Below are positions 1 to 64,000 of a stretch of 64,000 nt of DNA, one piece after another (the first letter of the stretch is position 1; each line of letters begins with the position of its first letter). The DNA is from Streptomyces sp. NBC_00464 (lineage in GTDB: Bacteria; Actinomycetota; Actinomycetes; Streptomycetales; Streptomycetaceae). Position numbers and translations under genes: made by a program. The stretch covers positions 186,001-250,000 of the forward strand of contig NZ_CP107899.1 of NCBI RefSeq assembly GCF_036013915.1. Direction: 5' to 3'. The notes under the pieces are model-generated. The model was given only the letters and a program-made list of their open reading frames with translations, was not told where the DNA came from and ran no database searches.

Positions 1-449
1 GTGATGACCTTCATCTCCTCGTCGGCGAGGTTCTTCACCGTGTCGAGGGCGAGGATGATCTTCTGACCCTTGCCGCGCGCGTCCAGCAGCGTCCGCTCGA
101 CCGAGACCGGGTGGACGGTGTCTCCGTTGGCGAGGATCACCCCGCGCTTGAGGATCTCGCGGGCGCACCACAGGGAGTAGGCGTTGTTCCACTCCTCGGC
201 CTTGTCGTTGTCCACGAGGGTGAGCTCGAGGCCGTACTTCGCCTCCAGCTCCTCCTTGCGGTCGTAGACGGCTTCCTTGCGGTAGCCGACGACGATCGCG
301 ACCTCGGTGAGACCGATCTCGGCGAAGTTCGCCAGCGTGAGATCGAGGACGGTCTTCTCGCCGTCCACCGGCACGAGAGCCTTGGGGAGCGTGTCGGTGT
401 AGGGGCGCAGGCGCCGTCCTGCGCCGGCTGCCAGTACGAGGCCGATCAT
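1..449 (-). CDS. Sugar-phosphate/choline-type nucleotidyltransferase (3' end outside window)
   Basis: The visible N-terminal 149 residues start MIGLVLAAGAGRRLRP and continue TDTLPKALVPV, the G-rich nucleotide-binding loop and Lys motif of the NTP-transferase family (RmlA, GlmU, phosphocholine cytidylyltransferase). It should transfer a nucleotidyl group from an NTP to a phosphorylated sugar or alcohol in the cytoplasm. A second nucleotide-site element, ILANGDTV, lies near residue 117. The start ATG (449-447) overlaps the TGA of the upstream CDP-alcohol phosphatidyltransferase gene by 3-4 bases, so the two are translationally coupled. That context suggests this enzyme makes a CDP-alcohol used by its partner, although the substrate cannot be read from the sequence. 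The C-terminus is missing because the gene runs off the left edge. Confidence 0.85.
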   Translation of the reverse strand, partial: MIGLVLAAGAGRRLRPYTDTLPKALVPVDGEKTVLDLTLANFAEIGLTEVAIVVGYRKEAVYDRKEELEAKYGLELTLVDNDKAEEWNNAYSLWCAREILKRGVILANGDTVHPVSVERTLLDARGKGQKIILALDTVKNLADEEMKVI

Positions 450-2278
450 GCGGGTTCTCCTTCGTCGTGAACGGCGGGCGCCGCGGAGGACACCCAGAAG
501 CGGATGGACTCCACCAGAACGACCAGTGCCACGGCCACCGCGAGGGCGGTGAGAGCCACGGTGAAACCTGAGGCCCCCGTGGTCACGGCGGCGAACACGG
601 CCACCACCAGGGTCCGGCCCTCGTGCCCGCCGATCGTGCGCACCAGCCACTGGGGCGGGGCGCCGGTGCCGCCTCGAATGCGGTACACCGTGTCGTAGTG
701 ATGGTAGGCGACCGCCGAAACGAGGCCGAAGGCCGCGGGCAGCGCACCGTCGATGTCGCTGCGTGCGGCCAGGATGAGGATCGTGCAGTACTCCGCCGCG
801 CGGAAGACGGGGGGGAGCAGCCAGTCCAGTGCGCCCTTGAGGGGGCGGGCCACCGCTACGCCCGCACAGATCGCGTAGAACACCGCGGCAGCGATCATCT
901 GCCGGCTGCCGAAGGGCTGCTGCAGTGCGGCGGCGATCAGTGCGCCGGTGCCGACGACCGCCACCACCGGGGCGCTCCAGGCGCCGGGGATCCGGGGGCC
1001 GCGGGCCGCCACGAGCTGGGCGATCGGGCCGGAGTCGGCGAGGTCGGCGAGGGCCTGGGCGGCGCGGTCGGTGCGGCGGGCCTTGCGGGTCAGGGAGCGC
1101 AGCAGCCGGCCGGCGGTGGTGTAGCAGGCCGCGAAGGCGCAGCCGACGAGCAGGGCGTAGAAGACGATCCGCGGGGTGGTCAGCGCGGTCAGCACGGCGA
1201 TCATCGCCCAGCGCTCACCGATCGGGAGCACGATTATGCGGCGCACCCAATGAGTCCAGCCGACGCTGTCGAGCTTGTCCGAGAGGGCCGCCGTGGGGCT
1301 GGCGTTCGCGACCGCGTCGTGGTTCGCCTCGGTGAACGAGAAGTCGATGACGTGGCGGCAGGACTGGAGCACCATCGCGCCGAGGGCCAGCGCCCACACG
1401 TCGTCACCGCCGCGGGCGGCGCCGAGGGCGAGGCCCGCGTAGTAGGCGTACTCCTTGGCCCGGTCGAAGGTGGCGTCCAGCCACGCGCCCATCGTGGAGT
1501 ACTGCAGCGAGTAGCGGGCGAGCTGCCCGTCGGTGCAGTCCAGCACGAAGGAGAAGAGGAGCAGCAGCCCGGCGGCGACGTATCCGCCACGGGTGCCGGT
1601 GGCCGCGCAGGCCGCCGCGATGAGTGCGGTCAGCAGGGACGCGGTGGTGACCTGGTTCGGGGTGAACCCGCGGCGCGCGCACCAGCGGGCGATGTAGCGC
1701 GAGTACGGGCTGATGCAGTACGTGGTGAAGAAGCCGTCGCGGGCCTTGACGGCGCTGCGCAGCCGGACCGCCTCGTCGTCGACGGCGGCGACGCCGGACT
1801 GCGCGGTGGCACGTGCGGCCTCGTCCGCCGGCACGGCGGCGACGAGCGAGCCGAGCTCAGGGCGCTGGACCGCGGTGCCCTCGGCGTCCATCGTGGACGC
1901 GATCCGCCCCGGCACGGTGCGGTCGACGACCGCCACAGCGGTGCCGGGCGGTCCTGCGGGAACACCGGCGCCGACCGCCTCGGTGGTGATGCGCAGGGCG
2001 CGGAGCAGGGCGGGGCGCGCCTCGGGCTGCGCGGTGAGCGCACCGGGCACGGCGGCGGCGGGGAATCGGGGGTCGGTCAGTCCGAGCCGTAGGGCGTGAA
2101 CATGACCGACGAAACGGGGGTCGACGAGGGCGACGCGGCTCTCGGCCGGAACCGCGGACAGCAACCGGACCGCCTCGGTGACATCGGCAGCGGTCTGTAC
2201 GTCGAAGCCCAGTGACCTCAGATCATCCTGAAGCGACGATCCGGGCACCGGAGCACCTGTGAGAATGGCGGTCGACAG
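446..2278 (-). CDS. CDP-alcohol phosphatidyltransferase family protein with extra N- and C-terminal domains (DUF5941 type)
   Basis: Membrane enzyme expected to transfer a phospho-alcohol from a CDP-alcohol to an acceptor. The diagnostic motif D-x2-DG-x2-AR-x8-G-x3-D-x3-D is intact around residues 245-270 (DCTDGQLAR, then GAWLDATFD). Hydrophobic segments follow, and the C-terminal part (about 430-610) has several more, matching the DUF5941-type architecture. An N-terminal region of about 170 residues precedes the catalytic domain. I place the start at a CTG codon (2278-2276), preceded 9 bases away by AAGGAG (2288-2293). A TGA lies in frame just upstream, and the resulting N-terminus reads MSTAILTG, as I recall for homologues. 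The conventional alternative is GTG at 2248, ten codons later. It is coupled to the downstream nucleotidyltransferase and divergent from galE. Confidence 0.85.
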   Translation of the reverse strand: MSTAILTGAPVPGSSLQDDLRSLGFDVQTAADVTEAVRLLSAVPAESRVALVDPRFVGHVHALRLGLTDPRFPAAAVPGALTAQPEARPALLRALRITTEAVGAGVPAGPPGTAVAVVDRTVPGRIASTMDAEGTAVQRPELGSLVAAVPADEAARATAQSGVAAVDDEAVRLRSAVKARDGFFTTYCISPYSRYIARWCARRGFTPNQVTTASLLTALIAAACAATGTRGGYVAAGLLLLFSFVLDCTDGQLARYSLQYSTMGAWLDATFDRAKEYAYYAGLALGAARGGDDVWALALGAMVLQSCRHVIDFSFTEANHDAVANASPTAALSDKLDSVGWTHWVRRIIVLPIGERWAMIAVLTALTTPRIVFYALLVGCAFAACYTTAGRLLRSLTRKARRTDRAAQALADLADSGPIAQLVAARGPRIPGAWSAPVVAVVGTGALIAAALQQPFGSRQMIAAAVFYAICAGVAVARPLKGALDWLLPPVFRAAEYCTILILAARSDIDGALPAAFGLVSAVAYHHYDTVYRIRGGTGAPPQWLVRTIGGHEGRTLVVAVFAAVTTGASGFTVALTALAVAVALVVLVESIRFWVSSAAPAVHDEGEPA

Positions 2279-2508
2279 ACGAACTCACTCCTTGGTGCTG
2301 ACACGGGTCGGCGCGCGACAGTGCGGCCCTGAAATGCGGCCGGCGGCATGTCGGCAGAGGCTATCGGATGAACGGAGGCGGGAATTCACTGCCTGTTCGG
2401 GCTCCGTTCCGGACGGAACGGCATCATGCGGCCCCGTTCGCGATCATCATCGTCGATGGTCGCCTCGCCTGACAAAACACGGGTACGGAACAGCCCTCCG
2501 GTCGGCCG

Positions 2509-2514
2509 TAGTCT
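2509..2514 (+). promoter_or_regulatory. Leaderless-type -10 (TAGTCT) for galE
   Basis: TAGTCT ends 7 bases before the ATG at 2522 and no Shine-Dalgarno sequence lies between them. This layout predicts a transcript starting at or very near the start codon. No convincing -35 is visible. Confidence 0.4.
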
Positions 2515-2521
2515 GACCGGC

Positions 2522-3517
<996 letters not shown>

Positions 3518-3550
3518 CGAGAGGTCCCAGGGGCAGGCGGGCGCTCCGCC

Positions 3551-3584
3551 GCTCTGACCTGCGACCATTTCCGCAGGTCAGAGC
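3551..3584 (+). terminator. Hairpin downstream of galE
   Basis: A perfect 13-bp stem (3551-3563 with 3572-3584, core TGACCTGCG/CGCAGGTCA) encloses an 8-base loop. There is no T-tract, as is usual for Streptomyces terminators. It lies 33 bases after the galE stop and 110 bases before the next gene. Confidence 0.6.
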
Positions 3585-3694
3585 AGTTGACAACGGTGTT
3601 CAGTGCCGTGTTGCCCGATACCCCCCACCCGTAGTTCACTGGCAGTGCCCGGGCCGTTCGCGTCCGGGCCCGCAGACGACCGGGAGGCGTCCCC

Positions 3695-4636
3695 ATGGGG
3701 GCAGGGCACGATCACGGACATGCGCACGGCGGGCCGCCGCCCACAGGGACGGCAGCCGCCGCGTACAGGGGGCGGCTGAGGATCGCGCTGGGCATCACGC
3801 TCGCCGTGGCGGTCATGGAGGTCGTCGGAGGTGCGCTGTCGGGCTCCCTCGCGCTGATCGCCGATGCGGCCCACATGGCGACCGACGCCCTCGGGCTGGG
3901 CATGGCTCTGCTGGCGATCCACTTCGCCAACAAGCCGGCCGGGCCGAACCGGACCTTCGGCTACGCCCGTGCCGAGATCCTCGCCGCGCTCGCCAACTGC
4001 GTCCTGCTGCTCGGGGTGGGCGGCTATCTGCTCTACGAGGCGGTGGAGCGTTTCATCACCCCGGCCGAGACCCGGGGCGGGCTGACGATCGCCTTCGCCC
4101 TGGTCGGCCTGGTCGCGAACATGGTGTCGCTGTCGCTGCTGGTCCGCGGGCAGAAGGACAGCCTCAACGTGCGCGGCGCCTATCTGGAGGTGCTGGCGGA
4201 CGCCTTGGGCTCGGTCACCGTGCTGGTCTCGGCGGGCATCATCCTGGCGACCGGATGGCAGGCGGCGGACCCGGTCGCCTCGCTGGTCATCGGGCTCATG
4301 ATCGTCCCTCGGACGGTGAAGCTGCTCCGCGAGACGCTGAACGTCCTGCTGGAGTCGGCGCCCCCGGGGGTCGACATGGGCGAGGTGCGCGATCACATCA
4401 CGGCCCTTCCCGGGGTGCTCGACGTCCACGACCTGCACGCCTGGACGATCACCTCGGGCATGCCGGTGCTCTCCGCCCATGTGGTGGTGCATCAGGAGTT
4501 CCTCGACTCGATCGGGCACGAGAAGCTCCTCCACGAACTGCAGGGCTGTCTCGGCGACCACTTCGACGTCGAGCACTGCACCTTTCAGCTGGAGCCGAGC
4601 GGCCACGCCGAGCACGAGGCGAAGCTCTGCCACTGA
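3695..4636 (+). CDS. Cation diffusion facilitator (CzcD/ZnT-type) divalent metal exporter
   Basis: 313-residue membrane protein of the CDF family that exports Zn2+, Co2+ or similar ions in exchange for protons. It begins with a His-rich tail (GHDHGHAHGG), then six hydrophobic segments between about residues 30 and 215. The metal-site HMATD (His-x3-Asp) sits in TM2. The matching TM5 site reads EVLAD, with Glu where many family members have His, as I recall for CzcD. A cytoplasmic ferredoxin-like domain (about 220-300) and a second His/Glu-rich end (HAEHEAKLCH) follow. It is a stand-alone gene on the + strand with no obvious metalloregulator beside it. Confidence 0.92.
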   Translation: MGAGHDHGHAHGGPPPTGTAAAAYRGRLRIALGITLAVAVMEVVGGALSGSLALIADAAHMATDALGLGMALLAIHFANKPAGPNRTFGYARAEILAALANCVLLLGVGGYLLYEAVERFITPAETRGGLTIAFALVGLVANMVSLSLLVRGQKDSLNVRGAYLEVLADALGSVTVLVSAGIILATGWQAADPVASLVIGLMIVPRTVKLLRETLNVLLESAPPGVDMGEVRDHITALPGVLDVHDLHAWTITSGMPVLSAHVVVHQEFLDSIGHEKLLHELQGCLGDHFDVEHCTFQLEPSGHAEHEAKLCH

Positions 4637-4711
4637 GCCGCGGACGGCCGGATGAGCCCGAGGTGTAAGGTCTTCGCAACGTTGTACGAAACACTCAAGG
4701 GCTGCCCCACG

Positions 4712-5299
4712 TTGACGGACGACGAAAACTCCCCGAACAACTCATCCCCCGATTCCCCGCACGGCCGCGGTCCCGAGCATCCGTACTCCGGCGCCCGCTG
4801 GACGGCCCGTCCCGAGTCGCCCGCCGAGACCACAGCCGTGCACGCCGTCAACGCCGCCGCGTTCCCGACGGAGGCGGAGGCCGATCTGGTCGACGCCCTG
4901 CGTGAGGACCCGTCGGCCTGGCTGCCCGGACTCTCGTACGTCGTCGAGGCCGCCGACGGCTCCCTCGCCGCCTGCGCCCTGCTGACCCGCTGTCGGGTCG
5001 GGGGCGTACCGGCACTGGCGCTGGCCCCGGTGGCCACGGCCCCGGAGCATCAGCGAATGGGCGCGGGACAGGCCGTGGTGCGGGCCCTGCTCGATGCCGC
5101 ACGGCGGCGCGGGGAGTCACTCGTCCTGGTGCTCGGCCATCCCGAGTACTACCCGAGGTTCGGCTTCGTGCCCGCGTCGCGGTACGGAATCCGGCCGGGC
5201 TTCGAGGTTCCGGACGAGGCGATGATGGCCCTGGTCCTCGATGATTCCGCGCCCGTCCCGCAGGGCACGATTGAGTATCCGGCGGCGTTCGGGGTCTGA
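4712..5299 (+). CDS. GNAT family N-acetyltransferase (YhbS-like)
   Basis: About 195 residues with the GNAT fold. The acetyl-CoA loop appears as VATAPEHQRMGAGQAVVRALL (Q/R-x2-G-x-G/A type), and the late motif GHPEYYPRFGFVPASRYGI is characteristic of the YhbS subgroup. The acceptor is unknown. I choose the TTG at 4712 (N-terminus MTDDENSPNN) because AAGGG lies 10 bases upstream and a -10-like TAAGGT at 4666-4671 would put transcription initiation downstream of the in-frame ATG at 4652. The longer reading from 4652 adds an unlikely 20 residues. No operon partner is evident. Confidence 0.8.
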   Translation: MTDDENSPNNSSPDSPHGRGPEHPYSGARWTARPESPAETTAVHAVNAAAFPTEAEADLVDALREDPSAWLPGLSYVVEAADGSLAACALLTRCRVGGVPALALAPVATAPEHQRMGAGQAVVRALLDAARRRGESLVLVLGHPEYYPRFGFVPASRYGIRPGFEVPDEAMMALVLDDSAPVPQGTIEYPAAFGV

Positions 5300-5446
5300 T
5301 GCGTCGTCCGGCCCCACAATGCCCGGGGGTGCCGCACGACCGGACATGCCAGGCCCCGAAGTACGGACAAGCCGCTTTTGTACGGCAGACTTGAGCAGAC
5401 TCGACGGGACCGGCGTACGGGGCCGGGACCATAGCGAAGGATGGGT

Positions 5447-6040
5447 ATGCCGACCACACCAACCACCGCGGCGAAGAGCTCGTCGAACGGCACAGCAGAA
5501 GCGATCATGCTCGAACTGGTCGACGAGAACGGCACCACCATCGGTACGGCGGAGAAGCTCGCAGCCCACCAGGCACCCGGTCAACTGCACCGGGCGTTCT
5601 CCGTGTTCCTCTTCGACGAGCAGGGACGACTGCTGCTCCAGCGCCGCGCACTCGGCAAGTACCACTCCCCCGGCGTCTGGTCCAACACCTGCTGCGGCCA
5701 CCCGTATCCGGGCGAGGCGCCCTTCGCCGCCGCCGCCCGACGGACGTACGAGGAACTGGGCATCTCACCCTCGCTGTTGGCCGAGGCGGGCACGGTGCGT
5801 TACAACCATCCGGATCCCGCATCGGGCCTGGTCGAGCAGGAGTTCAACCACCTCTTCGTGGGCATGGCCCAGGAACAGTTGCGCCCGGACCCGGAGGAGG
5901 TGGGCGAGACCGCTTTCGTGACGGCCGGGGAGCTGACCGAGCGGCACGCCCGGGCTCCCTTCTCCGCCTGGTTCATGACCGTGCTGGACGCCGCCCGTCC
6001 TGCGATCCGGGAGCTGACCGGACCGGCTGCCGGCTGGTAG
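5447..6040 (+). CDS. idi: Isopentenyl-diphosphate delta-isomerase, type I
   Basis: Converts isopentenyl diphosphate to dimethylallyl diphosphate, feeding isoprenoid synthesis in the cytoplasm. The 197-residue protein has the Nudix-like type I fold: QLHRAFSVFLF, the metal-binding and catalytic SNTCCGHP (catalytic Cys), EELGI in the Nudix-like helix, and the acidic metal ligand segment EQEFNHLF. The ATG at 5447 is chosen over 5441 because GAAGG (5436-5440) is 6 bases before it but directly abuts the earlier ATG. There are no mevalonate or carotenoid genes inside the window. The neighbouring genes give no pathway hint. Confidence 0.95.
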   Translation: MPTTPTTAAKSSSNGTAEAIMLELVDENGTTIGTAEKLAAHQAPGQLHRAFSVFLFDEQGRLLLQRRALGKYHSPGVWSNTCCGHPYPGEAPFAAAARRTYEELGISPSLLAEAGTVRYNHPDPASGLVEQEFNHLFVGMAQEQLRPDPEEVGETAFVTAGELTERHARAPFSAWFMTVLDAARPAIRELTGPAAGW

Positions 6041-6064
6041 GTGCGGACCGCCGGCGCGGAGGGG

Positions 6065-6520
6065 TCACAGACGGGTGGTGAGCGGCAGCGCCGCCCAGAT
6101 GACCTTTCCGCCGCCTGCGGTGTGCTCCACGTCGCAGGCGCCGCCCGCTTCGCGGGTGATCTCACGGACCAGCAGCAGCCCGCGCCCCCCGGTCTGCGCG
6201 TAATCCGTCTCCAGCGCCGTCGGCCGGTAGGGGTGGTTGTCCTCGACGGACACCCTGATCCATTCGGCGCCCACGGCGACCTCGACCGCGAGCTCCGGCG
6301 AGAGCAGCGCGGCATGCTTCACGGCATTGGTCGCCAGCTCCGAGACGATCAGCAACAGACCCTGGGCGATGTCGTCGTCGAGGGGAACGCCCTGGCGTTC
6401 CAGCAGATCGCGTACGGCGTGCCGGGCCTGGGGTACGGAGACGTCCGTGGCCGGGGCGGTGAACCGCCAGACCCCCTCGTACGACACGGGCCGGGCGGGG
6501 ACACTCCCGCGGCTCTCCAT
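6065..6520 (-). CDS. RsbW-like ATP-binding regulatory protein (HATPase_c)
   Basis: About 151 residues made almost entirely of a GHKL ATPase domain like the anti-sigma kinases RsbW/SpoIIAB. The N-box is present (LIVSELATNAVKHA, with the Mg-binding Asn) and so is the G-rich lid (GGRGLLLVREI). Such proteins bind a sigma factor, antisigma antagonist or HTH partner, but no partner lies next door. The ATG at 6520 is the most plausible start. A GTG seven codons upstream is possible and no strong Shine-Dalgarno decides. The 134-base upstream gap contains GTCGA-N6-TCGAC (6611-6626), a possible operator. Confidence 0.8.
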   Translation of the reverse strand: MESRGSVPARPVSYEGVWRFTAPATDVSVPQARHAVRDLLERQGVPLDDDIAQGLLLIVSELATNAVKHAALLSPELAVEVAVGAEWIRVSVEDNHPYRPTALETDYAQTGGRGLLLVREITREAGGACDVEHTAGGGKVIWAALPLTTRL

Positions 6521-6654
6521 TGTCCGGTACCCGCTCTCCACTCGGTGGTGACTGCACGTCGAGTACAGGGTGCGGGGCGTAGTTGGTTCGGTCCGTGCCA
6601 CTGAACAGAAGTCGACTCCAATCGACGGAATTTGACCGAACCAGTGTGGGTACG

Positions 6655-7278
6655 TCAGTTTTCGGACCGTTTCTGACCGTCCGCCGGGAGCTCGTCCGTA
6701 CCTTCCCCGGGCGCCATCCGGTCCGAGACCATCGACACGATCCGACGGCCCCCGACACCGACCGCGATGAGCCCGAGCCCGTCGAACAGCAGGGCGAGCG
6801 AGAAGAAGCAGCCGAGTACGTAGAGGCTGCTGTGCGGCCAGTCGAAGAGAACCAGCAGCCCGAGCAACAGCCCGAAAGCACCCTGCAACAGCGTCCAGCC
6901 GAACTGGGGCCCCCGCACCACGACGCTGCCGACGAGGCGGAACACCCCGCCCGTCAGGAAGAGCAGCGCGGCGAACATCGTCAGCGCCTCGGCGGTGCCG
7001 TGCGGGTGGCGGATGACGACGACTCCGGCGGCGATGTTCAGCGCCGCGACCACCACGCCCAGCCAGAAGTAGCTGGTACCGCGCGACTGGATCGCGTGGA
7101 GCAGCCCGACCAGGCCGCCGATGAGCAGCAGCCAGCCGAAGAGGATCATCGAGGTGAGCGTCGCGACGCCTGTGTAGACGAGGCCCACCAGACCGGCGAC
7201 GACGAGCAGAGTGCCGAGCAGGGCCAGACCGCTGAAACTGCGGTGGAGCTTCCTGCCCTCCTTCACGGGATCGGCCAC
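6655..7278 (-). CDS. HdeD/DUF308-like membrane protein
   Basis: 207 residues with about six hydrophobic segments arranged as three pairs (for example ALLGTLLVVAGLVGLVYTGV and FGLLLGLLVLF). This is the pattern of the HdeD acid-resistance/DUF308 family. The molecular function is unknown. The ends are hydrophilic and probably cytoplasmic, with the C-terminus rich in charged residues. The GTG start at 7278 is supported by GAGGAG 7 bases upstream. It is divergent from the enoyl-CoA hydratase gene, with only 80 bases between the starts. Confidence 0.8.
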   Translation of the reverse strand: MADPVKEGRKLHRSFSGLALLGTLLVVAGLVGLVYTGVATLTSMILFGWLLLIGGLVGLLHAIQSRGTSYFWLGVVVAALNIAAGVVVIRHPHGTAEALTMFAALLFLTGGVFRLVGSVVVRGPQFGWTLLQGAFGLLLGLLVLFDWPHSSLYVLGCFFSLALLFDGLGLIAVGVGGRRIVSMVSDRMAPGEGTDELPADGQKRSEN

Positions 7279-7345
7279 CAGAAGCTCCTCGGGGTGCGTA
7301 CCTGCTTCGCGGCCCCTTCTTGATCATAGGTTCGAACGGCATGGA

Positions 7346-7351
7346 TAGCAT
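7346..7351 (+). promoter_or_regulatory. Leaderless-type -10 (TAGCAT) for enoyl-CoA hydratase gene
   Basis: TAGCAT ends 7 bases before the ATG at 7359, with no Shine-Dalgarno between. TTGATC at 7320-7325 could be a -35, with a long 20-base spacer. Confidence 0.4.
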
Positions 7352-7358
7352 CCGGCGT

Positions 7359-8138
7359 ATGGACCGTACGGAACCCCGGCTGGAGCGCACCGTCACGGAC
7401 GGGGTCGCCACCGTCGTCATCAGCAACCCCGCCAAGCGCAACGCGATGACGGCCGCCATGTGGCAGTCCCTGCCCGTACTGCTCGAAGGGCTGGCCGCCG
7501 ACCCGTCGGTGCGCGCCCTGGTGCTGACCGGCGCCGGCGACACCTTCTGCGCGGGCGCGGACATCTCCTCGCTCCGCGACCCCTCGGGCTCCCCGCAGGG
7601 ACTCGCCGTGGCGGCCGAAGAGGCGCTGGCCGCCTTTCCCCGGCCGACGCTTGCCGCGGTACGCGGCTACTGCGTGGGCGGCGGCAGCCAGCTGGCGGCC
7701 GCCTGCGATCTGCGGTTCGCGGAGGAGGGGGCCTCGTTCGGCGTCACCCCGGCCAGGCTCGGCATCGTCTATGCCTCGTCGTCGACCCGCCGCCTGATCG
7801 CGCTGACCGGCCCGGCGACCGCCAAGCACCTGCTGTTCTCCGGCGAGCTGATCGGGACGGACCGGGCGCTGCGGACGGGCCTGGTGGACGAGGTGCTGCC
7901 GGCGGGCGAGCTGGACAAGCGGGTCGAGGCCTACGTACGGACGCTGGTGTCCCGTTCACAGCTGACCCAGGCCGCGGCGAAGGAGTTCGCCGCGGGCCGT
8001 GTGGACCGGGACGCGCACTGGGCGGAACAGGCACGTCGCAGCGGCGACACCGCGGAGGGTGTCGCCGCCTTCCTGGAGCGCCGTTCGCCACGGTTCACCT
8101 GGCCGGACGGGGCAGGCACCCCCGCTACCGGAGAATGA
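7359..8138 (+). CDS. Enoyl-CoA hydratase/isomerase family protein
   Basis: 259-residue crotonase-fold enzyme. NPAKRNAMTAAM is the N-terminal CoA-site motif, and AGDTFCAGADISSL provides the first oxyanion-hole backbone amide. CVGGGSQLAAACDLRFA is the signature helix with the second oxyanion Gly. The canonical hydratase Glu pair is not clear, so an isomerase or other crotonase chemistry is equally possible. I prefer the ATG at 7359 because a -10-like TAGCAT sits 7 bases before it. In-frame ATGs at 7320 and 7341 lie upstream of or within that element. The 3' end overlaps the convergent DJ-1/PfpI gene by 14 bases. Confidence 0.85.
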   Translation: MDRTEPRLERTVTDGVATVVISNPAKRNAMTAAMWQSLPVLLEGLAADPSVRALVLTGAGDTFCAGADISSLRDPSGSPQGLAVAAEEALAAFPRPTLAAVRGYCVGGGSQLAAACDLRFAEEGASFGVTPARLGIVYASSSTRRLIALTGPATAKHLLFSGELIGTDRALRTGLVDEVLPAGELDKRVEAYVRTLVSRSQLTQAAAKEFAAGRVDRDAHWAEQARRSGDTAEGVAAFLERRSPRFTWPDGAGTPATGE

Positions 8139-8760
8139 AGCGGCTCTTGGCGCGCCACTTCTCGACGAGCGCGGCCGGGGCCTTCTCGGGGGATCCCGCG
8201 TCGTAGGGCGGCTGCGGGTCGTACTCCGCCAGCAACTGCACGGCCTGGGCGTGCTCGTCGCCGGCGATCCGGCCGAGCAGGGTGAGGCCCATGTCGATGC
8301 CCGACGAGACACCTGCGGCGGTGACGTACTTGCCGTCGGTGACCACGCGGTCGCCGGTCGGCTCGGCGCCGTACTCCTTCAGCGTCTCCAGCGCGAGCCA
8401 GTGCGAGGTGGCACGCCGCCCCTCCAGGAGTCCGGCGGCTCCGAGCAGCAGCGATCCGGTGCAGACGGACGTCATCCAGGTGCTGGTCGCATCGGAGCGG
8501 CGCAGCCAGCCGAGAAGGGTCTCGTTGTCCATCTGGGCGTTCTGCCCGGGGCCGCCGGGGACGATCACCAGGTCGGGGGCCGGGACATCGTCCAGAGTCC
8601 GTTCGGCGACCAGCGCCAGACTGCCTCTGTCGTTGCGCACCTCGCCGGCGGACTCGGCGACGAACACGGTCTCGGCACCGGGCGCACAGCTCAGGATCTC
8701 GTACGGTCCCACGGCGTCCAGCGCCGTGAATCGGTCGAAGAGGACGATGGCGATCTGCAT
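8125..8760 (-). CDS. DJ-1/PfpI family protein
   Basis: 211 residues with the class I glutamine-amidotransferase-like fold. FDRFTALDAVGPYEIL forms the first beta-alpha unit. Later come a Pro-Gly-Gly segment (VIVPGGPGQ) and the nucleophile elbow VCTGSLLLGAAG with the conserved Cys. Members act as hydratases, chaperones or isonitrile hydratases, and substrate cannot be assigned. It lies just downstream of a gene in the same orientation that encodes a GlxA regulator with a related domain, 33 bases apart, so co-transcription is plausible. Confidence 0.85.
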   Translation of the reverse strand: MQIAIVLFDRFTALDAVGPYEILSCAPGAETVFVAESAGEVRNDRGSLALVAERTLDDVPAPDLVIVPGGPGQNAQMDNETLLGWLRRSDATSTWMTSVCTGSLLLGAAGLLEGRRATSHWLALETLKEYGAEPTGDRVVTDGKYVTAAGVSSGIDMGLTLLGRIAGDEHAQAVQLLAEYDPQPPYDAGSPEKAPAALVEKWRAKSRFILR

Positions 8761-8793
8761 GACTGACTGCCTGCCTTTCGGATGATGAGCGAG

Positions 8794-9771
8794 TTACTTC
8801 GTGGTGGCGCGTTCGCCTGCCGGGTGGGTGCTGAACCGCCGGCGGTATTCGGCGGGTGCCGTGCCCACTGCCCTCACGAAGGCCCGGCGCATCGCCTCCG
8901 GGGTTCCGTAGCCGCAGGCGTGCGCGATCCCGGCGACGCCATCGGTGGTGTCCTCCAGGAGCCTGCGGGCCTGTTCGAGGCGGACCCGGTCGACGTACCG
9001 GCCGGGGGTCATGCCGGTCTCGGTCCGGAAGGCGCGGGCGAAGTGGCGCGGCGAGAGCCGGGAACGGGCGGCAAGAGCCTCGACGGAGAGGTCCTCGGCC
9101 GGGTGCTCGGTGATCCAGTGCTGGACCTCGCGCAGCGGTTCCCGGCGAGCGGTCTGGGCGGTGAGCTGGGCACTGAACTGGGACTGGTTACCGGGTCTGC
9201 GCAGAAAGACCACCAGATGGCGGGCCACCGTGAGCGCCGCGTCCCGGCCGTGGTCCTCCTCGACGAGGGCGAGCGCGAGGTCGATGCCCGCGGTGACCCC
9301 CGCGGAGGTGGCGAGCCGGCCGTCACGTACGAAGATCGGCTCGGGGTCGACCTCGACGGCGGGATACGTGCGGGCCAGGTGGTCGCAGAGGTTCCAGTGG
9401 GTGGTCACCCGGTGCCCGTCCAGCTGTCCGGCCGCGGCAAGGAGCAGGGCGCCGCTGCAGACGGAGACCAGCCGTTGGGGGCGCGGGCCGTGCGCGCGCA
9501 GCCAGTCGACGAGCCCGGCAGCGGGCTCCCGGGTGCCCTGGCCGCCGGGGACGAGCAGCGTGTGGGGTGTCGCGGCGTCGGCGAGGCTGCCGTCGGGGAC
9601 CAGGGTGAGGCCGCAGGACGAACGCACCGGTGCGCCGTCCAGCGAGGCGGTGCGCAGGTCGTACGAGACCTCCGGAAACCGGGAGGCACCGGCGAACACC
9701 TCCATGGGTCCGGTCACGTCGAGGCTCTGGACGCCGTCGAAGAGGACGACGAGTACGGATCGCTGCTTCAT
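8794..9771 (-). CDS. GlxA-type AraC family transcriptional regulator with DJ-1/PfpI domain
   Basis: 325 residues. The N-terminal half (about 1-190) is a DJ-1/PfpI domain (VLFDGVQSLDVTGPMEVF, LVPGGQGTRE, and VCSGALLLAAAGQLDG with the elbow Cys). The C-terminal half (about 220-315) is an AraC double helix-turn-helix (LSVEALAARSRLSPRHFARAF, RVRLEQARRLLEDT). It probably controls the adjacent DJ-1 gene or the divergent SCO6745-family gene. ATG 9771 is chosen because AGGA lies 8-9 bases upstream. ATGs at 9780 and 9834 are in frame but lack such a site. Confidence 0.88.
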   Translation of the reverse strand: MKQRSVLVVLFDGVQSLDVTGPMEVFAGASRFPEVSYDLRTASLDGAPVRSSCGLTLVPDGSLADAATPHTLLVPGGQGTREPAAGLVDWLRAHGPRPQRLVSVCSGALLLAAAGQLDGHRVTTHWNLCDHLARTYPAVEVDPEPIFVRDGRLATSAGVTAGIDLALALVEEDHGRDAALTVARHLVVFLRRPGNQSQFSAQLTAQTARREPLREVQHWITEHPAEDLSVEALAARSRLSPRHFARAFRTETGMTPGRYVDRVRLEQARRLLEDTTDGVAGIAHACGYGTPEAMRRAFVRAVGTAPAEYRRRFSTHPAGERATTK

Positions 9772-9893
9772 GCCTGTCATCCTGTGTGCCCCCGCGGATG
9801 GCTGCAATGACGAGCTCCCCACCATTCCTGCCATGCCCGGCTGCGGCGCATGTCACGGACTCCCCGGGGTTCCGGCACGTACCGACCAGTCGG

Positions 9894-9899
9894 TAACGT
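9894..9899 (+). promoter_or_regulatory. Leaderless-type -10 (TAACGT)
   Basis: TAACGT ends 6 bases before the ATG at 9906 and there is no purine-rich ribosome site between. It is one of several genes in the window with this layout. Confidence 0.35.
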
Positions 9900-9905
9900 G
9901 CAGGC

Positions 9906-10763
9906 ATGAGTACTCTCCCTCCCCGTGCCGGACGCCGCTGCCACAACGCCCTCAACCCGCTGCACTCCGCGCTCTACTTCTCCCCCGACCTCGGCAAGGA
10001 GCTCGCGGGGATCGGGATCGACGACGCCTCCGCCGCGTACTTCGCCGCGCGCGCGGCCGCCATGGGCGCGGTCGGCCCTGGCACGGTCACCGCCACCTTC
10101 TACAACTTCAACCACGAGCTCGTGGGCCGGCACGTGCCCGCCGTCTGGAAGATCGCCTCACCCGAAGCGGTCCTTGCGGCGCGGCTGCGTGCCGCCGACT
10201 CGACGCTGCGCCGGCTGCTGGGCGAGGAGGTCATCGACTCCCCCGAGATGGCCGAGGCCGCACAGCTGGCCCTGAGCGCCACCGAGGGCTGTACGCGACA
10301 CGCCCGGCCGCTCTTCGCGGCGCACGCCGATCTTCCCGTGCCGGAGCAGCCGCACCTGGCGTTCTGGCACGCCGCGACGCTGCTGCGCGAGCACCGCGGC
10401 GACGCGCATCTCGCCGCTCTCCTCGCGGCCTCACTCGACCCGATGGAGGCCCTGGTCAGCCACACCGCCACCGGCAAGGGCATGGCACCGCGCTGGATCC
10501 TGGCCAGCCGCGGCTGGCGGCGCACCGACTGGGAGGATGCGTCCGCGCGGCTGCGCGAGCGTGGACTGCTCACCGCCGAGGGCAAGTTGACGGAAGCGGG
10601 CACCGCGCTGCGGGCCGGCCTGGAAGAGACCACGGACAGGATGGACCTGGCACCGTACGAGCATCTCGGCGGCGCGGGCGCGGCCCGGCTGACGGAACTG
10701 GGGCGCGGATTCCTCGGCATCGCGCTGGCGGCCGGTGCGTTTCCGACGGAAGCGACCGGCTGA
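9906..10763 (+). CDS. SCO6745-family protein
   Basis: 285 residues matching, by recall, the actinobacterial family named after S. coelicolor SCO6745. It opens RRCHNALNPLHSALYFSPD, then a helical N-terminal domain, and ends with a winged-helix-like part (about 190-285: RGWRRTDWEDASARLRERGLL, TEAGTALRAGLEETTDR). No catalytic motif is visible, and the C-terminal winged helix suggests nucleic-acid or regulatory binding. Function is unknown. It is divergent from the GlxA-type regulator (134-base gap) and precedes tex by 154 bases. Confidence 0.8.
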   Translation: MSTLPPRAGRRCHNALNPLHSALYFSPDLGKELAGIGIDDASAAYFAARAAAMGAVGPGTVTATFYNFNHELVGRHVPAVWKIASPEAVLAARLRAADSTLRRLLGEEVIDSPEMAEAAQLALSATEGCTRHARPLFAAHADLPVPEQPHLAFWHAATLLREHRGDAHLAALLAASLDPMEALVSHTATGKGMAPRWILASRGWRRTDWEDASARLRERGLLTAEGKLTEAGTALRAGLEETTDRMDLAPYEHLGGAGAARLTELGRGFLGIALAAGAFPTEATG

Positions 10764-10917
10764 CCTGCCGGAAAACGGGGGCCGGTAACTGGGGTGGTCG
10801 GGCGACACGGCGCCCGGCCACCCGGCACAATGCAGGCGAGTGGCTCCGGACCGGCCCGCACGGGCGGCACCGGGCCCGACCAGCACAGCCAGCAGGAGAA
10901 GGCGAGTCGGTAGAACC

Positions 10918-13368
10918 GTGACGACGTCCATCGAAGGCAGGATCGCCGAGGAGCTCGGCGTACGTGAGCGACAGGTGAAGGCGGCCGTCGAGCTGCTCGA
11001 CGGCGGATCGACCGTGCCGTTCATCGCGCGCTACCGCAAGGAAGCCACCGAGATGCTCGACGATGCGCAGCTGCGCACGCTCGAGGAGCGGTTGCGGTAT
11101 CTGCGGGAGCTGGAGGAGCGCCGTACGGCGATCCTCGAATCCGTACGGGAGCAGGGCAAGCTCGACGAGGCGCTGGAGGCGCAGATCCGGGCCGCCGACA
11201 CGAAGGCGCGCCTGGAGGACATCTATCTGCCGTTCAAACCGAAGCGGCGGACCAAGGCCCAGATCGCCCGGGAGGCCGGTCTCGAACCGCTCGCCTCGGG
11301 TCTGCTCGACGATCCGTCGAGGGACCCGCTCGCCGCGGCCGCGGCCTTCGTCGACGCGGACAAGGGGGTCGCGGACACCGCGGCAGCCCTGGAGGGGGCC
11401 CGTGCCATCCTCACCGAGCGTTTCTCGGAGGACGCCGACCTGACCGGTGAGCTGCGTGAGCGCATGTGGTCGCGCGGGCGGCTGATGGCCAAGGTGCGGG
11501 ACGGCAAGGAGGAGGCCGGCGCCAAGTTCGCGGACTACTTCGACTTCGCCGAGCCGTTCACCGCGCTGCCCTCGCACCGGGTGCTGGCGATGCTCCGGGG
11601 CGAGAAGGAGGACGTCCTCGATCTGGTCCTGGAGCCGGAGGAGCCGTCCGAGACGCCCGGCCCGTCCAGCTACGAGAACATGGTGGCCCGCCGCTTCGGG
11701 GTGAACGACCGCGGGCGCCCCGGCGACAAGTGGCTCGGCGACACCGTGCGCTGGGCCTGGCGTACCCGGATCCTGGTCCACCTCGGGATCGATCTGCGGC
11801 TGCGGCTGCGCACCGCGGCGGAGGACGAGGCGGTGCGCGTCTTCGCCTCCAACCTGCGCGATCTGCTGCTCGCCGCACCGGCCGGGACGCGGGCCACGCT
11901 GGGGCTCGACCCGGGCTTCCGTACGGGAGTGAAGGTCGCCGTCGTCGACGCGACCGGCAAGGTCGTCGCGACCGATGTCATCTACCCGCATGTTCCGGCC
12001 AACAAGTGGGACCAGTCGCTCGCCAAGCTGGAGCAGCTGGCGAAGGCGCACGACGTCGATCTGATCGCGATCGGCAACGGCACCGCATCGCGCGAGACGG
12101 ACAAGCTCGCCGGTGAACTGTGCGACAAGCACCCTGAGTTGAAGCTCACCAAGGTGATGGTGTCGGAGGCCGGCGCCTCCGTGTACTCGGCGTCCGCCTT
12201 CGCCTCGCAGGAACTCCCGGACATGGACGTGTCGTTGCGCGGCGCCGTGTCCATCGCGCGCCGCCTCCAGGACCCCCTGGCCGAGCTGGTGAAGATCGAC
12301 CCGAAGTCCATCGGGGTCGGGCAGTACCAGCACGACCTGTCCGAGGTGAAGCTGTCGCGTTCACTGGACGCGGTCGTCGAGGACTGTGTGAACGGAGTCG
12401 GGGTCGACGTCAACACCGCGTCGGCGCCGCTGCTTTCGCGGGTCTCCGGCATCGGTTCGGGGCTCGCGGAGAACATCGTGGCGCACCGCGACGCCAACGG
12501 CCCGTTCCGTTCCCGCAAGGGCCTCAAGGACGTGGCCAGGCTGGGCCCGAAGGCGTACGAGCAGTGCGCGGGCTTCCTGCGCATCCGGGGCGACGACCCG
12601 CTGGACGCGTCCAGCGTGCACCCGGAGGCGTACCCCGTGGTCCGGGCGATGGTGAAGCGGACGGGGAGTGACGTCGCCTCGCTGATCGGCAACACGGGCG
12701 TGCTGCGGTCGATCCGGGCCGACGATTTCGTGGACGAGAAGTTCGGGCTGCCGACCGTCACCGACATCATCAAGGAGCTGGAGAAGCCGGGGCGCGACCC
12801 ACGCCCGGCGTTCAAGACGGCCACCTTCAAGGAGGGCGTCGAGAAGATCGGCGACCTGGCATCGGGAATGGTGCTGGAGGGGGTCGTGACGAACGTCGCG
12901 GCGTTCGGCGCGTTCGTGGACATCGGGGTGCATCAGGACGGCCTGGTGCACGTGTCGGCGATGTCGAGGACGTTCGTGAAGGATCCCCGCGATGTCGTGA
13001 AGCCGGGTGACATCGTCAAGGTCAAGGTCATGGAGGTCGACATCCCGCGGAAGCGGATCTCGTTGACGCTGCGGCTGGATGACGAGGCGGGTGCGGGGGC
13101 CGGTGCCGGCTCCGGCGGCGAGCGCGGCTCGGCGGGTGAGCGTGGCGGGCGTCCGCCGCGACAGCGGCAGGGCCAGGGTCAGGGCGGATCGGGCGCGCGA
13201 GGCGGTCAAGCCGGCGGCCAGGGTGGCCAAGGGCGTGACCGGCGTGGCGGCGGCAACGGTGGCGGTGCTCGTCAGGCTCCGGCGGCGGCTCCGTCCAACG
13301 GGGCGATGGCTGACGCGCTGCGGCGGGCCGGGCTGCTGAATCCCGGGCAGGGCGGCAAGAAGCGGTAG
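10918..13368 (+). CDS. tex: Tex family RNA-binding protein / transcriptional accessory protein
   Basis: 816 residues with the full Tex architecture. An N-terminal helical HTH region ([20 protein letters not shown]) is followed by [15 protein letters not shown], a hallmark. A YqgF-like RNase H fold begins at about residue 325 ([17 protein letters not shown]). The HhH pair lies near 495-560 ([20 protein letters not shown]), and an S1 RNA-binding domain at about 645-715 ([21 protein letters not shown]). The tail (about 720-816) is an unusually Gly/Gln/Arg-rich disordered extension. Tex binds nucleic acids and affects transcription. The GTG start has only a weak, distant AGGAG. A strong hairpin follows. 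Confidence 0.95.
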
Positions 13369-13393
13369 CTGTGGCCGACGCCCGGTCCGGATC

Positions 13394-13446
13394 GGGGCGG
13401 GGTGGGGAGGGGGCGCCTGCGGCGGACCTTCTCCCCGCCCCGCCCC
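13394..13446. terminator. Bidirectional hairpin between convergent tex and ABC-F genes
   Basis: GGGGCGGGGTGGGG (13394-13407) pairs with CCCCGCCCCGCCCC (13433-13446) in a 14-bp stem with one G-U pair and a 25-base loop. It lies in the 139-base gap between two genes that end facing each other. Confidence 0.55.
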
Positions 13447-13454
13447 TTCCCGTA

Positions 13455-13505
13455 ACCGGGGCTCCGCCCCGGGCCCCGCGCCTCAAACGCCGGTGAGGCC
13501 GAAGC
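13455..13505. repeat. Dispersed Streptomyces intergenic repeat (GCTCCGCCCC...CCTCAAACGCCGG type)
   Basis: The segment GGGGCTCCGCCCCGGGCCCC followed by GCGCCTCAAACGCCGG and GAGGCCGAAG is, to my recollection, an element found in many copies between genes of Streptomyces genomes. Only one copy is seen here. The first part (GGGGC...GCCCC) can form a small hairpin. Confidence 0.5.
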
Positions 13506-13507
13506 GG

Positions 13508-15145
13508 TCAGATCTCCGTCAGCCTTCCCGCCGCCACCTCGACGCGGCGCGTCGTGCGGACCGCCTCCAGCATCCGGCGGTCGTGCGTGACCAGCAGCAG
13601 TGTCCCCGTGTAGGAGTCGAGCGCGGACTCCAGCTGTTCGATCGCGGGCAGGTCCAGGTGGTTCGTGGGCTCGTCCAGCACCAGGAGGTTGACGCCGCGG
13701 CCCTGGAGGAGGGCGAGCGCCGACCGGGTCCGTTCGCCCGGGGAGAGCGTGGTCGCGGGGCGCATCACATGGTCGGCGCGCAGGCCGAACTTGGCGAGCA
13801 GCGTACGGACCTCGGCGGGTTCCGTCTCGGGGACGGCCGCGCAGAACGCCTCCAGGAGCGACTCCGAGCCGTGGAACAGCTTCCGCGCCTGGTCGACCTC
13901 GCCGACGACCACACCCGAGCCCAGGCTCGCGTGCCCCGAGTCCAGCGGGAGACGGCCGAGCAGGGCTGCGAGCAGGGTCGACTTCCCGGCTCCGTTGGCC
14001 CCGGTGATGGCGACCCGGTCCGCCCAGTCGATCTGGAGCGAGGCCGGCCCGAACGCGAAGTCACCGAGAACGACCTGGGCCTCGCGCAGGGTGGCCACGA
14101 CGGAGCCGGAACGGGGGGCGGAGGCGATCTCCATCCGCAGCTCCCACTCCTTGCGGGGCTCGTCCACCACATCGAGTCGTTCGATCATGCGCTGGGTCTG
14201 CCGGGCCTTCGCGGCCTGCTTCTCGCTCGACTCGCTGCGGAACTTGCGGGCCATCTTGTCGGAGTCGGAGGCCTTGCGGCGGGCGTTCCTGACGCCCTTG
14301 TCCATCCAGGAACGCTGCATCAGGGCCCGGCCCTCAAGTGCCGAGCGCTTGTCCGCGTACTCCTCGAACTCCTCACGGGCGTGCCTGCGGGCCCGCTCGC
14401 GCTCTTCGAGGTAGGCCGCGTAGCCGCCGCCGTACAGGTTGATCTGTTGCTGGGCCAGGTCGAGTTCGAGGACCTTGGTGACCGTGCGCATCAGGAACTC
14501 ACGGTCGTGGCTGATGACGACCGTGCCGGCGCGCAGCCCGGAGACGTACCGCTCCAGCCGTTCCAGACCGTCCAGGTCGAGGTCGTTGGTGGGCTCGTCG
14601 AGCAGGAAGACGTCGTAGCGGGAGAGCAGGAGCGAGGCGAGTCCCGCGCGGGCGGCCTGGCCGCCGGAGAGTGCGGTCATCGGCAGGTCGAGTCCGACCG
14701 TGAGGCCCAGGTCCGCGGCGACCTCCTCGGCCCGCTCGTCCAGGTCGGCGCCACCGAGAGCGAGCCAGCGCTCCAGCGACTCGGAGTACGCGTCGTCGGA
14801 GCCGGGTGCCCCGTCGACGAGGGCCTGCGTGGCGGTGTCCATCGCGGCCTGGGCGTCGGCGACGCCCGTGCGGCGGGCCAGGAACTCGCGCACGGTCTCG
14901 TCGGGGCGGCGCTCCGGTTCCTGCGGCAGGTGGCCGACCGTGGCGGTGGGCGGGGAGAGCCGCAGCTCGCCCTCCTCCGGCTGGTCGAGACCGGCGAGCA
15001 GCCGGAGCAGCGACGATTTACCGGCGCCGTTGACTCCGACGAGACCGATCACGTCACCGGGCGCGACCACGAGGTCGAGCTCGGCGAAGAGAGTGCGGTC
15101 GCCGTGTCCGGCGGCGAGGTCCTTGGCGACGAGAGTGGCAGTCAT
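13508..15145 (-). CDS. ABC-F subfamily ribosome-associated ATPase
   Basis: 545 residues with two ABC cassettes and no membrane segment. Cassette 1: Walker A GVNGAGKS (about 37-44), signature LSGGQAARAGLAS, Walker B VFLLDEPTNDLD, then VISHDREFL. Cassette 2: GANGAGKS, a diverged signature LSPGERTRSALALL, and NLLVLDEPTNHLDLP. Between them is the basic P-site tRNA-interaction linker (about 230-320, rich in Arg/Lys). ABC-F proteins bind the ribosomal E site. This one could be a translation factor or confer antibiotic protection, and nothing in the context decides. It is convergent with tex. Confidence 0.9.
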   Translation of the reverse strand: MTATLVAKDLAAGHGDRTLFAELDLVVAPGDVIGLVGVNGAGKSSLLRLLAGLDQPEEGELRLSPPTATVGHLPQEPERRPDETVREFLARRTGVADAQAAMDTATQALVDGAPGSDDAYSESLERWLALGGADLDERAEEVAADLGLTVGLDLPMTALSGGQAARAGLASLLLSRYDVFLLDEPTNDLDLDGLERLERYVSGLRAGTVVISHDREFLMRTVTKVLELDLAQQQINLYGGGYAAYLEERERARRHAREEFEEYADKRSALEGRALMQRSWMDKGVRNARRKASDSDKMARKFRSESSEKQAAKARQTQRMIERLDVVDEPRKEWELRMEIASAPRSGSVVATLREAQVVLGDFAFGPASLQIDWADRVAITGANGAGKSTLLAALLGRLPLDSGHASLGSGVVVGEVDQARKLFHGSESLLEAFCAAVPETEPAEVRTLLAKFGLRADHVMRPATTLSPGERTRSALALLQGRGVNLLVLDEPTNHLDLPAIEQLESALDSYTGTLLLVTHDRRMLEAVRTTRRVEVAAGRLTEI

Positions 15146-15229
15146 CAGGGTGCCGATCCTAATCGGCCACCGGACCGCTCCGGGCGGCCAGGCCCGTCAG
15201 GACGTGCGCAGGGGGTCTCCGGTCCGGCT

Positions 15230-15265
15230 CTCCCCGGGGCGGGGCGCCCCGCCGGCCCCGGGGAG
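15230..15265 (-). terminator. Hairpin downstream of BCCT gene
   Basis: CTCCCCGGGGC (15230-15240) pairs perfectly with GCCCCGGGGAG (15255-15265). The loop itself contains the palindrome GGGGCGCCCC. It sits between the BCCT stop and the ABC-F start, both on the minus strand. Confidence 0.5.
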
Positions 15266-15356
15266 CGAGGGTGTGAACGTGACGGTGACCCCGGGGTGGG
15301 CAAAGGCGGCGGGACGGCCGGTGGGCCGAGCCGGCCGCATCCGCCCACCCCATGTG

Positions 15357-17102
15357 TCAGCCTCCCGCGGGCGTCGAGCCGCCGGGCTTGTCGTGGCGCT
15401 CGGTGGTGACCTGACTGCCTCCGGGGCCGATCCGGATCTCGAAATCGCCGTCGTACTTGGCGTGCCCCTCGATCACCGCGGACTCGACGGCTTCCACGCC
15501 GAACTCGCGGCGCACGATCAGCGGGTCCTCGCGCAGGTCCCGCATCAGGGCCACGCACATGCCGACCATCACGATGGTGAAGGGCGCCGCCACCAGAATG
15601 GTCAGGTTCTGCAGACCCTCCAGCGCATTGCCCTTGCCGTTCCCGATGAGCAGCATGATCGCCGCCACGGCGCCGGTGACGACGCCCCAGAAGATGACGA
15701 CCCACTTGGCCGGTTCGAGAATGCCCTTCTGGGAGAGGGTGCCCATCACGATGGAGGCGGCGTCCGCGCCCGAGACGAAGAAGATGCCCACCAGAACCAT
15801 CACCAGCACACTCATCACGGTGGCGATCGGGAACTCCGCCAGTACGCCGAAGAGCTGGGCCTCGGGGGTGTCCGCGCCGCTCAGCCTGCCGGCCTCCTGG
15901 AGCTTGATCGCGGTTCCGCCGAAGATCGCGAACCAGACGAGGCTGACGGTGCTCGGCACCAGGATGACTCCGCCGATGAACTGGCGGATCGTCCGGCCCC
16001 GGCTGATCCGGGCGATGAACATGCCCACGAAGGGCGTCCAGGAGATCCACCAGGCCCAGTAGAAGACGGTCCAGCTCCCCAGCCACGTGGCCACCTTGCC
16101 CTCGCCGGTCGCCTCGGTACGTCCGATGAGCTGCGGCAGATCACCGAGGTAGGCGCCGAGCGAGGTGGGCAGCAGATCCAGCACGATGATCGTGGGGCCC
16201 GCGATGAACACGAAGACGGCGAGAATCAGGGCGAGCACCATGTTGATGTTCGACAGCCACTGAATGCCCTTCTCCACGCCGGAGACCGCCGAGGCGACGA
16301 AGGCGACGGTCAGCACGGCGATGATCAGGACCAGCAGCCCGGTGCCCGTCTTCTCCTGCCAGTCCAGCTCCTGGAATCCGCTGCCGATCTGGAGGGCGCC
16401 CAGGCCCAGCGAGGCCGCCGATCCGAAGAGCGTTGCGAAGATGGCGAGGATGTCGATGAAGCGGCCGAAACCACCGTGCGCATGGCGTGCGCCGATGAGC
16501 GGTTCGAAGACCGCGCTGATGGTCTGCCGCCTGCGGCGCCGGAAGGTGCTGTATGCGATGGCCAGCCCGACCACCGCATAGATCGCCCAGGGGTGGAGCG
16601 TCCAGTGGAAGAGGGTGGTGGCCATCGCCGTCTGCATCGCCTCGGCAGCGTCGGCGGGGTGGGTGCCGGGCGGTGGGTCGGTGAAGTGCGCCAGCGGCTC
16701 GCTGACCCCGTAGAACATCAGGCCGATGCCCATGCCGGCGCTGAACATCATCGCGACCCAGGACACGGTCCTGAATTCCGGCTCTTCACCCTCCTGGCCC
16801 AGGGTGATCTTTCCGTACCGGCTGATGGCGAGCCACAGGGCGAAGACCACGAAACCGGTGGCGGCCAGCATGAAGGCCCAACCACCGTTGTGGAGGAGGC
16901 CGTTGAGCAGCGTGTCGGACACGTCCTCCAGCGAGTCGGTGGCGGTTGCCCCCCAGACCACGAAGGCGAGGGTGAGGACCGCGGCGACTCCGAACACCAC
17001 CCGGTCGGTCGTGGGGCGCCGGCCCTGGGTCGGGTCTCCGGGCAGATCCGCCGTCACCGACAGATCCCCCCGGCCGCCCGTTCTCTGATCGTCCTGCGAC
17101 AC
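15357..17102 (-). CDS. BCCT family betaine/choline/carnitine-type transporter
   Basis: 581-residue membrane protein with about 12 hydrophobic segments. BCCT markers are clear: SAGMGIGLMFYGVSEPL (the Gly-rich TM1/TM3-type motif), FHWTLHPWAIYAVVGLAIAY with the substrate-cage Trp residues, and WWISWTPFVGMFIARISRGRT. It should import a quaternary ammonium compatible solute by sodium or proton symport, serving osmoprotection or choline use. The GTG at 17102 is preferred over GTG 17111 because GAAAGG is 8 bases before it but overlaps the earlier codon. A Q-B-C binding system or choline oxidase is not adjacent, although a GMC dehydrogenase lies 30 kb away. Confidence 0.93.
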   Translation of the reverse strand: MSQDDQRTGGRGDLSVTADLPGDPTQGRRPTTDRVVFGVAAVLTLAFVVWGATATDSLEDVSDTLLNGLLHNGGWAFMLAATGFVVFALWLAISRYGKITLGQEGEEPEFRTVSWVAMMFSAGMGIGLMFYGVSEPLAHFTDPPPGTHPADAAEAMQTAMATTLFHWTLHPWAIYAVVGLAIAYSTFRRRRRQTISAVFEPLIGARHAHGGFGRFIDILAIFATLFGSAASLGLGALQIGSGFQELDWQEKTGTGLLVLIIAVLTVAFVASAVSGVEKGIQWLSNINMVLALILAVFVFIAGPTIIVLDLLPTSLGAYLGDLPQLIGRTEATGEGKVATWLGSWTVFYWAWWISWTPFVGMFIARISRGRTIRQFIGGVILVPSTVSLVWFAIFGGTAIKLQEAGRLSGADTPEAQLFGVLAEFPIATVMSVLVMVLVGIFFVSGADAASIVMGTLSQKGILEPAKWVVIFWGVVTGAVAAIMLLIGNGKGNALEGLQNLTILVAAPFTIVMVGMCVALMRDLREDPLIVRREFGVEAVESAVIEGHAKYDGDFEIRIGPGGSQVTTERHDKPGGSTPAGG

Positions 17103-17176
17103 GAATGGCACCTTTCACGGAAGCTGAATATTCGCTCTCCGTACGCAGTACCACACGCAACGTACATCTCCCGGGA

Positions 17177-18532
17177 TCAACAAGCGGTATCGGCTTGACC
17201 GTTTGTGAGGTGATATGTCGCCCGCCGGTCCAGGAGGAGCGGGATCAGCTTCCGCGCGGGCTGGCGCAGGGGCACATACACGCCGTCACCGTCGGGCCGG
17301 GACGTGACGCCGTGCAGGGCCAGTTCGTCGCGTACGCCGGCGTAGCCGTCCGCCGTGAGCCGATAGCCGCAGGGCGGGTCGACGAGGATCTCTCCGGGCG
17401 CTGCCGCGTGGTTGTCCGCTCCCCCGAGATACACGGGACTTCGATCGGTGAACCCTGCCTCGCGCGAGCGGGCGGTGGCGGCTCGAATACGGTCGCGCTC
17501 CTCGTCGGCGTAGGCGAACACGGCCCGGAGCGCTATGCGTTGGGACTTCACGCGGCGGCGTTGCCCCAGCGCCGGATCGGCTCGTTCGGCCTCGGAAATC
17601 GCGTCCGCGCGTGATTCGACGAGCAGCCCGATCGCGTGTTTGACGGCCGCCGTGTTGCGCAGGATGCGTTCCTGCCCGTCGCCCGCCGTCTGCTTGAGCG
17701 GACCGCCGGTCACGGGGTCGGTCCAGACCCCGTAGCGACCGCTGCTGAATCCGGCTGCCAGCGCGGCCGGGCGTACATGGCGTTCGGCCAGACGCTCGGA
17801 CTCCTCGTGCACCCGGTCGTCGGCATTGAGGGTGCGGGGCCACAGAACGTAGAGGTCCTTGTCGTAGTAGGGCGGGGTCGCACCGTACTCGTGGAGGTCG
17901 TCGATCACATCGGGCCTGCGGTCCCTGATGACCGCGGCGAGGGCGCGGGCCTCGGCGGTCCGCAGCGTGATGTGGTCCCGGTTGATGTCCAGGCCGTCGG
18001 CGTTGCCCCGGGTTCCGGCGGCCAGGCCGTCGGGGTTGGCCGTGGGCAGGACGAGGATCTCCGTGCGGGAGAGAAAGGCGCGGGTCGCCCGGTCCGTGGC
18101 GTATGCGAGGTCACGGATTTTCGCCAGGCACGCCTCACGGCCCGCGGGTTCGTCGCCGTGCTGGCTGCACACCAGCAGCACGGTGAGCGCCGGGGTGCGG
18201 CCCCCGCCGATCCGGACGAGGCGCAGCGGGCGCCCCTGTCGCGTCGTACCGATCCGGTCCACGGAGACCTGGTCGCTGTGGCGGTCCACGGCCGCGAGCA
18301 GGTGACTCTCCTCGGCCGGACCGGTCCACCGCGATCCGTCGGCGGCCTCGAATCCCGTACGGGGCAGGGCATGCGCCGCCTTGGAGGGCACGGTGACCAG
18401 CGGGACGGCGAGTACGGCGGCGACGGCCGCCAGTGCGAGGCTACGGGTGCGCCGGCGGCCGGAACGCGCACCACGGCCGGACCGTCCGCGGGCGCCGTAC
18501 GCCGGACGGGTGCTCCGCAGACGTATCGGCAT
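17177..18532 (-). CDS. Secreted M14 family zinc carboxypeptidase
   Basis: 451 residues. A long Arg-rich n-region followed by LALAAVAAVLAVPLVTV forms a signal sequence, so the enzyme is exported. The zinc site begins at CSQHGDEPAGRE (His125, Glu128 as His-x2-Glu). The third His is likely in DDLHEYGA near residue 213, and NPDGLAAG is the usual Asn-Pro-Asp-Gly loop of the family. The late Glu that acts as general base is expected near the C-terminal third but I could not identify it with confidence. The substrate is unknown. It is separated from the BCCT gene by 74 bases on the same strand. Confidence 0.85.
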   Translation of the reverse strand: MPIRLRSTRPAYGARGRSGRGARSGRRRTRSLALAAVAAVLAVPLVTVPSKAAHALPRTGFEAADGSRWTGPAEESHLLAAVDRHSDQVSVDRIGTTRQGRPLRLVRIGGGRTPALTVLLVCSQHGDEPAGREACLAKIRDLAYATDRATRAFLSRTEILVLPTANPDGLAAGTRGNADGLDINRDHITLRTAEARALAAVIRDRRPDVIDDLHEYGATPPYYDKDLYVLWPRTLNADDRVHEESERLAERHVRPAALAAGFSSGRYGVWTDPVTGGPLKQTAGDGQERILRNTAAVKHAIGLLVESRADAISEAERADPALGQRRRVKSQRIALRAVFAYADEERDRIRAATARSREAGFTDRSPVYLGGADNHAAAPGEILVDPPCGYRLTADGYAGVRDELALHGVTSRPDGDGVYVPLRQPARKLIPLLLDRRATYHLTNGQADTAC

Positions 18533-18757
18533 GGCCGGAAGGTATCCCGGACTCCGCCCGTGCGACAGACCTGTGCGGGGTTCGGTGCCGGGCCGCCCGA
18601 CGCGGTCCGTGGTGGGATCCGGCAGTCACTCGGCGTCCACAGGTCCGCGACGGCGCCCGTTGGCCCCCTGCCGGTGGCGGCTAGGCTGACGAAGTTCGCG
18701 CTGATCGGCCGGGCCCGGCCGCTCTCTGCCTCATTCCGCGCCTCCGAGGAGCGTCTC

Positions 18758-19801
18758 TTGCCCGGTCCGACCCCCGATGCCCCTCACGACGCGCGCCCCA
18801 CGCTGGAGGCGGTGGCGGCCCGCGCCGGAGTGTCCCGGGCGACCGCCTCCCGAGTGGTGAACGGCGGTGCGGGGGTGCGGCAGCCTCTCGTGGACCAGGT
18901 CCGCAAGGCGGTCGAGGAGCTCGGCTACATACCGAATCACGCCGCCCGGACCCTGGTGACCCGGCGCAACGGGGCCGTCGCCGTGATCATCGACGAACCC
19001 GAGGTCCGGATCTTCTCCGACCCCTTCTTCTCCCAGCACATCCGCGGCATCAGTCGTGAACTCAGCGTGTACGACGCCCAGCTGGTCCTGCTCCTGGTGG
19101 AGGGCAGCGGGGACTTCGAGCGGGTCACCCGCTATCTGGCCGGCGGCCATGTCGACGGGGTGCTCGCCTTCTCGCTGCACACCGACGACGAACTGCCCGC
19201 GGTCATCAGGAGGTTCCGGGTGCCGACCGTCTACGGTGGCCGGCCGGGGCGGCCCGGCGCGGCCTCGGAGCTCGCGGTCCCCTATGTGGACTGCGACAAC
19301 CGCGGCGGCGCCCGCGAGGCCGTACGCCACCTGGTCTCGCTCGGCCGCAGGAACATCGCCCACATCGCCGGCCCGCGCGACCAGACATCGGCGCTCGACC
19401 GGATCGACGGCTACGCCGACGTGCTGCCCGACGGCGATCCCGCCCTGGTCGCGGACGGCGACTTCACCACCGAGGGCGGCGCCCGGGCGATGACACAGTT
19501 GCTGGAGCGACGGCCGGAACTGGACGCCGTATTCGCCGCCAACGATCTGATGGCCTCCGGCGCCCTGCGGGTGCTGCGCGAACACGGCCGCCGGGTACCG
19601 CAGGACGTGGCCCTGGTCGGGTTCGACGACATGGAGTCGGTTGCCGACGCCACCGATCCGCCCCTGACGACGGTCCGTCAGGATGTAGTGGGAATGGGCA
19701 GGTTGATGGTACGGCTCCTGATGGAGCGACTCAACGACGGGACCTCCGGCGGCGATTCGGTGATCACGCCGACCGAGCTGATCCGGCGCGCCTCGGCGTG
19801 A
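18758..19801 (+). CDS. LacI family transcriptional regulator
   Basis: 347 residues. An N-terminal helix-turn-helix TLEAVAARAGVSRATASRVVNG with hinge helix VRKAVEELGYIPNHAARTLVT is followed by a periplasmic-binding-protein-like effector domain (AVIIDEPEVRIFSDPFF to the C-terminus, with FAANDLMASGALRVLREHG and VALVGFDDMESV). The segment after DRIDGYADV is about five residues shorter than usual. The TTG start (18758) is preceded by GAGGAG at 18745-18750. No sugar-uptake genes adjoin, so the target is unknown. It is probably autoregulated or controls distant genes. Confidence 0.9.
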   Translation: MPGPTPDAPHDARPTLEAVAARAGVSRATASRVVNGGAGVRQPLVDQVRKAVEELGYIPNHAARTLVTRRNGAVAVIIDEPEVRIFSDPFFSQHIRGISRELSVYDAQLVLLLVEGSGDFERVTRYLAGGHVDGVLAFSLHTDDELPAVIRRFRVPTVYGGRPGRPGAASELAVPYVDCDNRGGAREAVRHLVSLGRRNIAHIAGPRDQTSALDRIDGYADVLPDGDPALVADGDFTTEGGARAMTQLLERRPELDAVFAANDLMASGALRVLREHGRRVPQDVALVGFDDMESVADATDPPLTTVRQDVVGMGRLMVRLLMERLNDGTSGGDSVITPTELIRRASA

Positions 19802-19835
19802 TGCCCGGCGGCGCGGAGTCCGGGCCGGCAACCGG

Positions 19836-20717
19836 TCAGCGGACTCCGCGCCGCCGCACGTCACGGTGGGCCGCCCGTGCGCGCCGGGCCCGCGGCAGAT
19901 ACCTCAGCCGTTCCGGCAGCACCGGCACGACCACCCGTACCACGGTGCAGAACCGCCGCAGTCTGCGCTCCTGCGTGTCCGTCCACTCCAGGCCGATCGC
20001 CTCGCGTGCGTCCGGCGGCATGAGCCCGACGGTGAGGAAGCTGCGGAACCCTGCCAGCGGCGGCAGCAGCACCGGCCACAGGGCCCGCAGCAGCAACCGG
20101 AGCACCAGGGGCCCCCGGTCCGGGGGCGGCACGGGAACACCCGTGGCGACGAGCTCCTCGACGACGACGGTCCGTTCGACCTCGTCCGCGAGCATGCCGC
20201 GGTAATAGGGCCAGAACTCCTCGATCGTCTGCGGCATGTCCCGGTCGTGGATCCCGAGCACCCGGCCCACCTGCAGCCACTCCCGGTACAGCGCCCGCTC
20301 CTGCTCCCGGCCGAGCGGACGGACGAGGTAGCGCGCCCCGTGCCGGAACACCGGAAAGCCCGTCGCGTGCACCCATGCGTAGTTCGCCGGTGACAGCGCG
20401 TGGTACGGGCGGCCGCGGGTGTCCGTGCCCTGAATGGTGCGGTGCAGCCGACGGAGCCTGCGCCCCTCCTCGGCGGCCTCCTCGCCGCCGTACACCCAGA
20501 GTTGGAGCGAGCTCAGGGAGCGTTCCCCGCGCCCCCACGGGTCCGTGCGGAAGACGGAGTGTTCGTCGACGCCCGCACCGACCGCGGGGTGGGCCACCTG
20601 AAGGGTGAGGGCCGCCGGCAGCATCAGCAGGGCCCGGACGTCGCCGGCCAGGCTCCACAGCACTCCGCCGGGCGGCGGCGGTGCGGGATCAGCGCCCCTG
20701 TCCTTCTCGCTGCTCAT
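19836..20717 (-). CDS. MpaB/DUF2236-type oxygenase family protein (copy 1)
   Basis: 293 residues of the MpaB/latex-clearing-protein fold family, which contains b-type-heme oxygenases. Family features include LMLPAALTLQVAHPAVGAGVDEHS, RTIQGTDTRGRPYHALSPANYAWVHATG (a His-rich central helix), and EFWPYYRGM. His residues in AHPAVGAGVDEH and WVHAT are plausible heme ligands. The reaction is unknown. ATG 20717 is supported by GGGAG 6 bases upstream, in preference to an in-frame start at 20744. The gene is divergent from a second MpaB-like gene across a 348-base gap, and the two may share regulation by the nearby TetR protein. Confidence 0.8.
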   Translation of the reverse strand: MSSEKDRGADPAPPPPGGVLWSLAGDVRALLMLPAALTLQVAHPAVGAGVDEHSVFRTDPWGRGERSLSSLQLWVYGGEEAAEEGRRLRRLHRTIQGTDTRGRPYHALSPANYAWVHATGFPVFRHGARYLVRPLGREQERALYREWLQVGRVLGIHDRDMPQTIEEFWPYYRGMLADEVERTVVVEELVATGVPVPPPDRGPLVLRLLLRALWPVLLPPLAGFRSFLTVGLMPPDAREAIGLEWTDTQERRLRRFCTVVRVVVPVLPERLRYLPRARRARAAHRDVRRRGVR

Positions 20718-21065
20718 GCGGCACTCCCGACGGTCGACGGGCACACGGCTCGGCGCCCGCCCCCTGTGTGATCCAGTATGCGAGCGCCTCGGGAGTCGCG
20801 CGCACCGACCCCTGGAAGGCCCCGGACAGGACCCGGGCCGGACCCGCCCCGGACCCGCCGCCGACCCGCCGCGGACTCACTGCAGACGACGGTGACGGCG
20901 GTGTTGACGGGACTCGTGAAACAAGTCGATAGTATTTGTAACTTTGACTCCCCAGCCAGATGGTCCCTCATATTCCTTGCACCACAGGTGAGTTGACCTG
21001 TCGGACAGCGACAACCCGCAACAGCGGCCCCGCAGGGAGTCGGCACACGGACAGGAGAGCGCATC
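20718..21065. promoter_or_regulatory. 348-base divergent intergenic region between two MpaB-like genes
   Basis: The left part (20821-20876) carries degenerate tandem CGGACCCGCC-type repeats. The right part (20905-20960) is unusually AT-rich: TTGACG (20907), then TAGTAT near 20930 and TTTGTAACTTTGACTC, suggesting a promoter and perhaps an operator. The GTAAC there resembles one arm of the TetR operator at 22634-22658. I see no gene in it. Confidence 0.45.
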
Positions 21066-22040
21066 ATGGGCCGGTACAGCCGTCTGCACGAGATACGCCG
21101 GATGGATCCGGCGCGCGACTACGCCGAGATCCTTCGGCTGATCTCCCAGTACGAGTTCCCCTGGGACTACCGGCAGGGGGTGAGCGTCGCCTTCCTCCGG
21201 GACTACGGCGTCCCGCGGATCTCCGTGCTTCTCGACCGGACCCAGGAGTTCGAACGGGCCGGGCAGAAGCGGTACGACGACACGGTGCTGATCGGGTACG
21301 AGATGGCCGCCGAGGGCTTCGACTCGGAGCGCGCGCGGGCGGCCGCGCGCCATCTGAACCGGATCCACGGAAAGTACAGCATCCCGAACGACGACTTCCG
21401 CTACGTCCTGGCAACCACGGTCGTGGGCCCGAAACGCTGGATCGACCGGTTCGGCTGGCGCCCTCTGTGCACCCAGGAGGTGCAGGCGCTGGTGGAGGTC
21501 GGCCGCAAGATGGCCTCGGTCATGGGCATCGCGGATGTGCCCGACACATACGAGGGGTTCGAGCGGCTCCTCGACTCCTACGAGGAGCAGATGTTCGCGT
21601 ACGACCCGGCCAACCGGCGGGTCGCGAACGCCTCCTTCCGCGTCATGGCCGGCTGGTATCCGCGTCCGTTACGGCCCCTGGTGGCCAGGTTCTCGCTCGC
21701 CCTGCTCGACGAGCCGCTGCTCAGGGCGCTGGGCTTCCGGCCGCAACCGCAGTGGGCGCAGGCCTCGGCCTCGGCAGCCCTGCGCCTGCGCGCCCGGTGC
21801 GTACGCCGGCTGCCGGCCCGGCCGCGCCGCTTCCCCTCGCGCCCGCAGCCCCGTTCGTACCCCTTCGGCTGGCGGCTCGACGACCTCGGACCGCACTGGG
21901 CCCGCAACCGCCCCCTGGAGCCGCTGCCCGACGAGGCCGGCGGGACCCCCGACGGCTCTAACCGGCAGCGAGCAGCGGCACCAGATAGCGGCGGGCGAAC
22001 TCCCGCACCTGAGTGTCGTCGTCGAGCTGGAAACAGCTGA
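21066..22040 (+). CDS. MpaB/DUF2236-type oxygenase family protein (copy 2, TTA-containing)
   Basis: 324 residues. EILRLISQYEFPWDYRQGV opens a DUF2236-type helical domain. RTQEFERAGQKRYDDT, IHGKYSIPNDDFRYVLATTV and RWIDRFGWRP match the fungal/bacterial MpaB-like group more than copy 1 does. The Leu codon at 21669-21671 is TTA, so translation should depend on the bldA tRNA. The last 28 or so residues (after position 298) are low-complexity and overlap the 3' end of the convergent tetR by 83 bases. A TAA sits one base out of frame at 21958-21961. Shine-Dalgarno GGAGA-like purines precede the ATG. The reaction is unknown. Confidence 0.78.
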   Translation: MGRYSRLHEIRRMDPARDYAEILRLISQYEFPWDYRQGVSVAFLRDYGVPRISVLLDRTQEFERAGQKRYDDTVLIGYEMAAEGFDSERARAAARHLNRIHGKYSIPNDDFRYVLATTVVGPKRWIDRFGWRPLCTQEVQALVEVGRKMASVMGIADVPDTYEGFERLLDSYEEQMFAYDPANRRVANASFRVMAGWYPRPLRPLVARFSLALLDEPLLRALGFRPQPQWAQASASAALRLRARCVRRLPARPRRFPSRPQPRSYPFGWRLDDLGPHWARNRPLEPLPDEAGGTPDGSNRQRAAAPDSGGRTPAPECRRRAGNS

Positions 22041-22590
22041 CGGGGCTGAGGAGGAAGGAGACGGTGATCCGCACCATCAGTTCGGCCACCGGGGTCGGAT
22101 CGGTCGCCGGCCGGCCCTCCGCTCGCCGGGCCTCACGCAGCCGGTCGGCCAGGTACCCGCGGATGGCGAGGAAGGCCGGGCCGCTCTCCAGGGTCAGGAA
22201 GGGCAGCATGGTCTCGGGCTCCAGCCGCAGCAGACCACCGATGAGCGGATGCTCGCGGATGTGGCGCAGAACCGCGGTGAAGCCCTCGACGAGCCGGTCC
22301 TCCGTCGTCGGCAGGGCGGCCACCGCATTGTCCACCTCCACCAGGAAGCGGCGGTACTCACGCAGCAGACAGGCGGAGACGAGGCTGTCCTTGTTGCCGA
22401 TCCGCCGGTACACGGTCACCCGCGAGACCCTGGCACGCTTGGCGACGTCGTCGACGGTGGAGCGGCGCAGCCCGAAGGTCATGAACTGCTCGCGTGCGGC
22501 GTCCAGGATCTGCTCGCTCAGCGCGTCGGACGGCGGCGCCGCGCTGAGCGCCACCGCCAGCCGTGTCCCGTCGGTGCTCCGTGCCGTCAT
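21958..22590 (-). CDS. TetR family transcriptional regulator
   Basis: 210 residues. The N-terminal DNA-binding domain reads EQILDAAREQFMTFGLRRSTVDDVAKRARVSRVTVYRRIGNKDSL, a textbook TetR helix-turn-helix at about residues 27-70. The rest is the helical ligand and dimer domain. ATG 22590 is chosen, with GGGGAGGG just upstream, because the longer reading to 22686 would run through the palindromic operator at 22634-22658 and a terminator hairpin. That operator, 44 bases ahead, suggests autoregulation. The convergent MpaB gene is the likeliest other target. Confidence 0.88.
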   Translation of the reverse strand: MTARSTDGTRLAVALSAAPPSDALSEQILDAAREQFMTFGLRRSTVDDVAKRARVSRVTVYRRIGNKDSLVSACLLREYRRFLVEVDNAVAALPTTEDRLVEGFTAVLRHIREHPLIGGLLRLEPETMLPFLTLESGPAFLAIRGYLADRLREARRAEGRPATDPTPVAELMVRITVSFLLSPVSCFQLDDDTQVREFARRYLVPLLAAG

Positions 22591-22633
22591 GGGCCCTCCC
22601 CGTTCCGCCGCTGCCACTCCCACCATAGAAGTC

Positions 22634-22658
22634 GTTACGGAGTGACTCACCCCGTAAC
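22634..22658. promoter_or_regulatory. 25-bp palindromic operator upstream of tetR
   Basis: GTTACGG (22634-22640) and CCGTAAC (22652-22658) flank GTGACTCAC (22642-22650), all sharing the same centre at 22646. Only the pair 22641/22651 breaks the symmetry. An additional GTAAC follows at 22662-22666. Size and position fit a TetR-dimer site. Confidence 0.65.
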
Positions 22659-22672
22659 TCTGTAACAACGCG

Positions 22673-22709
22673 GGCAGGGCGCCCACCGGAGTCCGGTGGG
22701 CGCCCTGCC
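22673..22709 (-). terminator. Strong hairpin at the edge of a gene-relic zone
   Basis: An 18-bp perfect inverted repeat (22673-22690 with 22692-22709, core GGGCGCCCACCGGA/TCCGGTGGGCGCCC) with a single unpaired centre base. No intact gene ends into it. It lies 26 bases beyond the stop of a broken minus-strand frame (see 22735). Confidence 0.6.
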
Positions 22710-23247
22710 GGGGGTGCGGTACCGCGGCCGGGGCCTACTCGCAGCCGGCGGCTGGCGGAACGGCGTCGTGCACGCATGCGGCTCAGCACAGAGCGGGCTA
22801 CGGGATCCGGTGTTGACTGAGTGACTCTTTCGGGTTCGCTCCAAGCAGCCTTGGATTCTAGGCTGGCTTGGTGTCGACGAACGCTCAGGGGCCCGGCGGT
22901 TCGCGGCCGTGTACCGCTCGCCGAAGTGCAAGGTGAGGGCCTGGCGGCGGCGGAAGGATCCGTTCGCAGTCAGAAGTGTCTTGCCGAACGCCCGAGTTCT
23001 GAGAGGACTTCCGCGGACGGCGACCTACGGAAAAGCACCACGCTCAGGGGCTCTCGCAGAACTCGTACAGATGGCCATTTATGCGAGTCCGCAGGGCGTG
23101 CAGGTTCTCGCGGTAGAGGTCGGGCGAGAGCGACCGGCGGCATGGGGGCCGGGGATCCTGGCGGTGCCAGTGGCGGCTGCGCGGCCGGGGTCGATGGTGC
23201 GGTGCGCAGGGACTCTTCGTCGAGGAGCACCGTCGGCCGTCGCTGTC
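22710..23247. other. Gene-poor stretch with probable gene relics
   Basis: No intact gene can be supported in these 538 bases. On the minus strand, 22735-22782 encodes a protein-like end (AACVHDAVPPAAGCE and a stop) that is cut off by an in-frame TGA at 22783-22785, directly upstream of the 22673 hairpin. On the plus strand a -10-like TAGGCT (22859-22864) sits 6 bases before GTG 22871, which opens only 21 codons before a stop. Both look like ends of decayed genes. The rest (22937-23247) shows nothing recognisable. Confidence 0.4.
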
Positions 23248-24237
23248 TCAGCTGGATCGCTGGGGGATGGTGACCAGGGTGCGGCCGCGGCCGCCGGCGT
23301 CGACGCGGTCGTGTGCCTTGGCCATCTCCTCCAGCGGGAAACGGTCGCCGATGTCCACCGTGAGGGCGCCTGCGGCGGCTGCGGCAGTGAGGTCACGGGC
23401 GGCCTGCCTCCTGGCCGCGGCGGGGAAGTCGTCGCTGCCGAGCAGGCGGAGGGTGACGTTGTTGAACAGCAGCGGCCAGAAGGGGATCTCTGTCTGGTCG
23501 GCGCGGGTGGCGTAGGCGGCGATGACCGCGTCGTTCGCGGCAACGGCGCAGTCCAGGTCGGCGTTGTCGGACAGGGACACCTCGACGATGCGGTGGACTC
23601 CCTTGGGTGCGTACGTGCGGATCTCCGCCGCCGGGTCGCCTGAGTCGAGGGCGACGGCGTGCGCTACCACGGAGGGGTCGATGCGGTGCAGGTCCTCCCC
23701 GCGCCGGACGGTGGCGAGCACAGTGGCACCTGCCCAGTGAGCGAGCTGGGCGGCCAGGGAGCCGACCCCGCCGAGCACACCGTGCACCAGGACGAGCTTT
23801 CCGTCGACCGGGCCGTCGGCGAATACGGTGCGGTGCGCGGTGATGCCGGGGATGCCCAGGCTCGCCCCGAGCTCGTCGCCGAGGTGGTCGGGCAGGGAAG
23901 CGGTCAGGTCGGCGGGGACGACGGTGTACTGGGCGGCGGTGCCGAAGGGCCGGTAGGACTGGGCGCCGTATACCCAGACCCGCTGCCCGACGCAGCGTGC
24001 GTCCACGCCTTCTCCTACGGTGTCGACGACCCCGGCGGCGTCGCTGTGCGGGATCACGCGTTGAAAGGGCATCGTCGAGCCGAGCCAGCCGCGCCGTTTC
24101 TTGGTGTCGCCGGGGTTGACGCCCGAGACGGTGACACGGACGCGTACCTCACCGGGTCCGGGGATGGGATCAGGGAGTTCGCCGACGTGCAGGACATCGG
24201 CGGCGGGTCCCTGGTCGTCGTACCAGGAAGCAAGCAT
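23248..24237 (-). CDS. Medium-chain dehydrogenase/reductase, quinone-oxidoreductase type
   Basis: 329 residues. The GroES-like N-terminal domain (GEVRVRVTVSGVNPGDTKKR) and Rossmann domain (VLVHGVLGGVGSLAAQLAHWAGATVLATVRR) are typical of NADPH:quinone oxidoreductases. The Cys/His zinc ligands of alcohol dehydrogenases are absent. It probably reduces quinones or enals with NADPH in the cytoplasm. ATG 24237 has GGAGG 7 bases upstream. The gene follows a padR gene by 20 bases on the same strand, so the two form an operon under the palindrome at 24857. Confidence 0.9.
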   Translation of the reverse strand: MLASWYDDQGPAADVLHVGELPDPIPGPGEVRVRVTVSGVNPGDTKKRRGWLGSTMPFQRVIPHSDAAGVVDTVGEGVDARCVGQRVWVYGAQSYRPFGTAAQYTVVPADLTASLPDHLGDELGASLGIPGITAHRTVFADGPVDGKLVLVHGVLGGVGSLAAQLAHWAGATVLATVRRGEDLHRIDPSVVAHAVALDSGDPAAEIRTYAPKGVHRIVEVSLSDNADLDCAVAANDAVIAAYATRADQTEIPFWPLLFNNVTLRLLGSDDFPAAARRQAARDLTAAAAAGALTVDIGDRFPLEEMAKAHDRVDAGGRGRTLVTIPQRSS

Positions 24238-24257
24238 GGAGGTACCTCCGTGGGCGG

Positions 24258-24836
24258 TCAGCTCGCGGGAGCAGCGGGAGCATGGGGGTCACTTTCGGTG
24301 ACCGAGGTGTCGAGTGCGGGCGGTTTCTCGCCGAGGGCCTCGCGCAGCCAGGTCCGTTCGGCGCGGCTGGTGGCGCGGGCGGTGAGCAGCATGCCGCGCC
24401 GGTAGGGGTCGGTGATCTCCTCGGCACGCAGGGGCCGGTCATTGTCGTAGAAGAAGCTCGCCGGTTCTTCCAGGAACTCCAGCCGTCTGCGCAGCACCGC
24501 GTGCTGTTCGGCCTCGTCCGGCAGGTGGGAGAGAAATGCCAGGACGATGTAGAACCGGGTGAAGTCGGTGATCTCGTGGTCAGCGGGCTTGCGTAGACGC
24601 TGCATCATGTCGGCCCGCCCGGCCACTGTCAGGCTGAGCACGTACCGGGCCGCCCCCGCGGCCGGGTCGGCGCGCCGCTCGATCAAGCCCGCCCTGGTCA
24701 GACGGTTGATCGCCGGATACAGGCTGCCGTCGCTGACCGGCCGCGTGTAGCCAGTCAGCCGTGAGACACGGCGGCGCAGCTCGTGTCCGGACAGGGAGCC
24801 CTCAGCCAAGAAGCCGAGTATCGCTAGTTCCAGCAT
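24258..24836 (-). CDS. PadR family transcriptional regulator
   Basis: 192 residues. The PadR winged helix is at the very N-terminus (MLELAILGFLAEGSLSGHELRRRVSRLTGYTRPVSDGSLYP is shared in parts with the family: G-x-L-x-G-Y/H-E, then S-x-G-S-L-Y-P). The C-terminal half is helical with acidic-basic heptads for dimerisation. It should repress itself and the quinone oxidoreductase gene, with relief by a phenolic or other toxic ligand. ATG 24836 is selected because the family begins MLEL and an upstream ATG at 24860 lies inside the operator. A duplicate palindrome is centred 36 bases upstream. Confidence 0.88.
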   Translation of the reverse strand: MLELAILGFLAEGSLSGHELRRRVSRLTGYTRPVSDGSLYPAINRLTRAGLIERRADPAAGAARYVLSLTVAGRADMMQRLRKPADHEITDFTRFYIVLAFLSHLPDEAEQHAVLRRRLEFLEEPASFFYDNDRPLRAEEITDPYRRGMLLTARATSRAERTWLREALGEKPPALDTSVTESDPHAPAAPAS

Positions 24837-24856
24837 GGCCCCATTCTCGCACAGAT

Positions 24857-24888
24857 ACATCGAATCGATGTAAACATCGATTCGATGT
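24857..24888. promoter_or_regulatory. 32-bp double palindrome, presumed PadR operator
   Basis: ACATCGAATCGATGT (24857-24871) and its reverse complement ACATCGATTCGATGT (24874-24888) are separated by AA. Each half is itself palindromic around one base, so the site could hold two dimers. The low local GC also suggests it overlaps the padR promoter. Confidence 0.7.
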
Positions 24889-25038
24889 TAGGGTCCGTAC
24901 CTGCACCGTAGGGCGAGCGGGCCTCAGGGTGGTGGGCGAGGAGGACGCCACCGCGCTCGTCGAGCACGCGGGCGCAGCTCCGAGCGCAGGCGTGGACGGC
25001 TTCATTGGCTGCGCGTTCGATACCCCTGACCCCAGAGA

Positions 25039-25635
25039 TCATTCCTGGTTGTCCTCGAAGCTGAGCAGGGCGGGCATGTGCCTGGCCGGCACAAAGGTGC
25101 ACACCTCGTCCTTCGCCTGGCGCTGCATGGTCACCAGACGTCGCCGGACCGCCGCCGGACCGGACAGCACCTCCACCGGGGCACCGGTGCCGTACGTCTG
25201 CGCGGAGCGGTGGCGCTCGGAGAGGTCACCGACGAGCGACTCGACCCGGTGCAGTGCCGAGCGCCTGGATTCCAGGAGCGGCCCGAGCGCGAGGACGGGC
25301 GGGGCAGCCCGGTAGCGCACAGCCCCGCCGGACTCCGGCCGGTCGGCGCCGGCGAGCCCGCGTTCGACGAGGGAGGCAAGGGCTCCGGCCACCACCTCAT
25401 CGCTCAACGGGCGCACGAGTGCGCCCGGTTCGCAGTCCGGGCGGTCCACGAGCAGACGGTAGACCGCGTCCTCGTCCGGCCCGAGGCCGAGCAACGTCAG
25501 CAGTGACGCGTCCACCGGGCCGCCCGGTCCTACGCCGTCCGACCGGACCGGCTCCCCACCCCGCTTCTCGGCAACCCCCACGCCCCACCCCTGCCTTCCT
25601 GCCTGCCGCATCGACGGCGCCAGGCTATCCGTCAC
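25039..25635 (-). pseudogene. Truncated TrmB/LuxR-type regulator, C-terminal DNA-binding part missing
   Basis: The frame encodes 198 residues. A winged-helix-like segment (LLTLLGLGPDEDAVYRLLVDRP) and a helical linker (LGPLLESRRSALHRVESLVGDLSERHRS) match the actinobacterial family of about 330-residue TrmB-like/LuxR regulators. The frame stops after FVPARHMPALLSFEDNQE, where family members, as I recall, continue through a sensor domain to a C-terminal LuxR helix-turn-helix. Nothing resembling that remainder follows in any minus-strand frame before padR. I therefore call it a 3'-truncated remnant; a short functional protein cannot be excluded. The true start is uncertain. Confidence 0.55.
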
Positions 25636-25653
25636 GATCCGGACGCAGAGCGC

Positions 25654-26130
25654 CTAATCGAAGTCGTACACCGTCACCGGTATGTCCCGTCCGGTCAGCC
25701 GCTTCTCGATCAGGGGCTCGATCCGGGACCACTTCCCGCCCGCCAGCCCGCAGCCGATCCGCGGCATGTGGACCGAGGCCCCCAGCTCAAGGGCCCGGTC
25801 GGCCACAGCCCCCAGAGCCGTGTCGATCGCCTCGTAACGCACCGGGACCCCGTTGCTCCCCGTGCGCATGCCTCGCTGGCCCACGGTGTTCGCCACCCAG
25901 ATGTACGGGCTCACCTGCACGAACTGCACGGCGCCGAGGGCGAAGTCGTTGCCCGAGCGCTCGCGGTGCCATCGGCGATAGGCCGCTTCGGGTTCGGGCC
26001 AGCGACGCGAGAGGGCCAGGACGAACCCCTTGCCCCAGCCGCCGAGGTCGTTGCAGACATGCACGATCAGCTTGACGCCCTTGCCGTGGGGGGAGGTCGC
26101 GTCGCCGCGTACGTAAGTGATCTCGGACAT
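25654..26130 (-). CDS. Macro domain protein (ADP-ribose binding/hydrolysing)
   Basis: 158 residues forming a single macro domain: YVRGDATSPHGKG (the GDAT/GDIT loop with Asp), LIVHVCNDLGGWGKGFVLAL (Asn and Gly-rich loop), and the late HMPRIGCGLAGGKW (Gly-x-G loop). Such proteins bind or remove ADP-ribose or ADP-ribose-1-phosphate, with roles in tRNA processing by-products or reversal of ADP-ribosylation. There is no toxin-like partner (such as DarT) next to it. The GDAT variant and 158-residue length suit the Poa1/TARG1-like group. Confidence 0.88.
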   Translation of the reverse strand: MSEITYVRGDATSPHGKGVKLIVHVCNDLGGWGKGFVLALSRRWPEPEAAYRRWHRERSGNDFALGAVQFVQVSPYIWVANTVGQRGMRTGSNGVPVRYEAIDTALGAVADRALELGASVHMPRIGCGLAGGKWSRIEPLIEKRLTGRDIPVTVYDFD

Positions 26131-26167
26131 GGGATCAGGCTAGACGGGCCCACTGACATCCAGGCTC

Positions 26168-26198
26168 TTTCACATCATTGGTGAGACAGCAATACTGT
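26168..26198 (+). promoter_or_regulatory. Promoter with overlapping inverted repeat for merR-type gene
   Basis: TTTCAC (26168-26173) and AATACT (26191-26196) are 17 bases apart. ACAG-N5-CTGT (26186-26198) overlaps the -10, as expected for an autorepressing MerR protein. Confidence 0.4.
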
Positions 26199-26256
26199 TG
26201 CACCGGAGGGCGCATGCACCCGGCAACCCATCCGCAGGCGGACACGAGGAGCAGAC

Positions 26257-26988
26257 ATGGCGACCGAGGGCGAGGAGCCGAAGCTCACCGTCGACGAACT
26301 GGCGGCACGCGCCGGGGTGACCGTGCGCACGGTGCGCTTCTACAGCACCCGTGGGCTGCTGCCGCCTCCGGTCATCGGGCCGCGCCGGGTCGGGCACTAC
26401 GGGCACGAGCACCTCTCCCGGCTGGCGCTCATCGAGGAACTCCAGCACCAGGGCATGACGCTCGCCGCGATCGAACGCTATCTGGAGCAGTTGCCGCCCG
26501 ATCTGAGCGCCCACGATCTGGCCATCCACCGGGCCCTGGTGGCGTCGTGGGCGCCCGATTCGGCGGAGGAGGCGACCCGTGCGGAGTTGGAACGGCGCTC
26601 GGGGCGGCCGCTGTCGCCGGAGGACATCGACCGGCTGGCCGCGATGGGAGTGCTGGAGCGGTCCGGAGCGGATGACGGTGTGTACCGGGTGGACCCGGGC
26701 CTGCTGCGGCTCGGCGTGGAACTGCTCGACGTGCCGATCGCACACGAGACGATCCTCGCCGCCCGTACGGTCCTGCTGGAACACACCCGCTCGGTCGCGC
26801 ACGAGCTCAGCCGGCTGTTCCGGGACGAGGTGTGGGGTCCGTACCGGGAACGGGAGTCGGATCCGGAGCACCTCAAGGCGATGAAGTCGCTGTCCGCGCA
26901 CATGCAGCCACTCGTGCTGCAGGCACTGGTGACCGCCTTCCAGCGCTCGCTCAAGGAGGAGCTGCGGGCCGCCTTCGCGGCCGAGTAG
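26257..26988 (+). CDS. MerR family transcriptional regulator
   Basis: 243 residues. The N-terminal winged helix-turn-helix is clear (TVDELAARAGVTVRTVRFYSTRGLLPPP, GHYGHEHLSRLALIEELQHQGMTLAAIERYL). The C-terminal 150 residues are helical and lack the Cys residues of metal sensors, so an organic ligand is likely. GAGGAG precedes the ATG by 5 bases. It is convergent with the four-gene fatty-acid oxidation operon, and I infer it may respond to acyl-CoA or related compounds. A 16-bp hairpin separates the two units. Confidence 0.9.
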   Translation: MATEGEEPKLTVDELAARAGVTVRTVRFYSTRGLLPPPVIGPRRVGHYGHEHLSRLALIEELQHQGMTLAAIERYLEQLPPDLSAHDLAIHRALVASWAPDSAEEATRAELERRSGRPLSPEDIDRLAAMGVLERSGADDGVYRVDPGLLRLGVELLDVPIAHETILAARTVLLEHTRSVAHELSRLFRDEVWGPYRERESDPEHLKAMKSLSAHMQPLVLQALVTAFQRSLKEELRAAFAAE

Positions 26989-26994
26989 CACCCT

Positions 26995-27034
26995 GACGGG
27001 CCGCACCACCGAGCATGAGGTGGTGCGGCCCGTC
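26995..27034. terminator. Bidirectional hairpin between merR and fadB-type genes
   Basis: A perfect 16-bp stem (26995-27010 with 27019-27034, GACGGGCCGCACCACC/GGTGGTGCGGCCCGTC) has an 8-base loop. It is centred in the 56-base gap between convergent genes. Confidence 0.7.
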
Positions 27035-27044
27035 GGGAGTGTCG

Positions 27045-29252
27045 TCAGTCGTGGAAGGTCTCGCCCTTCTCCGCCTTCTCCACGAGCAGCGCGGGCGGCA
27101 GGAACCGGTCCCCGTACCGTTCGGCGAGTTCCCGGCTGCGGGCCACGAAGCCGGGCAGGCCGCCCTCGTAACCGTTGATGTACTGGAGCACGCCGCCGGT
27201 CCATGCGGGGAAGCCGATGCCCATGATGGAGCCGATGTTGGCGTCGGCGACGGTGATCAGGACGTTCTCCTCCAGGCAGCGGACACTGTCCAGGGCCTCG
27301 GAGAAGAGCATCCGCTCCTGCATGTCGGTGAAGGAGATGTCCGTGTCCGGCTTCGTGCTGTGCCCACCCGGGGAGCGACCCCCAAAACCCCCGAAATGCT
27401 CGCGCAGCCCGGGCCACAGGCGGGTGCGCCTGCCGTTCTCGTCGTACTCGTAGAAGCCGCCGCCGCCGCTGCGGCCGGGGCGGCCGAACTCGTCGACCAT
27501 CCGGTCGATGACCACGTCCGCGGGGTGGGCGGCCCAGCTGCCACCCGCCTCCTCGACGGCCTTGCGGGTCTCGTTGCGGATCTTGCGGGGCAGGGTGAGC
27601 GTCAGCTCGTCCATCAGGGAGAGCACCTTGGCCGGGTAGCCCGCCTGGGCGGCGGCCTGCTCGACGGAGGCCGGCTCGACGCCCTCGCCGACCATGGCGA
27701 CGCCCTCGTTGATGAACTGGCCGATGACGCGCGAGGTGAAGAAGCCGCGTGAGTCGTTGACGACGATCGGCGTCTTCTTGATGCGGCGGACGAGGTCGAA
27801 GGCGCGGGCCAGAGCCTCGTCACCGGTCTTCTCGCCCTTGATGATCTCGACCAGCGGCATCTTGTCGACGGGCGAGAAGAAGTGCAGCCCGATGAAGTCG
27901 ACGGGGCGCGAGACCCCTTCGGCCAGAACCGTGATGGGCAGCGTGGAGGTGTTGGAGCAGAGCAGGGCGTCCGGCTCGATGATGTCCTGGATCTCCTGGA
28001 ACACCTTGTGCTTGAGCGCGGTGTCCTCGAAGACGGCCTCGATGACGGCGTCGCAGCCCGCGAGGTCGGCCGGGTCGCCGGTCGGGGTGATGCGGGCCAG
28101 CAGCTCGTCCCGCTTGGCCTCGGTCGTACGGCCCCGGGAGAGCGCCTTGTCGAGCAGCTTCTCGCTGTACGCCTTGCCCTTCGCGGCGGCCTCCGTGGAG
28201 ACGTCCTTGAGGACGACGTCGATGCCGGCCCGGGCGCAGGAGTACGCGATGCCCGCACCCATCATCCCGGCGCCGAGGACGGCGACCTTGCGGACCTGAC
28301 GCTCCTCGATGCCCTTGGGGCGGCTGGCGCCGGAGTTGACGGCCTGGAGGTCGAAGAAGAACGCCTGGATCATGTTCTTCGAGACCTGGCCGGTGACCAG
28401 CTCGGTGAAGTAGCGGGCCTCGATGGTGAGCGCGGTCTCGAAGTCGACCTGCGAGCCCTCGACGGCCGCGGCCAGGATGTTGCGCGGCGCGGGCATGGGC
28501 GCACCGGCGAGCTGCTTCTTCAGGTTGGACGGGAAGGCCGGCAGGTTGGCGGCGAACTTGGGGTTCGACGGGGTGCCGCCGGGGATCCGGTAGCCCTTCA
28601 CGTCCCAGGGCTGCTGGGACTCGGGGTTGGCGTCGATGAAGGCGCGGGCCTTCTCCAGCATCTCCTCGCGGGAGGTGGCGACCTCGTGGACCAGCCCGTT
28701 CTCCAGGGCGCGCTGCGGGGTGTACTGGGTGCCCTGGAGCAGCACCTTGAGCAGCGCGTCGGCGATGCCCATGAGGCGTACGGTGCGGGTGACGCCGCCG
28801 CCTGCGGGCAGCAGGCCGAGGGTGACCTCGGGCAGGCCGATGCGGGAGCCGGGGGCGTCGAGGGCGATGCGGTGGTGGGAGGCGAGGGCGATCTCGTAAC
28901 CGCCGCCGAGGGCAGCGCCGTTGATGGCCGCGACGACGGGCTTGCCGAGGGTCTCGATGCGGCGCAGCGACCGCTTGATCGCGGTGCCGGCGTCGAACGC
29001 GGCCTGCGCGTTCTCGGGGCCGATCCTGATCATGTCCTTGAGGTCGCCGCCCGCGAAGAAGGTCTTCTTGGCGGAGGCGTAGATGATGCCCCGGATGGAG
29101 TCCTTCTCGGCCTCGGCCCGGTCGGCGACGGCCTCGATGGAGTCCCGGAACGCCTGGTTCATCGTGTTGGCGGACTGGTTGGGGTCGTCGAGTACGAGGG
29201 TGACGACGCCGGTCTCGTCCTGTTCCCAGCGGATGGTCGTGCTCTCGGTCAT
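27045..29252 (-). CDS. Multifunctional fatty-acid oxidation protein (enoyl-CoA hydratase / 3-hydroxyacyl-CoA dehydrogenase)
   Basis: 735-residue FadB/FadJ-type enzyme performing the hydratase and NAD-dependent dehydrogenase steps of beta-oxidation. The N-terminal crotonase domain (about 1-200) shows GGDLKDMI and INGAALGGGYEIALASHHRIA. The dehydrogenase Rossmann domain begins near residue 325 (VAVLGAGMMGAGIAYSCARAGIDVVLKD). GLHFFSPVDKMPLVEII contains the catalytic His, and the C-terminal domains bind NAD and form the dimer (NDSRGFFTSRVI). It is last of four genes and starts 31 bases after the thiolase stop, supporting a heteromeric alpha/beta complex. Confidence 0.95.
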   Translation of the reverse strand: MTESTTIRWEQDETGVVTLVLDDPNQSANTMNQAFRDSIEAVADRAEAEKDSIRGIIYASAKKTFFAGGDLKDMIRIGPENAQAAFDAGTAIKRSLRRIETLGKPVVAAINGAALGGGYEIALASHHRIALDAPGSRIGLPEVTLGLLPAGGGVTRTVRLMGIADALLKVLLQGTQYTPQRALENGLVHEVATSREEMLEKARAFIDANPESQQPWDVKGYRIPGGTPSNPKFAANLPAFPSNLKKQLAGAPMPAPRNILAAAVEGSQVDFETALTIEARYFTELVTGQVSKNMIQAFFFDLQAVNSGASRPKGIEERQVRKVAVLGAGMMGAGIAYSCARAGIDVVLKDVSTEAAAKGKAYSEKLLDKALSRGRTTEAKRDELLARITPTGDPADLAGCDAVIEAVFEDTALKHKVFQEIQDIIEPDALLCSNTSTLPITVLAEGVSRPVDFIGLHFFSPVDKMPLVEIIKGEKTGDEALARAFDLVRRIKKTPIVVNDSRGFFTSRVIGQFINEGVAMVGEGVEPASVEQAAAQAGYPAKVLSLMDELTLTLPRKIRNETRKAVEEAGGSWAAHPADVVIDRMVDEFGRPGRSGGGGFYEYDENGRRTRLWPGLREHFGGFGGRSPGGHSTKPDTDISFTDMQERMLFSEALDSVRCLEENVLITVADANIGSIMGIGFPAWTGGVLQYINGYEGGLPGFVARSRELAERYGDRFLPPALLVEKAEKGETFHD

Positions 29253-29283
29253 GTGTCTGTCTTCTCCGTAGGAAGGTGGACGG

Positions 29284-30498
<1,215 letters not shown>

Positions 30499-30547
30499 GA
30501 CAGCTGCCTTTCGAGGGTGGTTGCGCAACAGGGGTGACGGGGCCTGG

Positions 30548-31690
30548 TCAGGCGAGCAGCGAGCGGCCGATGATCTCCTTCATGATCTCGGTCGTGCCGC
30601 CGTAGATGGTCTGGATCCGGCCGTCGGTGAAGGCCCTGGCCACCGGGAACTCCGACATGTAGCCGTATCCGCCGTGCAGTTGGAGGCAGCGGTCGGCGAC
30701 GCGCTTCTGCAGTTCGGTCGCCCACCACTTCGCCATGGAGGCGTGTACGGCGTCGAGCTTCCCGTCCGAGTGGTCGACGATGCACCGGTCGAGGAAGGCG
30801 CGAGTGACGGCGCACTCAGTGGCCATCTCGGCGATCTCGAAGCGGATGTGCTGGAGCTTGGAGAGCGGCCGTCCGAAGGCCTCGCGCTCCTTGACGTAGG
30901 TGGTGGTGATCTCCAGGAGGTGCTCGGCGGCGGCGATCCCGGCGACGGCTATGCCCATCCGTTCCTGGGCCAGGTTGGTCATCAGGTGGATGAAGGCGCC
31001 GTCGAGTTCACCGAGGAGGTTCTCCTTGGGGACACGCACGTCGTGGAAGAACAGCTCGGCGGTGTCCTGGGACTTCTGGCCGATCTTGTCGAGGTTGCGG
31101 CCCCGCTCGAAGCCCTCGGCGCCGCGCTCGACGACGATCAGCGAGAGGCCCTTCGCGCCGCCGTCCGGGGTGGTCTTCGCGACGACGACCACCAGGTCGG
31201 CGAGGATGCCGTTGGAGATGAACGTCTTGGATCCGTTGATCAGCCAGTGGTCGCCCCGGTCCTCGGCGGTGGTGCGGATGCCCTGGAGGTCGGAGCCCGC
31301 GCCGGGTTCGGTCATCGCGATGGCGGTGATGATCTCGCCGCTGCAGAAGCCGGGCAGCCAGCGCCGCTTCTGCTCCTCGGTGGCGAGGCCGGTCAGGTAG
31401 GGGCCGATGATGTCGTTGTGCAGCCCGAGCGCCAGGCCTGGGGTGCCGGCCCGGGTGAACTCCTCGGCGAGGACGGCGCTGTAGCGGAAGTCGGTGTTCC
31501 CGCCGCCCCCGTACTCCTCGGGTACGGCGAGGCCGAGCAGCCCCTGCCGTCCGGCGGCGAGCCATGCCTCGCGCGAGACGATGCCGTCCTTCTCCCACTG
31601 TTCGTAGTGCGGGAGGACCTCCTTCGTCAGGAAGGTGCGGACGGTCTCGCGGAACGCGTCGTGCTCCTCGGTGAAGATCTGCCGCTGCAT
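30548..31690 (-). CDS. Acyl-CoA dehydrogenase
   Basis: 380-residue FAD enzyme performing the first oxidation of beta-oxidation. Family landmarks run in order: [16 protein letters not shown] at the start, [16 protein letters not shown] (FAD and substrate loop), the FAD-binding C-terminal helices and [22 protein letters not shown]. The motif [16 protein letters not shown] near the end includes the position of the catalytic Glu. The start ATG shares one base with the TGA of the CoA-transferase gene (TGATG), indicating translational coupling. The 49-base gap to the thiolase suggests a single transcript. Confidence 0.94.
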
Positions 31691-32850
31691 CAGTCGGTCG
31701 TGTCCTTCCGGGTGGTCCGCAGGGCCGGCACACCCCAGTCCGCGGCAACTGCCTCGGTGTCCGCGCCCGGCAGCGCCGGTCCGCTCTGCACCGAGGCGGG
31801 CGTGGCCGAGAACCGGGGCGCGGGCGCGGGCTGGATAAGTGCGCCGTGCTCGACGAAGGTGGAACGGGCGGCGAGGTGCGGGTGGTGCGGTGCCTCGCGA
31901 AGAGAGAGAACGGGTGCCACACAGGCGTCCGAGCCGTCGAAGACCTCGGTCCACTCGGTGCGGGTACGGGTGCGGAACCGGGCGGCGACGACGCTGCGCA
32001 GCTCGTCCCAGCGGACGATATCGCCCCGGTCGGGGGCCGTGTCCCCGATGCCCAGGAGCTCGGTGAACTCCGCGTAGAACCGCTTCTCCAGCGGGCCGAC
32101 GGCCATGTACTCGCCGTCCGCGGTCTCGTACGAGCCGTAGAAGGGGCATCCGCCGTCCAGCAGGTTGGAGCCGCGCCGGTCCTGCCAGCCGCCTGCTTGC
32201 AGCATGCCGTGGATCATCATGGTGAGGTGTGCGGTGCCGTCGACGATCGCCGCGTCGACGACCTGTCCGCTGCCGCCGGGGGTCCGCGCGTGCTGGAGGG
32301 CTGCGAGGACGCCGACGACGAGGTAGAGCGAGCCGCCCGCGTAGTCGCCGAGGAGATTGGCCGGCACGACGGGCGGCTCCCCCGGCTTGCCGATCATGGA
32401 GAGGGCGCCGGTGACGGCGATATAGGCGATGTCGTGGCCCGCCCGTTCGGCGAGCGGACCGTCCTGGCCCCACCCGGTCATGCGTCCGTAGACGAGCTGC
32501 GGATTGCGGGCCAGGCAGACGTCCGGGCCCACACCCAGGCGTTCGGCGACGCCGGGCCGGTACCCCTCGATCAGGACGTCGGCGCGCTCGACGAGATCCA
32601 GGACCGTGTCCGGGCCGGATGCGGCCTTGAGGTCGATGAGGACGGAGCGCTTGTTGCGGTTGGTGAGGTCACCGGCCGGATCGATGCCGAGGCCGGCGCC
32701 GCCGGGCCGGTCGACCCTCACCACGTCGGCGCCCAGATCGGCCAGGAGCATCGCGGCGAACGGACCGGGCCCGATGCCCGCCAGCTCGACCACGCGAACC
32801 CCGGCCAGCGGGCCGCGCGGGCCCTGCGAGCCGTTCTCTGTCGTTGCCAT
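31690..32850 (-). CDS. CaiB/BaiF family CoA-transferase (alpha-methylacyl-CoA racemase-like)
   Basis: 386 residues of family III CoA-transferases. VRVVELAGIGPGPFAAMLLADLGADVVRVDRP and NRNKRSVLIDLK are highly characteristic. GYRPGVAERLGVGP and DIAYIAVTGAL resemble alpha-methylacyl-CoA racemases, and the catalytic Asp of the family should lie in the AGGSLYLVVG or preceding GDYAGG segment. It would racemise branched acyl-CoAs or activate acids, feeding the downstream dehydrogenase. It is first in the four-gene operon. ATG 32850 is chosen over a longer 5' reading since a palindrome (32876-32888) and promoter-like sequence lie just upstream. Confidence 0.9.
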   Translation of the reverse strand: MATTENGSQGPRGPLAGVRVVELAGIGPGPFAAMLLADLGADVVRVDRPGGAGLGIDPAGDLTNRNKRSVLIDLKAASGPDTVLDLVERADVLIEGYRPGVAERLGVGPDVCLARNPQLVYGRMTGWGQDGPLAERAGHDIAYIAVTGALSMIGKPGEPPVVPANLLGDYAGGSLYLVVGVLAALQHARTPGGSGQVVDAAIVDGTAHLTMMIHGMLQAGGWQDRRGSNLLDGGCPFYGSYETADGEYMAVGPLEKRFYAEFTELLGIGDTAPDRGDIVRWDELRSVVAARFRTRTRTEWTEVFDGSDACVAPVLSLREAPHHPHLAARSTFVEHGALIQPAPAPRFSATPASVQSGPALPGADTEAVAADWGVPALRTTRKDTTD

Positions 32851-32875
32851 CGAGCCCCCAGCGGTGTGACACAAC

Positions 32876-32888
32876 CGATGTAACATCG
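32876..32888. promoter_or_regulatory. Palindrome CGATGTAACATCG upstream of the fatty-acid oxidation operon
   Basis: Thirteen bases form a perfect inverted repeat (CGATGT-A-ACATCG), 26 bases ahead of the first gene's start, followed by further ATGATG. The same two arms, separated by AA, form the centre of the palindrome before padR (24866-24879). Confidence 0.5.
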
Positions 32889-33054
32889 ATGATGCTAAGA
32901 ACGCACCGCGCTCCGCACAACCCCTTGGGGCGAGCAAGCGCTTAGTTCTTTCCCCGGGATCCTCCCTCACGAAGCCTCCCCGGCCGCACACCGCCACGTC
33001 CGGCTCCGCTACCCTCTGCCTGCTACATCGGCGCCGGCCCCTGCGGAGGCACTC

Positions 33055-34245
33055 ATGAACAGGCAGAACGGGGCATCACGCCCTTATGACGTGGTCCTCT
33101 TCGGTGCCACCGGATTCGTGGGTGTGCTCACCGCCGAGTATCTGGCAGCACACGCCCCGGACGGCTGCCGCTGGGCCCTCGCCGGCCGCAACCGCGCCAA
33201 GCTGGAACAGCTGCGCAACCGCCTCACCGCCCTGCATCCGCACTGCGCGGACCTCCCCCTGGTGCACGCCGACGCGGACGACGCGGACTCCCTTCGCGAA
33301 CTGGCCGAGTCCACCCATGTGGTGGCCACGACCGTCGGCCCGTACGTCTGGTACGGGGAGAAGCTGGTCGCCGTCTGCGCCGAGGCCGGGACGGACTACA
33401 CCGACCTCTCGGGTGAACCGGAGTTCGCCGACCGGATGTATCTGGATCACGACGCCCGGGCCCGCGAGACCGGGGCCCGGCTCGTGCACGCCTGCGGCTT
33501 CGACTCCGTTCCGCACGATCTCGGGGTGTACTTCACGGTCCGGCAGCTCCCCGAGGACGTCCCGCTGCGCATCGACGGATTCGTCCGCTCCAACGCCGTC
33601 TTCTCGGGCGGTACGTTCGCCTCCGCCCTCACCGCCATGGGCCGCGGCCCGCAGATGCTGAGCGCCGCCAGGGAACGCCGGCTGCACGAGCCGCGCCTGG
33701 TGGCCCGCCGCGCCCGAGCCCCGCTGGGCGGGCCGCGCTTCAGCACGGAGACCGGTACGTGGGCACTTCCGCTGCCGACGCTCGACGCGCAGATCGTGGA
33801 GCGCTCGGCCCGCGCACTCCCCCGCTACGGCCCCGACTTCCGCTACCGGCACTACGCCTCGGTCAAGCATCTGCCGGTGGCCCTCGGGGGCACCGCGGCG
33901 CTGGGCGCCCTGCTCGGCGCGGCGCAGCTGCCGGCCGTACGCAACTGGCTCATGGACCGCTACGAACCCGGGTCGGGCCCGGACGCGGAGCGCCGCCTGC
34001 GGAGCTGGTTCACGGTCCGGTTCGTCGGCGAGGGCGGTGGCCGCCGGGTCTTCACGGAGGTGTCGGGCGGCGACCCGGGCTACGACGAGACGGCGAAGAT
34101 GCTGGCGGAGTCGGCGCTGTGCCTGGCACTGGACGAGCTCCCGCCGACCTCGGGGCAGGTCACCACGGCAGTCGCGATGGGTGACGCGCTGCTGGAACGG
34201 CTGCGCGGGGCCGGTCTGCGCTTCCGGGTGGCGGCGGTCCGCTGA
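33055..34245 (+). CDS. Saccharopine-dehydrogenase-like / trans-acting enoyl reductase family protein
   Basis: 396 residues. The N-terminal Rossmann domain (DVVLFGATGFVGVLTAEYL, then LAGRNRAKLEQL) is typical of the saccharopine dehydrogenase NADP-binding family, to which mycobacterial trans-acting enoyl reductase belongs. DYTDLSGEPEFADRM and GFDSVPHDLGVYF are family blocks. It probably carries out an NADPH reduction on a lipid or polyketide intermediate, but the substrate is unknown. GGAGG lies 6 bases before the ATG. It is divergent from the fatty-acid oxidation operon (204-base gap). Confidence 0.82.
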   Translation: MNRQNGASRPYDVVLFGATGFVGVLTAEYLAAHAPDGCRWALAGRNRAKLEQLRNRLTALHPHCADLPLVHADADDADSLRELAESTHVVATTVGPYVWYGEKLVAVCAEAGTDYTDLSGEPEFADRMYLDHDARARETGARLVHACGFDSVPHDLGVYFTVRQLPEDVPLRIDGFVRSNAVFSGGTFASALTAMGRGPQMLSAARERRLHEPRLVARRARAPLGGPRFSTETGTWALPLPTLDAQIVERSARALPRYGPDFRYRHYASVKHLPVALGGTAALGALLGAAQLPAVRNWLMDRYEPGSGPDAERRLRSWFTVRFVGEGGGRRVFTEVSGGDPGYDETAKMLAESALCLALDELPPTSGQVTTAVAMGDALLERLRGAGLRFRVAAVR

Positions 34246-34267
34246 CCCGCCACCGGGCGGAAGCGTC

Positions 34268-34411
34268 CTAGAAGATCCAGGAGGCCAGGGTGTAGAGCAT
34301 CGCCCCGGCCCACACGAGGCCGACCGCACCCCCGATCAGCATGCCCAGCGCCACACGGCGCTGAGCGGGGTGGAGGGGGGCGGTTCGGACGGTTGAGCGA
34401 GTTGCGTTCAT
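34268..34411 (-). CDS. Small single-pass membrane protein (47 residues)
   Basis: A short frame beginning MNATRSTVRTAPLHPAQRR followed by one strongly hydrophobic helix (VALGMLIGGAVGLVWAGAML, about residues 20-39) and ending LASWIF. Codon third positions are mostly G/C, as in real genes of this genome, and it fills an otherwise unexplained 247-base gap between convergent-looking neighbours. No strong Shine-Dalgarno is visible (only CTGGAC upstream). I recognise no family. The positive N-terminus predicts N-in topology. Confidence 0.55.
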   Translation of the reverse strand: MNATRSTVRTAPLHPAQRRVALGMLIGGAVGLVWAGAMLYTLASWIF

Positions 34412-34492
34412 GTGTCCAGAGTGCCGACCATGATCGGCCGGCGCTATCCGTACGGATACTCAGACGCCCTGACACCACGCCCGCAGCAGCCC

Positions 34493-35170
34493 TCAGGCGG
34501 TGGCCTCCCGGAGCGCACGCCGGCACAGCGCGTCGGCCCGACGCGTGGTCTCCGGCTGACGGAAGTCGCGGGCCAACAGCAGCGTGTGCGCGCACGCGTT
34601 GTCCAGGCCGGTGCGGTGTCCGACCGAGACGTACACCGGTTTGGTGCCGTCCTGGGTGCGCAGCGCCTGCCCCACCTCCTCGTCCCCGTCGAGCAGCGGC
34701 GACCGGTCGCCGCGGTGGGGGCCGGGCTGTTCGTACGAGAAGGTGAACGGGTTCTTCGCGACGCCGATGACGGGGAGCCCGGTGAGCACGCCCAGATGGC
34801 TGGCGAGGCCGAAGCGGCGCGGGTGCGCCCGTCCGTAGCCGTCGCAGACGACGAGACCCGGGTCGAGGGGCAGCGACTCCAGGGCGGCCAGCACGGTGGG
34901 TATCTCGCGGAAGGCGAGGAGTCCCGCGATGTAGGGGAAGGTGATCCGCCCGACGGCCGTGGACTCGGCCACCACCTCCAGCGTGGCCGCGTCGAGGACG
35001 ACGGCTGCCGCCACGACGACGTCGCGCTCGTCGTCGTAGGCGACGTCGACGCCGGTCACCCGGCCGGTTCCCGGCGGCGGCCCCGGCTCGTCGAGCACGA
35101 CCTCCGTGCGCAGGGTGTCCTGGAGGGCGCGGGCCTCGGCCTCGTCGGCGGGCATCCGAAGTGTTGTCAT
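34493..35170 (-). CDS. nfi: Endonuclease V (deoxyinosine 3' endonuclease)
   Basis: 225 residues. Endonuclease V nicks DNA on the 3' side of deoxyinosine to start alternative excision repair. The metal-binding Asp is in VTGVDVAYDDE. The family blocks RITFPYIAGLLAFREIP (PYIPG-like wedge, here PYIAG), VVCDGYGRAHPRRFGLASHLG (second acidic residue and minor-groove contacts) and PVIGVAKN (Lys near the active site) all follow in order. The PYIP wedge motif reads PYIA, a conservative change. ATG 35170 is chosen; a longer frame to 35215 would overlap the divergent YciI gene. Confidence 0.92.
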   Translation of the reverse strand: MTTLRMPADEAEARALQDTLRTEVVLDEPGPPPGTGRVTGVDVAYDDERDVVVAAAVVLDAATLEVVAESTAVGRITFPYIAGLLAFREIPTVLAALESLPLDPGLVVCDGYGRAHPRRFGLASHLGVLTGLPVIGVAKNPFTFSYEQPGPHRGDRSPLLDGDEEVGQALRTQDGTKPVYVSVGHRTGLDNACAHTLLLARDFRQPETTRRADALCRRALREATA

Positions 35171-35200
35171 GATGCCCGTCAGCTTAGGGCGCACCTCCCG

Positions 35201-35206
35201 TAGCCT
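35201..35206 (+). promoter_or_regulatory. Leaderless-type -10 (TAGCCT) for yciI-like gene
   Basis: TAGCCT ends 7 bases before the ATG at 35214 with no ribosome-binding sequence between. Confidence 0.4.
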
Positions 35207-35213
35207 TGCGATC

Positions 35214-35507
35214 ATGTTCGTACTTGAGCTGTCCTACACCGCCCCGCTGGACCGCGTCGACGCGGTGATGAAGGATCACGTCGCCTGGCTCGACGCCCAG
35301 TACGCGGCTGAGGTGTTCATCGCCTCCGGCCGCAAGAACCCCCGCGACGGCGGGGTGATTCTCGCGGTCGGCGACGAACGGGCCGCGATCGAGGCGCTCG
35401 CGGCGTCCGACCCCTTCGTCGTGCACGGCGTCTGCGCGTACCGGATCACGGAGTTCATCGCGACGAAGACCTCGGACGCGCTCGCGCCGTACCGCCAACA
35501 GCTCTAG
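35214..35507 (+). CDS. YciI family protein
   Basis: 97 residues of the small dimeric alpha+beta barrel YciI family. MFVLELSYTAPLDRVDAVMKDH gives the first strand and helix, and the conserved His-Asp pair (DHVAWLD) and SGRKNPRDGGVILA fit the family's putative active site. The fold is related to muconolactone isomerase, and the biochemical function is unknown. It seems leaderless (TAGCCT 7 bases upstream). Starts of this gene and nfi are 43 bases apart and divergent. Its stop overlaps the convergent YCF48-like gene by 4 bases. Confidence 0.85.
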   Translation: MFVLELSYTAPLDRVDAVMKDHVAWLDAQYAAEVFIASGRKNPRDGGVILAVGDERAAIEALAASDPFVVHGVCAYRITEFIATKTSDALAPYRQQL

Positions 35508-36601
35508 GGAGTGAGCGCGGCCCGCCCCTTTTCGCCGGCTGCCCAGCAGCTCCCGTCCGCGGTGCAGTCGACCGTGTCGTACGACCCGGTGTCGACCGTG
35601 CGCCAGGTGTGGCCGCCGTCCGTGGTGAGGTCGGTGCCGGTCGGGCCGACCGCCAGTGCGGCGGACCGGCTGTGCGGCAGCCAGGCGACGCCCGAGCGGT
35701 AGGCGGCGGGCGGAGCCTGCGAGGGCTGCCAGTGCCGGCCTCCGTCGAAGGTGACCGCAGAGGCGCGGGGCGACGCCCGGTCGGCGCGGTAGTCGCCGCC
35801 GACCGCGATGCCGTGAGTACGGTCCCGGAAGGCGAGGCCGAAGACGCCGCGGGCCGGGTCACCGGCCGGGACCGGCGATGCGGTCGCGGTCCAGGTCAGT
35901 CCGCGGTCGCCCGAGTGCAGGACCCGGGCGGTGGCCGCTCCGCCGGTCGCCAGCCAGACATCTTTCGGACCGGAGCTGACCAGGCACTGCCCACTGGCCG
36001 CAAATCCCGCCTCGCCCGCCTGGGCCTGCGGCATGCCGGCGCTGGGCAGCACGTCCCAGCTGCGGCCGCCGTCCGCGGTGGACAGGATGCGGAACCGGCC
36101 GTCGACCGGGTCGCTCATGGCGAGACCGTGGCGGCTGTCGAAGAAGGTGAGGCAGTCGTAGAAGGCGCGTGCGTCGGCGTTGCGGAAGGACTCGGTCCAG
36201 GTGGCCCCGCCGTCGTCCGTGCGCAACACCCGGGAGGCCTCGCCCTCACCGATGGCCAGAGCCACCGCCCGCCGGGCGTCGAAGGCCTCGATGTCGCGGA
36301 ACTCCAGCTCCGCGTCGGCCGCACCGGGCGGCGAGACGTCGCGCCAGTGCCGGCCACCGTCGGTGGTGCGCAGCACGGTGCCCTTCGAGCCCGCCAGCCA
36401 GGCCGTGCGGCTGCTGACGGCCGCGAGGCCGCGGAAGCGGGCGTCGGTTCCCGTGTCGGTGGGCGTCCAGACCGGCCCACGGGCGGGTCCGTGCCGTTCG
36501 CCGGGGGTCGCGTGGGCCGCGGGCGCGGCCAGCGCGGCGGCCAGCGCGGCCCCGCACAGTCCCAGTGACATCAGTCGTCGCGTCTTCCCCTTGGCTCTCA
36601 T
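35504..36601 (-). CDS. Secreted YCF48/BNR-like beta-propeller protein
   Basis: 365 residues. An N-terminal signal (RRLMSLGLCGAALAAALAAPAAHA, cleavage after AHA) indicates export. The rest consists of repeated blades with Asp-box-like motifs: TTDGGRHWRDVS, TDDGGATWTESF, TADGGRSWDVL, SGDRGLTWTA, FDGGRHWQPS and TTDGGHTWRTV. This is the layout of YCF48-like photosystem assembly factor/oxidoreductase propellers, which in heterotrophs have unknown function. ATG 36601 is chosen because the signal peptide then starts properly. Confidence 0.85.
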   Translation of the reverse strand: MRAKGKTRRLMSLGLCGAALAAALAAPAAHATPGERHGPARGPVWTPTDTGTDARFRGLAAVSSRTAWLAGSKGTVLRTTDGGRHWRDVSPPGAADAELEFRDIEAFDARRAVALAIGEGEASRVLRTDDGGATWTESFRNADARAFYDCLTFFDSRHGLAMSDPVDGRFRILSTADGGRSWDVLPSAGMPQAQAGEAGFAASGQCLVSSGPKDVWLATGGAATARVLHSGDRGLTWTATASPVPAGDPARGVFGLAFRDRTHGIAVGGDYRADRASPRASAVTFDGGRHWQPSQAPPAAYRSGVAWLPHSRSAALAVGPTGTDLTTDGGHTWRTVDTGSYDTVDCTADGSCWAAGEKGRAALTP

Positions 36602-36784
36602 GGCGCTGGAAGCTAACCCACGGGCCGCGCCCCGTCCAGGGTGCATCGCCCGTAACGGGGCACATGATCGGGCAGCGGGGCGCGGTGACGCAGCTCACGC
36701 AGCACTCCGGTGCACGGATCGGCGGAATCCGCCGTCTGTATGAGTGCCGGAAACCGTCCGTCCGGCCGCGAGAGGGAGCAGGTC

Positions 36785-37201
36785 TTGTCCACCGTTATCG
36801 AACAGTCCGTGCAAGCCCGCATGGTCGCATCCGCACCGCAGATGGAGACGCTTCCCGCCGTCCTGACCTACGACCGCACGGATCCCTTCGCCGTACGCAT
36901 GGCGTTTCCCGCGCCGGCGACGCTGGAGGGCACCGAGGTGTCGTGGGAGTTCTCCCGGGAGCTGCTGACTTCGGGGATGGACGCACCGGCAGGGGTCGGG
37001 GACGTACGTGTCAGACCCTTCGGATACGACCGTACGGTGCTGGAGTTCCACGCCGCCGAGGGAATCGCCATGGTGCACGTGCGGACGGCGGAGCTGCGCC
37101 GCTTCCTGCGGCGCGCGCAGGAGCTGGTGCCCGCCGGGGACGAGCGCCGCTTCCTGGACCTGGACCGGAGCCTGACGGATCTGCTCGACGGCTCCTGCTG
37201 A
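36785..37201 (+). CDS. ssgD: SsgA-like sporulation and cell-division regulator (SsgD-like)
   Basis: 138 residues, the normal length of SsgA-like proteins (SALPs), which are unique to sporulating actinomycetes and steer septum placement and cell-wall remodelling. Family blocks: LTYDRTDPFAVRMAFP, WEFSRELLTSGM, GDVRVRPFGYDRTVLEF and the C-terminal FLDLDRSLTDLL. The N-terminus MSTVIEQSVQARMVASAP resembles, from memory, S. coelicolor SsgD. The TTG start at 36785 sits after GGGAGCAGG. An array of eight 17-bp repeats begins four bases after the stop. Confidence 0.85.
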   Translation: MSTVIEQSVQARMVASAPQMETLPAVLTYDRTDPFAVRMAFPAPATLEGTEVSWEFSRELLTSGMDAPAGVGDVRVRPFGYDRTVLEFHAAEGIAMVHVRTAELRRFLRRAQELVPAGDERRFLDLDRSLTDLLDGSC

Positions 37202-37204
37202 GAC

Positions 37205-37340
37205 GGGGCCGTCGCGGGAGCGGGGCCGTCGCGGGAGCGGGGCCGTCGCGGGAGCGGGGCCGTCGCGGGAGCGGGGCCGTCGCGGGAGCGGGGCCGTCGC
37301 GGGAGCGGGGCCGTCGCGGGAGCGGGGCCGTCGCGGGAGC
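37205..37340. repeat. Tandem array, 8 identical copies of a 17-bp unit
   Basis: The unit GGGGCCGTCGCGGGAGC is repeated eight times without a mismatch from 37205 to 37340, followed by GGG of a ninth copy. Seventeen is not a multiple of three, so each frame cycles and it is not coding. It starts 4 bases after the ssgD stop and ends 84 bases before the leader tripeptide of the ABC-F gene. Confidence 0.95.
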
Positions 37341-37423
37341 GGGTCCCGGTAATTCGCTTGCCCCGGCCCGCGCCCCGCCGTAGTTTCGTTGTTGTCCTTG
37401 TTGTCGCCGATAGGAGTAGGACG

Positions 37424-37435
37424 TTGCTCGTCTGA
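37424..37435 (+). CDS. Met-Leu-Val leader peptide of the ABC-F gene
   Basis: TTG CTC GTC TGA encodes a three-residue peptide. It has an excellent ribosome site (AGGAG, 37412-37416) exactly 7 bases upstream, better than that of most genes here. It sits 195 bases ahead of an ABC-F ATPase. I recall work describing MLV leader peptides before antibiotic-responsive ABC-F genes in Streptomyces, where a drug-stalled ribosome switches the leader RNA. Here its stop codon is embedded in an 8-bp stem arm (37432-37439). It is too short for a homology test, so the call rests on position, ribosome site and stem. Confidence 0.6.
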   Translation: MLV

Positions 37436-37504
37436 GGTCTTGAGACACCGTGTTGCGCGCCGTGTCATGTCTGCACATGTCCGCGTGCCCGAGTGTGACC
37501 TCAG
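37432..37504 (+). promoter_or_regulatory. Probable attenuator structure in the ABC-F leader
   Basis: CTGAGGTC (37432-37439) is perfectly complementary to GACCTCAG (37497-37504). Its left arm overlaps the last base of the Val codon and the stop of the leader peptide. Inside lies a small GACAC/GTGTC stem (37443-37447 with 37462-37466) and, beyond it, a CCAC...GTGG hairpin (37543-37566) with inner GGAA/TTCC. A stalled ribosome would block the first stem. I cannot tell whether the output is transcription or translation. Confidence 0.5.
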
Positions 37505-37629
37505 CTCTTCGAGCCGTCCTCCGCGACCAGGGCCTTCCCTCTCCACTTCCGGAAATTCTTCCGTGGAAAGCCAGTGACCGGTGTCTCACCCCGTTGCCCC
37601 TGTCCTTCCTCGCAACCGGGAGATTCCTT

Positions 37630-39261
37630 ATGTCTACCCCCCTCACCCACATCACCTGCTCGTCGCTCTCCTTCGCCTGGCCCGACGGCAGCCCCGTCCT
37701 CGACGACTTCCATCTCACCGTGGGGCCGGGCCGTACCGGACTCATCGGGCTGAACGGCTCGGGCAAGTCGACCCTGCTGCGGCTGATCGCCGGTGAGCTC
37801 GCTCCCGCCGAGGGCAACGTCAGGGCGGCGGGCCAGGTCGGCTATCTGCCGCAGAACCTGGTCCTGGACACCGCGTTGCGGGTCGACGCCGCCCTGGGCA
37901 TCGCCGGGACCCGTGCGGCGCTGCACGCCATCGAGGCGGGCGACGTCGGCGAGGAGCGGTTCGCCGCCGTCGGTGACGACTGGGACGTGGAGGAACGTGC
38001 GCTGGCCACGCTCGACCAGCTCGGTCTCGGACACATCGGGCTCGATCGCACGATCGGTGAGATGTCGGGCGGCGAGTGCGTGCTGCTGCGCCTTGCGGCG
38101 CTGCTGCTGGCCCGGCCGGACGTGCTGTTGCTGGACGAACCGACGAACAACCTGGACCTGTACGCGCGCGGCCGCCTCTACGCGGCGGTCGACGCGTGGA
38201 ACGGCGTCCTCGTCGTCGTCAGCCACGACCGTGAACTCCTGGAGCGGGTCGACCAGATCGCCGATCTACGGGAGGGCTCGGTCACCTGGTACGGCGGGAA
38301 CCTCTCGGCGTACGAGGAGGCGCTCGCCGTGGAACAGGAGGCGGCCGAACGCATGGTGCGGGTCGCCGAGGCCGATGTGCACCGCCAGAAGCGCGAACTG
38401 GCCGAGGCCCAGGTCAAACTGGCGCGGCGCAAGCGCTACGGACAGAAGATGCAGGAGAGCAAACGCGAACCGAAGATCGTCATGGGCGCCCGCAAACGCG
38501 CCGCCCAGGAGTCGGCGGGCAAGCACCGCATCCTGCACACGGAGAAACTGGCCGAGGCGAAGGAGCGCCTCGACGACGCTGTCGAGGCTGTGCGGGACGA
38601 CGCCGAGATCAGGGTCGAACTGCCCCACACCAGGGTCCATCCGGGCCAGGGCGTGCTGATGCTGAGCGGTCTGGAACTTGCCTACGGGGCACGGGTGCAG
38701 GGTTCGTTCGAGGTGCGAGGTCCCGAGCGCATCGCGCTGGTCGGACGCAATGGAGCGGGCAAGACCACGCTGCTGCGGACGCTGGCCGGCGAGCTGGCAC
38801 CGGTATCCGGCGAGGCGTCGGTGCAGCTTCCGATGCGTTTTCTGCCGCAGCGGCTGGATGTGCTGGACGACGAGTTGAGCGTGGTGGAGAACGTGGCGCG
38901 GTTCGCACCGGATGCCACGAACAACCGGATCAGGGCGCGACTGGCACATTTTCTGTTCAGGGGTGCACGGGCGGACCGGCCTGCCGGGACCCTGTCGGGC
39001 GGTGAGCGGTTCCGTGCGGCTCTGGCCGCGCTGCTGCTGGCCGAGCCCGCGCCTCAGCTGCTGATGCTGGACGAGCCGACGAACAACCTGGACATGGCGA
39101 GCGTGAGCCGGCTGACGGCGGCACTCGATTCGTACGAGGGAGCGCTGATCGTGGCGAGCCACGACGTGCCGTTCCTCGAATCGATCGGCATCACGCGCTG
39201 GCTGCTGCTCGACGGCGGTCTCCGGGACACGACGGCCGAGGAGGTGCGTACCGGCCTGTGA
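37630..39261 (+). CDS. ABC-F subfamily ATPase, probable antibiotic-resistance type (TiaA-like)
   Basis: 543 residues, two ABC cassettes and no membrane segment. Cassette 1: GLNGSGKSTLL, signature MSGGECVLLRLA, VLLLDEPTNNLDL, SHDREL. The long charged linker (about 225-320, with KRYGQKMQESKREPKIVMGARKR) is the ribosome P-site arm typical of target-protection ABC-Fs. Cassette 2: GRNGAGKTTLL, LSGGERFRAALAALL, LLMLDEPTNNLDM, SHDVPF. It probably dislodges a drug from the ribosomal peptidyl-transferase centre. ATG 37630 follows GGGAG by about 7 bases. The long leader with an MLV peptide indicates drug-induced expression. By position it resembles S. coelicolor SCO6720, recalled as TiaA, unverified. 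Confidence 0.88.
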   Translation: MSTPLTHITCSSLSFAWPDGSPVLDDFHLTVGPGRTGLIGLNGSGKSTLLRLIAGELAPAEGNVRAAGQVGYLPQNLVLDTALRVDAALGIAGTRAALHAIEAGDVGEERFAAVGDDWDVEERALATLDQLGLGHIGLDRTIGEMSGGECVLLRLAALLLARPDVLLLDEPTNNLDLYARGRLYAAVDAWNGVLVVVSHDRELLERVDQIADLREGSVTWYGGNLSAYEEALAVEQEAAERMVRVAEADVHRQKRELAEAQVKLARRKRYGQKMQESKREPKIVMGARKRAAQESAGKHRILHTEKLAEAKERLDDAVEAVRDDAEIRVELPHTRVHPGQGVLMLSGLELAYGARVQGSFEVRGPERIALVGRNGAGKTTLLRTLAGELAPVSGEASVQLPMRFLPQRLDVLDDELSVVENVARFAPDATNNRIRARLAHFLFRGARADRPAGTLSGGERFRAALAALLLAEPAPQLLMLDEPTNNLDMASVSRLTAALDSYEGALIVASHDVPFLESIGITRWLLLDGGLRDTTAEEVRTGL

Positions 39262-39296
39262 ACGCGGGGGCGCACAGGGCGATGGGTCTGTGGGGG

Positions 39297-39758
39297 CTAC
39301 CGGTGGAGTAAAGCCCAGGTCTTGGAGCCGCCGGAGGCCGTCAGCGCGGGGGCCAGCCCCCAGTCCCCGCCGTGCGCGTCCACCGCGGCGGCCAGCAGCC
39401 ACATGCTGGCGCTGCGGTGTTCACGGCACTCCTCGGACTTCTCGGGCGTCGCATGGGCCGGGTGCTGGTCGTAGAGGGTGATCCGCAGGGCGTCGAACTG
39501 CCAGTGGACCCGTAGGAGCATCTCCCGGTCCGGGGTGAAGCGGTAGGCGGCCGCGACCAGTTCCGAGGTGGCGAGGACCGCGGTCTCAGCGAGTTCGGCG
39601 AGACCGTGCCGGGTGAGGAGTTCGTCCACGGCGCGGCGGGCGAGGCCCGCACAGAAGGCGCCGCCCGGAAGGGCGAACGAGTAGCTGAGGTTGTCCGCCG
39701 CCGGCGGTTGTGGTCCGGCGGGTGCGAGGGCCGGGAGACAACGCAATGCGCCCTTCAT
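39297..39758 (-). CDS. ATP-binding-like regulatory protein with degenerate N-box and a TTA codon
   Basis: 153 residues with a GHKL-type fold outline (FCAGLARRAVDELLTRHGL, VLATSELVAAAYRF, LRVHWQFDALRITLYDQ). The N-box reads SELVAAA where active members have ELVxNA, so the Mg-binding Asn is absent and ATP binding is doubtful. The fourth codon from the end is TTA (39309-39311), making full-length product dependent on the bldA tRNA. It is divergent from an HTH/DUF397 pair (168-base gap), the classic Streptomyces arrangement in which this protein modulates its partners. The gap has GTGTG-N8-CACAC at 39784-39801. Confidence 0.72.
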   Translation of the reverse strand: MKGALRCLPALAPAGPQPPAADNLSYSFALPGGAFCAGLARRAVDELLTRHGLAELAETAVLATSELVAAAYRFTPDREMLLRVHWQFDALRITLYDQHPAHATPEKSEECREHRSASMWLLAAAVDAHGGDWGLAPALTASGGSKTWALLHR

Positions 39759-39926
39759 CAAGTGCTGCTCACATTTCTCGTACGTGTGGTGACGATCACA
39801 CACAGGGGCGCGGTCGCCCCGTGTGAGACTTGCACTACCGACCGTAGCGCACACCCGGAGCACAGTGCTACTACTTGTGTGGTTCCGGTCATTTCGACAC
39901 CCCCCACCCCCCGGAGGACACGCACC

Positions 39927-40778
39927 GTGCCACCCAGAAGCACTCCGACCGCACGGCAACAACGCCTCGGGTACGAACTGCGCAAGCTGCGCGAGCAGTC
40001 GGGGATGACGGCACAGCAGGCGGCGGCACTGCTCGGCGTCGACCGCACCCGCATCCCGAACATCGAGTCCGGCCGGTTCGGCATCAGCGCCGAGCGGGTC
40101 CGCACCCTGGCCTTCAATTACGGCTGCCCGGACACCGGCCTCGTGGACCTCCTGGCGGAGATGGCGCAGGAGCGGGCCAGGGGCTGGTGGGAGGAGCATC
40201 GCGGACTGCTGCTGCCGAGCCTGCTGGACATCGCCGAACTCGAGTTCCACGCAGTGGAGTTGATCACCGCCACCACCACACACATCCCCGGCCTGCTCCA
40301 GACCGAGGAGCACGCGCGAGCGGTCTTCGACAACGCCGACCCCCAGCTCCCGGGCCCCGACCTGATGGCCCGGCTCTCCCTGCGGCTGCGCCGCCAGGAG
40401 GTGCTGGAACGGGACCGGCCACCGCTGTACGAAGCGGTGATCCACGAGGCCGCGCTGCGGATGCAGTTCGGCGGCCCCAAGATCACCCGGGCGCAGCTGG
40501 AACACATTCTCGACCAGTCCGAGCGCGGCCGGATCACGGTCCGGGCGATCCCGTTCGCGGCAGGCGGTTTCCCCGGAGCCGGACAGTCGTTCACCTATGT
40601 CGGCGCGGCGGTCCCGCAGCTCGATACCGTGCAGCTGGATTCCTCGCACGGTTCGATGCTGCTGGACGCGGATATGCAACTGCGCCGATACCGGGGCCTG
40701 TTGGAGCGCCTGCGTACGCTCGCGCTGCCTGTCGAGGAATCGCGCGATTTCATCCGATGCATAGCCCAGGACCTCTGA
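39927..40778 (+). CDS. XRE family regulator with DUF5753 domain
   Basis: 283 residues. The helix-turn-helix spans about 15-75 (ELRKLREQSGMTAQQAAALLGVDRTRIPNIESGRFGIS). The remainder is the DUF5753/Scr1-type domain, with its hallmark ATTTHIPGLLQTEEHARAVF and VIHEAALRMQFGGP. Such proteins (WhiJ-like) repress development or antibiotic genes and act with a small DUF397 protein. The GTG start has GGAGG 9 bases upstream. The DUF397-like gene follows after 11 bases, so the two are co-transcribed. Confidence 0.9.
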   Translation: MPPRSTPTARQQRLGYELRKLREQSGMTAQQAAALLGVDRTRIPNIESGRFGISAERVRTLAFNYGCPDTGLVDLLAEMAQERARGWWEEHRGLLLPSLLDIAELEFHAVELITATTTHIPGLLQTEEHARAVFDNADPQLPGPDLMARLSLRLRRQEVLERDRPPLYEAVIHEAALRMQFGGPKITRAQLEHILDQSERGRITVRAIPFAAGGFPGAGQSFTYVGAAVPQLDTVQLDSSHGSMLLDADMQLRRYRGLLERLRTLALPVEESRDFIRCIAQDL

Positions 40779-40789
40779 GGAGAGAGATC

Positions 40790-40981
40790 ATGAAGGAAAT
40801 CTGCTGGGACGAAGCGTTTTGCAGCGAGGGTGCGAACTGCTTCCGTTTCGGACTCGACGACCAGGGCCGCGCCTACATCGGCTCCACGACCGACACCGCC
40901 ACCTTCGTCAGCGACTCCGTGGAGGCGCTGCAGGCGCTGATCTTCGCGGTGAAGGCGGGCGCGGCTGACCATCTGCTCTGA
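40790..40981 (+). CDS. DUF397-like small protein, partner of the XRE regulator
   Basis: 63 residues with a diverged DUF397 pattern: CWDEAFCSEGANCFRFGLDD in place of the usual W-x-K-S-S-x-S-G-x2-x-NCVEV, then YIGSTTD and VEALQALIFAVKAGAADHLL in place of the final W-x2-F-x3-V-x-G. It probably binds the upstream XRE protein and relieves its repression, as in the WhiJ/BldB-type systems. GAGGAG lies 7 bases before the ATG. Confidence 0.72.
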   Translation: MKEICWDEAFCSEGANCFRFGLDDQGRAYIGSTTDTATFVSDSVEALQALIFAVKAGAADHLL

Positions 40982-41201
40982 TCCGGCCCCACCAGACCGT
41001 GCCCCTCGTGCGCTGCGCTCCGAGTACGCCGACTGTTCAGAGCCCATCGCCACCGGGGGCCCGGCCCGGCCGATTATTCGACTTTCGCTCACCTCACTCC
41101 CACCTCCCTGACCCTCCGTATATACGCCTGACCTGCACTTATGACACAACGTGATCAATCGTCGCCCGGACGGGCTTGGCGGAGGCCTTACCGCCGCTTT
41201 A

Positions 41202-41234
41202 ACCTACGGTCTCGTAACCTACGAAGCCGTAGGT
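41202..41234. promoter_or_regulatory. 33-bp nested palindrome before the desaturase gene
   Basis: ACCTACGG (41202-41209) and CCGTAGGT (41227-41234) flank TCGTA-ACC-TACGA, all with a common centre. Thirteen of 16 positions per arm match. It lies 25 bases ahead of the start codon and overlaps the probable promoter, as expected for a TetR-type lipid sensor, though no such regulator gene is adjacent. Confidence 0.65.
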
Positions 41235-41259
41235 AATTCTCCCGTCCCCAGGAGCCCCC

Positions 41260-42234
41260 GTGACGATCACCTCTCCCCACCTCGGCAGTTCACAGGCGTG
41301 GACCGACGCCCAACTGCTGTACGCGCTGGAAGAGGTGGTGGAGAAGGAACTCAACCGCCATCTCAAGGTCGCCAAGGACTGGATGCCGCACGAGTACGTG
41401 CCGTTCTCCGACGGCCGGAACTTCCCCGGCATCTTCGAGGACGGCCAGGCCTGGGAGTCCGAGCAGTCCAAGGTCACGGACATCGGCAAGATCGCCCTGG
41501 TCGTGAACCTGCTGACCGAGGACAACCTCCCCAGCTACCACCACGAGATCGCCTCGCTGTTCGGCCGCGACGGCGCCTGGGGCACCTGGGTGCACCGCTG
41601 GACGGCCGAGGAGGGCCGCCACGGCATCGTGATGCGCGACTACCTGCTCACTTCGCGCGCCGTGGACCCGGACAAGCTGGAGCAGTTCCGCATGGCGCAC
41701 ATGGCGGAGGGCTTCGAGTCCGACAACCGCCACTCGATGCTGCACTCCGTGGCGTACGTGGCGTTCCAGGAGCTGGCGACCCGGGTCTCGCACCGCAACA
41801 CCGGCCACCAGTCGGGCGACCCCGTCTGCGACCGCATGCTGGCGCGGATCGCGACCGACGAGAACCTGCACATGGTGTTCTACCGCAACCTCCTCGGTGC
41901 TGCCTTCGAGCTCGCACCGGACCTGACCATGATGTCCGTGCGCGACGTCGTCGTGAACTTCCGGATGCCCGGCCACGGCATGCCCGGCTTCGAGCGGGCC
42001 GCCGCGCAGATGGCGATCGGCGAGATCTACAACATGCGGATCCACCACGACGACGTCATCCAGCCGGTGTTGCGCTACCTGAAGGTGCTGGACATCGACG
42101 GCCTGGGCCCGGAGGGCCTCAAGGCCCAGGAGGAGCTCGGTCTGTACATGAGCGGGCTGGACAGCGAGGCGTCGAAGTTCGACGAGAAGCTCGCCGCGCG
42201 CAAGGCGCGCATGGCGGCCCGCGCGCAGGCCTGA
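41260..42234 (+). CDS. Acyl-ACP desaturase (soluble di-iron stearoyl-ACP type)
   Basis: 324 residues of the ferritin-like di-iron desaturase family, which introduces a double bond into acyl-ACP or acyl-CoA using O2. The two iron-ligand helices are visible as EEGRHG and DENLHM (Glu/Asp-Glu-x2-His); further Glu ligands lie in ELNRHL and the helix around QELATR. NLPSYHHEIASLFG matches actinobacterial DesA-type proteins. The GTG start follows AGGAG by 5 bases. The 33-bp palindrome upstream suggests regulation by membrane-lipid state. A ferredoxin is not encoded nearby. Confidence 0.93.
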   Translation: MTITSPHLGSSQAWTDAQLLYALEEVVEKELNRHLKVAKDWMPHEYVPFSDGRNFPGIFEDGQAWESEQSKVTDIGKIALVVNLLTEDNLPSYHHEIASLFGRDGAWGTWVHRWTAEEGRHGIVMRDYLLTSRAVDPDKLEQFRMAHMAEGFESDNRHSMLHSVAYVAFQELATRVSHRNTGHQSGDPVCDRMLARIATDENLHMVFYRNLLGAAFELAPDLTMMSVRDVVVNFRMPGHGMPGFERAAAQMAIGEIYNMRIHHDDVIQPVLRYLKVLDIDGLGPEGLKAQEELGLYMSGLDSEASKFDEKLAARKARMAARAQA

Positions 42235-42255
42235 CGGCCGGCACACACGACCCCG

Positions 42256-42286
42256 ACGGGGGCGGGTCTCCGCGGCCCGCCCCCGT
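42256..42286. terminator. Bidirectional hairpin after the desaturase gene
   Basis: ACGGGGGCGGG (42256-42266) pairs perfectly with CCCGCCCCCGT (42276-42286) around a 9-base loop, in the 91-base gap between convergent genes. Confidence 0.65.
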
Positions 42287-42325
42287 TCGCCACGTTCGCA
42301 CCCCCGGCGCCCCCTGCGGGCGCAC

Positions 42326-45300
42326 TCATTCGCGCACCGTCACCTCCGCGTAGGCGGCGTCGCGCACATCCGCGTCCGGGTGGCGTCGCAGAAGTCTCAG
42401 CTGGGTACGCCACGGCCCGCTCCAGCCGGTCCGCCGGCCGGCCGCCGCAGCGAGCTCCACGGCCATGTGGCCATGGGCGGCGCCACCGTCCTCGGCCAGG
42501 CGTGCCACGAGCGCGAGCAGCGTTCCCAAGTCCTCCTCGCCGCGTGGCGCCCCGATCCTTGTGCCGAGCACACCCGCGGTCCGGGCGGCGAGCACGGGAC
42601 GGCCGTCGTGCAAGCGGGCCAGCCGGTCCAGCGCGGCGTACAGCGCATCGGGCCCCGCATCCGGATCGACGGCCCTCACCAGGAGCTCCGCGGCCTGCGG
42701 TACGTGGTCCCGGTGACTGGCGAGCAGTTCCCCGGCGGCGCCCAGCACGGGCCTCAGCGCGTCGTCGGTGCGCGCCCCCGCCGCTGCGGCGAGCCGGTTC
42801 ACGAGGTGGACGACCCGCTGCCGCCCCGGCCGGTCGCGCTCGCTGCCCGCGTCGTCCATGGCCACGGCGTCGGTGAGACTGCGCAGCGCCCGCATGAGCG
42901 CCTGCGCCGCCTCGGGCGTAGCGGGTGCGGCGGGCACCAGCGCGTCCGCGGCCGACTGCCAGGAGCGGCGGCGGGCGAGGTCCGTCGCCGCGGCCATCAG
43001 TACATCGCAGGCGCCCGGCGCCCACGGCATCCAGCGGGCCACCACGGCGTGGGCCGACGCCGCGAGTTCCTCGTCGTCGGTCTCGCACACCTCCCGTACC
43101 AGGCCTGCGTAGCGGGGACGGTACGTCGCGGGCAGGTCCATGGGCCGCACGCGCAGTACGGCGGTGCGCAGTACCCCGGTGCCGGTCGCCGCGTCCGTGA
43201 GCAGGTCCCACATCCGCTCGTCGCCGAGCAGCCCGGTGCCGCAGGCCACGGCGGCAGCCCGCACGTCGGGGTGCTGGCCGGACAGCCCGTACGCCTCGGC
43301 GACCAGCGCGGCGGCCTGTGGCCGGGGCAGCCGGGTCGCGGCGAGCCGTACGGCCTCCTTGCGGGCGGTCACCTTGCCGGTGCCCGGTGCGAGCCGCTCG
43401 CGCAGCAGGGGCCCGAGCACGGAGGGGCGGACGTCCTGCGAGGCCCGGCCGGCCGCGAAGACGGCGACCCTGGCGCGGTCACCCCCGCTGTGGGCGAGCA
43501 GCGCCGCCAGCATGTCCGGTGCCCGGTCCGTCCCGCCCAGTGCCGTGAGGGCCGCCTCGGCGAGCACGACGTCCTCGGAGCCGGTCCAGTCGAGCACGGC
43601 TGCGGCACCGGTCGAGGGGATGCGGGCCAGTGAACGTATCGCGGCGGCACGGGTGTACAGCGGCAGTTTCTCGTCCCGCGCGACCCGCTCCAGGCCACGC
43701 AGGGCCGCACGCCGCTGGCGCGGCACCCAGCGGCGGACCCCGGCGTCGGCCTGCACGCTCCACGGTGTTCCGTGCGGCAGGAAGCGGCCGTACGGCGGTG
43801 GGTCGCCGAGATACGGGTCGAGCAGGTCGGTACGGCAGCCGGTGAGAACGCGCAGCACCTCGGGCAGGGCTCCGGCGGAGGGTTCGACGGCCAGGAGCCG
43901 CTCCACACGCTCGCTGCGGTGCGCGACCGGCTCCAGCCACAGTCCCACCGCGGTCCGCGCCGCGCTGTTCTCCCCGAAGCGCACCGCCTGCCACAGGAGC
44001 TCCTGCAATTCGGGCAGTCCGGCCGCGCGACGGCCGAGCGCCCTGGTCAGCGCGAACACGAGTCCGTAGTCGGCCTTCTCCGCGCCCGCCTCCAGCCAGG
44101 GCCGGAGCGCCTCGAACACGTCCGTTTCCTGGCCGCGGCGCAGGGTCCGGTCGAGCCGTCCGAGGTCCGCTCCCCCGGTGTTGCCCGAGATCCGGACCAG
44201 GGTGCGCAGGGCCCAGCTGACGAGGGCGCGCCGGCCTGTCGCGGCGTGCTCGCGCAGCAGGCCCAGCGCAAGGGTGCTCAGGGCGTGCCGGGTGGCGTGC
44301 GAGGAGTCCCGGGCCTCGACGGCGTCGGCGGCTATCAGGTCCAGGGCCGGTTCCGCCGCGTCGGTGAAGAGACCGGGCGGGACGGCCGCCAGCGCGTGGA
44401 GGGCGACCGAACGGACCGGGTCCTGTTCGTTGCGCAGCCGCTCCATGTCGGCGAGCGCGTCCGCGAGGCAGGCCGGGTCCCCCGCCCGCCCGGCGTTGCC
44501 GATGAGCAGCGACCATGCCTGCGCCCGGTCCTCGGCCACGGGCGCACAGGTGGCGGCGGTCAGCCGCTCGCGCACCTCGGCGACGGGCAGGTACGACTCC
44601 GCGATCAGCACGGTGCTCCGGGCCGCTCCGCGTTCGGCCGCCAGCCGGGCCGTGCGCCGCGCCTCGTCCGCGACGCTGCTGCGCGGCAGCGCGTCGAGCA
44701 GCACGGTGTCCACCGAGATCTGGTTCCCCTCACCCCGTCCGGCCATGACCGAGGTGTAGAAGGCGGCGCGACGGCCCGGCGGGAGGGCGGCGAGCAGGCG
44801 GGCGAGCGCCCTGGAGTCCGTTGCCATGGCCCGGCCGAGCTCCACCACGAGCCCTTCGGACGCGGTGCGGGCCAGGCGGTACAGGACGCTACGCCCCAGC
44901 ACGGCGCCCCCCGGCCGGGCGCCGGGGCGCAACAGAAGGCGGACGAGCCGGTCGGGGCCGGCCTCGGCGAGTGCCCCGAGGCGGCTGGTAAGCGGCCACG
45001 GAAGGGTGGCCGGAGCGTAGCGTTCGAGCAGATCGAGTACCCGCTCCGGGAGGGGCGCGACGGTGGCGGCGACCCCGGCGGCGTACCGGTGCCACCACTC
45101 GGCGCGGTGCGGCTCGGGCAGTGCCGCCAGGTGCCGCGCGCAGGCATCGAGGAGGAGGTCCGGATGCCGGCGTCCGAGGCCGCCCCAGCCGCGTACGGCA
45201 TGCAGCAGTTCGGGCAGCAGCCGGGCCGCGGTCCCCGGCGTGCACCCCGGCAGCAGTACGGTGGCGTCCGCGTCGCCCCAGTCCGCACGGACCCCGTCGA

Positions 45301-45676
45301 TCAGCCGGTCGGCGAGGTCGGCCCGCCCGTCGGCGACGACGGCCCGCAGGAGGCGGCGGCGTGCGGTGCGCGGGACATCGTCGAGGAGTTCCGCATACGC
45401 CTCGTCCGGTACGCCGAGGCTGTGCGCGACGCGCAGGGCGTGCCCCTGCACGAAGGGATCCCGGTCGGCGAGGCGCGCCGCGATCCAGTCCCGGTCCCCT
45501 CCCACGGCTGCGGCGACGACCGCGGCTTCCCGCTCGTACGCATCGCCCCCGTCCCATTCGTCCAGAACGGCACGCAACCGCCCCGAAGCAGCCATATCGC
45601 GCGCCCGTGCGGCAAGTTCACGCATGCGCTGCGGATACGGGAGGGCATCGAGGGCGTTCAGCAGGGCATCGGTCAT
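42326..45676 (-). CDS. Large HEAT-like helical-repeat protein, function unknown
   Basis: 1116 residues, almost wholly alpha-helical and rich in Ala/Leu/Arg, with recurrent helix pairs of about 35-40 residues (for example DPFVQGHALRVAHSLGVPDEAYAELL and LYTRAAAIRSLARIPSTGAAAVLDW). This fits an extended HEAT or ARM solenoid. No signal peptide, membrane helix, ATPase or DNA-binding motif is visible. A conserved-looking central block, GGDRARVAVFAAGRASQDVRP, and a C-terminal DVRDAAYAEVTV, hint at a scaffold role. I do not recognise a named function. It is divergent from the chitosanase gene with only 63 bases between starts, and a CACAAT box lies 6 bases before its ATG. Confidence 0.8.
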   Translation of the reverse strand: MTDALLNALDALPYPQRMRELAARARDMAASGRLRAVLDEWDGGDAYEREAAVVAAAVGGDRDWIAARLADRDPFVQGHALRVAHSLGVPDEAYAELLDDVPRTARRRLLRAVVADGRADLADRLIDGVRADWGDADATVLLPGCTPGTAARLLPELLHAVRGWGGLGRRHPDLLLDACARHLAALPEPHRAEWWHRYAAGVAATVAPLPERVLDLLERYAPATLPWPLTSRLGALAEAGPDRLVRLLLRPGARPGGAVLGRSVLYRLARTASEGLVVELGRAMATDSRALARLLAALPPGRRAAFYTSVMAGRGEGNQISVDTVLLDALPRSSVADEARRTARLAAERGAARSTVLIAESYLPVAEVRERLTAATCAPVAEDRAQAWSLLIGNAGRAGDPACLADALADMERLRNEQDPVRSVALHALAAVPPGLFTDAAEPALDLIAADAVEARDSSHATRHALSTLALGLLREHAATGRRALVSWALRTLVRISGNTGGADLGRLDRTLRRGQETDVFEALRPWLEAGAEKADYGLVFALTRALGRRAAGLPELQELLWQAVRFGENSAARTAVGLWLEPVAHRSERVERLLAVEPSAGALPEVLRVLTGCRTDLLDPYLGDPPPYGRFLPHGTPWSVQADAGVRRWVPRQRRAALRGLERVARDEKLPLYTRAAAIRSLARIPSTGAAAVLDWTGSEDVVLAEAALTALGGTDRAPDMLAALLAHSGGDRARVAVFAAGRASQDVRPSVLGPLLRERLAPGTGKVTARKEAVRLAATRLPRPQAAALVAEAYGLSGQHPDVRAAAVACGTGLLGDERMWDLLTDAATGTGVLRTAVLRVRPMDLPATYRPRYAGLVREVCETDDEELAASAHAVVARWMPWAPGACDVLMAAATDLARRRSWQSAADALVPAAPATPEAAQALMRALRSLTDAVAMDDAGSERDRPGRQRVVHLVNRLAAAAGARTDDALRPVLGAAGELLASHRDHVPQAAELLVRAVDPDAGPDALYAALDRLARLHDGRPVLAARTAGVLGTRIGAPRGEEDLGTLLALVARLAEDGGAAHGHMAVELAAAAGRRTGWSGPWRTQLRLLRRHPDADVRDAAYAEVTVRE

Positions 45677-45682
45677 GGGGCG

Positions 45683-45688
45683 ATTGTG
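45683..45688 (-). promoter_or_regulatory. Leaderless-type -10 (CACAAT) for the HEAT-like gene
   Basis: On the minus strand CACAAT lies 6 bases before the ATG at 45676, with no Shine-Dalgarno between. It is within 63 bases of the divergent chitosanase promoter, so the two must overlap. Confidence 0.3.
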
Positions 45689-45727
45689 CCGTGCGGGGGC
45701 GAACCCTCCCCCGGGCTGTGCGGACCG

Positions 45728-45733
45728 TACTCT
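45728..45733 (+). promoter_or_regulatory. Leaderless-type -10 (TACTCT) for the chitosanase gene
   Basis: TACTCT ends 6 bases before the GTG at 45740. No ribosome-binding sequence is present. Confidence 0.35.
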
Positions 45734-45739
45734 GTGCCG

Positions 45740-46657
45740 GTGAAACCTGTGACCCGTGTTGTTCTGTTCGGTGCGCCGATAGCCATCGTCGTTTCCCTGC
45801 TCTTCAACAGCGGGGGCGACGCGGAGCTGCCCACGAGCTCCCCCACCGCGAAGGCATCGGTCACCGCGTCCGCTCAGGCGGACCCGTTCGCCGCGGCGGA
45901 CGACGAGGGACGGCGGAAGATGAACGCACGCGTCGCCGCGATGCCTCCGGGGCTGGCCGAGCCGAAGATGCGCGAGGTCGCCTGGAAGCTGCTTGCCAGC
46001 GCCGAGGGGTCGACCCTGGACTGGCGCAGTCAGTACGCCACGATCGAGGACACCGGCGACGGCACCGGGTACAGCGCCGGAATCGTCGGCTTCTGCTCCG
46101 GTACGCACGACATGCTCGCGTTCGTCGAGGCGTTCACCGAGGATCATCCGGACAGTCCGCTGGCTCCGTTCGTCCCGGCGCTGCGCAAGGTCGACGGCTC
46201 CGCCTCGCACGAGGGGCTGGACCCCGGATTCACGGCCGCGTGGAAGCAGTCGGCGAAGGACCCCGCCTTCCGTGCCGCTCAGGACCTGGTCCGGCTGAAG
46301 CAGTACTTCGAACCGGCCGTCCATCTGGCGAAACTGGACGGGCTCGGCGCCCTGGGCCAGTACATGTACTTCGACGCCATGGTGCTTCAGGGTCCCGGAT
46401 CCGAGACGGACTCGTTCTACGGCATCCGGAAGGCCGCCGTGGCCGAGGCGGACACGGTTGCGGAGGGCGGCGACGAGAGCGCCTACCTGGACGCCTTCAT
46501 GGACGCGGCGCGGACCGTGATGAAGTCGAAGAAGAACCAGCAGGACACCTCGCGCATCGACACCGCCCAGCGGGTGTTCCTGGAGGACGGGAACCTGTCC
46601 CTGGAACTGCCGCTGACCTGGCAGATGTACGGCGAGACGTTCCGCATCCCGTCCTGA
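45740..46657 (+). CDS. csn: Chitosanase, glycoside hydrolase family 46
   Basis: 305 residues; hydrolyses beta-1,4 bonds in chitosan outside the cell. The N-terminus (KPVTRVVLFGAPIAIVVSLLF) is a signal or signal-anchor followed by a Ser/Thr/Ala linker. GH46 landmarks are clear: LLASAEGSTLDWRSQYATIED holds the catalytic acid Glu89, and GDGTGYSAGIVGFCSGTHDM holds the general base Asp107. Their spacing of 18 residues equals that of the Glu22/Asp40 pair in Streptomyces N174 chitosanase. The GTG at 45740 is preferred because a -10-like box lies 6 bases upstream. It shares a 63-base promoter region with the HEAT-like gene. Confidence 0.94.
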   Translation: MKPVTRVVLFGAPIAIVVSLLFNSGGDAELPTSSPTAKASVTASAQADPFAAADDEGRRKMNARVAAMPPGLAEPKMREVAWKLLASAEGSTLDWRSQYATIEDTGDGTGYSAGIVGFCSGTHDMLAFVEAFTEDHPDSPLAPFVPALRKVDGSASHEGLDPGFTAAWKQSAKDPAFRAAQDLVRLKQYFEPAVHLAKLDGLGALGQYMYFDAMVLQGPGSETDSFYGIRKAAVAEADTVAEGGDESAYLDAFMDAARTVMKSKKNQQDTSRIDTAQRVFLEDGNLSLELPLTWQMYGETFRIPS

Positions 46658-46680
46658 CCCGGGCGGATACGGCCCGGCGC

Positions 46681-46725
46681 CGCGCGTCCTGCCCCCGCGT
46701 GTCCTACCCTCGCGCGTCCTGCCTG
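46681..46725. repeat. Three 15-bp near-copies spanning the GMC gene stop
   Basis: CGCGCGTCCTGCCCC, CGCGTGTCCTACCCT and CGCGCGTCCTGCCTG lie head to tail at 46681, 46696 and 46711. The middle copy's single-base change creates the TAG stop (46704-46706, minus strand) of the GMC oxidoreductase. Confidence 0.75.
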
Positions 46726-48281
46726 ATCAGCTCCGCCGCCTTCTCTGCGATGGCGACCGTCGGGGCGTGGGTGTGGCCCCGGGTGATGCGCGGCATCACC
46801 GACGCGTCCACGACCCGCAGGCCCTGCACACCGCGCACCCGGAGCCGTGGATCGGTGACGGACGACGGGTCCTCGCCCATCCGGCAGGTGCCGACGGGAT
46901 GGTAGAGGGTCTGCGCACCGCTCCGGATCGCCTCCGCGAGCCGGTCGTCGTCGACCGGTCCCGGGTACGGGGCCATCGGCCCCGAGGTGTGCGGGGCCAG
47001 CGCGTCCGAGGCGAACAGGGTTTCGGCGCGGCGGACGCCGGCGATCAGCCGCGGCAGATCCGCGTCGGCGGTCAGATAGCCCGGGTCGATCCGGATTCCG
47101 GAGCCGGCGTTGTCCGGGTCCAGCGTGATCCGTCCTGTGCTCTCGGGCTGGAGCAGGACCACACCGATCGTGAGTCCGTGCTCGGTCGGCGGGGTGAGGC
47201 CGTGATCGATGAACGGGGCCGGCGCGAAGATCAGCTCGATGTCGGGTGCGGCAAGCCGGGGCGAGCTGCGGATGAAGGCGACGGCCTCGGCGAGGTTGGA
47301 GGTGAGCGGTCCGCGCCTGGCCAGCAGGAAGCGCGCCACGTTGGCCAGGCTGTCGGCACCGGTCAGAGTCACCGGTCGCGGACAGTGCACCGTCACGGCG
47401 AAGCTCAGATGGTCCTGGAGGTGGCGGCCGACGTCGGGGGACGCGGCGCGTACCTCGACGCCCGCCCGTCGCAGCTCGCCGGGGTCGCCGATGCCGGAGC
47501 TCATCAGCAGGTGCGGGGAGCCGATGGCTCCCGCGCTGAGGACGACCTCGTGGCGGGCGGTGAGCGTGCTGCCGCTTGCGGTGACCACTCCGACGGCCCG
47601 GGTTCCCTCGAAGGCGAGGGAGCTGACCCGGGTGCCGGTGACGATGTCCAGGTTGGCGCGGCGGGCGGCCGGTTTCAGATAGCCGTCGGCGGCGCTCCAG
47701 CGGCGGCCGCGGCGCTGGTTGACCGGGGTCACCGCCACCCCGCTGTGGTCGGGGGCGTTCAGCTCGGCGCGGAGCGGCAGGCCGTCGTCCAGGCAGGCGG
47801 TGATGAAGTCGCCGGTCAGGCCGGAGGGGGCGCGGGGCGGCGACACGAAGAGCGGACCCTGCGTGCCGTACACGGTGCCGTGGCCGGTCGGGCCGGTCCA
47901 CCGCTCGGCCCGCCGGAAGTACGGCACGATGGCGTCGTGGCCCCACTCCGGTCCGGCGGAACCGGCCCAGCCGTCGTAGTCGTCACGGTGGCCTCGTACC
48001 CACATCATGGCGTTGACCGAGGATGATCCGCCGAGTGTGTGGCCGCGCGGCCAGAACAGTTCGCGACCTCCGAGGGCCGGCTGCTTCACCGTGCTGAAGT
48101 CCCAGTCGTACGCCGTCTTGAAGAGCTTCGGGAACGCCGCCGGGATCCGGATCTCGGGCTTGCGGTCAGGCCCACCCGACTCGACGAGGGCGACCCGGAC
48201 CGTGGGGTCCTCGGACAGCCGTGCCGCCAGCACACAGCCGGCCGATCCCGCTCCGACGACGATGTAGTCGTACTCGCTCAA
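46704..48281 (-). CDS. GMC family FAD oxidoreductase (choline/alcohol dehydrogenase type)
   Basis: 525 residues. The N-terminal FAD loop is YIVVGAGSAGCVLAARLSED. The GMC signature 1 region is PRGHTLGGSSSVNAMMWVRGH and signature 2 is GAIGSPHLLMSSGIG. Close to the C-terminus are HPVGTCRMG (catalytic His) and the Asn/His-equivalent segment DASVMPRITRGHTHAPTVAIAEKAAELI. Substrates may be choline or other primary alcohols. The TTG start at 48281 has GAGGAG 8 bases upstream. A betaine-aldehyde dehydrogenase is not adjacent. A 15-bp triplication straddles its stop codon. Confidence 0.92.
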   Translation of the reverse strand: MSEYDYIVVGAGSAGCVLAARLSEDPTVRVALVESGGPDRKPEIRIPAAFPKLFKTAYDWDFSTVKQPALGGRELFWPRGHTLGGSSSVNAMMWVRGHRDDYDGWAGSAGPEWGHDAIVPYFRRAERWTGPTGHGTVYGTQGPLFVSPPRAPSGLTGDFITACLDDGLPLRAELNAPDHSGVAVTPVNQRRGRRWSAADGYLKPAARRANLDIVTGTRVSSLAFEGTRAVGVVTASGSTLTARHEVVLSAGAIGSPHLLMSSGIGDPGELRRAGVEVRAASPDVGRHLQDHLSFAVTVHCPRPVTLTGADSLANVARFLLARRGPLTSNLAEAVAFIRSSPRLAAPDIELIFAPAPFIDHGLTPPTEHGLTIGVVLLQPESTGRITLDPDNAGSGIRIDPGYLTADADLPRLIAGVRRAETLFASDALAPHTSGPMAPYPGPVDDDRLAEAIRSGAQTLYHPVGTCRMGEDPSSVTDPRLRVRGVQGLRVVDASVMPRITRGHTHAPTVAIAEKAAELIRQDARG

Positions 48282-48379
48282 CTCGGCTTCTCCTCGTGGT
48301 CGACGCGGGATCCGCAGCGTTCACGGAGACCCGCAGGCCGATGTACGGAAAGCCGAAGTGTCGCACGGTGGGGGCACGT

Positions 48380-48634
48380 TCACGCCTGGTCGCGGTCAAC
48401 TCTGCGGAGCCGGTCGCGCTCCTTCTCGGAGAGGCCGCCCCATACGCCGAAGCGCTCGTCGTTGTCGAGGGCGTACTCCAGGCAGGCCAGGCGGCCCTCG
48501 CAGGCGTTGCAGAGCTGCTTGGCCTCACGTGTGGAGCTGCCGGGGGCAGGGAAGAAGAACTCGGGCCCCGTCTGTGCGCACAGCGCTGTCTCCTGCCAGG
48601 CGAGAGCGGGGTCGATCGCGGTGTTGATCAGCAT
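48380..48634 (-). CDS. WhiB-like iron-sulfur transcription factor
   Basis: 84 residues with the four Cys ligands of the WhiB [4Fe-4S] cluster: Cys19 (ALCAQTG) and the C-x2-C-x5-C set in QLCNACEGRLACLEYAL. The Gly/Trp turn GVWGGLS and the basic tail EKERDRLRR, used for sigma-factor or DNA contact, follow. WhiB proteins act with the principal sigma factor in development and stress responses. It lies upstream of the GMC gene on the same strand with a 98-base gap, which weakly suggests linkage. By synteny I recall wblH-type genes near here, not verified. Confidence 0.93.
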   Translation of the reverse strand: MLINTAIDPALAWQETALCAQTGPEFFFPAPGSSTREAKQLCNACEGRLACLEYALDNDERFGVWGGLSEKERDRLRRVDRDQA

Positions 48635-48728
48635 GGGGCCACAGTGCCCTGCCGAGATAAACGACTGATCAACGATCCATCAACCGACCGGCCGGCCGCG
48701 CACGGCGATGCCGACGGCAGCCACACGA

Positions 48729-49529
48729 TCAGGCGGCGGGCGTCTCCGCGCTCCTGATCACGGCGAACGCGGCGCCGTACGGATCGGCGACGTTGGCGAA
48801 GGTGCCCACGCCCTCCATCTCCAGCGGTTCCAGCGTGAGCTTGCCGCCCAGCCGCTCGACCGCCGCCACCGTGGCATCGCAGTCGTCGACCTCGATGTAC
48901 GGCAGCCAGTGGGGCCCGGCGGCAGCCCGGACGGGCACGGCGTCCAGCGGGACGAGCCCGCCGAACGAGGCATCCTCGCCGCCGCCCGCCGTCCTGATGA
49001 CGGTGTACGCGCCGCCTCCGCCCGGATAGGGCATCTGGACGGTCTCCCAGCCGAAGACGGCGTCGTAGAACGCCGCCGCTGCCGGCACGTCCGGGGTGTA
49101 CAGCTCCGCCCAGCAGAGGCTGCCCCGTTCGTTCACGACGCCGAGTCCCGGATTCTGCTTCGGCTGCCAGACGCCGAAGTACGCCCCGGCCCGGTCGGTG
49201 AACCCGCCCATCCGGCCGTACTCCAGGACGTCCATCGGCGTGAACGGCACCGCCCCGCCGGACTTCTCCACGGCCTGTGCGGTCGCATCCACATCCGCCG
49301 CCCGGAAGTACACCGACCAGGACGGCTTCGCCTGTTCCTCGGTGACCGTCATCGCGCCACCGACCGTCTTCCCGTTCAGCATGAACATCCCGTAGCCACC
49401 GGTCTCGGGGCCGCCGGCCTCGTAGTCCCAGCCGAGGAGTGAGGTGTAGAAGGCCGTGGCGCCTTCGAGGTCCGGCGTGCCCAGGTCCATCCAGTTGGGG
49501 GCTCCGTCGACAAAACGGGTGGTGAGCAT
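48729..49529 (-). CDS. VOC family protein with two glyoxalase-like domains
   Basis: 266 residues: two copies of the vicinal-oxygen-chelate fold, about 5-125 (APNWMDLGTPDLEGATAFYTSLLGW) and 135-260 (GSLCWAELYTPDVPAAAAFYDAVFGW). It resembles the actinobacterial Cfp30B/27-kDa antigen type, which may lack enzymatic activity; metal ligands are not all obvious. AAGGAG lies 6 bases before the ATG at 49529, making this start secure against an upstream ATG at 49592. Single-gene unit. Confidence 0.88.
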   Translation of the reverse strand: MLTTRFVDGAPNWMDLGTPDLEGATAFYTSLLGWDYEAGGPETGGYGMFMLNGKTVGGAMTVTEEQAKPSWSVYFRAADVDATAQAVEKSGGAVPFTPMDVLEYGRMGGFTDRAGAYFGVWQPKQNPGLGVVNERGSLCWAELYTPDVPAAAAFYDAVFGWETVQMPYPGGGGAYTVIRTAGGGEDASFGGLVPLDAVPVRAAAGPHWLPYIEVDDCDATVAAVERLGGKLTLEPLEMEGVGTFANVADPYGAAFAVIRSAETPAA

Positions 49530-49650
49530 GGTGCGCTCCTTCGTGGTCCCGTTCTCGGACAGCAGGAATTCCTGACTCTCCGAGTCTTGCACCGGGCACT
49601 GACAACCGCAGTCCGTACCGCTCGCCGAACGAAGCCGCCCGCAGTCCGTG

Positions 49651-49680
49651 CGTTCTCCGGGCGAAGCCGGCCGGAGAACG
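49651..49680 (-). terminator. Hairpin after the sulfur-scavenging operon
   Basis: CGTTCTCCGG (49651-49660) pairs perfectly with CCGGAGAACG (49671-49680) around a 10-base loop. It lies 10 bases beyond the stop of the SsuD-type gene. Confidence 0.7.
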
Positions 49681-49689
49681 ACCCGTTCG

Positions 49690-50763
49690 TCAGCGTGCGA
49701 CGCCCAGTGCCGGCAGCACCGTCTCGGCCACCCGGTACGCCTCCTCCAGGAGTGGGTTGCCGGAGAGGATGAAGGTGTCGACGCCCAGGTCCTCGAACTC
49801 CTTGAGCCGTTCGACGACCTGCGCGGTCGAGCCCACCACCGCGGTGCCGGGCCCCGGCCGGAACAGGCTCATGCCCGGCCACATGTTGGGGTGGACCTCC
49901 AGCTCACGGGCGTGCGCGGGGACCTTGCCGCCGTGCTGGCGGAACTGTCGCTGCCAGCCCACACCGTCCTCGCCCGACCGGTCGCCGAGCTGACGGGCGT
50001 AGGTCGCGTCGCTGGTGACGTCGAGCAGCCGGTCGGCGGCGGCCCAGGCCTCTTCCTCCGTGTCCCGGACGATCAGATGCAGCCGCAGTCCGATTCTGAG
50101 CGTGCGACCGTACGCGGCGGCCCTCGCCCGGACCTTCTCCAGCTTCTCCTTCAGCAGATGCGGCGGCTCCCCCCAGGTCAGGAAGACGTCGACGTGCTCG
50201 GCCGCCATCTCGATGCCGGGGTCGGACGAGCCACCGAACCAGAGCGGGATGTGTCCGTCCTGGACCGGCTTCAGTTCCCGGAAGGAGGCTCCGGCGTTCT
50301 TCAGGTCGTAGAAGCGGCCCTTGTGGTCGAAGACCTCGCCGGCCGTCAGCCGCTTCACGATCGACCAGTACTCCGCGCTCAGCTCGTACCGTTCGTCGTG
50401 CTCCACGTGGAGTCCGTACTCCTGGAGCGACTTCGTCGAGCCGTTGACCACGTTGAAGCGCAGCCGCCCCCCGAAGAGCGTGTCGAAGCTGAGCGCCATC
50501 TTGGCGAGCAGCGTCGGCGCGATGAGCCCCGGGTGGACGGCGAGCAGGGGCTTGAACCGGGTGCTGGTCGAGGCGGCCAGCGCACTGCCGAGCGGCCAGA
50601 CGTCGTACAGGTCGGTGGCGAGGAGCGCGCCGCTGTATCCGAGCCGCTCGACCGTTCCGGCCAGCTGTGCCAGGTATCCGAGATCGACGGGGCGCCTGCC
50701 TTCGGGCTCCCACGGGTAGGCGCCTTCGCGCGGAATGATGTACCAGAGGACTTCGGTCGCCAT
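49690..50763 (-). CDS. LLM-class FMN-dependent sulfonate monooxygenase (SsuD-like)
   Basis: 357 residues. The bacterial-luciferase-like barrel closely follows SsuD: WYIIPREGAYPWEPEGRRPVDLGYL at the start, GGRLRFNVVNGSTKSLQEYG, IPLWFGGSSDPGIEMAAEHVDVFLTWGEPPHLLKEKLEKV and the end ILSGNPLLEEAYRVAETVLPAL. It should cleave a C-S bond of an alkane- or arylsulfonate with reduced FMN and O2 to release sulfite. It is the last of six genes. A flavin reductase (SsuE-like) is not encoded here, so one must come from elsewhere. The substrate range is uncertain because the operon also carries a desulfinase. Confidence 0.9.
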   Translation of the reverse strand: MATEVLWYIIPREGAYPWEPEGRRPVDLGYLAQLAGTVERLGYSGALLATDLYDVWPLGSALAASTSTRFKPLLAVHPGLIAPTLLAKMALSFDTLFGGRLRFNVVNGSTKSLQEYGLHVEHDERYELSAEYWSIVKRLTAGEVFDHKGRFYDLKNAGASFRELKPVQDGHIPLWFGGSSDPGIEMAAEHVDVFLTWGEPPHLLKEKLEKVRARAAAYGRTLRIGLRLHLIVRDTEEEAWAAADRLLDVTSDATYARQLGDRSGEDGVGWQRQFRQHGGKVPAHARELEVHPNMWPGMSLFRPGPGTAVVGSTAQVVERLKEFEDLGVDTFILSGNPLLEEAYRVAETVLPALGVAR

Positions 50764-50767
50764 GTCG

Positions 50768-51655
50768 TCATACCGCCTTGTCGGCTGCCGTACGGGCACG
50801 GGCATGGGCGACGGTGACCGGGCGGTCGATGAATCCGGTGCGGTGGAAGATGTCGGCCGCTTCCTGCTGCTCGGCGATGAACGGTTCGGTGACGGGCTCG
50901 ATCGTCCAGGGCAGCGAGGCGAGCGCGGTCTCCCAGTCGTCGGCCGATCCGCCGAGGTCCGCCGCGGCGATCTCGGCCACCTGCCGGGGGTGAGCCGCGG
51001 CCCACTCGTCGGCGCGCTTCAGCGCCCGGGTCAGTGCCTCGACCACCTCGGGCCGGGATTCGGCGAGGTCGCGGCGGGTGAAGAAGACGGAACGGTCGCT
51101 GATGACGTCGCCGGTACGGACGAGGGTCCGCAGTCCGCCGGTGCGCCGTGCGGCGGCGAGCTCGGCGCCCTGGGCGACCCAGGCGGCGATCTCGCCGGTG
51201 CGCAGCAGCTGCTCGCTGTCGGCGTTGCTGCGGACGGCGGTGATGTCTTCGGCGTACGACAGCCCGGCGTCGTCGAGGGCCTTGGCGATCAGGTGGGTCT
51301 GCCAGGAGCCGATGGCCAGGTGGACGGTCGAGCCCTTGAGGTCGGCGACGGACCGCACGGGGCTGTCCTCGGGGACGAGGAGCGCGCCGTGTTCGGGGCG
51401 GGGGGCGGAGACGGCCGTGTAGACGATGTCGTGCCCGGTGGCCTGCGCGGTGACCGGCGGGGTGGAGCCGGTGCCGCCGAAGTCGATCACGCCCCGGGTG
51501 AGGAGCTCTCCGGTGCGTACACCGTTGGTGTACGGGTGGAAGACGACGCTCTCGCCCAGCGGGGCCAGTTCCTCCTGGGCGAAGCCGAGGCGGGAGAGGT
51601 GGTACAGGTGGTAGAGGGACGGATTGCTGCTGTGGACACCGATGGTGAGGGTCAT
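50768..51655 (-). CDS. SsuA-like substrate-binding-fold protein lacking a signal peptide
   Basis: 295 residues. TLTIGVHSSNPSLYHLYHL, FGGTGSTPPVTAQATGHDIVYTA and LVPEDSPVRSVADLKGSTVHLAIGS match aliphatic-sulfonate binding proteins (SsuA), whose equivalent segment is FGGTGDTPP. The protein begins at the mature-like first strand, with no signal sequence or lipobox. It should therefore remain in the cytoplasm or be exported with a partner. The DszB-type catalytic Cys is also absent. The start abuts the ATPase stop, and the monooxygenase start is 4 bases from its own stop. It might be a cytoplasmic substrate carrier or an enzyme. Confidence 0.8.
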   Translation of the reverse strand: MTLTIGVHSSNPSLYHLYHLSRLGFAQEELAPLGESVVFHPYTNGVRTGELLTRGVIDFGGTGSTPPVTAQATGHDIVYTAVSAPRPEHGALLVPEDSPVRSVADLKGSTVHLAIGSWQTHLIAKALDDAGLSYAEDITAVRSNADSEQLLRTGEIAAWVAQGAELAAARRTGGLRTLVRTGDVISDRSVFFTRRDLAESRPEVVEALTRALKRADEWAAAHPRQVAEIAAADLGGSADDWETALASLPWTIEPVTEPFIAEQQEAADIFHRTGFIDRPVTVAHARARTAADKAV

Positions 51656-52411
51656 TCAGATCACTCCGGCTTCGGTACGGACGGGGGAAGGGACAGAAGG
51701 TGCGGGGGCCTCGACGCCGAGGTCGGCGAGGAGGCGTCGGCGCAGGGCCGCGAAGGCCGGGTCGCCGGGGTCGCGCGGCCGTCCGACCTCGACGGTCTCG
51801 TCGGTGACGAGCCGGCCGTCACGCAGGACCGCGACCCGGTCGGCGAGCCGTACGGCCTCGTCGACGTCGTGGGTGACCAGCAGTACGGCGGGCCGGTGCC
51901 TGCGGCACAGCTCGCCGACCAGGTCCTGCATCTTCAGCCGGGTCAGGGCGTCGAGTGCGGCGAACGGCTCGTCGAGCAGAAGGAGTTCGGGTTCACGGAC
52001 CAGGGCGCGGGCGAGTGCGACGCGCTGGGCCTCACCGCCGGAGAGGGTGGCGGGCCAGGCCTCGGCATGGCCGTCCAGACCTACTTCGGCCAGGGCCCGC
52101 AGCCCGTGCGCGGAGCGGCTGCGCGGCAGCGCGACCGTGACGTTGGCAAGAACCTTCTTCGACGGGACGAGCCGGGGTTCCTGGAAGACGATGGTGCGAG
52201 CCTCGGGGACGAGCACCTCTCCCCCATCGGCGCCGTCCAGGGCTCCGAGGATGCGCAGCAGCGTCGTCTTCCCACTGCCGCTGGCCCCGAGCAGGGCTAC
52301 GAACTCGCCTCGGGCGATGTCCAGTTGCAGGTCGTCAAGGACGGCACGGTCCCCGAAGACGCGGCGCAGCCCTCGCACCCGTACGGCGGGAGCGGATCTC
52401 GTCGCGGTCAT
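51656..52411 (-). CDS. ABC transporter ATPase (SsuB/TauB-like)
   Basis: 251 residues. Walker A GASGSGKTTLL at about 41-51, signature LSGGEAQRVALARALV, Walker B LLLLDEPFAALDAL, switch His in VTHDVDEAVRLAD. The Q-loop reads IVFQEPRLVPSKKVLANV, with the Q-E-x-R-L spacing typical of the nitrate/sulfonate/taurine group. The ATG overlaps the permease stop by four bases (ATGA). Energises uptake of the organosulfur substrate. Confidence 0.95.
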   Translation of the reverse strand: MTATRSAPAVRVRGLRRVFGDRAVLDDLQLDIARGEFVALLGASGSGKTTLLRILGALDGADGGEVLVPEARTIVFQEPRLVPSKKVLANVTVALPRSRSAHGLRALAEVGLDGHAEAWPATLSGGEAQRVALARALVREPELLLLDEPFAALDALTRLKMQDLVGELCRRHRPAVLLVTHDVDEAVRLADRVAVLRDGRLVTDETVEVGRPRDPGDPAFAALRRRLLADLGVEAPAPSVPSPVRTEAGVI

Positions 52412-53292
52412 CGGGTGACTCCCTGCGGGGTGCGCCACGGCATCAGCAGGCGTTCCAGCAGCCGCACGAGGATGTCGGCGGCCAGCCCGAGGAGCCCGTA
52501 GACGAGGATGCAGACGGCGAGGATGTCGGTGCGGGCGTAGCTCTGCGCCTGGGACATCAGATAGCCGATGCCGGCAGTGGCGTTGATCTCCTCGGCGGCG
52601 ATCAGCGCGATGACGCTGAGCGTCATGGACAGACGCAGTCCGGCGAGCAGGGACGGCAGGGCGCCGGGCAGGACGACTTCGCGTACGAGGGCCAGGCGTC
52701 CCATGCCGAAGCTCCGCATGGCCTCGATGAGTTTCGGGTCGGTGTTGCGGACTCCGCTCGATGTCGACACGTACATCGGGAAGGTGGTCGCGACGGCGAT
52801 GAGGAGGATCTTCGCCGTCTCGTTGATCCCGAACCAGACCATGAACAGCGGTACCAGCGAGAGGAAGGGAATGGTGCGCAGGGTCTGGAGCGAGGAGTCG
52901 AGGAGCTCGTCGCCGAGGCGGGTGAATCCGGTGGTGATGCCGAGGGTGAGTCCGGCGGCGAGTCCGATCAGGAGGCCGAGTCCGGAGCGGGTGAGGGAGG
53001 TGGTGAGGGCGTCGGGCAGCTGCCCGTTGCCCCACAACTCACCTACGGCCCTGACTACTTCGCCCGGAGAGGCCAGGACGTCGGGTGTGAGGATTCCGGT
53101 GGCGGATGCCACCCACCACAGGGCGAGGAGCAGAGCCGGGCCGATGGTGCGGACGACGAGCGCGTAGCTCCGGCTCCGGGCCCGGCGGAGCTGGGGGCGC
53201 GGTCGGACGAGTCCGGTGGGCGGGGTCGTGGCGTCGCTGGACTCGGGCGTCCGCCGGACGAGCCCGGGGGACGCTGCGGCGGTGTCGCTCAT
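52408..53292 (-). CDS. ABC transporter permease (SsuC/TauC-like)
   Basis: 294 residues. A Pro/Arg-rich cytoplasmic N-terminal extension of about 50 residues precedes six membrane helices. The EAA-loop reads DPKLIEAMRSFGMGRLALVREVVLPGALPSLLAGLRLS, the coupling helix that binds the ATPase, typical of sulfonate/nitrate permeases. The ATG overlaps the upstream lipoprotein stop by four bases. It probably acts as a homodimer. Confidence 0.95.
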   Translation of the reverse strand: MSDTAAASPGLVRRTPESSDATTPPTGLVRPRPQLRRARSRSYALVVRTIGPALLLALWWVASATGILTPDVLASPGEVVRAVGELWGNGQLPDALTTSLTRSGLGLLIGLAAGLTLGITTGFTRLGDELLDSSLQTLRTIPFLSLVPLFMVWFGINETAKILLIAVATTFPMYVSTSSGVRNTDPKLIEAMRSFGMGRLALVREVVLPGALPSLLAGLRLSMTLSVIALIAAEEINATAGIGYLMSQAQSYARTDILAVCILVYGLLGLAADILVRLLERLLMPWRTPQGVTR

Positions 53293-54305
53293 GTCAGCTT
53301 CCCGACGTCGAGCAGGTGGGCGGCGACATCGACCCGGGTCCTGGTGACCTTCTGCTCGGCATAGAACGCGGCGACGGCCTTGAAGCGCTCGATGTCCTCG
53401 GGGCCGATCGGGTCGACGGTGCCGCCCTCTGCCGTGAACTCCGTCTGGACCTCCTTGGCCTTCCCGGTCACGGCGGTCGGGCCGACGTCCGTGAAGACGT
53501 TGAGGTAGGCGGCCGGGTTCTGCTTCTCCCTGGCGCTGGTCTCGTGGAGGTACTGGTAGAGGGCCTTCACCACCTTCGGGTGCTGCTCGGCGAACTCTGT
53601 CCGTACGGCGTTGAGGCTGTAGTTGTCGGAGCCGATGGCCGCGCCGTCGGCGACGAAGTGCGCCTTGCCGCTGCCGATCTCCGCGACGGCGTAGGTGGCC
53701 CAGACGGCCCAGGCGTCGACCTTGCCGGCGTTGAAGACCGCTGCGGTCTGGTCGGGCCGCAGATAGACCCGGGTGACCCTGTCCGCCGGGATACCCGCCT
53801 TGGCGAGGGCCTTGAGCAGCAGGTACTCGCCGGTGCCGCCCTGGTTGACGGCGACCTTCTTCCCGACCAGATCGGCCACCGATCCGATGCCCGAGCCGTT
53901 CCTGACGAGGATGCCCTCGCCCGCGGCGTCCGGGTCGACGGCGGTGAAGAACTTGAAGCCGGGCCGCTGGGCGAGTGAGGTGATGCCCGAGGTGATGGAT
54001 CCCGTGGCGATGTCCAGCTGGTCCGCGTTCATCGCCTGGGCGGCGGGGGCGAACGGGCCGGCGCTGCCGGTCCACTCCACCTTGGCGCCCGCCTTGGACA
54101 GGGCCTTATCGAGGCTGCCGTCCTTCTTGCCGAGGGCGAGCACCCCGGAGTTGCCGGGGTCCGGAATGCGGACGGTCACCGTGGCCTTCGAGCCCCCTGC
54201 GGCGCTGTCGGCCTCGGACGTGCCGCAGGCGGTGAGGGCGACGAGCGCGGAGACCGTGAGGAGCGCCGGAAGGGCTGTCGTACGCAGTGGCCGGGAGAGA
54301 TTCAC
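53289..54305 (-). CDS. ABC transporter substrate-binding lipoprotein (sulfonate/nitrate/taurine type)
   Basis: 338 residues. The N-terminus MNLSRPLRTTALPALLTV leads to the lipobox LTACG (Cys27), so the protein is anchored outside the membrane. Mature part: VTVRIPDPGNSGVLALGKKDG, DIATGSITSGITSLAQRPG, VNQGGTGEYLLLKALAKAGI and WAVWATYAVAE, typical of SsuA/TauA-like binding proteins. The GTG start overlaps the desulfinase stop (GTGA) and is preceded by GAGGA about 9 bases away. It provides the external specificity of the importer. Confidence 0.92.
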   Translation of the reverse strand: MNLSRPLRTTALPALLTVSALVALTACGTSEADSAAGGSKATVTVRIPDPGNSGVLALGKKDGSLDKALSKAGAKVEWTGSAGPFAPAAQAMNADQLDIATGSITSGITSLAQRPGFKFFTAVDPDAAGEGILVRNGSGIGSVADLVGKKVAVNQGGTGEYLLLKALAKAGIPADRVTRVYLRPDQTAAVFNAGKVDAWAVWATYAVAEIGSGKAHFVADGAAIGSDNYSLNAVRTEFAEQHPKVVKALYQYLHETSAREKQNPAAYLNVFTDVGPTAVTGKAKEVQTEFTAEGGTVDPIGPEDIERFKAVAAFYAEQKVTRTRVDVAAHLLDVGKLT

Positions 54306-55330
54306 GATGCGGGTTCCTCTGGGATCGGGCGGGCGGAGGGTCGGCGGGCCAGTGCGGCTGCGCGGCGCAGCGGCCCGGGGTCGGCCCAGGCCGCGATGTC
54401 GACGGGCTCGGGCAGGAAGCCGTGGGCGCGCAGCCCGGCCTCCTGTGCAGCGAGCAGACCGAGGCGTTCGGCGGACAGGTCGGGGTGGAGGGTCAGGTGG
54501 GTGCCGGGCCGGTAGGCGCCGGCGACTCCGTCGGCGCCCGCTCCGGTCTCGGCGCCGAGGATGCGGGCGACCTCGTCGGGATGTCCGGCGGCCCAGTCGG
54601 CTGCCCTCAGCAGGACGGCGAGGAAGCGGTCGACGAGGCCGGGGTGGTCGTCGAGGAGCTGCTGGTGGACGGTGATCGGGCGCGGGGTGCCGTTGTTGAC
54701 GCGGAACCGGCGGTCGGGCAGGTCGTCGAGTTCGACGGCCACCTCGGCACCGGCGCGGCGGGCGGCTTCGACGGCCAGCGCACCCTTCACATACACGGCG
54801 TCGACGTCGCCGCGCCGCAGCGCGGCCAGTTCGGCCGCCCACTGGCCCTCGTGCCCGTCGGCGGGTACGTCGACGAGCGAGGCGTCCTCCGGCGCGAGTC
54901 CGGCGGAGGCGAGTGCCCCCTCGAAGCCGCGCAGGGCCATGGCACGCCAGAAGTCGATGGCGATGTCGTGCTTGGGCACGGCGAGCCGCAGCCCGCGCAG
55001 TGCCTCTGCGCCCCGGATGCCGGATCCGGGTGCGACCAGGACGGTCTGCCGTTCCTCGATCCAGGTGAGGCCGATCAGCCGGGTGCGTTCCCCCCGCGAA
55101 CGGGCCCACAACGCGGGGACGTTGCCGCCCTCCCGGAAGAGGCCGGGCAGGGCGTGGGTGTAGTGCGCGCCGCGGTCGGCGTCCGGGGAGGCGTCCTGGA
55201 GGGAGCGTACGGAGATGCCGTCGGCGGCGAACTCGTCGGTGAGCCACTGCCGGTCGGCGGCGATGCCGGTGGCAGTGGGTACGGGACAGCGGGTGAACCA
55301 GAGGGTCCGGGGCAGGACGGCAGGCGTCAT
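54302..55330 (-). CDS. DszB-like sulfinate desulfinase
   Basis: 342 residues with a substrate-binding-protein fold and no signal peptide, matching 2'-hydroxybiphenyl-2-sulfinate desulfinase (DszB). TRCPVPTATGIAADRQWL aligns with the DszB motif around its catalytic Cys27 (here Cys15). HYTHALPGLFREGGNVP carries His56 and Arg66, ten residues apart as in DszB His60/Arg70. ERTRLIGLTWIEERQTVLV and GDVDAVYVKGALAVE match further blocks. It should hydrolyse an aryl or alkyl sulfinate to release sulfite. It is first of six coupled genes after the leader peptide. The native substrate is unknown; specificity may differ from DszB. Confidence 0.82.
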   Translation of the reverse strand: MTPAVLPRTLWFTRCPVPTATGIAADRQWLTDEFAADGISVRSLQDASPDADRGAHYTHALPGLFREGGNVPALWARSRGERTRLIGLTWIEERQTVLVAPGSGIRGAEALRGLRLAVPKHDIAIDFWRAMALRGFEGALASAGLAPEDASLVDVPADGHEGQWAAELAALRRGDVDAVYVKGALAVEAARRAGAEVAVELDDLPDRRFRVNNGTPRPITVHQQLLDDHPGLVDRFLAVLLRAADWAAGHPDEVARILGAETGAGADGVAGAYRPGTHLTLHPDLSAERLGLLAAQEAGLRAHGFLPEPVDIAAWADPGPLRRAAALARRPSARPIPEEPAS

Positions 55331-55368
55331 GGAGTCTTCCCGAGGATCGGCGAAGCAGGGGAGCCGGC

Positions 55369-55417
55369 GGGCACGGCACGTACGGCCCGGAACGGGGAAG
55401 TACGTGGGCAGGGGCCC
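55369..55417 (-). promoter_or_regulatory. Hairpin between leader peptide and desulfinase gene
   Basis: CACGTAC (55377-55383) pairs with GTACGTG (55400-55406) and outer GGGC/GCCC can extend it. It lies in the 142 bases separating the leader peptide stop from the first operon gene and could be an attenuator, but no T-tract follows. Confidence 0.35.
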
Positions 55418-55472
55418 GTGAGGCGTCGGAGGGACGCGTCAGGCGTGAAGAAGAGAAGAGCGTGCGGGGAGG

Positions 55473-55583
55473 TCAGCGACAGGCGGCGCTGGACACGCGG
55501 GCCAGGTCGATGTGACGGCGCAGCGTGAGGGCGAGCAGGACCGGAGCGGCGTGGGCGGGGGTCGCGATTCGGCGGCCGGCCAT
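55473..55583 (-). CDS. 36-residue leader peptide of the sulfur operon
   Basis: A short frame encodes MAGRRIATPAHAAPVLLAL followed by TLRRHIDLARVSSAACR. The ending RRHxDLxRVxSAxCR is, as I recall, the conserved tail of the short peptides annotated as putative leader peptides before sulfate, sulfonate and cysteine genes in actinobacteria. AAGGGAG lies 7 bases before the ATG, a strong ribosome site. Its penultimate codon is Cys (TGT). I infer that translation of this tail senses cysteine or its charged tRNA and controls the six-gene operon that starts 142 bases downstream. The peptide itself probably has no function. Confidence 0.8.
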   Translation of the reverse strand: MAGRRIATPAHAAPVLLALTLRRHIDLARVSSAACR

Positions 55584-55656
55584 GGCAGTGCTCCCTTCAG
55601 CTCGTCGTGGTGACGTCCGCAGACTGCCACGGGACGACGCCGGCCCACAACTCGCT

Positions 55657-55671
55657 TCCCATGATGTGGGA
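55657..55671. promoter_or_regulatory. Inverted repeat TCCCA-N5-TGGGA between sulfur operon and iclR
   Basis: TCCCA (55657-55661) and TGGGA (55667-55671) flank TGATG. It lies in the 191-base divergent promoter region, a candidate IclR-protein operator. Confidence 0.4.
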
Positions 55672-55774
55672 TTACGTATGAACGGAGTGTTTCACCAGGC
55701 CGTTTCGGCCCGGCCCGACTCCCGCGATGTGGCAACGTCGGGCCCCGCATCCCCACGAGCGGAGAGTGAAACCC

Positions 55775-56557
55775 ATGACCGAGGCCGCCGCAGTACGCGC
55801 TCCCGGCGGGGCCCAGGCCGTCCAGCGCGCCCTGGACGTCCTGCACTGTTTCCACGACAACGGCCCCGATCTCAGCGCCTCCGACCTCGCCCGCCGCCTG
55901 ACGCTGTCGGCGTCCACGGCTCACCGGCTGGCCCGCACCCTGCTCGGCGCCGGATTCCTGGAGCAGGACGCCCGGACGTCCCGCTACCGGCTCGGCCCGG
56001 CCGTGACCGAACTCGGCAGACTCTCCTACCACCAGCGCGGTCTGCATCTGGCCGCGCCCGAACTGGCCGATCTCGCCGAACGCACGGGCGCCACCGCCGA
56101 CCTGGCGCTGCGCAGCGGACCGCATGCGGTGATCGTCGCGGGCGGTTCGGTGACCCCCAAGGTGGGGCTGCGGCGGCCGCTGCACTCCACCGCGCTGGGC
56201 AAGGTGCTGCTGGCCTGGGCGGGGCCCGGCGAGGGCGGACCCTCCTCGCTGCCGCCGCTGCCCGCCTTCACCGACCGGACCATCGTCGAACCGGCGGCCC
56301 TGGAGACGGAGCTGGCACGGGTGCGGTCCGACGCCTACGCCGTCAACGACGGCGAGTCGGCCCACGGGGTGCGGACCCTGGCGGTGCCGGTGCTGAACGG
56401 CGCCGGGCATGCCCGTTTCGCCCTCGCGGTACGGGCCACCCCGTCCGTGATCACCGAAGCGCGCACCGACTGGTTCCTGGCACAGGCACGCTCCTGCGCG
56501 CGCGCCCTGGAGGTACTTCTGCTGTCCCCTGCGGAGCGGCGGCCTCCCTCGGCCTGA
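55775..56557 (+). CDS. IclR family transcriptional regulator
   Basis: 260 residues. N-terminal winged helix (VQRALDVLHCFHDNGPDLSASDLARRLTLSASTAHRLARTLLGAGFLEQD) and C-terminal GAF-like effector domain (LHSTALGKVLLAW, VRSDAYAVNDGESAHGVRTLAVPVLN), as in IclR proteins. It is divergent from the sulfur operon and likely controls it and itself. ATG 55775 is chosen with GGAGAG about 10 bases before it. A longer reading from 55727 is less likely since it starts within the promoter region. Confidence 0.9.
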   Translation: MTEAAAVRAPGGAQAVQRALDVLHCFHDNGPDLSASDLARRLTLSASTAHRLARTLLGAGFLEQDARTSRYRLGPAVTELGRLSYHQRGLHLAAPELADLAERTGATADLALRSGPHAVIVAGGSVTPKVGLRRPLHSTALGKVLLAWAGPGEGGPSSLPPLPAFTDRTIVEPAALETELARVRSDAYAVNDGESAHGVRTLAVPVLNGAGHARFALAVRATPSVITEARTDWFLAQARSCARALEVLLLSPAERRPPSA

Positions 56558-56662
56558 GCCCTCCGCCGGACCCCGGTGTCAGTCACGCGTGGGACGATAT
56601 GAGTCGCTCCGGGCGGAATCCGGAGAGCGCGGCGGCAAGGCGGCGGGGACAGAGGGAACGAC

Positions 56663-58861
56663 ATGACTGAGTCCGGTTCCACGGAGGGCGGGGCGCCCAC
56701 CGGGCGTGCCGCCCGGGAGCTGCTGGCGCGGGCCGACGGGCTGCTCGGCGCCGCACGGGGGGTCCTCGCGGACCACGCCCGCGCCGTCACCGCCGTCCGC
56801 ACCGCCCTGGACCCGCTCCTCGACTCCCTCGTACGCGAGGATCTGTCGTCCATCCCCGTGTCCCGGCTCAAGGACGTCACCGAGGGCCGGCTGCGCCTCG
56901 GCGCCGTCGAGCAGGCCGGCTTCACGACGGTGGGGCAGGTGTACGGCGCCAGCCGCTACGAGCTCCGCCAGATCCCCGGCGTCGGCGCGCAGACGGCCGA
57001 CCAGACCCTGGCCGCGGCGGGCCAGATCGCGCATGCGGTGCGGGACACCGTCGCCCTGCGGATAGACGTGGACACCCCCGACGAAGCCACGACCACCCTG
57101 GTCACGGCGTTGTACCGGCTGGTCGAGGCCGGGCCGGACGTGCGCCGGGCCGTGGACGGCGCCCGCCGGCTGGCCGACCGCCTGGAGCCGCTGCTGGCTG
57201 CGGCCGGTCCGGCCCGGGGGCGGCTGCGGATGGTCTTCAGCCGTCGGCAGGTCCGGGAGCGGGCGCTGGAGGCCGTCGTCTCCGTGCGGACGGCCGTCGC
57301 CGACGCGGTGGAGCGTGAACTCCCGCTGCTCTTCGGCCAGGTGTCGGTCGATCTGCTGCGGGACCCGGAGTCCGACGTCGCGGCCTGGGTCGACTTCGAG
57401 CTGCGGTCCGCGGAGTACTACAGCCTGCTGGCGGAGATGTCCGGCACCGGTCCGGACCGGGATGCGGCCGAGGGCTTCCTGCCGTCCGGCATCGCCGACC
57501 GGGTCCGGGGACTGCGGCTCGACGACGCCCGGTTGCGGGTCTCGCTGCGCGGCTATCAGTCCTTCGGCGCGCGCTTCGCGCTCGCGCAGAAGCGGGTGAT
57601 CCTCGGCGACGAGATGGGGCTCGGCAAGACCGTGCAGGCCATCGCCGCGCTGGCCCATCTCGCGGCGCACGGGGAGACGCACTTCCTGGTGGTGTGCCCG
57701 GCCAGTGTGCTGATCAACTGGACGCGGGAGATCCGCGCCCGTTCCACCCTGCGCGCCCTGCCGGTGCACGGGCCGGAGCGGCAGGCGGCGTTCGCCGAGT
57801 GGTGCGAGAGCGGCGGGGTCGCGCTGACCACCTTCGACGCCCTGCACACGCTTCCCCACACGGGCGACAGCGGTGTACGGCCCGGCATGCTCGTCGTCGA
57901 CGAGGCCCACTACGTCAAGAATCCGGACACCCGTCGCTCCCGTGCGGTGTCCGGCTGGTCGGAAGCGACCGAGCACGTGCTCTTCCTGACCGGCACCCCG
58001 ATGGAGAACCGGGTGGAGGAGTTCCGCAGCCTGGTCCGTCATCTCCAGCCCGAGCTGGCGCCGTCGGTCAACACCACGCACGGCGTCGCCGGTTCACAGG
58101 CGTTCCGCCGGGCCGTCGCCCCCGCCTATCTGCGCCGCAACCAGCAGGACGTGCTCACCGAACTCCCCGCGCTCGTGCAGGTCGACGAGTGGGAGGAGTT
58201 CAGTGAGGCCGATCAGCAGGCCTACCACGAGGCAGTGGCGGCCGGGCACTTCATGCGGATGCGCCGGGCCGCGTACGCCCACCCGGCCACGTCCGCGAAG
58301 CTGATCCGGCTGCGCGAGCTGGTCGCGGAGGCCGAGGAAAACGACTTGAAGGTCGTCGTCTTCTCCTACTTCCGCGAGGTGCTGGAAACAGTCCGACAGG
58401 CCCTGGGGGAAGGCGTGTTCGGCCCGTTGTCCGGAAGCGTTCCGGCCGCCCGGCGGCAGCAGCTGATCGACGGTTTCGCGGCTGCGGACGGCCATGCGGT
58501 GCTGCTCAGCCAGATCCAGGCGGGCGGCGTCGGGCTGAACATGCAGGCCGCATCGGTCGTCATCCTCTGCGAACCGCAGATCAAGCCGACGATGGAACAC
58601 CAGGCCGTGGCCCGCGCGCACCGAATGGGCCAGATACGCACGGTCCAGGTGCACCGGCTCCTCGCGGCGGACAGCGTCGACCAGCGGATGCTGGACATCC
58701 TGGCCCGCAAGGAGCGGCTGTTCGACGCGTACGCACGGCGCAGCGACGTCGCCGAGACGACGCCGGACGCCGTGGACGTGTCGGAGGGGTCGCTGGCCCG
58801 CCGCATCGTCGAGGAGGAGCAGCAGCGTCTGGCCGCGGTGGCGGAGGCGGCGGGTCAGTGA
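56663..58861 (+). CDS. SNF2-type DEAD/DEAH helicase with N-terminal HhH motif
   Basis: 732 residues. N-terminal region (about 1-270) with a helix-hairpin-helix motif ([22 protein letters not shown]). The SNF2 core begins near 300: [29 protein letters not shown] (motifs Q and I), [23 protein letters not shown] (motif II, DEAH), [13 protein letters not shown] (motif III). The second RecA lobe has [15 protein letters not shown] and [15 protein letters not shown] (motif VI). It is likely a DNA translocase in repair or chromosome remodelling. GAGGGA precedes the ATG by 6 bases. Its stop overlaps the convergent laccase stop by 7 bases. Confidence 0.92.
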
Positions 58862-59868
58862 CCGCCGTGCCCCGCGGCCTCCCCGTCCTTCTTCGCCTCC
58901 GGTGCTGACTCCATGGCGTGCCCTTCGTGTCCCGGCACTGTCCCGTCCGCCTTGGCGACGAGCAGCATTCCGGCCATGCCCATGTCGGAGTGGCTCTGCA
59001 CATGGCAGTGGTACATCCAGGCACCGGCGCCCACGTGTTCACCCGCGATGACCTGGAAGCCGAAGGAGTCCGCAGGACCGACGATCTTCGTGTCGATGAC
59101 CCGGCTCGGGTCGTCGGGCCCGGTCAGCAGGCCCGTGCGGTTGTCCGCCCAGCGGTGACCGTGGATGTGGAACGTGTGGTAGTACTCGCCGTGCGTGATC
59201 ATGACGACTTCGAGCCGGTCCCCCACCGTGGCCTCGAAGTCGGGGCTCTTGTCGGCGGGCTTGTTGTTGATCGTCATGTCGTTGAAGACGATCGTGATGG
59301 TCTTGTCGGGCAGGATGTCGCCCTTGCGCCGCACGACCACCGGCCCGTACAGCCCCTTGCGGATGCCGCCCGTGCCGTGGTCCGTACCGACGACGTGGTC
59401 GTGGTAGTGCCAGTAACCCGCGCTGCCCGGCTGCCAGGTGCCGTCCTTGCGCCGGCCCGGGGCGTGGGTGCGCCAGGTGTACGTACGGGTCTCGCCGGGT
59501 TCGACGATGCTCTTGTTCATCCGGGTGCCGTCGCTCGCGATGTCGTAGTCGACGCCGTGTGCGTGGAGGCTGGCCGCCACGTCCATCGTGTTCTCGAACT
59601 CGATGTGCAGCGTGTCGCCCTCGTTGATCTCGATCAACGGGCCGGGGACCGACGCCTTGCCCTTCTCGAACCCGTACCCCATCGAGCCGTCCGCCAGCTT
59701 CTCCGCGTACAGCTTGAGATGGCGCACCGCCCCTCCCGCAGGCGCCGTCGGGGGCGGGTTCTCCGCGGAGGTGGCCTCGATCGCGCCGAGGGACAACGAT
59801 GTCACGCCGGTCGCTGCCACCACCCCGCCGCCCATCAGCATCCGCCGGTTGAAGCTCCTTCGATCCAT
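58855..59868 (-). CDS. Two-domain small laccase (multicopper oxidase, SLAC-like)
   Basis: 337 residues, typical of the Streptomyces two-domain laccase, which oxidises phenols with O2 as a trimer outside the cell. A Tat-type signal ([20 protein letters not shown]) fits export of a folded copper protein. The four copper motifs are intact: [29 protein letters not shown] and [17 protein letters not shown] (type 1 Cys). The tail is His-rich ([13 protein letters not shown]). GGGGAG sits 6 bases before ATG 59868. It is divergent from a dehydrogenase/cupredoxin pair. By position it corresponds to S. coelicolor SCO6712, recalled. Confidence 0.95.
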
Positions 59869-60096
59869 GTCGAACTCCCCACTGCTAGACGGGTCTTGCG
59901 GAGAAAGCCGAGACAACCACGGCATGAGGCACGGAGATACGCAGACCGCACGGGCCGGCGGGCCGCGGGCACGGCCACCTCCGGAACGGGCCACACCGTA
60001 GCCCGGGGATCTTCGTTTATCCACACTAAGGACAAAGTTCGTGCGATTGCTGCCATAGCTATTGGCGAGTCGCGAAAAGAGGTCTAGCTTCATGCG

Positions 60097-60132
60097 CTGT
60101 TGCAGTGCCCAAAGCTGTTGCAGTGACCAAAG
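60097..60132. repeat. Direct repeat, two 18-bp units before the ThuA/dehydrogenase gene
   Basis: CTGTTGCAGTGCCCAAAG (60097-60114) is repeated as CTGTTGCAGTGACCAAAG (60115-60132) with one mismatch. The repeats end 16 bases before the start codon and could be tandem regulator sites. Confidence 0.75.
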
Positions 60133-60148
60133 AGGGGTGGGTGACCAC

Positions 60149-62641
60149 ATGCAGCGCACACCACATCACAGGTCCAGATCGCGACGCGGGCCTGCGGCGG
60201 CCGTTGCGGCCGCCGCACTGACCGCATCCCTGCTCGGCGGCAATGCCGCCAGTGCCAGGCCGGACCCCGGGACACCGGGATCCATGGCGACAACGTTGTC
60301 CCTGCCGTCGCCACCGGGCGGCGCCAACGTCAAGGTGCTCGTCTTCCATGCCTCCGCCACCGAGGAGTCCCCGACCGTCGACGCCGGTATCGCGGCGATC
60401 GAGAAGATCGGGCTCACCGGACCGGAGGCGGGCCGGTTCAGGACCGTGGCGTCCGACGACCCGGCCGTCTTCACCAACGGCAAGCAGCTCGGCAAGTACA
60501 ACGCCGTCGTCTTCCTGACGGGTGGCGGCGATGTCCTCGATCCGGAGCAGGAGGCCGGTCTGGAGGCGTACATGGAGGCCGGCGGCGGCTTCCTCGGCAT
60601 CCATGACGCGGCGCGCACCGAGCCGTACTCGGACTGGTTCACCGGTCTGGTCGGCGCGCGTCCCGCGGCCGGCGGCCCCACCTCCGTACAGCGTGCGACG
60701 GTGGAGATCGGCGACCGGCAGCACCCGGCGACGAAGAACCTGCCGCTGGAGTGGAAGCGCCCGGACAAGTGGCTGAACTGGAAGGACAATCCGTCCGGCG
60801 ACGTGCACACCGTGGCGCGGGTCCGGGAGATCACGTACAAGCCGGGGACGAGCGCCAACGGCTGGGACCATCCGGTCTCGTGGTGCCGTGACTACGATGG
60901 CGGCCGGTCCTTCTACACCGCGATGGGCGGTACGGTCGACAGCTTCGCGGAGGCCGACTTCCGGGACCATCTGCGCGGCGCGCTCGACTGGACGACCCGG
61001 ATCTCGCAGGCCGACTGCAAGGCGACGATCACCTCCAACTACAAGGCGGAGCGGGTCACTCAGCCCAACCAGCCCGGCAAGAACGACCAGATCGGCGAAC
61101 CGCACGGACTGGTGACCGCCCCCGACGGGCGCGTCCTGTACATCGGCCGCGGCGGCGCGGACAGCAGCGTGCCGGTCGTCACCGACTGGACCGACCCGAA
61201 CGTCGGCAAGGGCCTGGGCCAGATCCACGTCTACGACCCGAAGACGAAGAAGGTCACCCTCGCCGGTGAGCTGACGATCTTCGGCAACAAGGGCGGCGGC
61301 GACGAGCTGGTCAAGGTCGAGGAGGGTCTGCTCGGCATCGAGCTCGACCCCGACTTCGAGAAGAACGGGTGGGTGTATCTGCACTACACACCCCACGACA
61401 AGATCGACCGCGACAAGCAGATGGCGGTCCGTCAGGTCTCCCGTTTCACTCTCGACCTGGCGACGAACAAGCTGGACCTCTCCTCCGAGAAGGTGCTGTT
61501 GCACTGGCCGGTCCAGATCCACAGCTGCTGCCATGCCGGCGGCGGCATGGCCTGGGACTCCAAGGGCAACCTGTACATCGCGGCCGGTGACAACAACTCC
61601 TCCGGTTTCAGCGACGGTTACTCCGGCAACAACCCGCAGCCGAACTACAAGGGCGTCTCGTTCGCCGATGCCCGCCGCACCGCGGGCAACACGAACAACC
61701 TCAACGGGAAGATCCTGCGGATCCACCCCGAGGACGACGGCACCTACACCCTGCCCGAGGGCAACCTCTTCACCGGCAAGGAAACCGACGAGGGCGGCGG
61801 CAAGACCCGCGGCGAGATCTATGTGATGGGTGTGCGCAACCCGGCACGCATCTCCGTCGACAAGTCGACCGACACGCTGTACGCGGGCTGGGTCGGCCCC
61901 GACGCGGGCGCCCCGAGCACCACCTGGGGCCCGGCCAAGTACGACACGTTCGCCGCGATCACCAAGGCGGGCAACCACGGCTGGCCGTACTGCATGGGCA
62001 ACAAGCAGCCCTACCGGGACCGCAATCTGCCCGATCCGAGCAAGCCGCTCGGCTGGTACGACTGCGACCACCCCAAGAACGAGTCGCCGAACAACGACGG
62101 TCTCGTGAACCTTCCGCCGATCACCTCCAACACCATCTGGTACTCGCCCCAGGGCGGTGGCGTGGACTACCCGCGCGACGAGAACGGCATCCCGAGCTAC
62201 AAGGTGGAGGACCAGAAGGAGCTCCTGCCCTGGCTCAAGGGCGGCGGCCAGGCCACGATGAACGGCCCGGTCTACCGGTACGACGCGGCGAGCACCAGCG
62301 CCGACAAGTGGCCCTCCTACTGGGACGGCAAGTGGTTCGTCGGTGACTTCTACGACGACACCCAGCCGCGGCACGCCGTGCTCACCGATCCGAGGACGGT
62401 CGGCAAGGGAGGTCTGCCCACCCACGCCGAGTCGCTGAAGGAGATCATCCCGGTGGGCGCGGACGGCATCCGCAACCTGATGGACTGGAAGTTCGCCCCG
62501 GACGGTTCGCTGTACGTCCTGGACTACGGGCGCGGCTTCTTCACCTCCGACTCCAAGTCCGCGCTGTGGCGTGTGACGTACAAGGGCGGCGCACCGACCC
62601 CGGCCGTCAAGGACCTGGCCAGGAAGGCGGCAGTGCAGTGA
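60149..62641 (+). CDS. Secreted ThuA-domain / PQQ-type (glucose/sorbosone dehydrogenase-like) protein
   Basis: 830 residues. An Arg-rich n-region and [21 protein letters not shown] form a signal peptide. A ThuA-like domain follows (about 55-260: [41 protein letters not shown]). A six-bladed soluble sugar dehydrogenase propeller occupies about 320-800 ([80 protein letters not shown]), the layout of PQQ- or calcium-dependent glucose/sorbosone dehydrogenases. It probably oxidises a sugar outside the cell. Start ATG 60149 avoids a Cys-rich extension from ATG 60092 that lies in the direct repeats. Its stop overlaps the next gene (GTGA). Confidence 0.85.
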
Positions 62642-64000
62642 GACACCGTTCGATCTTCTTCCGAAGGCGGTCGCGGCCCGCGCGGCTGTGGCTCGCGCTG
62701 GTGGGGTCGTTCCTGATGGTGCTGGGGCTGACGTCGACGGCGGCGTACGGCCGTACGGCGGCGTCGGCGGACGCGGCGGCCGACCAGGTGCTGACCTGGA
62801 CGGCGGGCAACCCCATCGACCACTACCTCTCCGCACCGAAGACGGCGGTGGCCGGCAAGGCGACCATCGTCTTCGAGAACAGTGAGGCGACCGGCAACAC
62901 CACGGGGATGCCGCACACGCTGACCTTCAGCGTGTCGGACCCCGAGTTCAACAACGACGTCCCGCTGAACCTGCTGGCCAACCCGGGCGACGACCAGGGC
63001 GGCAAGCAGACGGCGGAGGTCACGCTCACCCCCGGCCGGTACTTCTACCACTGCACGATGCCGGGGCACGAGGCGATGCAGGGCATCCTGACCGTCACCG
63101 ACGGGGGCGGCGGTGAGGACACCACCGCACCCGAGACCTCGGCGAAGGTCGACGGCGACAAGAACGCCGACGGCGCGTACATCGGTCAGGCCACGGTCAC
63201 CCTCGCCGCCACCGACGAGGGCTCGGGCGTCGACACCGTCGAGTACGCGGTCGGGGCGGACGGTGCCTGGCAGCCGTACACCGTGCCGGTCGTCGTGAAC
63301 GAGGTCGGCGCGCACACCATCCGGTACCGCGCCACCGACAAGGCGGGCAACGCGGCCGCCGAGAAGACGGCCGAGTTCACCGTAGCCGCACCACCGACGG
63401 ACGACACGACGGCTCCCGAGACCTCGGCGACCGTGTCCGGGGAGAAGGACGACCAGGGGCAGTACCTGGGCATGGCGACGGTCACCGTCACCGCGTCCGA
63501 CACCGGGTCCGGCGTCAACACCATCGAGTACGCGCTCGGGGCGGACGGCGCCTGGCAGGCGTACGCAGGTCCCGTGATGGTGCACGAGGTGGGGGCGCAG
63601 AAGGTCCGCTACCGCGCCACCGACAAGGCGGGCAACGCGGCGGCGGAGAAGGCGGTGGAGTTCACCGTCGTCGAGCCCCCCACGCAGGACACGACGCCGC
63701 CGGAGACGTCCACGAAGGTCGAGGGCGACAAGAACTCGGACGGCGCCTACCTCACCAGCGCCAAGGTGACGGTCACCGCGACCGACGCCGACAGCGGGGT
63801 GGACAAGGTCGAGTACTCCCTGGACGGCGGCCCGTACCTGGCCTACACGGCCACGGTCATCGTCGACCGGATCGGCTACCACACGGTCGCCCACCGGGCC
63901 ACGGACAAGGCGGGCAACACCTCCGAGGCGAAGCAGACGTCGTTCACCATCGCGCAGAGCGGCGGCGTACCTGCGCCGAACTGCCCGGAGTTCGACGAAC
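62638..64000 (+). CDS. Secreted cupredoxin protein with OmpL47/Ig-like repeats (3' end outside window)
   Basis: The frame stays open for the 454 codons visible. GTG 62638 shares bases with the previous stop (GTGA), so the two genes are coupled. A signal peptide (RRSRPARLWLALVGSFLMVLGLTSTAAYG) leads into a cupredoxin domain (about 45-155) with type 1 copper ligands His93, Cys139, His144 and Met147 (YFYHCTMPGHEAMQG). Three Ig-like/OmpL47-type repeats follow, starting at residues 161, 256 and 351, each 95 residues. It may accept electrons from the partner dehydrogenase. The ending and any further domain are unseen. Confidence 0.85.
   Translation, partial: MRHRSIFFRRRSRPARLWLALVGSFLMVLGLTSTAAYGRTAASADAAADQVLTWTAGNPIDHYLSAPKTAVAGKATIVFENSEATGNTTGMPHTLTFSVSDPEFNNDVPLNLLANPGDDQGGKQTAEVTLTPGRYFYHCTMPGHEAMQGILTVTDGGGGEDTTAPETSAKVDGDKNADGAYIGQATVTLAATDEGSGVDTVEYAVGADGAWQPYTVPVVVNEVGAHTIRYRATDKAGNAAAEKTAEFTVAAPPTDDTTAPETSATVSGEKDDQGQYLGMATVTVTASDTGSGVNTIEYALGADGAWQAYAGPVMVHEVGAQKVRYRATDKAGNAAAEKAVEFTVVEPPTQDTTPPETSTKVEGDKNSDGAYLTSAKVTVTATDADSGVDKVEYSLDGGPYLAYTATVIVDRIGYHTVAHRATDKAGNTSEAKQTSFTIAQSGGVPAPNCPEFDE
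63118..63960 (+). repeat. Three 285-bp coding repeats (95 residues each)
   Basis: Units begin at 63118, 63403 and 63688 with DTTAPETSAKVDG, DTTAPETSATVSG and DTTPPETSTKVEG, an exact 285-bp period. Each ends with a YRATDKAGNAA-like stretch (third copy HRATDKAGNTS). Confidence 0.9.

Follow-up and report, generated by a model that had tools for sequence, protein, structure and literature searches.

Operon layout and gene calls

The window, by which we mean the whole 64,000-nucleotide stretch of Streptomyces sp. NBC_00464 DNA that was analyzed, contains six reading frames on the minus strand, confirmed at the positions listed below, together with an upstream leader-peptide ORF and a divergent regulator gene.

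g1, 55330-54302, minus strand: putative DszB-like sulfinate desulfinase, 342 amino acids, single cysteine (Cys15); NMT1-type fold (Pfam/NCBIfam)
g2, 54305-53289, minus strand: SsuA-like substrate-binding lipoprotein, 338 amino acids, GTG start, lipobox LTAC
g3, 53292-52408, minus strand: SsuC-like permease, 294 amino acids; PF00528
g4, 52411-51656, minus strand: SsuB-like ATPase, 251 amino acids; PF00005
g5, 51655-50768, minus strand: second SsuA-like protein, 295 amino acids, no cysteine, without a signal peptide
g6, 50763-49690, minus strand: SsuD-superfamily monooxygenase, luciferase-like and FMNH2-dependent, whose sulfonate site is altered, 357 amino acids
Leader-peptide ORF, 55473..55583, minus strand: 36 amino acids, ending ...LRRHIDLARVSSAACR; NCBIfam NF042934
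Divergent IclR-type regulator gene, 55727..56557, plus strand: PF01614 and PF09339; kept with the operon

From g1 to g6 the gene junctions measure -4, -4, -4, 0, and +4 bases, in agreement with the first-pass annotation, which had described six genes joined by overlaps or by gaps of 0 to 4 bases. The region delimited there does hold the six genes, and it reaches to 55583, where the leader-peptide ORF, left unnamed at the time, begins. The start of g6 was set to the ATG at 50763, which fits the homologs; the longest frame opens at 50805. The operon was also correctly described as having no flavin reductase: domain and family profiles found none among the six operon genes and the three neighbors tested. 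Eight PF01613 genes are present elsewhere in the genome. Neither a DszC-like S-oxygenase nor any second monooxygenase was found in the operon with Pfam and NCBIfam profiles.

Conservation of the operon in Streptomyces and related actinobacteria

Matches to g1 were found in 38 of 392 Streptomyces genomes, and orthologs of g6 (identity of at least 84%, counting two fragments) likewise in 38, with both genes present in 37. In these 37 genomes the two genes are always adjacent, on one strand and 3.5-4.2 kb apart, and the conserved co-occurrence across Streptomyces that had been proposed as a check on the locus is thereby supported. The hypergeometric probability of the co-occurrence is 1e-49, uncorrected for phylogeny, and the pairing of g1 with g6 is not due to chance. 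The 38th g1 match is a 53% relative in genome G053, which has no g6 ortholog, and the 38th g6 is a fragment in G029, which has no g1; in G005 and G223, g1 is present only in pieces.

Among 41 related actinobacterial loci, the six genes are present in order in 37, two loci are cut by a contig end, and two are variants. In one variant (L026) the g2 and g5 relatives are absent, and the other, from Nonomuraea (L034), is intermediate, with g1 to g4, two monooxygenases of another type, and g5. Loci from Rhodococcus, Nocardia, and Tsukamurella (L051-L054) encode a binding protein, permease, ATPase, DszB-like protein, a pair of monooxygenases, and a relative of g5. A 68% relative of the L051 protein occurs in Gordonia soli.

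Comparison with known desulfinase loci

To our knowledge, dszABC, the home of DszB, has no importer gene, and the first-pass annotation had stated that a dedicated importer is missing from the known Dsz operons. As a claim about desulfinase operons this is not supported: the gene sets of Gordonia terrae C-6 and Rhodococcus qingshengii IGTS8 list both components in the accessible parts of PMC3868597 and PMC8557817. A desulfinase joined to an importer had therefore been published before, and the novelty claimed for the pairing does not hold. In the accessible parts of these two papers the transporter is not treated as belonging to the operon.

In G. terrae C-6, according to the accessible text, GTC6_01605 is the desulfinase, 01595 and 01600 are monooxygenases, 01610 is an ATPase, 01615 a permease, 01620 and 01585 are binding proteins, and 01590 is a hypothetical protein, and the genes from GTC6_01585 to 01620 were all strongly induced on benzothiophene (PMC3868597). 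The name bdsABC was given there to the middle three only, and extracts containing them turn benzothiophene into o-hydroxystyrene (PMC3868597). Read in reverse, the GTC6 tags give the gene order of L051-L054. Judged by its gene list, the bds locus is like the operon in possessing a desulfinase, an Ssu-type ATPase, a permease, two binding proteins, and a monooxygenase; it differs in having two monooxygenases, a hypothetical protein, and a desulfinase placed after the importer genes, whereas in the Streptomyces operon the desulfinase comes first and the monooxygenase is single. The operon thus has the Ssu-type ATPase, permease, two binding proteins, desulfinase, and a monooxygenase of a Bds-type locus but not its two monooxygenases, and it does not have the DszA-type and DszC-type monooxygenases that lie beside the desulfinase in a 4S/Dsz operon.

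For R. qingshengii IGTS8, the accessible table names peg4799 as SsuA, 4801 as SsuB, 4802 as SsuA/DszB, 4804 as SsuD, and 4806 as SsuA, and by these names alone all are shared with the operon (PMC8557817). The rows from peg4799 to 4806 stand among dibenzothiophene-responsive proteins, before the heading "Proteins downregulated in the dibenzothiophene culture", and we take them to belong to the up-regulated part of the table; the peg tags are not repeated in the accessible main text (PMC8557817). A Gordonia strain without a DszB analog is described in the accessible text of PMC11852219, and the term desulfin- does not occur in that of PMC13352529.

The operon is real and well conserved and is a Streptomyces variant of the layout known from Gordonia and Rhodococcus. 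Because its gene set is of the same kind as that of the bds locus, where three enzymes in extracts convert benzothiophene to o-hydroxystyrene, the operon might be taken to import and desulfurize hydrophobic thiophenes by a 4S-like route. We regard this as very improbable, since the operon has one monooxygenase against two in bds, no DszC-like gene is present, and g6 scores far under the cut-off of TIGR03860 (78.8 against 279.7), the NtaA/DmoA family of which DszA is a member.

The DszB-like protein g1

The DszB-like active site that had been read from the sequence of g1 was upheld by a phmmer alignment to 2de2, in which Cys15, His56, and Arg66 align with C27, H60, and R70 of DszB, residues whose roles are given in the accessible text of PMC12168087. 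When 43 of the 70 listed g1-like frames were aligned, all three residues were kept in 37 rows and Arg66 in every row, and the six rows without the full triad are distant paralogs. The triad is intact in 18 of 18 rows of the actinobacterial g1 type, and the protein has a single cysteine. No signal peptide was seen in g1.

Structure comparison assigns g1 the DszB fold, with DszB the best match by 4.4 to 5.6 Z units over the other rows. The two proteins have in common the fold, the triad, and a glycine pair after the arginine, but their identity is 26-29% in the structure alignments, and DszB forms a 3.3-long branch outside all 43 g1-like rows (support 83/85) in a tree whose support is weak at many points, with 19 of its 43 inner branches starred. 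Because of this long branch, the natural substrate of g1 may differ widely from that of DszB.

Among the 120 g1 relatives listed, most of those with a name are labeled ABC transporter substrate-binding protein, and the fold also hosts Thi5, MqnD, and 4,5-dihydroxyphthalate decarboxylase, both of which would suit an intracellular binding protein, or an enzyme of another reaction on the same fold, rather than a desulfinase. The triad, unbroken in the actinobacterial type, the single cysteine, and the margin by which DszB is the best fit all argue against such an identity for g1, which we consider quite unlikely. Judging by the same labels, public annotation largely conceals this putative enzyme family.

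The putative importer genes and the leaderless g5

The products of g2, g3, and g4 most resemble the Ssu importer, although all three score under the curated cut-offs: g2 attains 147.9 bits against TIGR01728 (cut-off 163.5), g3 215.8 bits against NF008470 SsuC (cut-off 347), and g4 229.6 bits against NF008420 (cut-off 395). Every protein from g2 to g6 falls short of the curated cut-off for the Ssu family that it fits best. The relatives of g2 with a solved structure are SsuA and TauA, and its lipobox, LTAC, was read from the sequence.

For g2-g3-g4 the first-pass designation of an Ssu-type importer is probably right, with Ssu as the nearest family, but g5 is not obviously part of the importer because it is an SsuA-like protein without a signal peptide. 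In its relatives, whose start codons were chosen by script near the start of g5 in the window, a stop just upstream leaves no space for a signal peptide in 13 of 28 rows, and the frame is open further up in 15.

The altered SsuD-like monooxygenase g6

The genome has a single strong SsuD-like gene, g6, with 342 bits against 66 for the next match, but the score of g6 against TIGR03565 (SsuD), 342.7 bits, lies below the curated cut-off of 518.2. In MsuD, as described in the accessible text, the sulfonate site is made up of W195, R225, R296, and one backbone NH of the RGGA loop, and Tyr330 and the C-terminal tail lie close to it; the side chains of W195, R225, and R296 are essential for the sulfonate, and truncation of the tail reduces activity about twelve-fold (PMC8234197). 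The residue table shows that g6 retains W195, R225, R296, and His227 (MsuD numbering). Its sulfonate loop is RPGP, against RGGA/S in SsuD/MsuD, and the proline at position 299 is without the backbone NH that contacts sulfonate in MsuD. Asn is found at Tyr330, Leu at Cys54, and Pro at His10, and the C-terminal active-site tail is missing, the protein ending 4 residues past the aligned end of MsuD.

These changes are shared by the orthologs. Of 38 rows with 60% identity or more, two represent the halves of a single frame-shifted gene. FRPGPGTA in the loop and Asn at 330 are found in 37 rows, and the protein runs 13 or fewer residues past the aligned end of MsuD in 36 rows and 21 in two. The single row without FRPGPGTA is the first half of the frame-shifted gene, from locus L001. 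The loss of Tyr330 says little alone, because this residue is also absent in 28 of 31 other luciferase-like rows of the fetched loci. In Pseudomonas and Acinetobacter, W195 and R296 are absent from the g6-like enzyme beside the g1 relative in all six rows, which indicates that DszB-linked monooxygenases are not of one uniform type.

Compared with SsuD/MsuD and SsuABC, the operon thus has the superfamily, the three sulfonate-binding side chains, and the importer type in common. It differs in that g6 has the loop RPGP and Asn in place of Tyr330, is without Cys54 and the tail, and scores below the equivalog cut-off, that no SsuE-like reductase lies beside g6, and that a desulfinase and a second, leaderless SsuA are added. 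Of the earlier description of g6 as SsuD-like, membership of the superfamily and the W/R/R side chains remain; a plain SsuD it is not, because the sulfonate-binding loop and the tail differ.

Since W195, R225, and R296 are kept, g6 may, as far as its sequence indicates, cleave sulfonates directly to sulfite, making g1 unnecessary for that substrate. The two enzymes could then act in parallel, with an importer that takes both sulfonates and sulfinates, g6 freeing sulfite from the former and g1 from the latter, and only the transporter, no intermediate, in common. The retained side chains and His227, the position of g6 as the only strong SsuD-like gene, and the fact that Ssu importers carry sulfonates are in keeping with this arrangement. 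The RPGP loop, Pro299, Asn for Tyr330, and the lost tail speak against it, as does gene distribution: this type of g6 occurs without g1 solely as the G029 fragment, and of the 206 among 392 Streptomyces genomes that have only a more distant g6 relative (at most 49% identical among the matches listed), G053 alone has a g1 match (53%). We regard parallel action as less likely than the two-step route proposed below, but as its main rival.

Probable sulfur-status regulation

The leader ORF, 142 bases upstream of g1, matches NF042934 cis_reg_atten with 29.0 bits (cut-off 27). A strict search of the 700 bases preceding g1 turned up the leader motif in 29 of 40 related actinobacterial loci and did not find it in the other 11, and none of the four Rhodococcus-type loci, searched upstream of the first importer gene, has it. 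Nine matches to NF042934 of 21.5 bits or more are present in the genome, and the six above the cut-off precede genes for cysteine synthase, sulfatase, cysteine dioxygenase, a nitrite/sulfite reductase-family protein, rhodanese, and g1. Cys and Met make up 1.28% of the six operon proteins when pooled, compared with a mean of 3.02% (median 2.87%) across 34 further ORFs of the window. The leader, its genomic company, and the low Cys and Met content place the operon in the sulfur-starvation response, to which it probably belongs, and they lend support to the organosulfur-scavenging role first suggested for it. A divergent IclR gene adjoins g1 in 39 of the 41 related loci.

Proposed pathway

We propose, with a probability of about one in two, that the operon serves to draw sulfur from an organosulfur compound during sulfur starvation, that it represents a compact Streptomyces version of the Gordonia and Rhodococcus loci in which an Ssu importer is combined with a DszB-like protein, and that g6 acts before g1. 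The g2-g3-g4 importer would take up an anionic organosulfur compound. With FMNH2 from a reductase encoded elsewhere, g6 would then oxygenate it and break the first C-S bond to yield a sulfinate, as DszA and SfnG do with sulfones. The sulfinate would be hydrolyzed by g1 via Cys15, held by His56 and Arg66, giving sulfite for cysteine synthesis, and g5, with its SsuA fold and no signal peptide, may bind the substrate or an intermediate inside the cell. Cysteine shortage would raise expression via the leader peptide, and the divergent IclR regulator would tune it. The gene order and its conservation, the folds, the triad, the leader, and the low Cys and Met content are computed results; the substrate, which C-S bond is cut first, the part played by g5, attenuation, and IclR control are inferences.

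This two-step route is favored by the changed g6 site, as parallel action is by the kept W/R/R residues. A g6 ortholog stands beside g1 in all 37 genomes with g1 other than G053, and similar gene sets were induced on thiophenes relative to sulfate, according to the accessible parts of PMC3868597 and PMC8557817.

The operon is a small, clean, and conserved system for learning the natural role of DszB-like desulfinases, in which such an enzyme is accompanied by a single importer, a single monooxygenase, and a sulfur-status leader. DszB itself is known for a fossil-fuel substrate. A more far-reaching version of the two-step route, which we consider rather unlikely, would have g6 define a monooxygenase subfamily, marked by the retained W/R/R residues, the RPGP loop, Asn at Tyr330, and the missing tail, that forms a sulfinate from an imported natural compound. 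In this version g1 and g5 would complete the route inside the cell, with g5 serving as an intracellular carrier or as another enzyme, and the operon would cover the whole path from import to sulfite for a natural sulfone or sulfinate that is not yet known to serve bacteria as a sulfur source.

Of the three weaker NF042934 matches in the genome, one precedes a flavin reductase, another a dicarboxylate-type symporter, and the third a second cluster. This cluster, in which importer genes were read by eye, contains a flavin reductase, a binding protein, and an NtaA-type monooxygenase.

Leader peptide and sulfur genes elsewhere in the genome

The operon that begins with the DszB-like desulfinase gene is preceded by a short open reading frame of the cysteine-type leader peptide family, and five further sulfur-metabolism genes in the same genome are preceded by matches to this family that exceed the cut-off. 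Weaker matches lie upstream of a second sulfur cluster and directly 5' of a flavin reductase gene; the latter's product is a candidate source of FMNH2 for the SsuD-like monooxygenase encoded by the last operon gene. The second cluster encodes a flavin reductase, a binding protein, a permease, an ATPase and an NtaA/DmoA-type monooxygenase, with the permease and ATPase assigned by eye.

Window 55473-55583: reading frame of the cysteine-type leader peptide that precedes the desulfinase gene
L093:6531-13190 (roughly 846.5-853.2 kb on C1 of this genome): the second cluster of sulfur genes
L102:1501-2119: flavin reductase gene
Window 46704-49592: glyoxalase-fold protein and GMC oxidoreductase, following the operon
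L042:8704-17745: desulfinase relative and monooxygenase like that of the operon; similar loci in Pseudomonas and Acinetobacter

Flanking genes and related loci

The glyoxalase-fold protein, which matches KbpA below the cut-off, and the GMC oxidoreductase follow the operon here and also in some relatives, though not in all. At L042 and similar loci of Pseudomonas and Acinetobacter, among which the family search covered L042 only, the place of the Ssu importer beside these two genes is taken by an aldolase-II-type protein together with a binding protein of the dipeptide type (SBP_bac_5). DszB-like paralogues in L044, L047, L055, L040, L043 and L050 have the catalytic Cys changed to Ser or the motif replaced, and intact copies lie nearby; the altered paralogues are possibly non-desulfinase members of the family. 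In Streptomyces gelaticus (L059:9001-9319), a fragment of the monooxygenase gene is directly abutted by a fragment of the desulfinase gene, an arrangement that looks like what a deletion of the operon's central part would leave.
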